The notes under the pieces are model-generated. The model was not told the origin of the DNA. It worked only from the letters and a program-made list of their open reading frames with translations, and did no database searches. Below, one piece after another: positions 1 to 32,124 of a stretch of 32,124 nucleotides of DNA. The stretch is from an uncultured Ruminiclostridium sp. GTDB taxonomy: Bacteria > Bacillota > Clostridia > Oscillospirales > Ruminococcaceae. The first letter of the stretch is position 1. Each line of letters starts with the position of its first letter. The stretch lies in contig CANQKE010000030.1 of assembly GCA_947624435.1 (NCBI GenBank), positions 1 through 32,124 on the forward strand. Reading direction: 5' to 3'. The position numbers were made by a program, and so were the translations under genes.

Positions 1-212
1 CAATGTCAAGACGTGGGAACCCATATGATAATGCTTTAGCGGAAAATTTCTTTTCTATCCTCAAAACGGAGTGTATTCACAGGACTAAAATCAAGACATT
101 TGATGACGCGAGACAATTAATTGATGACTATATTTACTTTTACAATCACCAGCATATTCAGCTTAAAACAAAACTGACTCCGCTTGAATTGCGAAGCCAG
201 TTCGTTTCTTAA
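1..212 (+). CDS. IS3-family transposase (OrfB) C-terminal end, cut by window edge
   Basis: This is the last part of a DDE integrase-type transposase. The visible 69 residues hold the IS3-family signature SRRGNPYDNALAENFF, whose final Glu (in AENFF) is the third catalytic acidic residue, and the usual C-terminal block with a YNHQH segment and a TPLELR ending. The reading frame is open to the left edge, so the first ATG seen (position 3) is internal and the gene starts outside the window. The stop is at 210-212. The likely right end of the element follows at about 265. Whether the copy is intact cannot be judged from here. Confidence 0.9.
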   Translation, partial: MSRRGNPYDNALAENFFSILKTECIHRTKIKTFDDARQLIDDYIYFYNHQHIQLKTKLTPLELRSQFVS

Positions 213-233
213 TTTATTTTTCCATAGGGGTCT

Positions 234-265
234 TTTGTGCTGTTCGCACAAATTGGTTCAGTTCA
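234..265. mobile_element. Right end of the IS3-family element with hairpin and terminal inverted repeat
   Basis: A hairpin (TTTGTGC, 5-nt loop, GCACAAA, 234-252) follows the transposase stop. It is followed by TTGGTTCAGTTCA (253-265). Read outward-in this gives TGAACTGAACCAA, a typical IS3-type terminal repeat with TG...CA ends. The left repeat is outside the window, so the pairing cannot be confirmed. Confidence 0.6.
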
Positions 266-285
266 AAGCTTGACGATTTTTTGTT

Positions 286-1047
286 TTATATATGTTTTTT
301 AAGATATTCGAGGGTGTATTCGGTGGCTTTTTCGGCGTATTTTCCGTAAAAGCCGTGTTCACCTCCGGAAATTATCTTAAGCTCGGCAGCAGGGTAGACT
401 TCAATAGCTTTTTCGGAATAAGATAACGGCACAAGACCGTCGCGGTCGCCGTGGATTATAAGTACGTCCTTGTCATAACCGCGTATCTCATCGTAAATAT
501 CATAATCCAGCAGCCCCTGAGCGAATATTTTTCCTATCGTAAGCCCTAACTGCTCGAAAGTGTCCGGTATCTCGCTGACGTTGCTGAATTTTGCCTTTAT
601 ATCGTCCACCAACACGAACGCGGGGTACATAAGTATAAGCCCCTTTATCCTGTCCGGAATCGCCGCGGCGGTTATCGCCGATACCGCGCCGCCCATGCTT
701 TTACCGAGCAGAAAAACTCTGCTGCCGTCCGCCGATTTGTACCGTGAAAGTATCGTGTCCATGACCGCTATAAGGTCCTGCCGTTCGGTGAAGATGGACA
801 TTTCGGTCATACTGCCGTCGCTGAGCGAATCCGGCGAACCTCCGCAAAAGTCAAAGCAGCAGGCTATCATACCGTTTTCGGCTATCGCCGAGGCGTATCC
901 CTCGCTTGAAGTGTGATTGCCGCCGTAGCCGTGACAGCATATCACGACCGGCAGCTTTTCACCATCGATAAGCGGAAGATAAATATCGCAATATATACGG
1001 CGCCCGTCGCGCAATGCGCAAAATTCCTCGATTTTGTATTGTCCCAT
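286..1047 (-). CDS. Alpha/beta hydrolase (serine esterase/lipase-like), 253 aa
   Basis: This is a soluble alpha/beta-hydrolase-fold enzyme. It has an HGYGGN oxyanion-hole loop near residue 39, the nucleophile elbow GKSMGG with Ser117, a probable catalytic Asp203 in HGDRDGLVP, and His231 in GGEHGF. The length fits the family and no signal peptide is seen, so it is probably cytoplasmic. Substrate is unknown; acyl esters or small peptides are possible. It starts 4 bp after the stop of the flavoprotein gene at 1052-1669 and is probably transcribed from that gene's promoter. The IS element ends only about 20 bp beyond its stop codon. Confidence 0.88.
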   Translation of the reverse strand: MGQYKIEEFCALRDGRRIYCDIYLPLIDGEKLPVVICCHGYGGNHTSSEGYASAIAENGMIACCFDFCGGSPDSLSDGSMTEMSIFTERQDLIAVMDTILSRYKSADGSRVFLLGKSMGGAVSAITAAAIPDRIKGLILMYPAFVLVDDIKAKFSNVSEIPDTFEQLGLTIGKIFAQGLLDYDIYDEIRGYDKDVLIIHGDRDGLVPLSYSEKAIEVYPAAELKIISGGEHGFYGKYAEKATEYTLEYLKKHI

Positions 1048-1051
1048 AACG

Positions 1052-1669
1052 TTACCTTATGAAATTAGTGCGCTCCGGCGGCTCTTGCTCAGGCAGTCCG
1101 AATTTCTCCTTGCCGAGTGCGATACTCTTCATTAAGAATACCATGTTTCTTGCGAGAGTGCGCATACCCTGCAAGCCCTCTTTGTCCTGCTCGGCCTCGC
1201 CGGGCGCTCTGCCGTGAATGCTGTTCCAGTATTGACCGGACGCCACCGGCATGCCGGAAATGGTAAAGTATTTGTTAAGCTCGTCATATGTAGCGGAAAG
1301 CCCGCCGCGTCTTGCGGCCACCACGCTCGCCCCGACCTTCATGGTCTTGTCGAAATGGGTGCTGTAGAACAGCCTGTCAAGCACCGCTATAAGCGTAGCG
1401 TTTGCCGAGGCGTAGTATACCGGACTTGCCGCCACCAGTCCGTCGCACTGCTCGAATTTCGGGGCGATCTCGTTTACCATGTCGTCGAATACGCACTTGC
1501 CGTGTTCAAAGCAGTAGTTGCAGGCTGCGCAGCCGCGTATATCGGTGCCGCCGACCTTGATTATCTCGCTTTCCACGCCGGACTCGTCGAAAATTTTCTT
1601 CATCTCGTTAAGAGCGATAAAGGTGTTGCCCTGCGCTCTCGGACTGCCGTTAAGCATAAGTACCTTCAT
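1052..1669 (-). CDS. Flavodoxin-fold NAD(P)H-dependent FMN reductase / iron-sulfur flavoprotein-like, 205 aa
   Basis: The N-terminus MKVLMLNGSPRAQGNT is the phosphate-binding loop of the NADPH-dependent FMN reductase family. It is followed by a cysteine cluster, Cys47-X2-Cys50-X2-Cys53-X5-Cys59, the spacing found in archaeal and clostridial iron-sulfur flavoproteins (Isf), where it holds a 4Fe-4S cluster. ASPVYYASANATL matches the FMN-binding loop. It probably moves electrons from a reduced carrier to a small acceptor; the acceptor is unknown. A good SD (AAAGGAG) precedes the ATG at 1669, and a near-consensus promoter lies at 1707-1735. It is the first gene of a two-gene unit with the hydrolase. 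Confidence 0.87.
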   Translation of the reverse strand: MKVLMLNGSPRAQGNTFIALNEMKKIFDESGVESEIIKVGGTDIRGCAACNYCFEHGKCVFDDMVNEIAPKFEQCDGLVAASPVYYASANATLIAVLDRLFYSTHFDKTMKVGASVVAARRGGLSATYDELNKYFTISGMPVASGQYWNSIHGRAPGEAEQDKEGLQGMRTLARNMVFLMKSIALGKEKFGLPEQEPPERTNFIR

Positions 1670-1706
1670 AAAAATATCTCCTTTCAGAATTTTGCCTGTT
1701 TTTTCA

Positions 1707-1735
1707 ATTATAATCTATGCGGCGGATAAAGTCAA
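1707..1735 (-). promoter_or_regulatory. Sigma-A promoter for flavoprotein–hydrolase unit
   Basis: On the minus strand TTGACT (1730-1735) is separated by exactly 17 bp from TATAAT (1707-1712). It lies about 38 bp upstream of the flavoprotein start codon. Confidence 0.8.
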
Positions 1736-1796
1736 TAGCCCAACCTTTTTTCGGTACGGGTGTCTTTATATACGACAGCTGTCAAGTGAGGTAAAT

Positions 1797-3446
1797 ATGA
1801 ACAGAAAAAATGCCGAAAAAATAATAACCGAATATATGCGCCCAGTATTCGGCTTTGCGCTTAAGCACTGCCGTACTGTGCAGGACGCCGAGGACCTTTC
1901 ACAGGAGATAATGTTTAAGGTGTACCATGCCCTTATCCGCAATGACTGTATCGAAAACCACTCCAGCTTTATATGGCGGTCGGCACGCAACGCATTGGCA
2001 AATTACTACCGCGACAATTCCCGCCGGTATATCGGGATATCCTCCGATGATATCGCCGCTCTTATCGCCGATGAAAGCGCGGATATCCTTGATGACCTTA
2101 TTACCGATGAAACGGCGCGCAGACTGCATATGGAGATAGCCTATCTTTCAAAAATGCAACGCGAAATAGTCGCCGCCTATTACTTTCACGGTGAAAAGCA
2201 GTCAGCTATCGCGGCGCGGCTTGGTATAGCGTCGGGCACGGTCAAATGGCATCTGTTCGAGGCAAAAAAGGAATTGAAACGAGGTATGACCATGATAAGA
2301 CAAAACAGCGAGTTAAAGTTTGACCCGATAAAATTTGCGCTTATAGGCACATGCGGTTCTGTAGGCAGCGGCGTTGGGAATGAAAATTACCTGCGCGGTG
2401 CTTTATCGCAGAATATCATCTATTATGTACACAACTCTCCCGCGTCGGTAAACGAGATAGCGGATATGCTGGGGGTATCTCCGGTGTATGTGGAGAGTGA
2501 AGCGGAATATCTTGAAGAAAACGGCTTTCTGCTTAAGCAGGGGGATAAGTATCTGTCAAATGTCCTGATAGACCACCCAAGCGATGAGATTATCGAACTT
2601 CATGACAAAATGTACGCAGAAGCGGCTGAGATATTTGCAAATGAATTATATGATGAGCTGTCCCATTCTCCGCTAATGACAGACGACAGCATACAGGGCG
2701 GACTGTACGAAAATGACGAGCAGCGCGAGAATTATCTTATGTGGACGCTGATACCGTATATAGCGGCAAACAGCGGAAAGACCTGCGCCGAACAAAGCGT
2801 CACCTTTGACGAGGCGGCGACCTGCCGTCCGGATGGCGGAAAAAACATATGCTACGCGACGGTAGAAGACGCCTCGGCAAGAAAGCCGCAATATTACGAC
2901 AGCGTAAAAAGCTGGTCGGGACCGTGCTGGAACGAGATGGACGGATATATCGCGTGGAGCGTGGACAGCGAATGGTCGGACGTTCGGATAAACGAGCTGT
3001 ATCAAAGCACCGCCTTCCGTATTATCTCGCTTATCAGGGGAATGGCAGAGGGAAAGGAACTGAGCTGTGAGGAATATTCCTTCCTTTCGGAAAAAGGCTG
3101 GATAAGCGTTGAGAAAGCTGATGACTGCTCGAACAAAGTAAAATTTTCCGCGCTGTATATCCCCGATAAAGCGACAAACGATGCGCTTATCGCGATAGGC
3201 GACAGGATAAAGGAAAAGCACCACACGCGGCTGAACGAGTTGCGTGGCGAGTACGCCCGCGCCGTGCTTGCCGATACACCGAGGCAAGTCTTAAAGGCGC
3301 AGCGTTACAGTATGCAGAGCATATTCTTAAACGACGGCTGGTTCTGCCTGTACTGTGTAAAATCACTGACGGAAAGCGGCAAACTTAAACCGCTGACACA
3401 AAGCCAAAAGCGCTCGGTCATGATGATGATAATTAAGAACAATTGA
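1797..3446 (+). CDS. ECF-like sigma-70 factor with ~380-residue C-terminal extension, 549 aa
   Basis: Residues 1-75 look like sigma region 2 (AEDLSQEIMFKVYHA, then FIWRSARNALANYYRD). Residues 115-165 look like region 4, with a helix-turn-helix in QSAIAARLGIASGTVKWHL. This is a complete ECF-size sigma factor. The remaining ~380 residues are not part of a normal sigma factor. Residues ~200-258 resemble a winged helix (ASVNEIADMLGVSPVYVESEAEYLEENGFL), and the rest is a soluble domain I do not recognise. The start at 1797 is chosen because GTGAGGT lies just before it and sigma region 2 begins there; an open frame continues upstream but overlaps the divergent promoter. It may be a one-protein sensor/sigma factor. 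No anti-sigma gene is adjacent. Confidence 0.82.
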   Translation: MNRKNAEKIITEYMRPVFGFALKHCRTVQDAEDLSQEIMFKVYHALIRNDCIENHSSFIWRSARNALANYYRDNSRRYIGISSDDIAALIADESADILDDLITDETARRLHMEIAYLSKMQREIVAAYYFHGEKQSAIAARLGIASGTVKWHLFEAKKELKRGMTMIRQNSELKFDPIKFALIGTCGSVGSGVGNENYLRGALSQNIIYYVHNSPASVNEIADMLGVSPVYVESEAEYLEENGFLLKQGDKYLSNVLIDHPSDEIIELHDKMYAEAAEIFANELYDELSHSPLMTDDSIQGGLYENDEQRENYLMWTLIPYIAANSGKTCAEQSVTFDEAATCRPDGGKNICYATVEDASARKPQYYDSVKSWSGPCWNEMDGYIAWSVDSEWSDVRINELYQSTAFRIISLIRGMAEGKELSCEEYSFLSEKGWISVEKADDCSNKVKFSALYIPDKATNDALIAIGDRIKEKHHTRLNELRGEYARAVLADTPRQVLKAQRYSMQSIFLNDGWFCLYCVKSLTESGKLKPLTQSQKRSVMMMIIKNN

Positions 3447-3472
3447 CCCTCTAAAACATGTTGAGAAAACCC

Positions 3473-3502
3473 AAGCGGCGGTTCATTTGCGAGCCGCCGC
3501 TT
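3473..3502. terminator. Bidirectional terminator between sigma factor and fucA
   Basis: AAGCGGCGG (3473-3481) pairs with CCGCCGCTT (3494-3502) around a 12-nt loop that has some internal pairing. It lies between two convergent genes. U-tracts are weak on both sides. Confidence 0.65.
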
Positions 3503-3510
3503 GTTGATAT

Positions 3511-4185
3511 TTACTGATATTTCTTATATCCGGGGTGCTTGCCGGTAACTCCGTACTGTTCTCTCATTCCGATAAGGCGGTCGATGTTCTCGCGGGAAAT
3601 GTCCTTTACTCCGCCGAGCAGCCGCGCTACCAGCGAGATATGCGCCTGTAACTCCATGGTCTCCATTCTGTAGTAAGCGGTGATGAGGTCGGCGCCTACG
3701 GTAAGCGCACCGTGGTTTTCCAGCAGCATGCAGTCATGATCCTTAAGGTACGGTGTTATCGCGTCGGGTACTTCATAAGTGGAGGGCGTACCATATGGGG
3801 TAAGCGGTATAGAGCCCACCGCGATTACCGTTTCTATCATGCAGTAATCGTCCATCGGCAGGTGCGCACAGGCAAATCCTGTAGAAACCGGCGGGTGTGC
3901 GTGTACTACCGCGCCGACATCCGGACGTTCCTGATAACAGCGCAGGTGCATTTTCACCTCCGATGAGGGACGCCAGCCCTCCTTTGCCTCTATTGTGTTG
4001 AAATCCCCGTCGATAAGACCTATCTTATCAGGTGTGATAAACGCTTTGCTGACGCCGGTCTGAGTGGCTAAATACCTGTTCTCGCCGACCTTTACCGTGA
4101 TGTTGCCGTCGTTTGCGGCTACCCAGCCTTTTTGCCAAAGCTTATGGCAGATGTCCACCATCTGTTCTTTTATTTCTTCATACAT
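3511..4185 (-). CDS. fucA: L-fuculose-1-phosphate aldolase (class II aldolase/AraD family), 224 aa
   Basis: It cleaves L-fuculose-1-phosphate to dihydroxyacetone phosphate and L-lactaldehyde, the last step of fucose breakdown. The class II aldolase zinc ligands are visible: Glu76 (SSEVKMH), His95 and His97 (VHAHPP), and His158 (ENHGAL). GNITVK near residue 28 is the family phosphate-binding region. Length matches E. coli FucA (about 215). It is the last gene of the fuc operon, separated from fucU by one copy of the repeated structured element (4183-4323). I place the start at 4185 (MYEEIKEQ) because family similarity begins there; an in-frame ATG at 4197 is possible. The open frame continues upstream to 4251 but those codons belong to the repeat. 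Related ribulose-phosphate epimerases (AraD) are the alternative, but context favours FucA. Confidence 0.88.
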   Translation of the reverse strand: MYEEIKEQMVDICHKLWQKGWVAANDGNITVKVGENRYLATQTGVSKAFITPDKIGLIDGDFNTIEAKEGWRPSSEVKMHLRCYQERPDVGAVVHAHPPVSTGFACAHLPMDDYCMIETVIAVGSIPLTPYGTPSTYEVPDAITPYLKDHDCMLLENHGALTVGADLITAYYRMETMELQAHISLVARLLGGVKDISRENIDRLIGMREQYGVTGKHPGYKKYQ

Positions 4186-4323
4186 AATTATGATCATGCT
4201 TGCTTTGCAAGCATCTCTCCTTTCGAGTTTTTGTACGGTTTTGCGAAGCAAAATTGCTGACCGTACTCAGCAAAGTAAAAAACTCACCTTCTGAAAAATA
4301 AATTTTTCAGAATTTTTCTCCTT
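4183..4323 (-). repeat. Structured repeat element, copy 1 (141 bp), upstream of fucA
   Basis: Read on the minus strand it starts with AAGGAG (4318-4323). Next come hairpin P1 (arms TTCTGAAAAA/TTTTTCAGAA within 4289-4312), a bulged hairpin P2 whose inner stem is TTTTGC-TTC-GCAAAA with flanking pairs GTACGG/CCGTAC and GAGTTTTT/AAAAACTC, an SD-like AAAGGAG (core 4217-4221), and the palindrome P3 ATGCTTGCAAAGCAAGCAT (4196-4214). Then come 10 nt and the likely fucA start codon. Copy 3 (31599-31739) aligns over the same 141 positions without gaps, and only about 6 of the last 91 positions differ by eye. Confidence 0.85.
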
Positions 4324-4329
4324 ATCACA

Positions 4330-4764
4330 TTATACAACGCCTTTTTGAAGCATGATGTTGGCGTAGACCGCTTTTTCTCCGGTGGCGATTATCGCATAGG
4401 CTTTTTTCGCCTCTTCATAAAACGCGAAACGCTCTATCTCGCCCACCGTGTCCGCTCCGCGCGGATCGTGCTTTGCTATTATCGCCTTGTATTCCTCCCA
4501 TATAGGAGTTTTGGCGTTGTCGCCCGGCATTACCTGCATAAGATTCACCGGCTTATCTACGTAGGTGTCCAGCGGGAACAGCGTAAGCACAGCGTCCAGC
4601 AGCTCCGGAACGCCGTGTCCGTCGCAGCGTATCACCTTAGCGTTTTTCCCGATGCTTTCACAGGGGAAATTTCCGTCCGCGATAACTATTCGGTCGCTGT
4701 GTCCCATCTCGCAGAGAGTTTTGAGCAGCTCCGGCGAGAGTATCGGCGGTATGTTTTTAAGCAT
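4330..4764 (-). CDS. fucU: L-fucose mutarotase (RbsD/FucU family), 144 aa
   Basis: It interconverts the alpha and beta anomers of L-fucose so that the isomerase receives the right form. The family pattern is clear: LKTLCEMGHSDRIVIADGNFP with catalytic-type His22 and Asp24, and a C-terminal YANIMLQKGVV, the usual RbsD/FucU ending. Length matches E. coli FucU (140). An SD (AAAGGA) lies just upstream of the ATG. It sits 15 bp after the kinase gene, so it is cotranscribed. Ribose pyranase (RbsD) is the alternative, ruled against by the fuc context. Confidence 0.9.
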   Translation of the reverse strand: MLKNIPPILSPELLKTLCEMGHSDRIVIADGNFPCESIGKNAKVIRCDGHGVPELLDAVLTLFPLDTYVDKPVNLMQVMPGDNAKTPIWEEYKAIIAKHDPRGADTVGEIERFAFYEEAKKAYAIIATGEKAVYANIMLQKGVV

Positions 4765-4779
4765 AAATCCAAATCCTTT

Positions 4780-6240
4780 CTATAGCAGTGCGAGAAATCT
4801 CTCATACGCCGTATCCCAATCGTCAGCTTTCGGTTCGCAGGTGTATATTTTTTCGCTGCGGGAAATTATCCTGCGCGCCTCGGCAAGGTCGGCTATCTCT
4901 TTATGTGCGATAAGCTGCACCGCGATGTTGCCAAGCGCCGTAGCCTCTACCGGTCCGCCAGAAACCTTTATTTTGCAGGCGGACGCGGTAAGCTCGGACA
5001 AAAATCCGTCCTTTGTGCCGCCGCCTATCACATACAGCGTATTAAACCTTTTTTTGGTACACTCCTCAAGCTGCGAAATGGAATAACGGTACTTCATCGC
5101 AAGGCTTTCGTATATGCAGCGCATTATCTCTCCGACGCTTTCCGGCACCGGCTGAGCCGTATCCTTACAGTATTCCTTTATCCTTAGAGGAATATTGCCG
5201 GCGGGAGTGAACATAGGCGCGTCCGGGTCGATAAAGCACTTGAACGGCTCGGCGGCTCTTGCGGCTTTTTCAAGTTCCGCAAAGCTGTATTCCTTGCCCT
5301 CTCTTATCCACTGGCGGCGGCTTTCCTGTATCAGCCAAAGCCCGATTATATTTTTAAGAAACGACGTTTTCCCGCCGAATCCCTGCTCGTTGGTGACGTT
5401 GAGCGCCGCGGAGGACTCGTTTATTATAGGACTGTCAAGCTCGGTACCCAGCAGCGACCATGTCCCGCTGGATAAAAACGCGAAGTCCTTTTCCTCGGCC
5501 GGAACTGCGACCTGCGCCGACTGTGTGTCGTGTCCGCATACCGAAATGACCTTGCAGGGCGGTATATCAAGCTCTTTGCATATCTCGTCCGACAGCATAC
5601 CTAATTCGCACCCGCTTTCTATTACGGGAGGGAACAGGCTTTCCTTTATGCCGAGCGCTTTTACCGTCGAGTATGACCAGTCCTTTTTATGCTGGTCGAA
5701 AAGCTGAGTCGTAGAGGCTATCGAGCGCTCCGCACGTTTATTCCCGCAGAGGAAATACGCGAACAGGTCAGGCATAAGCAGCAGCTTATCCGCGCGCTCG
5801 ATAAGGTCTTGTCGTTCCTCTTTCAGCGATAAAAGCTGAAACGCGGTGTTTATCTCCATTATCTGGTTGCCGGTCGCCGCATAAAGCTTTTCCTTATCTA
5901 TAAGACCGAACGCCTTGTCGGTCATGCCCGCAGTCCTGCCGTCGCGGTAATGCACCGGATTTTCGAGCAGCCTGCCCTCGCTGTCCAGCAGTCCGAAATC
6001 CACGCCCCAGGTATCTATCGCGATACTGTCCGGCGCGCCGTATTCCTTAGATTTTATCAGGCTTTGCTTTATCTCGTGAAACAGCCTCAGCACGTCCCAG
6101 TACATTGTCCCGTTCAGTATCACGGGATCGTTTGAAAAGCGATGTATCTCGGTAAGGGAGAGCTTATCTCCCTTAAGCGTTCCTAATATCGCACGCCCGC
6201 TCGACGCGCCGAGATCTATCGCAAGAACTCTTTTTCCCAT
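4780..6240 (-). CDS. L-fuculokinase of the rhamnulokinase (RhaB-like) FGGY family, 486 aa
   Basis: An FGGY-family sugar kinase that phosphorylates a ketohexose at O1. The N-terminal ATPase motif LAIDLGASSGRAILG, the block IDTWGVDFGLLD, NPVHYRDGRT and the catalytic-Asp motif CGHDTQSA are typical of rhamnulokinases. The second ATPase half is seen in YVIGGGTKDGFL. By sequence it looks most like RhaB, but its neighbours are fucose isomerase, mutarotase and aldolase, so the physiological substrate is inferred to be L-fuculose. Its ATG overlaps the fucI stop codon (TAATG at 6240), which implies translational coupling. Rhamnulokinase activity cannot be excluded. Confidence 0.87.
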   Translation of the reverse strand: MGKRVLAIDLGASSGRAILGTLKGDKLSLTEIHRFSNDPVILNGTMYWDVLRLFHEIKQSLIKSKEYGAPDSIAIDTWGVDFGLLDSEGRLLENPVHYRDGRTAGMTDKAFGLIDKEKLYAATGNQIMEINTAFQLLSLKEERQDLIERADKLLLMPDLFAYFLCGNKRAERSIASTTQLFDQHKKDWSYSTVKALGIKESLFPPVIESGCELGMLSDEICKELDIPPCKVISVCGHDTQSAQVAVPAEEKDFAFLSSGTWSLLGTELDSPIINESSAALNVTNEQGFGGKTSFLKNIIGLWLIQESRRQWIREGKEYSFAELEKAARAAEPFKCFIDPDAPMFTPAGNIPLRIKEYCKDTAQPVPESVGEIMRCIYESLAMKYRYSISQLEECTKKRFNTLYVIGGGTKDGFLSELTASACKIKVSGGPVEATALGNIAVQLIAHKEIADLAEARRIISRSEKIYTCEPKADDWDTAYERFLALL

Positions 6241-8042
6241 TATCTTATATTCTTGTACATCGGTCCGTATGCTTTGCAGGCTCTGTAATCCTGCCCCTCT
6301 TTATCCATGCCGAACGCATTCCATGCCGCGGGACGGAATATTTTTTCCTCCGGCACGTTGTGCATAGCGACCGGTATCCTCAGCATAGAGCAAAGCGTGA
6401 TGAGGTCTGCACCGATATGTCCGTAGCTTATCGCACCGTGATTTGCGCCCCAGTTGTTCATCACGTCGTAAGCGGTCTTGAACGCGCCCTCTCCGGTAGT
6501 CCTCGGAGCAAACCAGGTACACGGCCAGGTGTAATCGGTGCGCTTCCACAGCTTGTCGGTCACCTCGTCGGGCAGGTGGACCGTCCAGCCCTCCGCTATC
6601 TGTAAAACTGGTCCTAATCCTTTTACAAGATTAAGCCTTATCATAGTTACCGGCATTTCGGCTTCGGTAACGAACCTTGAGGAATATCCGCCCCCTCTGA
6701 AATATCCGAGGTCGGCATAATTCCAGGTGGTGGCGTTCATGACAGCGTCTATGTCACTGTCGGTCATGTCGAACCACTGCTTCATCTCCGGCTTGCCGTC
6801 AGCGCCTGTCGCCTTGCCGCACGCGTCAAGACACGCCGCACCGGAGTTTATCAGGTGGATAAATCCGCCGCTTTCCTTTGCTATACCCTCAAGCTCGTAT
6901 CCGGTGGCTTTCTTTACCGCCTCCGGGCTCCAGTAGGTGCGAACATCCGCAAATATCTGAGCGCGGTTGGTGAGCAACTTCATGAACAGCATGCCAAGTC
7001 CGTTCAGCACGTCGTTTTCGGTGGCGAGTATATACGGCTCGCGCGCGCCGTTCCAGTCAAACGAGGTGTTGAGCATAGCCTCCGGGAAGTCGCAGTTGGG
7101 ATAAAAGTCCGTCCACTGTCTCTGCCCCTGGAATCCTGCGGCGATGGCGTTGTGACCGACCTTTTCTTCCTCGCACCCTGCGGGGAGGTTTTTGTTGCCG
7201 TTCATCAAGTCCTTGATGATACACATCATCTTTACGACAAATTCCCAATCAGCGTCTTTCTGCTCGCGGGATTTCTGGAGATTTTCCGGATTCTTGTCAA
7301 AGCCCTCTTTGCATTTTTCCTTAGCCCATTTGAGCGCTTTGCGGTATTCTTCCTCGTCGTATATCCCCTCGGTCATGCGGCGGATTATTTCCACCTCGTC
7401 CACCGATTCTACTCTCATTCCGAGATATTCTTCTATAAACGCCGGGTCGATTATCGAGCCGCCGATACCCATTGTGATAGAGCCTATCTGTAAATAGCTC
7501 TTTCCGCGCATGGTGGCGCAGGCTACCGCCGCACGCGCAAAACGCAGCAGCTTTTCCTTTACGTCGTCTGGGATAGAGGTGTCGTCCGCCTCGCAAACGT
7601 CATGCCCGTATATTCCGAACGCTGGCAGTCCCTTTTGAGCGTGGGTAGCAAGCACCGAAGCAAGATATACCGCGCCCGGTCTTTCCGTGCCGTTAAAGCC
7701 CCATACTCCCTTTATCGTCATGGGATCCATGTCCATAGTCTCCGCGCCGTAGCACCAGCAGGGAGTTACCGTCAGCGTGATGTCAACGCCCGCTTTCTTG
7801 AATTTGTCCGCGCAGGCAGCCGCCTCCGCAACTCTGCCGATAGTGGTGTCGGCTATGACTACCTTCACCGGCTCGCCGTTTGAGTATTTTATATTTTCCT
7901 CAAACAGCTTTGCTGCCGATCTAGCCATATTCATGGTCTGCTCCTCTAAGGATTCTCTCACGCCGAGCACGCCTCTGCGTCCGTCGATCGTCGGGCGTAT
8001 TCCGATGACCGGATAATCGCCGATAAGTCTGTTTTCTGCCAT
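6240..8042 (-). CDS. fucI: L-fucose isomerase, 600 aa
   Basis: It converts L-fucose to L-fuculose (and often D-arabinose to D-ribulose) with Mn2+. The sequence shows [24 protein letters not shown] near the N-terminus and [21 protein letters not shown] followed by [14 protein letters not shown], both hallmarks of FucI. Length agrees with E. coli FucI (591). The start at 8042 (MAENRLIG) is chosen because AGGAAGGT lies 8 nt upstream; an in-frame upstream codon at 8102 would fall at the promoter. It is the first gene of the minus-strand fuc operon, with a weak -35 promoter at 8108-8136, which fits regulated expression. Confidence 0.95.
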
Positions 8043-8107
8043 TGTACTGTACCTTCCTGCTTTATTTTTAGACACACGACCAAAGTCCTGTGCATTTTTC
8101 ACAAATT

Positions 8108-8136
8108 ATTATAGCACTTACTAAAAAATTTTTCTA
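8108..8136 (-). promoter_or_regulatory. Promoter of the fuc operon
   Basis: Minus-strand TATAAT (8108-8113) lies 17 bp from TAGAAA (8131-8136), a poor -35. The start of transcription would be near 8101, leaving a leader of about 55 nt before fucI. A weak -35 is what one expects at an activated promoter. Confidence 0.6.
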
Positions 8137-8229
8137 GCATGATTATGACTTTAATAGGATAATATTAACTTTTTCGCTTTTGCGGAAATTTCCGAGCGTT
8201 TCAATAAACCTTATTTTAATGCGGTTTTT

Positions 8230-8249
8230 CGGTATGACTTGATATACCG
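8230..8249. promoter_or_regulatory. Candidate operator in the fucI–symporter intergenic region
   Basis: CGGTAT (8230-8235) and ATACCG (8244-8249) form a perfect inverted repeat with an 8-bp centre. It lies in the roughly 360-bp gap between the divergent fucI and symporter genes and upstream of both promoters. No regulator gene is next to it, so the binding protein is unknown. The rest of this gap is AT-rich and holds no gene that I can see. Confidence 0.4.
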
Positions 8250-8309
8250 CACAATTTGAAAGCATAAAAATTGTACAAAAAACCGATTTCGATTTGCGAA
8301 TATGTCATG

Positions 8310-8338
8310 TTGACAAAAAACTTTTTATCAGTTATAAT
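8310..8338 (+). promoter_or_regulatory. Sigma-A promoter of the symporter operon
   Basis: Perfect TTGACA (8310-8315), a 17-bp spacer and perfect TATAAT (8333-8338), 66 bp upstream of the symporter ATG. Confidence 0.88.
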
Positions 8339-8403
8339 TTACTTTAGTGATTTACACCGATCACACTTTAACTTAACAGATTTTCACCGGAGGAAAAATT
8401 TTT

Positions 8404-9948
8404 ATGGTACTGGCAATTCTCATCATCTATGTACTTTTTGTTGTCGGCATAGGTATCTACTGCCGCAAAAAGGCGGGTACTGTCGACGATTATGTACTCG
8501 GCGGACGTTCGGTAGGGCCGTGGCTCACCGCGTTCGCTTACGGCACTTCTTATTTTTCGGCGGTCATTTTTGTAGGCTATGCCGGAAAATTCGGTTGGAG
8601 CTACGGCCTCGCTACCACTTGGGTAGGTATAGGCAACGCGCTGATAGGTTCGCTGATGGCGTGGGTGATACTCGGCAGGCGCACCAGGATAATGACAAAG
8701 CACTTTGACAGCTCGACCATGCCGCAGTTCTTTGAAAAGCGCTTTAACAGCAAGACGCTTAAGATAATATCCGCGCTTATCGTGTTCGTGTTCCTTATCC
8801 CGTACACCGCGAGCGTGTACAACGGTCTTTCAAGGCTGTTTGAAATGGCGTTCCAGATAGATTATTCCTACTGCGTTATCGGTATGGCGGTAATTACGGC
8901 GGTATACGTCATCATCGGCGGCTATAAAGCGACCGCTATAAACGACTTCGTACAAGGTATAATAATGATAGTCGGCATAGTTGCGGTGATACTCGCTACG
9001 CTTGCCTCCAAGGGCGGTTTTACCGAGGCGGTAAATCAGCTGTCACAGGTAAGCACCGCGGGAACTCCCACTCCGGACTTAAACGGCGGCTTCGCCTCGT
9101 TCTTCGGGCCTGATCCGATGAACCTGCTGGGCGTTATAATCCTAACCTCGCTCGGCACTTGGGGACTTCCTCAGATGGTACATAAATTCTATGCGATAAA
9201 GGATGAAAAGTCCATAAAGACCGGCACGATAGTTTCCACCGCATTCGCGTTCATAATCGCGGGCGGCAGCTACTTCCTCGGCGGATTCGGACGTATCTTC
9301 GTTACCGACGAGCAGTTTGCCGAGATAGGCTCGGACGGCGTCGTTCCGAAAATGCTGGAAACACTGCCCGAAATACTGATAGGCATAGTGGTGGTACTGG
9401 TGCTTTCCGCGTCGATGTCCACGCTGTCCTCGCTCGTGCTGACCTCCAGCTCGACGCTGACGTTAGACCTTATCAAGCCTTTTTCAAAGGGCAAGATAGA
9501 CGAAAAGAGATCGCTTATCATAATGCGCGTGCTTATCGCGGTATTCCTTATAGTATCGGTAGTTATCGCGCTTAATAAAAACGCGCTCATCTCCGACCTT
9601 ATGGGATATTCGTGGGGCGCGCTCGCGGGAGCGTTCCTAGCACCGTTCATGTACGGATTGTTCTGGAAAGGCGTTACGCGCGCGTCGGTATACGCAAGCT
9701 TTATAGTCGGCGTAGGCGCTACCGTGCTGCACATGATAATAAAGCCTACCGGCACATTCCTCGGATTCTCGCTTGCTTCACCGGTAAATCTCGGTGCGCT
9801 TACCATGATAGCGGGTCTTATAATCGTGCCGATAGTCAGCCTTATCACTCCGCGAATGAAGAAAGAAGAGGTAGACGAGATATTCTCCTGCTATGAGGAG
9901 AAAAACGAGGTCGTTGTTACCGAGGCTATCGGCGGCGACAAGAACTAA
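8404..9948 (+). CDS. Sodium:solute symporter (SSS/SLC5 family), 514 aa
   Basis: A multi-pass membrane protein with about 13 hydrophobic segments. It begins with a short TM segment (VLAILIIYVLFVVGIGIY) and the family motif DDYVLGGRSVGPWLTAFAYGTSYFSA. It would use the Na+ gradient to import a small solute. Its position divergent from the fucose operon, and just upstream of a glycosidase, suggests a sugar such as L-fucose or a sugar released by the GH43 enzyme; this is inference, as SSS members also carry sialic acid, amino acids and vitamins. The start follows GGAGGAAAAA. It is the first gene of a plus-strand unit with the GH43 gene 12 bp downstream. Confidence 0.88.
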   Translation: MVLAILIIYVLFVVGIGIYCRKKAGTVDDYVLGGRSVGPWLTAFAYGTSYFSAVIFVGYAGKFGWSYGLATTWVGIGNALIGSLMAWVILGRRTRIMTKHFDSSTMPQFFEKRFNSKTLKIISALIVFVFLIPYTASVYNGLSRLFEMAFQIDYSYCVIGMAVITAVYVIIGGYKATAINDFVQGIIMIVGIVAVILATLASKGGFTEAVNQLSQVSTAGTPTPDLNGGFASFFGPDPMNLLGVIILTSLGTWGLPQMVHKFYAIKDEKSIKTGTIVSTAFAFIIAGGSYFLGGFGRIFVTDEQFAEIGSDGVVPKMLETLPEILIGIVVVLVLSASMSTLSSLVLTSSSTLTLDLIKPFSKGKIDEKRSLIIMRVLIAVFLIVSVVIALNKNALISDLMGYSWGALAGAFLAPFMYGLFWKGVTRASVYASFIVGVGATVLHMIIKPTGTFLGFSLASPVNLGALTMIAGLIIVPIVSLITPRMKKEEVDEIFSCYEEKNEVVVTEAIGGDKN

Positions 9949-9960
9949 AGGAAAAGCAAA

Positions 9961-11433
9961 ATGATCTATAAAAATCCTGTGCTGAGCGGATTTTACCCCG
10001 ACCCCAGCGTATGTAAAGCGAACGGCAGATTTTATATGGTGTGCAGCTCGTTCCAGTATTTTCCCGGCGTTCCGCTGTTTGAAAGCGGTGATCTTGTAAA
10101 CTGGAAGCAGATAGGCTATGTGCTGACCCGCAAAAATCAAGTCGCTTTGGAAAACGTGAACAGCTCCGGCGGAGTTTTCGCTCCTACTATAAGATACAAT
10201 GACGGGCGGTTCTATATGGTGACCACCAACGATACCACCCACGAAAATTTTTACGTTTACACCGATGATATTTACGGGGAATGGTCCGACCCCGTCACGG
10301 TGGAGCAGGACGGCATCGATCCGTCGCTGTTTTTCGAGGACGGGAAAGCCTACTTTATCTCCAACGGCAGCGACAGCGAGGGAGTACACGGCGTGGTACA
10401 GTGCGAGATAGACATCGCCACCGGCAAAAAGCTCACCCCCTCCCGCTGTATCTGGCAGGGAAGCGGCGGGCGCTACCTCGAAAGCCCTCACATGTACAAA
10501 ATAGACGGCAGATATTACCTTATGGCGGCGGAGGGCGGCACCGAGTACGGCCACATGATAACCCTCGCCGTGTCGGACAGCGTCTGGGGAGAATTTGCCC
10601 CGCGCGGCGAAAATCCGATACTTACCAACCGCAACAAAGCGCCGTACATCATACAGGGGATAGGTCACGGCGACCTCGTTTGCGACAATAACGGCGACTG
10701 GTTCATACTTAGCTTGGGATTCAGACAGATACATCTATGGATGACCTACCACACGCTCGGCAGAGAGGTCTTTCTCACTCCGGTGAGATTTACGGACGGC
10801 TGGATAAAGGCGGGCAGGGACGGCACTACAGACGACAGCTACGAGATAAAAGGCGATTTTTACCAAAAGCCGCTGCCTGTATTTACCTTTGCAAGTACCG
10901 ACCCGCATATAGACTGGTGCTTTCTGCGCTGTCCCGTGCCGGAAAATTACGAGCTTTCCGCCGAAAGCTATATCCTGCACGGCACCGACGTGACTTTAGA
11001 CGAGGTCGGCTCTCCGACGTTTATCGCGCTGCGGCAAAGGGAGTTTGATTTTGAACTGTCGGTAGCGCTTGAGCTCGACTGCGGCGAGGCGGGCGTATCT
11101 ATGTATATGTGCGAGCAGGAGCATTACGACGCCGCAATAAGAAAGACAGACAACGGGTATGAGGCGCTGCTGCGGCTCAATATCGGCGGGATAAGGCATA
11201 TCGAAAACACCGTAAAAGTAAGCGGCAGCGCGCGGCTTATCGTTCGCGCCGATAATCTGTTTTATAAATTTTACGTATCCGACGGCGAAAAGGAAAGCTT
11301 TCTCGGAATGGGGCAGTCGAAGTACCTTTCCACCGAGGTATCCGGCGGATTTACCGGAGTGATGACAGGATTATATGCCGTCGGGGAGAATACCGCGCGG
11401 TTTACCGATTTCAAATGTGAATATACAAACTGA
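9961..11433 (+). CDS. Glycoside hydrolase family 43 (beta-xylosidase / alpha-L-arabinofuranosidase-like), 490 aa
   Basis: An exo-acting GH43 enzyme. The five-bladed propeller carries the expected triad: Asp14 in FYPDPS (general base), Asp120 in GIDPS (pKa modulator) and Glu174 in RYLESPHMY (general acid). The propeller spans about residues 1-295 and is followed by a beta-sandwich C-terminal domain (about 310-490) of the GH43_C2/concanavalin-like type. There is no signal peptide, so it would act in the cytoplasm on imported oligosaccharides. Context beside a Na+ symporter supports that. It is likely to release xylose or arabinose, but the exact linkage cannot be read from the sequence. It is followed 15 bp later by the CoA-ligase gene. 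Confidence 0.9.
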   Translation: MIYKNPVLSGFYPDPSVCKANGRFYMVCSSFQYFPGVPLFESGDLVNWKQIGYVLTRKNQVALENVNSSGGVFAPTIRYNDGRFYMVTTNDTTHENFYVYTDDIYGEWSDPVTVEQDGIDPSLFFEDGKAYFISNGSDSEGVHGVVQCEIDIATGKKLTPSRCIWQGSGGRYLESPHMYKIDGRYYLMAAEGGTEYGHMITLAVSDSVWGEFAPRGENPILTNRNKAPYIIQGIGHGDLVCDNNGDWFILSLGFRQIHLWMTYHTLGREVFLTPVRFTDGWIKAGRDGTTDDSYEIKGDFYQKPLPVFTFASTDPHIDWCFLRCPVPENYELSAESYILHGTDVTLDEVGSPTFIALRQREFDFELSVALELDCGEAGVSMYMCEQEHYDAAIRKTDNGYEALLRLNIGGIRHIENTVKVSGSARLIVRADNLFYKFYVSDGEKESFLGMGQSKYLSTEVSGGFTGVMTGLYAVGENTARFTDFKCEYTN

Positions 11434-11448
11434 AAGAAGGATAATATA

Positions 11449-12747
11449 ATGTTTTTTCAAAAGGACATCGAAACCATGCCCAGAGCGGAGATAGAAAAGC
11501 TCCAGCTCGAAAAACTCAAACACATGGTAAAGTATTGCTACGACAATGTTCCGCTGTACAAAAAGAAGTTTGACGAGGCGGGCTTTGACTGCTCAAAGCT
11601 GAAAACATTGTCGGATATAAAGTACATACCCTTTACCACTAAGGCGGATTTTCGCGACAATTATCCGTTCGGCATGTTTGCGGTGCCTATGAAGAAGGTA
11701 ACGCGCCTGCACGCGTCCTCCGGTACTACCGGAAAGCCCACCGTTGTCGGCTACACCGCGAACGATCTTGATATGTGGTCGGACTGCATGGCGAGAATAG
11801 TTACCGCGGCGGGCGCTACCGACGAGGATATAGTTCAGATATCATTCGGCTACGGACTGTTCACCGGTGCGCTGGGACTTCATTACGGACTGGAAAAGAT
11901 AGGCGCTACCGTAGTGCCGTGTTCCTCTGGAAATACCGAAAAGCAGATAATGCTGATGAAGGATTTCGGCACGACGGCACTGGTATCCACTCCGTCTTAT
12001 GCTCTGCACATAGGGGAAATGGCGCAGGAGCTGGGCTACAGCCGCGACGATATAAAGCTCAGGCTCGGACTGTTCGGCTCTGAGGGCTGCACTGCCGAGA
12101 TGCGCGCACAGGTAGAGGAAAGACTGCACCTGCTCGCCACCGACAATTACGGCATGAGCGAGCTTATCGGGCCCGGCGTTTCGGGAGAATGCCACCTGCG
12201 CTGCGGTTTGCACTTCAACGAGGATCATTTCCTGCCGGAGATAATCGACCCGGAGACCGGCGAGGTGCTGCCGGAGGGGGAAGAGGGCGAGTTAGTCGTA
12301 ACGCCGCTGTCCAAGGAGGCGCTTCCGGTGCTGAGATACCGCACCAAGGACATCACCTCGATAACCTACGAAAAATGCGAATGCGGACGCACTCACGCGC
12401 GTATGGCAAAAACCACCGGACGCACCGATGATATGCTTAAGATACGTGGCGTGAACGTGTTCCCGTCGCAGATAGAAAGCGTTATCATGACTATAAAAGA
12501 GGTCGCTCCGCATTATCAGATAGTTGTCACCCGCGAGGGCAGCCACGACGCGCTGGAGGTAAAGTGCGAGATAGCGGACGAAAGCCTGCTCGAAAGCTTC
12601 TCCGCGTTGGAAAATCTGCGTAAGAGAGTAGACCACGACCTTAAGACCGTGCTGGGTATTTCCGTAAAGGTATCGCTGGTAGAGCCAAAGACGATACAAA
12701 GATTCCAGGGTAAAGCGCAGAGAGTTATCGACCTTAGAAAAAAATAA
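11449..12747 (+). CDS. paaK: Phenylacetate-CoA ligase family (AMP-forming), 432 aa
   Basis: An adenylate-forming enzyme that activates an aryl acid with ATP and CoA. The P-loop-like LHASSGTTGKPTVVGYT, the block TDNYGMSELIGPG and the C-terminal GRTDDMLKIRGVNVFPSQIE are diagnostic of PaaK-type ligases. Length matches (about 430-440). In gut anaerobes such genes often pair with indolepyruvate ferredoxin oxidoreductase; here it follows a GH43 gene by 15 bp with its own SD (GAAGGA), which is unusual. The real substrate could be phenylacetate, indoleacetate or another aryl acid. No terminator is visible between its stop and the rplJ promoter 11 bp later. Confidence 0.88.
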   Translation: MFFQKDIETMPRAEIEKLQLEKLKHMVKYCYDNVPLYKKKFDEAGFDCSKLKTLSDIKYIPFTTKADFRDNYPFGMFAVPMKKVTRLHASSGTTGKPTVVGYTANDLDMWSDCMARIVTAAGATDEDIVQISFGYGLFTGALGLHYGLEKIGATVVPCSSGNTEKQIMLMKDFGTTALVSTPSYALHIGEMAQELGYSRDDIKLRLGLFGSEGCTAEMRAQVEERLHLLATDNYGMSELIGPGVSGECHLRCGLHFNEDHFLPEIIDPETGEVLPEGEEGELVVTPLSKEALPVLRYRTKDITSITYEKCECGRTHARMAKTTGRTDDMLKIRGVNVFPSQIESVIMTIKEVAPHYQIVVTREGSHDALEVKCEIADESLLESFSALENLRKRVDHDLKTVLGISVKVSLVEPKTIQRFQGKAQRVIDLRKK

Positions 12748-12758
12748 TTCAAAAGCGC

Positions 12759-12787
12759 TTGACAAATATAAAAAACTGTGCTATAAT
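12759..12787 (+). promoter_or_regulatory. Sigma-A promoter of rplJ-rplL
   Basis: Perfect TTGACA (12759-12764), 17-bp spacer and perfect TATAAT (12782-12787). Confidence 0.9.
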
Positions 12788-12792
12788 AACAA

Positions 12793-12912
12793 CGCTGTTC
12801 TAAAGACAGCAGGTCGGTCTACCGCTAACGGAATTATTTTCCGCCTGCCGAGGAATGGGAAAATAGTGTTTTTTCCGCCCTGTTCCTCTGTGAACATGGG
12901 CTTTTATTTTTC
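12793..12912 (+). promoter_or_regulatory. Ribosomal protein L10 leader with attenuator
   Basis: The untranslated leader before rplJ contains a small hairpin (GCTGT/ACAGC) and a longer pairing in which GCAGGTCGG faces CCGCCTGC. It ends with a terminator-like hairpin: GCCC-TGTTC (12877-12885) pairs with GAACA-GGGC (12892-12901), followed by a U-rich run to 12912. This matches the place and general design of the known L10(L12)4-binding leader RNA, by which L10 represses its own operon. Confidence 0.78.
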
Positions 12913-12948
12913 CTTTTGAACAGTAAATATACGAAAGGAGAACCGTTT

Positions 12949-13449
12949 ATGCCGAGTCAGAGCGTATTACAGTCCAAGCAGGCTTTCGTTGAAGAACTCA
13001 CCGAAAAGCTTAAAAACGCCGAGTGCGGCGTTATCGTCGATTACAAGGGTATTACCGTTGCCGACGATACCGCGCTGAGAAAAAGTCTGCGCGAGGCAGG
13101 GATAGACTACTTCGTAGTAAAGAACACCCTGTTAAAGCGTGCCGCAAAAGAGGCGGGCATCGAGGGCATTGAGGACGTACTTGAGGGCACTACCGCAATA
13201 GCGCTTGCAAAGGACGACATCATCACCGCTCCTAAGCTGCTTTATAAGCAGGAAGAGGATTCCGAGGGACAATTCAGCATTAAGAAAGGATTTGTCGGCG
13301 GAAAGGCTATCAGCAAGGAAGAGGTAATTGCTTACGCAAAGCTGCCTTCCAAGGAAACTCTGCTTTCCCAGCTGGTATTTATGCTTCAGTCTCCCATTCA
13401 GAGACTTGCTATCGCAGTAAGCGAGATCGAAAAGAAACAGTCCGCATGA
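12949..13449 (+). CDS. rplJ: 50S ribosomal protein L10, 166 aa
   Basis: L10 anchors L7/L12 dimers at the ribosomal stalk base. The sequence shows the conserved N-terminal RNA-binding domain (VEELTEKLKNAECGVIVDYKGITVADDTALRKSLREAG with YFVVKNTLLKRA) and a C-terminal helix for L12 binding. The start at 12949 is selected because GAAAGGAG sits 8 nt before it; the frame is open slightly further upstream in the leader but without an SD. It is the first gene of the classic rplJ-rplL operon and is expected to be autoregulated through its leader. Confidence 0.97.
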   Translation: MPSQSVLQSKQAFVEELTEKLKNAECGVIVDYKGITVADDTALRKSLREAGIDYFVVKNTLLKRAAKEAGIEGIEDVLEGTTAIALAKDDIITAPKLLYKQEEDSEGQFSIKKGFVGGKAISKEEVIAYAKLPSKETLLSQLVFMLQSPIQRLAIAVSEIEKKQSA

Positions 13450-13515
13450 TCGCGGAAAGGCATGCGGCTTTATCCGCATGAAACTACTACAAACATAATA
13501 TGGAGGAAAATTAAA

Positions 13516-13893
13516 ATGGCTTCAGAGAAGATTTTAGGCATTATTGAAGAAGTTAAGGGCCTTACCGTATTAGAGCTCAACGAGCTGGTAAAGGCACTTG
13601 AAGAGGAATTCGGCGTATCCGCAGCTGCTGTTGCTGCTGCTCCCGCTGCAGGCGCAGGCGCTGCCGCAGCCGCTGAGGAAAAGACTGAGTTTGACGTTGT
13701 TCTGGCTTCCTTCGGCGAGTCCAAGATGAACATCATCAAGCTGGTCAAGGACATCTGCGGTGTAGGTCTTAAGGAAGCTAAGGAGCTGGTTGAGGCTGCT
13801 CCTAAGACTCTTAAGGAAGCTGCTCCCAAGGCTGAGGCTGAGGAGATCAAGGCTAAGATCGAAGAGGCCGGCGGTAAAGTCGAGCTCAAGTGA
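13516..13893 (+). CDS. rplL: 50S ribosomal protein L7/L12, 125 aa
   Basis: The stalk protein that recruits translation GTPases. It has an N-terminal dimerisation domain ([31 protein letters not shown]), an Ala/Gly-rich hinge of about 25 residues, and the C-terminal factor-binding domain ([27 protein letters not shown]). The start at 13516 has a TGGAGG SD. Cotranscribed with rplJ, and followed by a bidirectional terminator. Strongly biased, highly expressed codon use is evident. Confidence 0.98.
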
Positions 13894-13910
13894 TCAACTT
13901 TCAAAATTAA

Positions 13911-13950
13911 AAACAAAAACAGAGGGTGTATGCTCTCTGTTTTTTGTTTT
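13911..13950. terminator. Bidirectional terminator between rplL and the nitrilase gene
   Basis: AAACAAAAACAGAG pairs with CTCTGTTTTTTGTTT around a short loop. There is a U-run on the plus side and an A-run (U-run on minus) on the other, between convergent genes. Confidence 0.85.
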
Positions 13951-13954
13951 ATTC

Positions 13955-14797
13955 TCATTCGATATCCGTTGCCAAAGTCTTATATTTGTTCGGATGGCGG
14001 TACTTGTTTCCCATAACTTCACGGTCACGATAATCCCGCAGCATATCTATATCTATCTCAGCTAAATAAATTCCCTCCTCTTCCGGCGCTTCGAGAATAC
14101 ACATATCCCGCACTCCCGGCTCGTTATTTAACCATGCAACTCCGTCAAACACCGTTGAATGACCGTTGCAATCCGGCTGCCCCTTGGGATAATTACAGGT
14201 AGCGACAGTAAGCATATTTTCATAAGCTCTTGTGCGAAGCGCCGATAAACGATTTATCTCCATAGGGCAGGCGTTAGGCGCTAAAATAACTTCCGCCCCT
14301 TTGAGCATTAAGATACGCGCGCTTTCCGGAAATTCTCTGTCAAAGCATATCATCGAGCCTACCTTTATGATATCTCTGCCGATATCCAGCTCGGTCACAT
14401 AGAAATCATCTCCGCCAGCTAATACCTTTTCCAAGTCAAAAGCGCAGGTATGGACCTTAGAATAATGCAGCCGCTCCTTTCCGAATCTATCAAAAAGGAT
14501 AATGGAATTCAGCGGTTTAGGCTCGTTTCTTTCAAGGAAAGTGATGCCGATAGCCATATTAAGCTCACCGGCAAGCTTGCCGAATTCGCGGACAAAATCA
14601 CTTTGCGAATCTATCGACAACGCGGCCAATTCCGAGCTATCCTGCGGAAGCTTATAACCGTCGCTCCACATTTCGGGAAACAGGGCAATATCAGCGCCCA
14701 TATTTTTTGCCTTAACGCAGGCTTTTTTTCCTTTTTCCAATTGTTTGTCAAGCGTGTCCTCCGGAAGTAATTGCAACAAAGCTATTTTCAAATTCAT
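13955..14797 (-). CDS. Carbon-nitrogen hydrolase (nitrilase superfamily), 280 aa
   Basis: A nitrilase-superfamily amidase or N-carbamoyl hydrolase. The catalytic triad is visible: Glu42 (LFPEMW), Lys114 (HYSKVH) and Cys151 (MICFDREFP). Length is normal for the family, and there is no signal peptide. The substrate is not predictable; omega-amidase or N-carbamoylputrescine-like hydrolases are related. The start is preceded by AAAGGCGG. It lies about 100 bp after the regulator gene's stop, on the same strand, so the regulator may control it, though an imperfect hairpin (14865-14889) sits between them. Confidence 0.88.
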   Translation of the reverse strand: MNLKIALLQLLPEDTLDKQLEKGKKACVKAKNMGADIALFPEMWSDGYKLPQDSSELAALSIDSQSDFVREFGKLAGELNMAIGITFLERNEPKPLNSIILFDRFGKERLHYSKVHTCAFDLEKVLAGGDDFYVTELDIGRDIIKVGSMICFDREFPESARILMLKGAEVILAPNACPMEINRLSALRTRAYENMLTVATCNYPKGQPDCNGHSTVFDGVAWLNNEPGVRDMCILEAPEEEGIYLAEIDIDMLRDYRDREVMGNKYRHPNKYKTLATDIE

Positions 14798-14864
14798 CTT
14801 TTTATCCGCCTTTCTGATGAAAATATTATTTACATACGGTAAAATTAGAAAACGGCTAAGATTC

Positions 14865-14889
14865 GTGTATTTTTGTCAGGCAAAAACAC
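14865..14889 (-). terminator. Weak hairpin after the regulator gene
   Basis: TTTTTG (14870-14875) and CAAAAA (14881-14886), flanked by GTG/CAC, form a bulged stem just after the regulator stop at 14900. It is a possible weak terminator. Confidence 0.4.
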
Positions 14890-14899
14890 TGTATGACAG

Positions 14900-15569
14900 C
14901 TATACGCAGGCAATATACACATCCATAGCATCGCCGTCCGTCTCAAAGCACGGGATCACGCCTTTGTCCGTTTGCTTCAAACCGTTGATACACATATATT
15001 CCGTTAACGTCTTATATGCGTTAGGAATGATCACAAAAGGATTTTTGAAAGGTTCGGGAATGTGGATCGCGACATATTTGTGAGCATTCTGCTCTAAGAT
15101 CTCCACTCCTTCCGGCGTTACACCTTCAGGCAGGATCCATGCAGCCTCATAGCCGTGCATATGGTAAACATTTATCTGCTCCATAGAAACATATGGAAAG
15201 TCCCACCCGATCACCTGGGGGTGTTCCACACCGTTGTTACGGGCAACGTTTAACACCCAGTTGATGGCGTCCCCCCTCGGGATCGTTGCTGATAACTGCG
15301 TGCTTTACATACCGAAACCCCGGAACAGTCTCCACGCGAAGGTTCGTGTATGCGTCGTCACAGACGCCCATCTCTTCGCGAAACAGATTGTCAAGCGAAC
15401 AGTTGAACAGCCCACAAAGCTCAATGGCTTTATCCATTTCGGGCGTTGATTCGTCAAGTTCCCATTTTGAAACGGTCTGTCGGCTGACTTTAAGCTTTTC
15501 CGCCAAAGCCTCCTGCGTAATTCCTCCGCACATACGCCTCAGGTGTTGCAAATTTTTGCCAAAACTCAT
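14900..15569 (-). pseudogene. HTH (XRE/Cro) regulator with GyrI-like effector domain, broken by a +1 shift in a G6 run
   Basis: The N-terminal part (15569 to about 15277) encodes an XRE-type helix-turn-helix (TQEALAEKLKVSRQTVSKWE, a nearly ideal motif). The frame then runs into a stop at 15237. The -1 related frame continues from the same place to 14900 and encodes a GyrI/AraC-type effector-binding domain (VSMEQINVYHMHGYEAAWILPEGV ending in DVYIACV, shown here only as family hallmarks). Removing one base from the C6 run at 15271-15276 (G6 on the coding strand) joins the two into a single protein of about 222 residues with sensible sequence across the join (DPEGDAINWV). It could be a true frameshift, phase variation, or a sequencing error. 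An SD (AAGGAGAAAG) precedes the ATG. Confidence 0.8.
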
Positions 15570-15612
15570 AAAACTTTCTCCTTATCATTTTGCACGGCCA
15601 TGCATTGATAAT

Positions 15613-15641
15613 ATTATATCTCCATTCAGCCGAAAAGTCTA
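15613..15641 (-). promoter_or_regulatory. Promoter of the HTH regulator
   Basis: Minus-strand TAGACT (15636-15641), 17-bp spacer, TATAAT (15613-15618), about 43 bp upstream of the start codon. Confidence 0.65.
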
Positions 15642-15784
15642 CCACCCGGCATGTGCTTTTTTCTTTGTTTTGGCAATTACAGGTTGCGCTCCCGCCATAA
15701 AACTGATACCTAAGCGAAAACTTATTTTGCCAAAGGTCACATTTTAATTATTCCTTCGCTTTGTATCAAACCCCTCAATATACA

Positions 15785-15809
15785 TATCCCCTCCATGCAG
15801 GAGGGGATA
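15785..15809 (-). terminator. Terminator-like hairpin after pduL
   Basis: TATCCCCTCC (15785-15794) pairs perfectly with GGAGGGGATA (15800-15809) around a 5-nt loop, with further AT pairing outside. It lies 15 bp after the pduL stop. The U-tract is weak. Confidence 0.7.
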
Positions 15810-15823
15810 GAAATATGTATTTG

Positions 15824-16396
15824 TTACTTGATTATCTCGACCATCATACCGGGAACTGCGGATACCGCATTTGATTCGTCGGTATCTATGTGCATAGCGT
15901 CTGCGAATTTTTCGCTTACTCTTACCACTACGTCGCCGAGGATAGCGCTTCTTCCGTCGCTGTTTACCTTTACGGAAACGATCTGCTTGTTTTCGATACC
16001 CCATTTTTCAGCCGTTTCGGGAACAAGGTGGATATGACGCTTTGCCACGATAACGCCCTGAGATATCTCTACCTCGCCGCAGGGGCCGCTGATACGGCAG
16101 CCGGGAGTGCCGTCAAGGTCGCCGGACTCTCTTACTACTATCGGACAGCCTATGCTGCGCGCGTCGGTCGCGGAAAGCTCTACCTGGTCGGCAGGTCTTA
16201 CGGGGCCTAAAATAGATACGTTTGCCAGCGCCTTTTTCGGGCCGGTAACAGTTACACGCTCTTCACAAGCGAACTGACCGGGCTGAGAAAGGTCTTTTTT
16301 CTTGGTAAGCTGATAACCCTTGCCAAATAATACCTCCAGTGTTTCCTGCGTAACGTGTACGTGACGAGCAGATGTTTCAAGCAATACTTCCATCAT
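15824..16396 (-). CDS. pduL: Phosphate propanoyltransferase (PduL-type PTAC), 190 aa
   Basis: It exchanges CoA and phosphate on propionyl- or acetyl-CoA to give the acyl phosphate, which a kinase turns into ATP. The two PduL beta-barrel domains each bring a zinc-binding RHxH motif: ARHVHV (His12, His14) and AKRHIHL. DSARS-like and GCRISGPCGEVEI blocks fit the family. The start is placed at 16396 (MMEVLLETS) after AAAGGAAAT; the frame is open for 16 more codons but lacks an SD there. There is no N-terminal encapsulation helix and no shell-protein gene nearby, so it is probably cytosolic rather than in a microcompartment. It has its own promoter and terminator, so it seems to be a single-gene unit. 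Confidence 0.9.
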   Translation of the reverse strand: MMEVLLETSARHVHVTQETLEVLFGKGYQLTKKKDLSQPGQFACEERVTVTGPKKALANVSILGPVRPADQVELSATDARSIGCPIVVRESGDLDGTPGCRISGPCGEVEISQGVIVAKRHIHLVPETAEKWGIENKQIVSVKVNSDGRSAILGDVVVRVSEKFADAMHIDTDESNAVSAVPGMMVEIIK

Positions 16397-16448
16397 GATA
16401 TTTATTTCCTTTCTTATTTTAGGGCATTGCCCTTTGATCTCCAATTAA

Positions 16449-16477
16449 ATTATACAACATATCATGGGAAAATTCAA
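16449..16477 (-). promoter_or_regulatory. Sigma-A promoter of pduL
   Basis: Minus-strand TTGAAT (16472-16477), 17-bp spacer, TATAAT (16449-16454), about 53 bp upstream of the pduL start. Confidence 0.75.
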
Positions 16478-16497
16478 GGGTTTTTATAAAATCATTG

Positions 16498-17244
16498 TCA
16501 GATAACGAACATTCCGCCGCACAACAGGGATATCAGCCCGTCTATTATCCCGGTGCCGAAGCTGCACAGCACACAAAACAGCGAGCGGCTTATATACTGT
16601 CCGAAATACGCAGACGGCCGCGCGTCGGTATATCTTCCGGTTATGTAAGAAAACAGCCGCGAGGAGCAGGACAGCGATATCCGGCACTGGTACGCGGTTA
16701 TCAGCATTCCGGTCACGGCAGAGGGGAGGATAAGTATAGCCGCAGCGGCAAGCCCGTTCGCGCCGAACGCCGTTATAAAATACGCCGCCGCCATGCCCGT
16801 TCCTATGCCTTTCAGCGGCAAAGTCAGCAGCGCCGCCGGATGTCCCAGCGCGCACAGTCCCGAGAAAAACGGTATAGCCAGCCATGCCAGCATGCCGAAA
16901 AACGACGCCGAGGCGTTTTCAAAAAAGCCGCCGTTTACCCTTAAAGCAAGATAGGAGTCCACCGCCTCGCGCGGCAATTCGCCTAAAGCTTTACCGTACA
17001 GCATAAAGCCGGGGAAAACGCATATCAGCCCCGTTAAAGCCAGCAGCAAAAACGGCAGGCCTGTCCTGCGGCGAGGTTCGCGTTTTAACTTTTGTATCAG
17101 CGGCGGCTCGGACGCCTGTCCGATATCCGGCAGCACGGCTTCAATAGGCTGCGGTTCTGCCTCTGTGTCTGCTCCGGGCAGATAAATTCCGTTTCGCTGC
17201 TTTATAAATTCCTCTGCGGTGAGCCTGTTCGCGGTGTATTCCAT
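16498..17244 (-). CDS. SpoIIM-like stage II sporulation membrane protein, 248 aa
   Basis: After a charged, proline-rich N-terminal stretch of about 80 residues come about five hydrophobic segments: FLLLALTGLICVFPGFML, FFGMLAWLAIPFFSGLCALG, a segment ending LPLKGIGTGMAAAYFI, AAAILILPSAVTGML, and a C-terminal one. The GHPAALLTLPLKGIGTGMAAAYF region lines up with the GLPVVLLLLFLKGM segment of B. subtilis SpoIIM as I remember it. SpoIIM works with SpoIID and SpoIIP in the mother cell to drive engulfment. A sigma-E-like promoter (17291-17319) supports the call. The N-terminal extension is longer than in Bacillus. SD GAAAGGAAG precedes the ATG. The alternative is an unrelated polytopic protein of the same broad DUF95/SpoIIM family. 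Confidence 0.66.
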   Translation of the reverse strand: MEYTANRLTAEEFIKQRNGIYLPGADTEAEPQPIEAVLPDIGQASEPPLIQKLKREPRRRTGLPFLLLALTGLICVFPGFMLYGKALGELPREAVDSYLALRVNGGFFENASASFFGMLAWLAIPFFSGLCALGHPAALLTLPLKGIGTGMAAAYFITAFGANGLAAAAILILPSAVTGMLITAYQCRISLSCSSRLFSYITGRYTDARPSAYFGQYISRSLFCVLCSFGTGIIDGLISLLCGGMFVI

Positions 17245-17290
17245 TATATGACTTCCTTTCTCTTGATCTGCATTCCGTTTTCATTACCAA

Positions 17291-17319
17291 AATGTATGCC
17301 GTTTTATACTGGTATATTC
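17291..17319 (-). promoter_or_regulatory. Sigma-E-like promoter of the SpoIIM-like gene
   Basis: On the minus strand GAATATA (17313-17319) is followed after 14 bp by CATACATT (17291-17298). The B. subtilis sigma-E consensus is about KMATATT-N14-CATACANT, so the -10 is perfect and the -35 matches in six of seven places. It is 46 bp from the start codon. Confidence 0.65.
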
Positions 17320-17357
17320 CTGTTTTTTTCACCGCGTATTAAATAGGCGTTAAGTGC

Positions 17358-17386
17358 TTGATTATTGTCGAAAAATATGGTATACT
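17358..17386 (+). promoter_or_regulatory. Sigma-A promoter of the sugar transferase–pyrB unit
   Basis: TTGATT (17358-17363), 17-bp spacer, TATACT (17381-17386), 60 bp upstream of the TTG start. Confidence 0.7.
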
Positions 17387-17446
17387 TATTTTAATTAGGT
17401 TTTACATTTGCCTGCTGTCGGGATTTTGGAACGGGAGGTATTTTGC

Positions 17447-18850
17447 TTGAATAAGGACAAGGAAAAATATAAACGCGTCGCGCTGTTCGTGGATTCGCTG
17501 GTGCTGCTCACCTGGCTTACTTCCGCTTTCGGCATTATCTGGATAAATTATTACAACTCGCAGATGAACAACAGCTTTTTCGCTAAAGGCAACTGGGTGC
17601 TGTTCGGGCTGTATATGGCGATATTGTGGGTATTTTCCAAGATATACCGAGGATTAAAGGTCGGCACGCTCAAAACCGCCGACATAATAGTATCACAGAT
17701 ATTAGCTACATTTTGCACAAACGTAGTGGCGTATTTTCAGATAGCGCTTATCTCACGCCAGCTGCCACAGGTAGGCCCGCTGTTTATCGGTATGCTGTAT
17801 CAGTGCGCGGTGATAGTTATCTGGGCGGTAGTCAGCGGCGCTATCATACGCAGTCTATATCCCGCGAAGAACATCGTGATGATATACGGCAACGAGCATC
17901 CGGCGATGATGCTGGCGGAAAAAATGTCGCACCGCGCCGATAAGTATCTGATTTCCGAAATGATAAACGTTTCGATGGGATTTGACTACATTACCGGAAG
18001 ACTGGGCGAATTTGACGCGGTAGTTATCTGCGACACGCCTAACGATATCCGCAACGATATATTAAAATATTGCTTCAGCAACTCTATCCGTACTTATCTT
18101 GTGCCGAAGATATCCGATATAATCGTTCGCGGCTCGGACAATAACGAGCTGTTCGACACCCCGCTGATAACCTCTAAAAACGACGGTATCGGCATAGAAA
18201 AGCGCTTTGTCAAGCGTTTATCGGATATAATAATGTCGGGGATAGGAATAATAATCGCGTCGCCGTTCATGCTTATAACAGCTATAGCGATTAAATTGTA
18301 CGACCGCGGCCCGATACTCTATAAGCAGGTCAGGTATACCAGAGATAAAAAAGAGTTCAAGCTGCTCAAATTCCGCAGCATGGTGGTAAACGCCGAGAGC
18401 GACGGTGTAGCGCGTCTTGCGAGCGAAAAGGACAAGCGTATTACCCCGGTAGGAAAGGTAATACGCAAGATACGTTTTGACGAGCTGCCACAGTTATTCA
18501 ATATTTTCAAAGGCGATATGTCGGTGGTAGGCCCTCGCCCGGAGCGCCCGGAGATACACGCAAAGTATGAAAAGGAAATGCCGGAGTTTTCGTTCCGCCT
18601 TAAAGTAAAAGCTGGACTCACCGGCAACGCGCAAGTGATAGGAAAATACAACACCACCCCTTACGATAAGCTGAAGCTTGATCTTATGTATATCGAAAAA
18701 TACTCCATTGCGCTGGATATTTTGCTGATATTAAAGACGATAAAAATAATCTTTATGCCGGAGGAAAGCACTCAGGGCATAAAGGAAGGGCAGTCCACCG
18801 CGGAAATAACCACCGACAATAAGGAAGGGAAAAACCATGAGACAACTTGA
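17447..18850 (+). CDS. Polyprenyl-phosphate glycosyl-1-phosphate transferase (bacterial sugar transferase), 467 aa
   Basis: It starts surface polysaccharide synthesis by moving a sugar-1-phosphate from a nucleotide sugar to undecaprenyl phosphate. The N-terminal half has about four hydrophobic segments and a CoA-binding-like fold. The C-terminal half (about residue 265 on) is the WbaP/EpsL catalytic domain: KRFVKRLSDIIMSGIGII, then DRGPILYKQVR, FKLLKFRSM, FDELPQLFNIFKGDMSVVGP and VKAGLTGNAQVIGKY. The start is a TTG at 17447, chosen because GGGAGGT lies 7 nt before it and the upstream frame has no SD. Its last 14 bases overlap pyrB. No other glycan genes are adjacent. Confidence 0.9.
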   Translation: MNKDKEKYKRVALFVDSLVLLTWLTSAFGIIWINYYNSQMNNSFFAKGNWVLFGLYMAILWVFSKIYRGLKVGTLKTADIIVSQILATFCTNVVAYFQIALISRQLPQVGPLFIGMLYQCAVIVIWAVVSGAIIRSLYPAKNIVMIYGNEHPAMMLAEKMSHRADKYLISEMINVSMGFDYITGRLGEFDAVVICDTPNDIRNDILKYCFSNSIRTYLVPKISDIIVRGSDNNELFDTPLITSKNDGIGIEKRFVKRLSDIIMSGIGIIIASPFMLITAIAIKLYDRGPILYKQVRYTRDKKEFKLLKFRSMVVNAESDGVARLASEKDKRITPVGKVIRKIRFDELPQLFNIFKGDMSVVGPRPERPEIHAKYEKEMPEFSFRLKVKAGLTGNAQVIGKYNTTPYDKLKLDLMYIEKYSIALDILLILKTIKIIFMPEESTQGIKEGQSTAEITTDNKEGKNHETT

Positions 18851-19907
18851 ACATCTTATCGACCTTGACGATTACAAAAAAGCTGATTGGGACGCTATAG
18901 TTTCCTTAGCGCAAGATATAGTGAAAGACCCGGCCGCTTATTCGCAAAGGTGCAGCGGCAAGATAATGGCGACGCTGTTTTACGAGCCGTCCACCCGTAC
19001 CCAGATGAGCTTTCAGACCGCTATGCTTAGGCTCGGCGGCGGGCTTATCGGTTTTGACAACCCCTCCGTTTCCTCGGTGGCAAAAGGGGAGAACCTTAAA
19101 GATACCACCAAGGTAGTCAGCAATTACGCGGATATTTTAGTAATAAGAAATCCCATGGAGGGAAGCGCCAAGGCTGCCGCGCTTACCGCCGGTTGTCCGG
19201 TGATAAACGCCGGCGACGGAGGGCATCTCCACCCGACCCAGACGCTTACCGATATGCTGACGCTGAAAATGGAAAAGGGCAGGCTGGACGATCTTAAAAT
19301 AGGCGTATGCGGCGACCTTGTAAACGGCAGGACGGTACATTCTCTGCTCAAAGCGTTATCCTGCTATAAGAAAAACGAGTTCACGCTTATCTCCACAAAA
19401 GAGTTGAGATTGCCGGACTACATCAAGGATATAATAACCGAGCGCGGCTGCAAGTACCGCGAGGTGTTCTCGATAGAGGACGCTATAGAAGACCTTGATA
19501 TGCTGTACATGACCCGTATCCAGCGGGAACGCTTTGCCAGCATGGAGGAATACGAGCGTCAAAAGAATGTTTTCGTGCTTGACAACGCGAAAATGTCCAA
19601 GGCGCGCAGCGATATGATAGTGCTGCACCCGCTGCCGAGAGTGGACGAGATAGCGTCGGAGGTGGACGCCGACCCGCGCGCGCTTTATTTCAAGCAGGCA
19701 AACTACGGCGTATTTGTCCGCATGGCGCTGATAATCTGTATGCTGGAGGACAGGATACATTCCGCTCCGCTGCTTAAAGGCGGGATACCCGAGGGCAAGG
19801 CGTGCGCTAATCCGAAGTGTATTACTCACACCGAGCCGTATCTCCCGCACAGCTTCCGCCAGACCGGCGCGGCTTTGGAGTGCGAATACTGTGATAGTAA
19901 GCTTTAA
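18837..19907 (+). CDS. pyrB: Aspartate carbamoyltransferase catalytic chain with C-terminal zinc-ribbon tail, 356 aa
   Basis: It makes N-carbamoyl-L-aspartate from carbamoyl phosphate and aspartate, the committed step of pyrimidine synthesis. The key residues are present: STRT (52-55), Lys83 of the 80s loop (SSVAKGEN), HPTQ (132-135) and HPLPR (264-268). After the normal end near residue 310 there is an extra tail with Cys323-X4-Cys328-X20-Cys349-X2-Cys352. This spacing resembles the zinc site of the regulatory chain PyrI (Cys-X4-Cys...Cys-X2-Cys), which in E. coli contacts the catalytic chain. The PyrI nucleotide-binding domain is absent. SD AAGGAAGGG lies inside the end of the sugar transferase gene, which it overlaps by 14 bp. 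No other pyr genes are here. Confidence 0.95.
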   Translation: MRQLEHLIDLDDYKKADWDAIVSLAQDIVKDPAAYSQRCSGKIMATLFYEPSTRTQMSFQTAMLRLGGGLIGFDNPSVSSVAKGENLKDTTKVVSNYADILVIRNPMEGSAKAAALTAGCPVINAGDGGHLHPTQTLTDMLTLKMEKGRLDDLKIGVCGDLVNGRTVHSLLKALSCYKKNEFTLISTKELRLPDYIKDIITERGCKYREVFSIEDAIEDLDMLYMTRIQRERFASMEEYERQKNVFVLDNAKMSKARSDMIVLHPLPRVDEIASEVDADPRALYFKQANYGVFVRMALIICMLEDRIHSAPLLKGGIPEGKACANPKCITHTEPYLPHSFRQTGAALECEYCDSKL

Positions 19908-19914
19908 TAAAACC

Positions 19915-19958
19915 AAAGAACGGTATGCTTTTGATGAAATGCACACCGTTCTTTTTAT
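19915..19958. terminator. Bidirectional terminator between pyrB and the mannanase gene
   Basis: AAAGAACGGT (19915-19924) pairs with ACCGTTCTTT (19945-19954), extended inward by TGC/GCA, followed by a U-run. It lies between convergent genes. Confidence 0.85.
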
Positions 19959-19972
19959 TATTAATAGATCAT

Positions 19973-21022
19973 TCAGGCCGCCTGTTCAAGGTCTGCCTGT
20001 TGTGAATCTGCCTCGAATACCGAGCAGAGCTTTGAAGTCTGTTTGATACCGTTTTCGCCGTTTATCAGGACTTCGCCCCAGTCGGAAGAAAGCACGCTGC
20101 CGTCCCATTCCTTTGCGATGTCAAGGTATTCAACTCCGCCGCCGTTGCCTTTCCACGACCAGCCGAGGTATCCGGTGCCGGTTTCGTTGCAGATACGCAG
20201 TATAGACGCCTCGTCAACGTCGCCGTCGCTGTGGTTATAGCCGAACTCGCCGATGATAAGGCAGATATTCTTATTTATAGCACCTTTTATCGTTCTGGAA
20301 ATGGTAGCCTCGTCCTTACCTGCCGCACCGTACATGTGTACGGAGAACATGGTGTTTGCGTCTGGGTCGGCATTGAATATATCCGACGCGAAATTGAGCA
20401 CGCTGTCCGCACACTGTCCCCAGCCCGCGCTGTCTACAAGTATCGTGTTCTTTATACCCGCCTCGCGCAGCTTTGGAAGAGCCTCAACGTACGCGTCGCG
20501 CCATACCTCCAGATTGTTCCACGAGCCGTACCATTCGTTGGCGATGTTTACTATAACGTAAGCCTCGGTATCTTTTAGCGTGTCGGCAAGCTCTATCCAG
20601 TAATCTACCGCTTTATCGAGCGGGGCAGTCTCGTCCATGCCGGTGGCGTCGTGTACCTCAAGAATAGCTATCATCTTGTTTTCCTTGCACTTTTCGATGA
20701 TCTCCGCTACCGAATCGGCGCCGTCCTTTGTCCACTGTCCGCCGTCCGAAAGAACTACCCGCACCGAATTTGCACCTGTTTCGGCGATAGCGGGAAGTGC
20801 GGTATCCAGCTGATCCTTGAACCAGCTGTGTGCATGGTTTATCCCTCTGAAAACGAATTGATTGCCGTTAGCGTCAATAAGCTTTGTTCCGCTGACCTGA
20901 AATCCTCCGCTTACCTGGACGTTTTCACCGGAGGTGTCCGGAACCGAGATAACGCCGCTGTCAGCACAGGAAACGGTAAAAATACTGCATACCAGTATAA
21001 ATACCATAAATAATTTTCTCAT
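19973..21022 (-). CDS. Lipoprotein GH5 (GH5_8-type) endo-beta-1,4-mannanase, 349 aa
   Basis: A secreted endo-glycanase. Residues 1-19 form a lipoprotein signal peptide (MRKLFMVFILVCSIFTVSC) with Cys19 as lipidation site. The catalytic domain starts at about residue 40 (FQVSGTKLIDANGNQFVFRG). It shows INHAHSWF, LEVHDATG, the acid/base Glu163 in NIANEWYGSW, HMYG, and the nucleophile Glu259 in IIGEFG. This pattern, including ILVDSAGWGQ, matches bacillary alkaline mannanases of subfamily GH5_8 rather than cellulases. There is no carbohydrate-binding module and no dockerin, so it would act while anchored to the outer face of the membrane. The start at 21022 follows AAAGGAGCG; the open frame upstream overlaps the promoter. 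It has its own promoter and appears monocistronic. Confidence 0.93.
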   Translation of the reverse strand: MRKLFMVFILVCSIFTVSCADSGVISVPDTSGENVQVSGGFQVSGTKLIDANGNQFVFRGINHAHSWFKDQLDTALPAIAETGANSVRVVLSDGGQWTKDGADSVAEIIEKCKENKMIAILEVHDATGMDETAPLDKAVDYWIELADTLKDTEAYVIVNIANEWYGSWNNLEVWRDAYVEALPKLREAGIKNTILVDSAGWGQCADSVLNFASDIFNADPDANTMFSVHMYGAAGKDEATISRTIKGAINKNICLIIGEFGYNHSDGDVDEASILRICNETGTGYLGWSWKGNGGGVEYLDIAKEWDGSVLSSDWGEVLINGENGIKQTSKLCSVFEADSQQADLEQAA

Positions 21023-21067
21023 GTTACGCTCCTTTACGGTTCTGTCTCGTATGAATTTATTTACAAA

Positions 21068-21096
21068 AGTATAGCACAATTTTTTCCGTATGTCAA
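21068..21096 (-). promoter_or_regulatory. Sigma-A promoter of the mannanase gene
   Basis: Minus-strand TTGACA (21091-21096), 17-bp spacer, TATACT (21068-21073), 45 bp upstream of the start codon. Confidence 0.85.
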
Positions 21097-21127
21097 TCAT
21101 AATATTTGTGGAAAAACGGGGGATAAT

Positions 21128-21201
21128 AAGTTTGAAAAATAAATTTTTCAAACTTTGAGTTTTCAAAACTTGAAAGAAGAGATGCTTGCTTTGCAAGCAT
21201 G
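21128..21201 (+). repeat. Structured repeat element, copy 2 (short variant), upstream of the four-helix protein
   Basis: P1 is an AT-rich hairpin at 21128-21155 with arms AAGTTTGAAAAA/TTTTTCAAACTT. P2 is reduced to AGTTTT-C-AAAACT (21158-21170). The SD-like site is degenerate (AAAGAAGAG, against AAAGGAGAG in the other copies). P3 is the same palindrome, ATGCTTGCTTTGCAAGCAT (21182-21200). Orientation is with the downstream gene. Here the downstream gene has its own SD, 40 bp away. Confidence 0.75.
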
Positions 21202-21240
21202 ATTAAATTTGAAAAAATCATATTCGGCAAGGAGGATATT

Positions 21241-21675
21241 ATGATAGAACAGGATACCGTGCGTCTGCTCAGAGAATGTGACGCGGGCGTACAAATGGGA
21301 GTCGCGTCGATAGACAACGTACAGGGAAGAATAAAAAACGAGCAGCTCAGAAAGCTGCTGTCCGACAGCAAGGCGCAGCACCAGAAGCTCAATATCGAAA
21401 TACAGCAGCTGCTCGACCGTTATCACGATGACGGCAAAGCGCCCGACCTTATGGCAAAGGGTATGTCGTGGATGAAAACCAATCTCATGCTGTCAATGGA
21501 GGAGTCGGACGAAAAAATCGCCGATCTTATGACCGACGGCTGCAACATGGGAGTAAAATCGCTCGGCAAGTATCTCAATCAGTACGAGGCGGCGGATGAA
21601 AAGTCAAAGGACATCACCAAGCGCCTTATGAATATAGAAGAACGCCTCGCACAAGATATGCGCCCGTATCTTTAA
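21241..21675 (+). CDS. Four-helix-bundle protein of the DUF2383/PA2169 type, 144 aa
   Basis: An all-alpha protein of ferritin-like four-helix size. The N-terminal half (TVRLLRECDAGVQMGVASIDNV, then LRKLLSDSKAQHQKLNIEIQQLL) fits the DUF2383/PA2169 family, whose function is unknown. It has no signal peptide. The start at 21241 is chosen because GGAGGATATT lies directly before it; an in-frame ATG at 21199 sits inside the repeat element and has no good SD. It is monocistronic and ends at a terminator. Some clostridial proteins of this type are linked to stress or sporulation, but nothing here shows this. Confidence 0.75.
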   Translation: MIEQDTVRLLRECDAGVQMGVASIDNVQGRIKNEQLRKLLSDSKAQHQKLNIEIQQLLDRYHDDGKAPDLMAKGMSWMKTNLMLSMEESDEKIADLMTDGCNMGVKSLGKYLNQYEAADEKSKDITKRLMNIEERLAQDMRPYL

Positions 21676-21678
21676 TAT

Positions 21679-21712
21679 AAAAAACAGCCTTTGGGTCACA
21701 AAGGCTGTTTTA
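21679..21712. terminator. Bidirectional terminator
   Basis: AAAACAGCCTTT pairs with AAAGGCTGTTTT around a 7-nt loop, with flanking A and U runs, between convergent genes. Confidence 0.88.
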
Positions 21713-21715
21713 TGT

Positions 21716-23785
21716 TTACATATTATCAGGCGGCGTTTGCTTTCTGATAGTTTCTTTATTAAGGATACCGAAGTTTGATTTTCCGCTCTTCTTTATTCTG
21801 TACATCGCGTCGTCCGCCATGCCGATTATCTCGTCTACCGTCATGCTGGAATCCTCTACTATCGAAATACCGATACTGGTATTTACCACAAGATGTTCAC
21901 CGCTGTCCGAGGTGAAGCCGTCCCTTAGCGTATTAAGGATATCCTGCGCTACTCTGGTAGGCTCGTTTATGTCTATATTCCTTACGCATACGATAAATTC
22001 ATCGCCGCCGTATCTGCCGGCAGTACCGAATCCGTGCGTTACGTCCGAAATAGTCCTTGCCACAAATTTTAACACCTGGTCGCCGGTCGCGTGACTGTAC
22101 TGGTCGTTGAAATTCTTGAAGTCGTCCACGTCGATGAACAGTATCGCAAATTTATTCTTCCTTACAGACAGCAAATGCAGCTCGCTGTCTATAGTGCGCT
22201 CGATACTTTCGCGGTTGTACAGCGAGGTAAGACTGTCGAAGCTTGCGCGCTCGGTCAGAAGCATTTCGCTGCGCTTTGCTCTGTCTACGTCCACGATAAC
22301 TCCGACTATTTTCGCGATATCTCCGTCGCGGGTGCGTATAGTCGCGGTACGCATGAGCACCCAGATATAATCGCCGTAGATGTTCTTCCAGCGGTATTCA
22401 TTGTTCTTAAATTCCTCGCCCTTTGCCAGACGTTCAAGATCCTCGTGATACCTGTCGGAATCCTCCGGATGTACCTTTACCTTTAACAGGAAGCTGTCCG
22501 CGAAATGATCGGACGGAGCGCGGTAGCTGAACTTCTTATTGAAGTTGTTGGAGAAGAATACCTCGTTGGATTTCAGATTCCATTCAAAGATTATATTGTC
22601 GGACATTTCCACTATCGTGCGGTAACGCCCCTCGCTTACTACGATATCGTCGATAAGGTCGTTGAATGCGCGTGCCATATCGCCGTACTCGTTTTTAGCG
22701 GAGAAGTTTATTCTCGCCTCATGGTCGCCGCGGCTCACCTTGAGCAGCGTTTCGCGTATCACCTTAAGCGGCTTGGTGAGTATTATTATAATGATTATCC
22801 CGACTGCGCAGAAAACAGCGACCAATAGCAGTATCACGCCGCTTATCGCTCCGATAGCCTCGTTGGACGCGTTATACGCGCGCTCGGTCTCGGATATCAT
22901 TGCCAATGTCCACGGTTCTCCCGAAACGCCTCTTACCGGCATTTGGATAACAAATCCTATAGTCGGTATTTCAGTAGCTCCGGCACGGCGGAAGTTATCT
23001 ACCTGTACGGCGGTTTCAGCTCCGGCTCTCGCATACAGATTCTGCTTGTATGCCGAATTATGCGCGTCGTCGATGTTGCCGATATACGCGCCGTCTATTA
23101 TAGAACCCATCGGGTCGATAAGCACGATACGGCTGTTGTTTTCAAAAGACGACATTGTAAAGAAGGATTTCAGTCTGGCGTCGCTGAAGAAAACTATCAT
23201 GTTTTTGTCGCCGATCTTGTAACGGGTCATCAGCCTTACCTGCGACAGCGCGTCCTTGCCGAATATCGGGTCGAAATGCTCCTTGTCCTCTTCGGGAAAA
23301 TCGCTGAATTGATCGCCGGTATAGCAGTATATCTCGCCGTCCTCCAGCCCTTCCATCGTGCTGATATTTTTAAGAGTGCCGTTCAGCGTGTTGTTGATTG
23401 TGGGAGTGGTGCCGGTGGTGTAAAGCAGCTCGCCGTTGTTGTCGGCTATCATTATTTTGCTTATCTCTATCGGAGTGGCGCTGTTCTCGCTGTTTTCGAT
23501 GATATTGTCATAGTTGTCTATCAGCGCCTGGATAGATCCCTCGTCACCGTTGCTGACGTATGCGTCGATATACGGATTATCAGCCGCCATTTTCGCACTG
23601 TCGGAAAGCGTTTTGAAATATTCCGCAATGTTTACAGACTGCTTTTCCGCGATCATCTGTGTAACGTTGGTGTAATTGTTTATCGCGATCTTGCGCATGG
23701 AGATATTCGCGCTTACTGCGAATATGACCATCGGGATTATTACAAAGCAGCATAGCGCCGCGATAAGTATAGTTCTGATCTTCAT
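21716..23785 (-). CDS. Membrane diguanylate cyclase: dCache–HAMP–PAS–GGDEF, 689 aa
   Basis: It makes cyclic di-GMP in response to an outside signal. Domain order: TM helix (about 6-26), extracytoplasmic double-Cache-type sensor (about 30-305), TM helix (about 313-336), HAMP (about 337-385), PAS with PAC (about 386-505) and GGDEF (about 515-675). The active site GGDEF at 593-597 is intact (GRYGGDEF), as is the metal-site block FIDVDDFKNFND. The inhibitory RxxD I-site, expected five residues before GGDEF, is absent (the sequence there is HGFG), so product inhibition by the primary site is unlikely. There is no EAL or HD-GYP domain. The SD is weak. The promoter is at 23873-23901. Confidence 0.93.
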   Translation of the reverse strand: MKIRTILIAALCCFVIIPMVIFAVSANISMRKIAINNYTNVTQMIAEKQSVNIAEYFKTLSDSAKMAADNPYIDAYVSNGDEGSIQALIDNYDNIIENSENSATPIEISKIMIADNNGELLYTTGTTPTINNTLNGTLKNISTMEGLEDGEIYCYTGDQFSDFPEEDKEHFDPIFGKDALSQVRLMTRYKIGDKNMIVFFSDARLKSFFTMSSFENNSRIVLIDPMGSIIDGAYIGNIDDAHNSAYKQNLYARAGAETAVQVDNFRRAGATEIPTIGFVIQMPVRGVSGEPWTLAMISETERAYNASNEAIGAISGVILLLVAVFCAVGIIIIIILTKPLKVIRETLLKVSRGDHEARINFSAKNEYGDMARAFNDLIDDIVVSEGRYRTIVEMSDNIIFEWNLKSNEVFFSNNFNKKFSYRAPSDHFADSFLLKVKVHPEDSDRYHEDLERLAKGEEFKNNEYRWKNIYGDYIWVLMRTATIRTRDGDIAKIVGVIVDVDRAKRSEMLLTERASFDSLTSLYNRESIERTIDSELHLLSVRKNKFAILFIDVDDFKNFNDQYSHATGDQVLKFVARTISDVTHGFGTAGRYGGDEFIVCVRNIDINEPTRVAQDILNTLRDGFTSDSGEHLVVNTSIGISIVEDSSMTVDEIIGMADDAMYRIKKSGKSNFGILNKETIRKQTPPDNM

Positions 23786-23872
23786 GTATTGTCATACCGC
23801 AAACGCGGCCGCCTCCTGTTTATACTGTGCGTTCTTTCCTAGAAAAGCGCATAAATCCACTTATACAATAAA

Positions 23873-23901
23873 ATTATATCACACTTCGCCGTAAATGTAA
23901 A
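23873..23901 (-). promoter_or_regulatory. Promoter of the diguanylate cyclase gene
   Basis: Minus-strand TTTACA (23896-23901), 17-bp spacer, TATAAT (23873-23878), about 88 bp upstream of the start codon. The gap 23786-24054 between divergent genes holds this and the MFS promoter and no gene I can see. Confidence 0.7.
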
Positions 23902-23985
23902 TGAATTTGTATATTTTTGTTTATTATGCATAAATATCAGCTTATTTTATTGTGCAAAAAAGCAAGATTTTATTTTTGGGAGAGA

Positions 23986-24014
23986 TTGACTTTTCGGCTT
24001 GATTATAGTATATT
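23986..24014 (+). promoter_or_regulatory. Promoter of the MFS transporter gene
   Basis: TTGACT (23986-23991), 17-bp spacer, TATATT (24009-24014), 40 bp before the start codon. Confidence 0.75.
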
Positions 24015-24054
24015 ATTGTATTGAAACGTTCAAATTTCAGATAATCGAGGGAAT

Positions 24055-25269
24055 ATGAAAAAATTATCATACTCAGCGACCGCCAAAGCGTGCTATGCCG
24101 GATATATAACTCAGGCGGCGGTGAATAATCTTGCGCCGCTGCTGTTTGCGGTGTTCAATACAAGGTTCGGACTGTCCTACGACCTTATAAGCGTGCTGAT
24201 ACTGCTGAACTTTATCACTCAGCTTGTAACGGACGCGCTTTCGGTAAGGCTGTGCCGGGTGCTTTCGACCAGAACGCTTATCGTGTCGGCGCATATAATG
24301 TGCGCGGCGGGGCTGGTGCTTATGGGAGTGCTGCCGGCGCTTACTCCGTCGCCGTTTGCGGGATTATGCGCGGCGGTGATAATATACGCGGTGGGCGGCG
24401 GCCTTATCGAGGTCTTAGTGAGCCCGATAATAGAATCTCTGCCGGAAAACGGCCGCAGCAAGGCGTCCGCTATGAGCCTGCTGCATTCCTTTTATTGTTG
24501 GGGTCAGGCGGGAGTTATAATACTTTCGACCGGGTATATCGCGCTGTTCGGCGAGGATATGTGGTATCTGCTGCCGATATTCTGGGCGGTCCTTCCGGCG
24601 GTAAATTCTATCATATTCGCAAATGTTCCGCTGGTACATGAGCCTGTCGCCGAGAAAGGCGCGGGGCTTAAAAAGATACTGTGCGCGCGGGGATTCGTGA
24701 TCGTCATGCTGCTTATGCTTTGCGCCGGAGCGTGCGAGCTTACGGTATCGCAGTGGTCGTCTATGTTCGCTCAGCGCGGACTGGAGGTAAACAAAGCGGC
24801 GGGCGATCTGCTCGGACCGTGTATGTTCGCGTTATTAATGGGCGGCGGCAGGCTGCTGAACAGCATTCTCGCAAACAGGATAAAAATACGCAGCATGCTG
24901 ATTTTCAGCGGGATATTATGTATAGGCTGTTATGTAACGCTAAGCCTTACCGATAACACGCTGCTCTCCCTTGCGTCTTGCGCGCTTTGCGGGCTGTCGG
25001 TAGCGGTGATGTGGCCGGGTACGTTCAGCATAGCGGCGGAGAAATACAAGGACGGAGGCACCGCCATGTTCGGCATACTTGCATTGTGCGGAGACCTCGG
25101 CTGCGCGGCAGGGCCGTTTTTAGCGGGTATGGTATGTGATATGTCGATATCCGGCGGCGCGGCGGAGGCGGTCGGAATGCGCGCCGGATTTTCAGCGGCG
25201 CTTATTTTCCCGCTTATCATGACATTGGGCGCTGTGTTTCTCAAACTGATAAAGGGCGGGAAATCTTGA
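24055..25269 (+). CDS. Major facilitator superfamily transporter (FucP/FHS-like), 404 aa
   Basis: A polytopic protein with about 12 hydrophobic segments and the MFS two-half layout. LLHSFYCWGQAGVI in the middle of the first half and MWPGTFSIAAEKY in the second half look like the sugar-carrying FHS branch (fucose/glucose permeases, which have LLHAFFGLG-like and YPLIFSLALE-like blocks). The cargo is not determinable, and multidrug or other sugar transport is possible. The start is an ATG with a GAGGG SD. Its stop codon TGA lies within the -35 box of the next promoter. Confidence 0.8.
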   Translation: MKKLSYSATAKACYAGYITQAAVNNLAPLLFAVFNTRFGLSYDLISVLILLNFITQLVTDALSVRLCRVLSTRTLIVSAHIMCAAGLVLMGVLPALTPSPFAGLCAAVIIYAVGGGLIEVLVSPIIESLPENGRSKASAMSLLHSFYCWGQAGVIILSTGYIALFGEDMWYLLPIFWAVLPAVNSIIFANVPLVHEPVAEKGAGLKKILCARGFVIVMLLMLCAGACELTVSQWSSMFAQRGLEVNKAAGDLLGPCMFALLMGGGRLLNSILANRIKIRSMLIFSGILCIGCYVTLSLTDNTLLSLASCALCGLSVAVMWPGTFSIAAEKYKDGGTAMFGILALCGDLGCAAGPFLAGMVCDMSISGGAAEAVGMRAGFSAALIFPLIMTLGAVFLKLIKGGKS

Positions 25270-25294
25270 CTTTTTGCCGTTAATATGCTATACT
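25266..25294 (+). promoter_or_regulatory. Promoter of the ATP-grasp gene
   Basis: TTGACT (25266-25271), 17-bp spacer, TATACT (25289-25294). The TGA stop of the transporter (25267-25269) lies inside the -35 hexamer. Confidence 0.75.
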
Positions 25295-25330
25295 TTTTAC
25301 TGTTTAAGTAATAAAACGGGGGATTGCGAT

Positions 25331-26359
25331 TTGAAAAAGATCAAAGCGGTGCTGGTACATATAGTCGGCGGCTTCGGACGCTGGTTCTCATACATGGATA
25401 TCATGCACAAGGAGTTCGGAGCGGGCAGAGTGTTTTTGTTCTTTGACACTCTGTGGGTATTGTTCAGATATCATATAAGATTTTTGCACTATCGCGTATT
25501 CGGCTTTCCGGTGGTAAGAGGCAAGGTGCGCAAGACCTACCTTACCCTCGGTCAGAATTTCAAGGTAAACGACGAATTGAACGACGCGGAATATATGGAC
25601 ATCCTACAGCAAAAGCCGATATTTTTGCAGCGGTATAAAGAATTTGTCAAGCGCGGGTTCATTGATCTAAGAGAATGCGACGCCGCGGCGTTTGCTGAGT
25701 TTTGCAAGGGCAAGGACAGTATCTTTGTAAAGTCGCTGAACGATTACGGCGGACACGGAGTAGCTCAGGAAACGCTTACCGAGGATACCGATTACAACGA
25801 GCTTTATAAAAAGCTGACCGATAAGAAATATTATCTTGTAGAGGAAAAGATAGTCCAGCACGAGCAGCTTGATCGGTTATGCCCGACTTCGGTGAATACC
25901 ATAAGAATAGTAACTATAAATTATAACGGCAAGGTGCATTTCATACATGCGCTTATGCGTATCGGCGACGGAAAAAGCTGCGTGGACAATATCTGCCGCG
26001 GCGGTATGTATGTCGGTATCTATCCTGACGGCACGGTAACGCCGGACGCGTTTTGTGACGAGATATGCGTGTATTTTCAGCAGCACCCTATGACCGGAGT
26101 TAAATTCGAGGGCTTTGAGGTTCCTTTTTATAAGGAAGCGGAAGAAATGTGCATGAAAGCCGCCGAGATAGAACCGCATCTCGGATATGTCGGCTGGGAC
26201 GTGGCCATCACCCCGACCGGTCCGGTGCTGGTGGAGGGCAACGCGTACCCCGGCTTCGATATGTGCCAGAATTACCGCCATATAGGCGAAAAGCACGGTA
26301 TAAAGCCGGAATTTGAACGGATATTGGGCAACGATTTTTTCAAAAAGCATAAAAAATAA
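25331..26359 (+). CDS. Sugar-transfer-associated ATP-grasp protein, 342 aa
   Basis: An ATP-grasp ligase-fold enzyme of the type found beside polysaccharide genes (ATPgrasp_ST, Pfam PF14397 as I recall it). Motifs: DSIFVKSLNDYGGHGV (ATP-binding loop), YYLVEEKIVQH, PTSVNTIRIVT, SCVDNICRGGMYVGI and the metal-binding ending YVGWDVAITPTGPVLVEGNAYPG. It would couple ATP to formation of an amide or ester bond; the acceptor is unknown, perhaps a cell-surface sugar. The start is TTG at 25331, since GGGGGA lies 8 nt upstream and no better ATG is present. It is followed 10 bp later by a tiny membrane-peptide gene. Confidence 0.86.
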   Translation: MKKIKAVLVHIVGGFGRWFSYMDIMHKEFGAGRVFLFFDTLWVLFRYHIRFLHYRVFGFPVVRGKVRKTYLTLGQNFKVNDELNDAEYMDILQQKPIFLQRYKEFVKRGFIDLRECDAAAFAEFCKGKDSIFVKSLNDYGGHGVAQETLTEDTDYNELYKKLTDKKYYLVEEKIVQHEQLDRLCPTSVNTIRIVTINYNGKVHFIHALMRIGDGKSCVDNICRGGMYVGIYPDGTVTPDAFCDEICVYFQQHPMTGVKFEGFEVPFYKEAEEMCMKAAEIEPHLGYVGWDVAITPTGPVLVEGNAYPGFDMCQNYRHIGEKHGIKPEFERILGNDFFKKHKK

Positions 26360-26368
26360 GGAGTTCGT

Positions 26369-26482
26369 ATGAAAAAGAAAACCAGAGAACGTTTAGGTAT
26401 CGGCGTGAGGATAGGCGCGGCGCTGCTCGCACTTGTTATGATAATCGCCGTGGTAGTGCAAGGCTTTATGTACGGCTTTTGA
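26369..26482 (+). CDS. Small single-pass membrane peptide, 37 aa
   Basis: A short gene encoding a basic head (MKKKTRERLG), a hydrophobic helix (about residues 11-32, ALLALVMIIAVVVQGF region) and a short tail (MYGF). A good SD, AAGGAG, lies 6 nt before the ATG, 10 bp after the ATP-grasp stop, so it is very likely translated and in the same operon. Similar basic-head/one-TM peptides of about 35 residues (DUF4044-like) are common in Firmicutes and mostly of unknown function. I do not recognise this one. Confidence 0.7.
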   Translation: MKKKTRERLGIGVRIGAALLALVMIIAVVVQGFMYGF

Positions 26483-26505
26483 GCTTTATTCCTGAATAAA
26501 ATTAA

Positions 26506-26535
26506 AAACCCCGCTAATATTAAATAGCGGGGTTT
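26506..26535. terminator. Bidirectional terminator
   Basis: AAACCCCGCTA (26506-26516) pairs perfectly with TAGCGGGGTTT (26525-26535), with a U-rich run on the plus side and an A-run upstream, between convergent genes. Confidence 0.9.
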
Positions 26536-26559
26536 GTTCGTTTTTTTCGCGGAACGAAT

Positions 26560-26802
26560 TTAAGAAGCGGCGTTCAGCTTCTTAGCGAGCTGAGATTTTT
26601 TCCTTGCAGCTGCATTCTTGTGGATAAGACCCTTTGCAGCGGCTTTATCAACAGCACTTACCGCAGCTTTAACGGTCTCTGCGTTGGTGTTAGCGTCAAC
26701 CTTCTTGATAACAGTCTTAAGAGCGGTCTTTGCAGACTTGTTGCGAGCCTGATTTACCTTAGCGACCAGCACTCTTTTCTTTGCGGATTTAATGTTAGGC
26801 AC
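26560..26802 (-). CDS. rpsT: 30S ribosomal protein S20, 80 aa
   Basis: A primary 16S-rRNA-binding protein of the small subunit. It is a short basic, helical protein with [23 protein letters not shown] at the N-terminus and [19 protein letters not shown] near the C-terminus, both typical of S20. The start codon is GTG, set by AAAGGAGGTG just upstream. It is divergent from gpr. The order rpsT, gpr, spoIIP is also found in Bacillus subtilis. It is a single gene with a promoter at 26896-26924 and a terminator. Confidence 0.96.
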
Positions 26803-26895
26803 TTAAAGCGCACCTCCTTTTCAAAAACGGTTATGAATAAACGTTTTGCGTTAATATGTGTGTTCAGCACAGATGCCCTGTACTCATGCTAAAAT

Positions 26896-26924
26896 AGTAT
26901 AGCATGTTTTTTTCTAAAATGCAA
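26896..26924 (-). promoter_or_regulatory. Sigma-A promoter of rpsT
   Basis: Minus-strand TTGCAT (26919-26924), 17-bp spacer, TATACT (26896-26901). The leader before the GTG is about 85 nt, long enough for control. Confidence 0.7.
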
Positions 26925-26927
26925 GGG

Positions 26928-26951
26928 TTTTTTAGAAAATTTTCTAAAAAA
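26928..26951. promoter_or_regulatory. Perfect 24-bp palindrome between rpsT and gpr
   Basis: TTTTTTAGAAAA is followed at once by its exact reverse complement, with no spacer. It lies between the rpsT promoter and the gpr start and could be an operator or a cruciform-prone site. It is AT-rich, so chance is not negligible. Confidence 0.4.
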
Positions 26952-26985
26952 TATAATTACATAACGCAAAAGGAGATTTTTTTGT

Positions 26986-27786
26986 ATGTTTTTTACCTCA
27001 AGGAGTGACCTCGCACTGGAATTTGCCGCCAAAAGCGACGAAAAACAAGGGGTGCGCCGCAGCGAATACGAGCTGTACGGCATGACCGTCTGTGAAACGG
27101 AGCTTGACGAAAACGCCGCTTCAAACCTCGGCAAGAGCGCGGGCAGCTATTATACGCTGTATTCCGAGCGGATACCCGATTATAAAAGCGAGATATACGC
27201 GCTGAGCGTCGTTTTGCGAAAGCTGCTGCCAAGCGGCAGATGTCTTGCGGTGGGGCTCGGCAATCCCGATATAACGGCGGACAGCCTCGGCTGGTATGCG
27301 GCGGACGGCATACTTGCCACCGCGCAGTTTGAAGAAAACGGGCTCGGCGGCGACGGGATAGGCAGCGTGTCGGTGATACGCACCAACGTTTCCTCAAATT
27401 CCGGCATAGACAGCACATTACAGGCTAAGCTGTCGGCGCAGGGAATTTCAGCCGACTATATAATAGCGGTGGACAGCCTTGCGTGTTCCTCGCCTAAAAG
27501 ATTATGCTCCACCATACAGATAACCGACAGCGGTATCTGCCCCGGCAGCGGCGCGGGCAATCCGAGAGGGCGGCTTGATAAAAGCACCGTCGGCATTCCG
27601 GTGATAGCTATCGGCGTACCCACCGCGATGGAGCATAGAGAGCGCGGCGAGAGCTTTACCGTGACTAAACGCGACGCGGACAGCTATATAAGAAGATATT
27701 CTTACGTTATCTCCTCCGCGGTGAACCGCGTGTTAAGTCCCGCTTTGTCAGAGGAAGATCTTCGCACGCTTAAGGATTTCAGCTGA
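26986..27786 (+). CDS. gpr: Germination protease GPR, 266 aa
   Basis: It degrades small acid-soluble spore proteins during germination, freeing spore DNA and giving amino acids. Conserved parts: SRSDLALEFA near the start, VGLGNPDITADSLGW, ADYIIAVDSLACSSPKRLCSTIQITDSGICPGSGAGN, and GIPVIAIGVPT. It is shorter than the Bacillus enzymes (about 370) and has only about 5 residues before the RTDLA-equivalent, where Bacillus has a pro-sequence of about 15 residues removed by self-cleavage. SD AAAAGGAG precedes the ATG. Gene order rpsT–gpr–spoIIP matches Bacillus. It should be made in the forespore (sigma-G in Bacillus), but I see no convincing sigma-G box. Confidence 0.95.
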   Translation: MFFTSRSDLALEFAAKSDEKQGVRRSEYELYGMTVCETELDENAASNLGKSAGSYYTLYSERIPDYKSEIYALSVVLRKLLPSGRCLAVGLGNPDITADSLGWYAADGILATAQFEENGLGGDGIGSVSVIRTNVSSNSGIDSTLQAKLSAQGISADYIIAVDSLACSSPKRLCSTIQITDSGICPGSGAGNPRGRLDKSTVGIPVIAIGVPTAMEHRERGESFTVTKRDADSYIRRYSYVISSAVNRVLSPALSEEDLRTLKDFS

Positions 27787-27860
27787 CGGTTCTATTTTTG
27801 CAAAGACTTTCATATTGATTGAATGACGGACAAAGTCATGATGTGAAAGGATGGGACGGA

Positions 27861-29120
27861 ATGAAAAAATTTGACCGCAGAGGGAAGATACTCCCCGTGC
27901 TGCTTATCGCGGCGATAATTTCGTTTACGCTGACAGGCGTTGCGGAAAGCGCCGTATCGGGAATAGACGACGCAAAAAACAACGCCGCCGGCTTTATAAA
28001 AGGCGTTGCAAGGCTGGGCGCTTATATGGCGATACCGTCAAACGGTATAATACTGCCGATACAAAACGAGCCGTCCTCTCCCACCGCGGGGGATTCGTTC
28101 AGCATAAAAGAGGACACAAGCGACATCAATACGTCCTTACCGGAGCAAAGCGAGCCGGACAGCGCCGATATCAAGCCGGACGAGAGTGATAAAACGGAAA
28201 GCATTTCTTCCGAGCAGGACGAGCCCGATGGGGAAGAGCTTGAACTGCCGGAGGAGGAACATTCAAAGTCCTTGCTGATATCCAAAAACATTACCGCCGA
28301 ATATCAGTCGCCGGACGATTATAACGCCAAAAGCGGCAGGATAAAAGAACAGACCTATGGGAAAATAACGGGCGATACCGTTGTCGACCTTGAATACGGG
28401 CAGATAAAAAACCTCACCTCTTTTTCTGCCAATGAGGTCAAAAAAGCGGCAATTGCACCTCCGGAATTTTCAAATGACGGCGCCCCTAAGGTGCTTATAA
28501 TACATACCCATACCACCGAGGCTTACGAGCTTAACTATGACGACGGATATTATGATGAGAATTTCAACGGCAGGACGCTCGATCCCGGTTACAGCGTGGT
28601 GGGAGTAGGGGCGGCGATGGCGCAGGCGCTCGCGGATAACGGGATAGGCGTAGTGCATGACGGCACACTGTTCGACGAGCCGCTGTACAACGGCGCGTAC
28701 GACCGCAGCGCTGAGCGGATAAAAGAGCTGCTGGAGGAATTTCCCACGATAGAGGTGGTTATCGATCTTCACCGCGACGGCATAGCCGACGGGGACGTGA
28801 GAATAGCTCCGGTGGCGGATATAAGCGGAGAAAAGGCTGCGCAGGTCATGATAATATGCGGCGCGGACGACGGCAGCAATACACTGCCAAATCATCTTAA
28901 GAACCTAGGCTTTGCGGGAGCGCTTCAGCAGACGGCGGAGCAGATGTATCCCGGTCTTACCCGGCCGCTGCTGTACGATTACCGCCTGTATAACCAAGAC
29001 CTCGGACATTATAATATACTTATCGAGGCGGGAGCGTTCGGCAACAGTCCCGAGCAGGCGCGCTTGAGCGGAACTTTGATGGGAAACGCGCTTGCAAAAG
29101 TCATTAAAGAAAACAGTTGA
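27861..29120 (+). CDS. spoIIP: Stage II sporulation protein P, 419 aa
   Basis: A cell-wall amidase and endopeptidase that works with SpoIID and SpoIIM in septal peptidoglycan degradation during engulfment. The N-terminus has one membrane anchor (PVLLIAAIISFTLTGVA). An acidic Asp/Glu/Ser-rich linker follows (about residues 75-150). The C-terminal amidase domain (about 205-415) shows VLIIHTHTTEAY (zinc ligand region), VVHDGTLFDEPLYNGAYDRS, VVIDLHRDG and ILIEAGAFGNSPEQA. The start at 27861 has AAAGGA 9 nt before it; the frame is open to 27819 but lacks an SD. It is 74 bp after gpr on the same strand. A CATATT at 27811 resembles a sigma-E -35 box but no matching -10 is at the right distance. Confidence 0.95.
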   Translation: MKKFDRRGKILPVLLIAAIISFTLTGVAESAVSGIDDAKNNAAGFIKGVARLGAYMAIPSNGIILPIQNEPSSPTAGDSFSIKEDTSDINTSLPEQSEPDSADIKPDESDKTESISSEQDEPDGEELELPEEEHSKSLLISKNITAEYQSPDDYNAKSGRIKEQTYGKITGDTVVDLEYGQIKNLTSFSANEVKKAAIAPPEFSNDGAPKVLIIHTHTTEAYELNYDDGYYDENFNGRTLDPGYSVVGVGAAMAQALADNGIGVVHDGTLFDEPLYNGAYDRSAERIKELLEEFPTIEVVIDLHRDGIADGDVRIAPVADISGEKAAQVMIICGADDGSNTLPNHLKNLGFAGALQQTAEQMYPGLTRPLLYDYRLYNQDLGHYNILIEAGAFGNSPEQARLSGTLMGNALAKVIKENS

Positions 29121-29127
29121 TATTTAT

Positions 29128-29163
29128 AACAGCGGCAGATAAAAACGTCTGCTGCTGTTTTAT
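29128..29163 (+). terminator. Terminator after spoIIP
   Basis: AACAGC-G-GCAGA (29128-29139) pairs with TCTGC-T-GCTGTT (29148-29159), followed by a U-run. Confidence 0.85.
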
Positions 29164-29257
29164 TTATATTACGCTGTGTTCGGCTTGCTTGTTCAAATAG
29201 CCGAAAAAGCGGCGCTGCTTAAAAAAAGTTTTGTATAAAAAAGCGCCGGTCGGGTGA

Positions 29258-29286
29258 TTGAATTTACAGGGAAAATATGATAAAAT
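29258..29286 (+). promoter_or_regulatory. Promoter of the oadG–oadB unit
   Basis: TTGAAT (29258-29263), 17-bp spacer, TAAAAT (29281-29286), 52 bp upstream of the gamma-subunit ATG. Confidence 0.7.
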
Positions 29287-29338
29287 AAATAAGTATGGTG
29301 CATTATCGCGCTAAAACGGAAAGAACGGAAGTGCTTAT

Positions 29339-29785
29339 ATGTACGAATTATTGCGTAACATGGGTCCGCTGATCACCGAAGAAAACCCCGCTGACAACCT
29401 CAGCGGAATGTGGGCGACCGTTATCACCGGACTTGTTGTAGTGTTTGTTATACTGTGCCTGCTGATAGGCTTTCTTTACCTGCTGGGTCTTGCGACAAAA
29501 GGAATAGACAAGGTCGTTAAGGCAAGAGATGATAAAAAGAAAACGAAAAATGCCGCTGCTCCGACACCTGCCGTGACCGCTCCCGCCGCCGCTGCTCCCG
29601 TTGTTATGGAAGCCGACGAGGACGAAAACGACGAAGAGATAATCGCCGTTATCGCTGCCGCGATAGCCGCATACAGCGCAGAAGACGGCAAGCAGTATGT
29701 GATAAAGAAGATAAAGCGCAAAGCGGATAAAACGCGCTCCGACTGGGGAAGCGCCGGCGTCTTTGAAAATACAAGGCCGTTTTGA
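29339..29785 (+). CDS. Na+-pumping decarboxylase gamma subunit (OadG family), 148 aa
   Basis: The small membrane subunit that holds together biotin-dependent Na+ pump decarboxylases (oxaloacetate, methylmalonyl-CoA or glutaconyl-CoA type). It has one TM helix (about 24-50, VITGLVVVFVILCLLIGFLYLLGL), an Ala/Pro-rich linker, an acidic stretch (DEDENDEEIIAVIAAAIAAY) and a basic C-terminal end finishing SAGVFENTRPF, similar to endings of clostridial OadG proteins. Its ATG has a GGAAG SD. It is 36 bp upstream of the beta-subunit gene and has its own promoter. The alpha subunit and the biotin carrier are not in the window. Confidence 0.85.
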   Translation: MYELLRNMGPLITEENPADNLSGMWATVITGLVVVFVILCLLIGFLYLLGLATKGIDKVVKARDDKKKTKNAAAPTPAVTAPAAAAPVVMEADEDENDEEIIAVIAAAIAAYSAEDGKQYVIKKIKRKADKTRSDWGSAGVFENTRPF

Positions 29786-29821
29786 CGGATATAAAAAAGC
29801 TGTGAAAGGAGATTCATAGAT

Positions 29822-31042
29822 ATGGAAATTTTTGATGTGTTCATAAACACAATTAAATCGATCATAATGGATTCCGGCTTTTTGAATATCCACTGGGATC
29901 AGGCGCTGATGCTGGTAATATCCTTCCTGCTGATGTATCTTGCCATAGTCAAAAAGTACGAGCCGCTGCTGCTTTTGCCGATAGCGTTCGGCATGATGCT
30001 TACCAACATACCCGGCGCTCAGATGTTCCACCCGGATTTCTTTACCGGAGCGGACGCAGTCGCAAACGGCGTCGATTACGGTCAGGTGCTGCACGAGGGC
30101 GGCTTATTGGATATACTTTACTTAGGCGTAAAGCTGCAAATATTCCCGCCGCTTATATTCTTAGGCATAGGCTGTATGACCGATTTCGGGCCGCTTATCG
30201 CAAATCCGAAGAGCCTGCTGCTCGGCGCGGCGGCGCAGGCGGGTATATTCCTTACCTTCCTCGGCGCGTGCATGTTAAGCTTTACCGGTATAGAACAGGT
30301 GTCGTTCACCTTTAAGGAAGCGGCTTCAATAGGCATTATAGGCGGTGCGGACGGACCTACCGCGATATTTCTTACCTCGGCGCTGGCTCCGGATAGGATG
30401 GGTTCTATCGCGGTGGCGGCATATTCGTATATGGCGCTTGTCCCGATAATCCAGCCCCCGATAATGAAAGCGCTCACCACCAGGAAAGAGCGCAGCGTGG
30501 TAATGGGACAGCTCAGGACCGTTTCCAAGCGTGAAAAGATAATCTTCCCGATAGCGGTCACCGTTATCGTAGCATTTATAATCCCCGACGCCACACCGCT
30601 GGTAGGTATGCTTATGCTCGGCAACCTGTTCAGGGAAAGCGGCGTAGTCGACAGACTTGTAAAGACTGCACAGAACGAACTTATGAATATAATCACGATA
30701 ATGCTGGGTACTGTAGTAGGCGCTACCGCAACGGCGGAAAACTTCCTTACCGTAAAGACGCTGCTGATAGTGGCGCTGGGACTTATAGCGTTCTGCATGG
30801 GTACCGCGTCCGGCGTATTGCTCGGCAAGCTGATGTATAAGCTGACCGGCGGCAAGGTAAATCCGCTGATAGGCTCGGCGGGCGTGTCCGCTGTTCCTAT
30901 GGCGGCGCGTGTTTCCCAGATGGTAGGTTCTAAGGAGAACCCCTCAAACTTCCTGCTGATGCACGCAATGGGACCGAACGTCGCGGGCGTGATCGGCTCG
31001 GCGGTGGCCGCCGGTGTACTGCTGAATATTTTCGGCGCGTAA
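29822..31042 (+). CDS. Na+-pumping decarboxylase beta subunit (OadB/MmdB family), 406 aa
   Basis: The membrane subunit that decarboxylates carboxybiotin and exports Na+. The protein is highly hydrophobic with about ten membrane segments. Diagnostic blocks: LGIGCMTDFGPLIANPKSLLLGAAAQ, IGIIGGADGPTAIF (with the Asp used for Na+ and proton transfer), NPLIGSAGVSAVPMAARVSQ and FLLMHAMGPNVAGVIGSA. SD AAAGGAG lies 10 nt upstream. Whether it serves oxaloacetate, methylmalonyl-CoA or another acid depends on an alpha subunit encoded elsewhere. Together with PduL it could support propionate metabolism, but this is a guess. Confidence 0.95.
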   Translation: MEIFDVFINTIKSIIMDSGFLNIHWDQALMLVISFLLMYLAIVKKYEPLLLLPIAFGMMLTNIPGAQMFHPDFFTGADAVANGVDYGQVLHEGGLLDILYLGVKLQIFPPLIFLGIGCMTDFGPLIANPKSLLLGAAAQAGIFLTFLGACMLSFTGIEQVSFTFKEAASIGIIGGADGPTAIFLTSALAPDRMGSIAVAAYSYMALVPIIQPPIMKALTTRKERSVVMGQLRTVSKREKIIFPIAVTVIVAFIIPDATPLVGMLMLGNLFRESGVVDRLVKTAQNELMNIITIMLGTVVGATATAENFLTVKTLLIVALGLIAFCMGTASGVLLGKLMYKLTGGKVNPLIGSAGVSAVPMAARVSQMVGSKENPSNFLLMHAMGPNVAGVIGSAVAAGVLLNIFGA

Positions 31043-31061
31043 ATTTTATATATTATATATT

Positions 31062-31097
31062 AAGATCCCCTGATTTCACGGCAAATCAGGGGATCTT
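31062..31097. terminator. Hairpin between oadB and the amidase gene
   Basis: A perfect 15-bp stem (AAGATCCCCTGATTT with AAATCAGGGGATCTT) around a 6-nt loop, between convergent genes. No clear U-run on the plus side. Confidence 0.75.
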
Positions 31098-31112
31098 CGA
31101 TAAGCTGGCTGC

Positions 31113-31601
31113 TTATTGATATTTTCTTGCGCCGATAATATGCAGGCACCGCTTTAAGCTGAAGCTGTAGGCTGACAGCGGAATATTAAATGCGTCATTT
31201 GTATGAGCGGCAATATACGGCATGCCATTTAGCACACGGAGTACCAACAGGCTGTGGTAAAATCCGTCCCTGCTCCCAAGCTGAATTATATCTCCGGCTT
31301 TTACCGTGCCGAGCGGTACTTCCTTTGCAAAAGGTCCTGCACCTTTGTTTTGAGTAAGAAATTTATGAAGATATTCTACGCCCGTCCATGCGGCGGCTCT
31401 GTTGCTTAACGAAATATAATACCAGCCGATATCGGCAGTATAATTCATTACCGCACCTCCCGCATACAGACATTGGGAGATGAAATTGGTGCAGTCTCCG
31501 CCAAGATCGTCAAAATTATGATACATGGGATTTCGCGAAAATGCCCATTTGTGCGCATATTCTATCTCTGCCGAAATGTTGAGTGGATATTCAACTAACA
31601 T
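31113..31601 (-). CDS. Stand-alone amidase-domain (Amidase_6-type) protein, 162 aa
   Basis: A papain/NlpC-like putative amidase domain with EYAHKWAFSRNPMYHNFDDLGGDCTNFISQCLYAGG, the family's start, holding the likely catalytic Cys37. Later come His116 (DGFYHSLLV) and the polar residue near 135-136 (HTNDAF). In other clostridia this domain usually sits at the C-terminus of a longer secreted protein; here it is almost alone and has no signal peptide. The start is placed at 31601 by analogy with fucA; 31613 is also possible. The open frame runs up to 31667, but those 22 codons are the repeat element (copy 3) and match the same extension at fucA. A cell-wall or peptide substrate is possible. Confidence 0.8.
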   Translation of the reverse strand: MLVEYPLNISAEIEYAHKWAFSRNPMYHNFDDLGGDCTNFISQCLYAGGAVMNYTADIGWYYISLSNRAAAWTGVEYLHKFLTQNKGAGPFAKEVPLGTVKAGDIIQLGSRDGFYHSLLVLRVLNGMPYIAAHTNDAFNIPLSAYSFSLKRCLHIIGARKYQ

Positions 31602-31739
31602 ATTTATGACCATGCTTGCAAAGCAAGCATCTCTCCTTTCGAGTTTTTGTACGGTTTTGCGAAGCAAAATTGCTGACCGTATTCAGCAAAGCGCAAAACG
31701 CAAAGTCTGAAAAATTTATTTTTTCAGACTTCCCTCCTT
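31599..31739 (-). repeat. Structured repeat element, copy 3 (141 bp), upstream of the amidase gene
   Basis: Read on the minus strand: AAGGAG (31734-31739), hairpin P1 with an 11-bp stem (AGTCTGAAAAA/TTTTTCAGACT), P2 with the inner stem TTTTGC-TTC-GCAAAA and ACGG/CCGT, the SD-like AAAGGAGAG, palindrome P3 (ATGCTTGC-TTT-GCAAGCAT), then 10 nt and an ATG. It aligns without gaps with copy 1. Confidence 0.85.
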
Positions 31740-31837
31740 AAGTTTTTCTATATTATAATTATATGCGGTAATTTTTTATTTGCTGATAAATAAGCCTTGC
31801 CGTCAGTTTTTATGATTTATTTATACTCTTCCGAAAG

Positions 31838-31883
31838 ATAAACCTCCGCCCTTATCTGCACGCAGATAAGGGCGGAGGTTTAT
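31838..31883 (-). terminator. Very long perfect hairpin after the partial terminal gene
   Basis: A perfect 22-bp inverted repeat (31838-31859 with 31862-31883) with only 2 unpaired bases in the centre. It holds the GC-rich core CCTCCGCCC/GGGCGGAGG. It lies 14 bp after the stop of the gene at 31898. U-tracts are poor on both strands. Confidence 0.65.
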
Positions 31884-31897
31884 GTGGAAAATAATTG

Positions 31898-32124
31898 TTA
31901 GAGATTCAGCGTTCCTTTGCTGTAGAAGTTGTGTACCAGGAAATCTATATATTCTTCACCGTCCAAGCTTGTATGCTTGGAATAAAAATCATCCAGCTTA
32001 AAACCGCCGTCAGCCTCTTTTTCCAATGTGATATAATAATAGCTTTTGTACTTATTATCTCCCTCGGTAAAGCTGTATAACATTTTTATATCTATCTTAT
32101 CGTCGGTCTCGTTATATTCCTTTA
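31898..32124 (-). CDS. C-terminal part of an unidentified protein, cut by window edge
   Basis: The frame is open to the right edge, so the ATG at 32083 is probably internal (the codons before it read KEYNETDDKIDIK). The visible roughly 75 residues are soluble and mixed charged/aromatic, with YKSYYYITLEKEADGGFKLDDFYSKH and a C-terminal NFYSKGTLNL. This looks like the final strands of a beta-rich, perhaps extracellular or lipoprotein, domain. I do not recognise the family. It ends 14 bp before the long hairpin. Confidence 0.6.
   Translation of the reverse strand, partial: KEYNETDDKIDIKMLYSFTEGDNKYKSYYYITLEKEADGGFKLDDFYSKHTSLDGEEYIDFLVHNFYSKGTLNL

What the first reader, a model, noticed from the sequence alone, without database searches (positions are those of the whole stretch)
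4183..4323. A 141-bp structured repeat precedes three unrelated genes, always in the sense direction
Copies at 4183-4323 (minus, before fucA), 31599-31739 (minus, before an amidase-domain gene) and a shorter form at 21128-21201 (plus, before a four-helix-bundle gene) share the order P1 hairpin, P2 hairpin, SD-like box and P3 palindrome. The two full copies align over 141 positions with no gaps. All three point the same way as the next gene, which suggests a function in the mRNA rather than random insertion. I do not recognise it as any known riboswitch, REP or MITE family; that it is new is inference.
Basis: partly seen in the sequence, partly recalled or inferred. Interest (0 to 1): 0.82.

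Follow-up and report, generated by a model that had tools for sequence, protein, structure and literature searches.

The report
Mobile RNA element before start codons
A gut bacterium carries dozens of copies of a small folded mobile element that sits between a gene's ribosome-binding site and its start codon, facing the gene, and appears to bring a replacement ribosome-binding site of its own.

Summary
The repeat is real, and there is far more of it than three copies. The window's genome (G000) holds 55 covariance-model matches; with 12 short forms these make 59 loci. At the 3' end, 45 of 59 begin a co-directed ORF of at least 100 aa within a 10-nt window; mirror control 0 of 59. The element is P1 hairpin, P2 three-way junction, Shine-Dalgarno (SD), P3 hairpin, RTNATAA. 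Across 15 genomes, 38 of 43 base pairs show compensatory double changes. Rfam has no match. Orthologous empty sites in a sister species (15 of 19) show insertion, without evident target duplication, between the native SD/spacer and the last bases before ATG. The element thus displaces the host SD by about 130 nt and offers another, a median 31 nt from the start codon, or 12 nt with P3 looped out, like the T4 gene 25 split site. Downstream genes are unrelated and include serS, tyrS, murG and gmk. Best reading: a non-autonomous mobile element that lands on ribosome-binding sites and carries a copy of one. No enzyme was found, and there are no expression data.

The parts
4188..4312 (-). Copy 1, inserted unit (TTCTG...GATCATAA) before fucA
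   Evidence: CM match 4183-4314; empty site in G031, G030, G018, G009
4287..4314 (-). Copy 1, P1 hairpin (its outer AA is host flank)
   Evidence: A2 columns 1-28
4225..4285 (-). Copy 1, P2 three-way junction with P2a 4254-4273 and P2b 4239-4253
   Evidence: A2 columns 30-90; covariation
4217..4223 (-). Copy 1, element-borne Shine-Dalgarno AAAGGAG
   Evidence: SD status against gene context
4196..4214 (-). Copy 1, P3 hairpin between SD and start codon (loop AAA, inverted relative to most copies)
4318..4323 (-). Displaced native SD AAGGAG of fucA (host, not element)
   Evidence: orthologous empty sites
3511..4185 (-). fucA-like class II aldolase, starts at the element's end
   Evidence: Aldolase_II 1.2e-45, domain from residue 7
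31604..31729 (-). Copy 2, inserted unit (GTCTG...GGTCATAA) before an amidase gene
   Evidence: CM match 31599-31731
31703..31731 (-). Copy 2, P1 hairpin
31633..31639 (-). Copy 2, element-borne SD AAAGGAG
31612..31630 (-). Copy 2, P3 hairpin
31733..31739 (-). Probable displaced native SD AAGGAGG upstream of copy 2
   Evidence: sequence; only a distant empty orthologue (G009) was found for this site
31113..31601 (-). Amidase_6 protein, starts at the element's end
   Evidence: PF12671 8.9e-33, domain from residue 10
21128..21201 (+). Copy 3, decayed short form: P1, P2 deleted, SD broken (GAAGAG), P3; followed by a P1-like remnant of a second unit
21241..21675 (+). Gene after copy 3, with its own SD (AAGGAGG) and ATG

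Best explanation
This is a family of small (about 125-nt), non-autonomous, directional mobile elements whose landing site is a gene's ribosome-binding site. A copy enters between the native SD plus A-rich spacer and the last bases before the start codon, in the sense direction and without an evident target duplication. Its own 3' end (SD, optional P3 hairpin, RTNATAA) imitates the site it entered, so the displaced SD is replaced and the gene stays translatable. Ribosomes bind the element's SD; P3 folds and brings the start codon from about 31 nt to about 12 nt, as in the T4 gene 25 split site. Because the 3' end is itself a landing site, further copies can land there and make head-to-tail arrays. 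Shown by sequence: position, direction, conserved fold, empty and filled sites, association of an intact SD with a gene at the canonical position. Inferred: gain rather than loss at most differing sites, use of the element's SD, bridging by P3, the landing rule. Unknown: the enzyme.
For: Position: ORFs of at least 100 aa begin in the 10-nt window at the 3' end of 45 of 59 G000 loci, against 0 of 59 in the mirror control; by a looser test (23% of random sites pass) 53 of 59 in G000 and 22 of 22 examined in G031. Several downstream products have Pfam domains starting at once (SerS 1, Cons_hypoth95 1, AroQ 2, MurG-type 3, ProC-type 3, Gmk 6), so the ATG at the element's end is plausibly the true start. 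Fold: 38 of 43 pairs with double changes, 319 cells against a shuffled mean of 88 and at most 61 in slid controls (39 rows, 15 genomes); in the own genome alone 11 of 43 (17 rows). Mobility: of 19 sites with an orthologue in G031 (starts 88-98% identical), 15 are empty there; of 46 orthologue rows from G030, G018 and G009, one is filled (G030, C33), one a scar (G018, C33), the other 44 show no element. Junctions: the last 2 nt before the start recur on the right in 12 of 17 sites (my reading). Left flanks in G000+G031: A at -1 in 63 of 67 and at -2 in 59 of 67, G/A-rich further up. Tandem junctions GATTAA|GTCTG and GGTAA|GTTTG. SD: intact in 53 of 59 units in which P3 was recognised; Fisher p = 0.006 for SD against ORF at the canonical place. 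Spacing: median 31 nt linear, 12 nt with P3 looped out, 60 units. Same architecture in other families of the order and of the class.
Against: No mobilising gene found: Y1_Tnp is present once in G000 and G009 but absent from G031 and G017; reverse transcriptase and IS110 transposase are absent from G000, G031 and G009. The landing rule rests on 17 sites with a near empty orthologue; in 5 of them (C16:13800, C27, C3, C8, C47:6182) the last two bases do not recur, and with the 5 sites where only a more distant orthologue is empty the count is 14 of 22. A-rich flanks make a 2-3 nt duplication hard to exclude. Loss also happens: G018 at C33 and G031 at C30:21128 show P1 scars, so an empty site is not always ancestral. 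Three SD-intact units have only 16-, 60- and 65-aa frames at the canonical place. The predicted SD is only about half unpaired on average (0.51 over 38 copies), because an alternative fold pairs it with CUC. In G145, 8 of 11 matches have no SD-start arrangement at their end, and congeners have repeats with the P2 core and no SD, so RBS landing belongs to some lineages only. No expression data.
Confidence: 0.7

Rival explanations
1. A cis-regulatory RNA (riboswitch-like or protein-binding leader) controlling a regulon by SD occlusion, kept by selection before its genes.
For: Strongly conserved fold next to the SD; an alternative fold can pair CUC with the SD; tandem copies exist, as in some riboswitches.
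Against: The 40 downstream proteins scanned share no pathway. 15 of 19 comparable sites are empty in a sister species. Only 9 unpaired positions are at least 90% conserved across 39 sequences. By eye, the alternative fold is not possible in subfamilies such as G071. No Rfam match.
Confidence: 0.13
2. An ordinary MITE- or IS200-like repeat that inserts widely; only copies just before start codons survive because they carry an RBS and do no harm there.
For: Directional insertion without duplication is known for IS200/IS605 elements (recalled); G000 has one IS200-type transposase.
Against: Harmless places should then hold copies too, yet 0 of 59 loci begin an ORF of at least 100 aa in the mirror orientation, and the two copies without a convincing downstream gene (C17:3497, C6:47492) lie directly after a gene's stop codon, as if their gene had been lost. 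The resident IS200-like ends do not resemble the element by eye. The transposase does not track with the element.
Confidence: 0.12
3. A portable 5'-UTR spread by homologous recombination or gene conversion between genes, with no transposition.
For: Copies within one genome resemble each other more than those of other species.
Against: Flanks of different copies share no obvious homology beyond a short SD and A-rich run, and the element ends at the start codon.
Confidence: 0.05

Closest known systems
Bacteriophage T4 genes 25 and 38 split ribosome-binding sites (PMC3014915, passages seen)
   Same: An SD too far from the AUG is brought close by a structure between them: gene 25 from 27 to 11 nt, gene 38 from 22 to 5 nt. 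Here a median of 31 to 12 nt.
   Different: Single phage genes, tested at the bench; not a dispersed mobile element before dozens of unrelated bacterial genes.
Small bacterial mobile repeats/MITEs (RUP, ERIC, Correia, RPE and others; PMC2229807, passages seen)
   Same: About 100-150 bp, folded, many copies, non-autonomous.
   Different: Five of the seven in its table have terminal inverted repeats and four a target duplication; the term start codon does not occur in its text. No inverted ends and no clear duplication here.
IS200/IS605-type single-strand elements and their non-autonomous derivatives (recalled)
   Same: Hairpins near both ends, directional insertion next to a short motif repeated at the element's 3' end, no target duplication.
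   Different: Target here is an SD-spacer-start site; no transposase tracks with it; resident IS200-like ends look unlike it.
IS110/IS1111 with seekRNA (PMC11187229, search listing with start of abstract only)
   Same: Structured RNA and site-specific insertion.
   Different: PF02371 absent from G000, G031 and G009; there a non-coding region of the element guides it, here the structured unit is itself the mobile piece.

Membership tests
MITE | terminal inverted repeats | tested here: not met
   Ends GTCTGAAAAA... and ...GRTNATAA are not inverted repeats, read directly
MITE | target-site duplication | tested here: inconclusive
   Empty/filled pairs fit no duplication, but 2-3 A residues could hide one
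MITE | an autonomous relative with the same ends | tested here: inconclusive
   No left half / right half pair around an insert seen among the own-genome matches, read by eye
IS200/IS605 derivative | directional insertion without duplication | tested here: inconclusive
   Direction met; lack of duplication likely but with the caveat above
IS200/IS605 derivative | Y1 transposase in carrier genomes | tested here: not met
   Absent from G031 and G017, one copy in G000 and G009; draft genomes
Group II intron / retro-element | reverse transcriptase in carrier genomes | tested here: not met
   PF00078 absent from G000, G031 and G009, present in G017
Riboswitch or other Rfam family | match to a covariance model | tested here: not met
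   Whole window at gathering scores; L002, L288 and L149 at E <= 10, only implausible matches
Riboswitch | downstream genes of one pathway | tested here: not met
   40 proteins
Riboswitch | conserved unpaired aptamer core | tested here: not met
   Only 9 unpaired positions reach 90% conservation
Riboswitch | ligand-dependent switching | not testable with these tools
   needs the bench
T4-type split RBS | SD beyond normal spacing, hairpin restores it | tested here: met
   Computed geometry only
T4-type split RBS | hairpin raises translation | not testable with these tools
   needs reporter assays

The most novel reading that the evidence does not exclude
A new kind of mobile genetic element, an RBS-homing element, found in scattered genomes across one bacterial class: it recognises translation start sites as landing sites, enters only between SD and start codon, and carries a hairpin-bridged RBS copy that keeps even core genes (serS, murG, gmk) translated. 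It does for ribosome-binding sites what tRNA-targeting integrative elements do for tRNA genes.
Probability: 0.45. Interest if true: 0.93.

Novelty: new variant of a known kind. Interest (0 to 1): 0.85.

Why it matters
If true, bacteria have mobile elements that use the translation start itself as a safe harbour, rewriting the ribosome-binding sites of dozens of genes without breaking them. The family is a natural experiment on how far an SD can be from a start codon, with many SD-hairpin-AUG constructs and their empty orthologues. It also raises a testable question: what recognises a translation start at the DNA or mRNA level? The parts could serve as portable RBS modules for gut Clostridia.

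Tried and rejected
Leader peptide: the ATG at the 5' side of P3 is lost in many copies and in other species, so a conserved upstream ORF is rejected. Coding element: length differences of 1 nt between copies break any frame. Target duplication: tried first (AATT, AAAG, AAAA at single sites), dropped when the pairs were read together. Y1 transposase, reverse transcriptase and IS110 as mover: not tracking. Viral contigs: 0 hits for the exact P2 core pattern. Rfam at E <= 10 on three loci: only implausible matches. Papers: the listings showed no title or abstract describing such an element (open-access PMC only; two searches returned no papers); one search gave the T4 precedent.

Limits of the counts. 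A loose placement test (-20 to +5 nt, ORF >= 60 aa) passes at 23% of random sites, so the stricter test with a mirror control is the one to rely on. The SD-context table covers 59 of 67 G000 units, those in which a pattern recognised P3 (C44, which has a P3, was missed); it includes three tandem-internal units and a spurious 91-aa ORF. The reading that all six broken-SD copies are explained was made afterwards by eye; the automatic test counts two of them (C6:47492, C30:21128) as having an ORF. In one search, 22 of 27 G031 matches, 10 of 10 from G009 and 11 of 14 from G017 were examined; the rest were weak and not fetched. It also left out the matches of G060, G016, G001, G073, G033, G008, G005 and G029 (those printed show no SD/ATG arrangement). 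One of the 47 rows of the alignment is a weak match on the wrong strand (L030, E = 0.0003); one search has none. In the class search only 9 candidates per genome were scored, so 4 of 391 is a floor. Of 69 orthologue matches, 66 were read and 3 short ones dropped. In some searches the G018 row under C29 was misplaced: it belongs to C33 and was re-read, where it shows a P1 scar. Orthology at C26 is unsure (two candidates).

Full report
OBSERVATION. The three copies are present as described. In the own genome a blastn search with copy 2 gives 45 matches at E <= 6.5e-32 out of 74 at E <= 10. The SD plus P3 pattern with up to 3 mismatches occurs 39 times against 0 for the reversed pattern, and P3 alone with up to 1 mismatch 46 times against 0. 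A covariance model from 17 copies (R1) finds 55 matches in G000; 22 of 60 genomes of the genus, own included, have a match at E <= 0.01, part of them only the type without SD described below.

ANATOMY. From 5' to 3': P1, an AT-rich hairpin; P2, a stem closing two hairpins (P2a variable; P2b TTTTGC-loop-GCAAAA conserved); GAAAGGAG; P3, usually ATGCTTGC-TTT-GCAAGCAT; then RTNATAA-NN and the start codon. On the own-genome alignment 11 of 43 pairs show double changes. On alignments fitted to the model the figure is 39 of 43 across 13 genomes of the genus (47 rows, one of them a weak wrong-strand match), and 38 of 43 across 15 genomes including other families, with 319 double-change cells against a shuffled mean of 88 and at most 61 when slid (39 rows). 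These alignments lean towards the model's fold, but the slid controls show that the signal belongs to this pairing. P3 is absent in the two G017 copies printed and in the six G111 copies; in G009, G071, G002, G062, G083 and G247 it has a different sequence and the same shape.

PLACEMENT. The 55 model matches and 12 short forms added by hand make 67 units in 59 loci. In a 10-nt window at the 3' end, 55 of 59 have ATG or GTG; 49 of 59 begin an ORF of at least 60 aa and 45 of 59 one of at least 100 aa. The same test on the other strand at the 5' end gives 1 and 0 of 59. The model itself ends in ATG, which favours an ATG there but not an open frame behind it: 28% of random ATGs in these stretches open 100 aa or more. 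By a looser test 53 of 59 pass (23% of random sites would). Its six exceptions are an array running off a contig end (C36), three with the ORF start 28-55 nt further on (C15, C16:47854, C52), one with no gene (C17:3497) and one unexplained (C8:2). A further copy, C6:47492, passes only through a 91-aa frame that seems to run through a terminator. In G031 22 of 22 examined loci pass, in 12 other congeners 27 of 35, several of the failures lying at contig ends. Of the 59 units with a downstream frame of at least 85 aa, 40 proteins were scanned; 32 have a Pfam match, among them SerS, TyrS, MurG-type and MraY-type transferases, a Mur ligase, Gmk, ThiI, AroQ, ProC, threonine synthase, a carboxyl transferase and a uracil-DNA glycosylase. 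There is no common theme.

EMPTY SITES. A joined query of the starts of 24 downstream genes was placed in four congeners and the regions upstream were read. In the closest, G031, 19 of the 24 sites were found: 15 are empty, 2 filled (C12:37331, C40), 1 filled but decayed (C6:38921), 1 a remnant (C30:21128). In G030, G018 and G009, of 46 rows one is filled (G030, C33), one has a P1 scar (G018, C33) and 44 show no element. Examples, native | filled left ... filled right: fucA AAGGAGGAAAAATT-ATG | AAGGAGAAAAA[TTCTG... ...GATCATAA]TT-ATG; serS TAGGAGATAAAAA-ATG | TAGGAGAGTAAA[ATCTG... ...GGTCAGAA]AA-ATG; C1:46666 AGGTGATAAAT-ATG | AGGTGATAA[GTCTT... ...AGTGATAA]AT-ATG; C44 against G030 AAGGAGATCAAAA-ATG | AAGGAGATCAA[GTCTG... 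...GGTAATAA]AA-ATG. The simplest description is an insertion behind the A-rich end of the spacer, leaving the native SD on the left and the last two native bases on the right, with no evident duplication. By my reading the last two bases are kept in 12 of 17 sites with a near empty orthologue (C26 left out), and in 14 of 22 when five sites with only a more distant empty orthologue are added. Over 67 non-tandem left flanks in G000 and G031 the last two positions are A in 63 and 59, preceded by a G/A-rich stretch. Head-to-tail arrays (C9 x3, C21 x4) join where the element's own end offers a like site, and in G145 and G111 one copy each follows a sequence like the element's own right end. Scars in G018 (C33) and G031 (C30:21128) show that copies are also lost.

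FUNCTION. After insertion the native SD is about 130 nt from the start codon. The element's own SD is intact in 53 of 59 units in which P3 was recognised. Of the six broken ones, two have no convincing gene behind them (C17:3497, C6:47492), one has no ORF of 75 aa at the canonical place (C15), and three have another SD before a start further down (C30:21128, C52, C16:47854). The automatic form of this test gives p = 0.006; the finer reading is mine after the fact. Of the six SD-intact units without an ORF of 75 aa, three are inside tandem arrays and three have frames of 16, 60 and 65 aa. GGAG to ATG is a median 31 nt along the chain and 12 nt with P3 looped out (60 units in G000 and G031; the stem was mis-parsed in at least 7). 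P3-free forms in G017, G111 and G145 have AAAGG 11-13 nt before ATG, in G000 16-17 nt (C26, C21:17864). The murG site is a natural test pair: G000 has P3, and the G031 orthologue lacks it but keeps CGAAAGGA and a short spacer. This is the geometry of T4 genes 25 and 38, where a structure shortens 27 to 11 and 22 to 5 nt and mutations that weaken it lower initiation (PMC3014915, passages). Against a plain ON design, the predicted SD is on average half paired (0.51 unpaired, 38 units), because an alternative P2 fold frees CUC to pair with it; this could mean regulation and is kept as a rival.

DISTRIBUTION. By DNA similarity 9 of 59 relatives have a match, all among 35 of the same genus and none among 24 of other families; named hits of an exact core pattern are MAGs labelled uncultured Ruminiclostridium sp. 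(13 of 14) or Clostridia bacterium (1), with the own or near genomes possibly left out. The fold reaches further: in the order, 5 of 147 genomes, own included, among them G111, G145 and G093 of other families; in the class, 4 of 391, own included, among them G210 and G247 of a family related at class level (reduced sensitivity). In G247, 6 of 7 copies end at an ORF start. In G145, 8 of 11 matches have no SD-start arrangement at their end, several being tandem arrays, and congeners have repeats with the P2 core and no SD; start-site landing therefore looks like one branch of a wider repeat superfamily.

MOVER. Not found. Y1 transposase, reverse transcriptase and IS110 transposase do not track with the element. 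The directional, apparently duplication-free insertion next to a motif repeated at the element's own 3' end resembles IS200/IS605 logic (recalled), but that is a likeness, not membership.

VERDICT. Fold, position and empty sites are solid; translation from the element's SD and bridging by P3 are likely; the landing mechanism is a proposal. No description was found in the searches named under Tried and rejected.

Noticed in passing
L153, L156, L158, L159, L160, L162, L163, L164, L306: Congeners (G060, G073, G001, G016, G008, G029, G033, G005, G035) carry repeats with a like P2 core (P2b TTTTGC..GCAAAACCG) but no SD or start codon at their end; a wider repeat superfamily.
   Followed up: partly
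L291 1501-1842; L298 1328-1591: In G145, head-to-tail arrays of P1-P2 units without ribosome-binding site, in the same genome as copies that do sit before start codons.
   Followed up: partly
window 4196-4214 and other copies: Loops of P3 (TTT/AAA) and P1 (TAAA/TTTA) occur in both orientations within otherwise palindromic stems, as if the hairpin had flipped.
   Followed up: no
G000 C2:91107, C47:6182, C15:32638, window 4183-4314: Copies with the P1 variant TTCTG..CAGAA often have AATT directly before the start codon (4 of 8 by eye); could hint at guide-like pairing of P1 with the target. Not tested.
   Followed up: no
L213 (G018, C33 site); L236 (G031, C30:21128 site): Sites that keep only the left arm of P1 (AAGCCTGAAAAA; AAGTTTGAAAAA): scars of lost copies.
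   Followed up: partly
window 12782-12916: Ribosomal protein L10 leader (RF00557), ordinary.
   Followed up: no
L284 (G000 C20:10392-10748): Single IS200-type transposase gene with its own hairpins; ends unlike the element by eye.
   Followed up: partly
L228 (G031 C75, murG site): Orthologous element copy that has lost P3 but keeps a normally spaced SD.
   Followed up: partly
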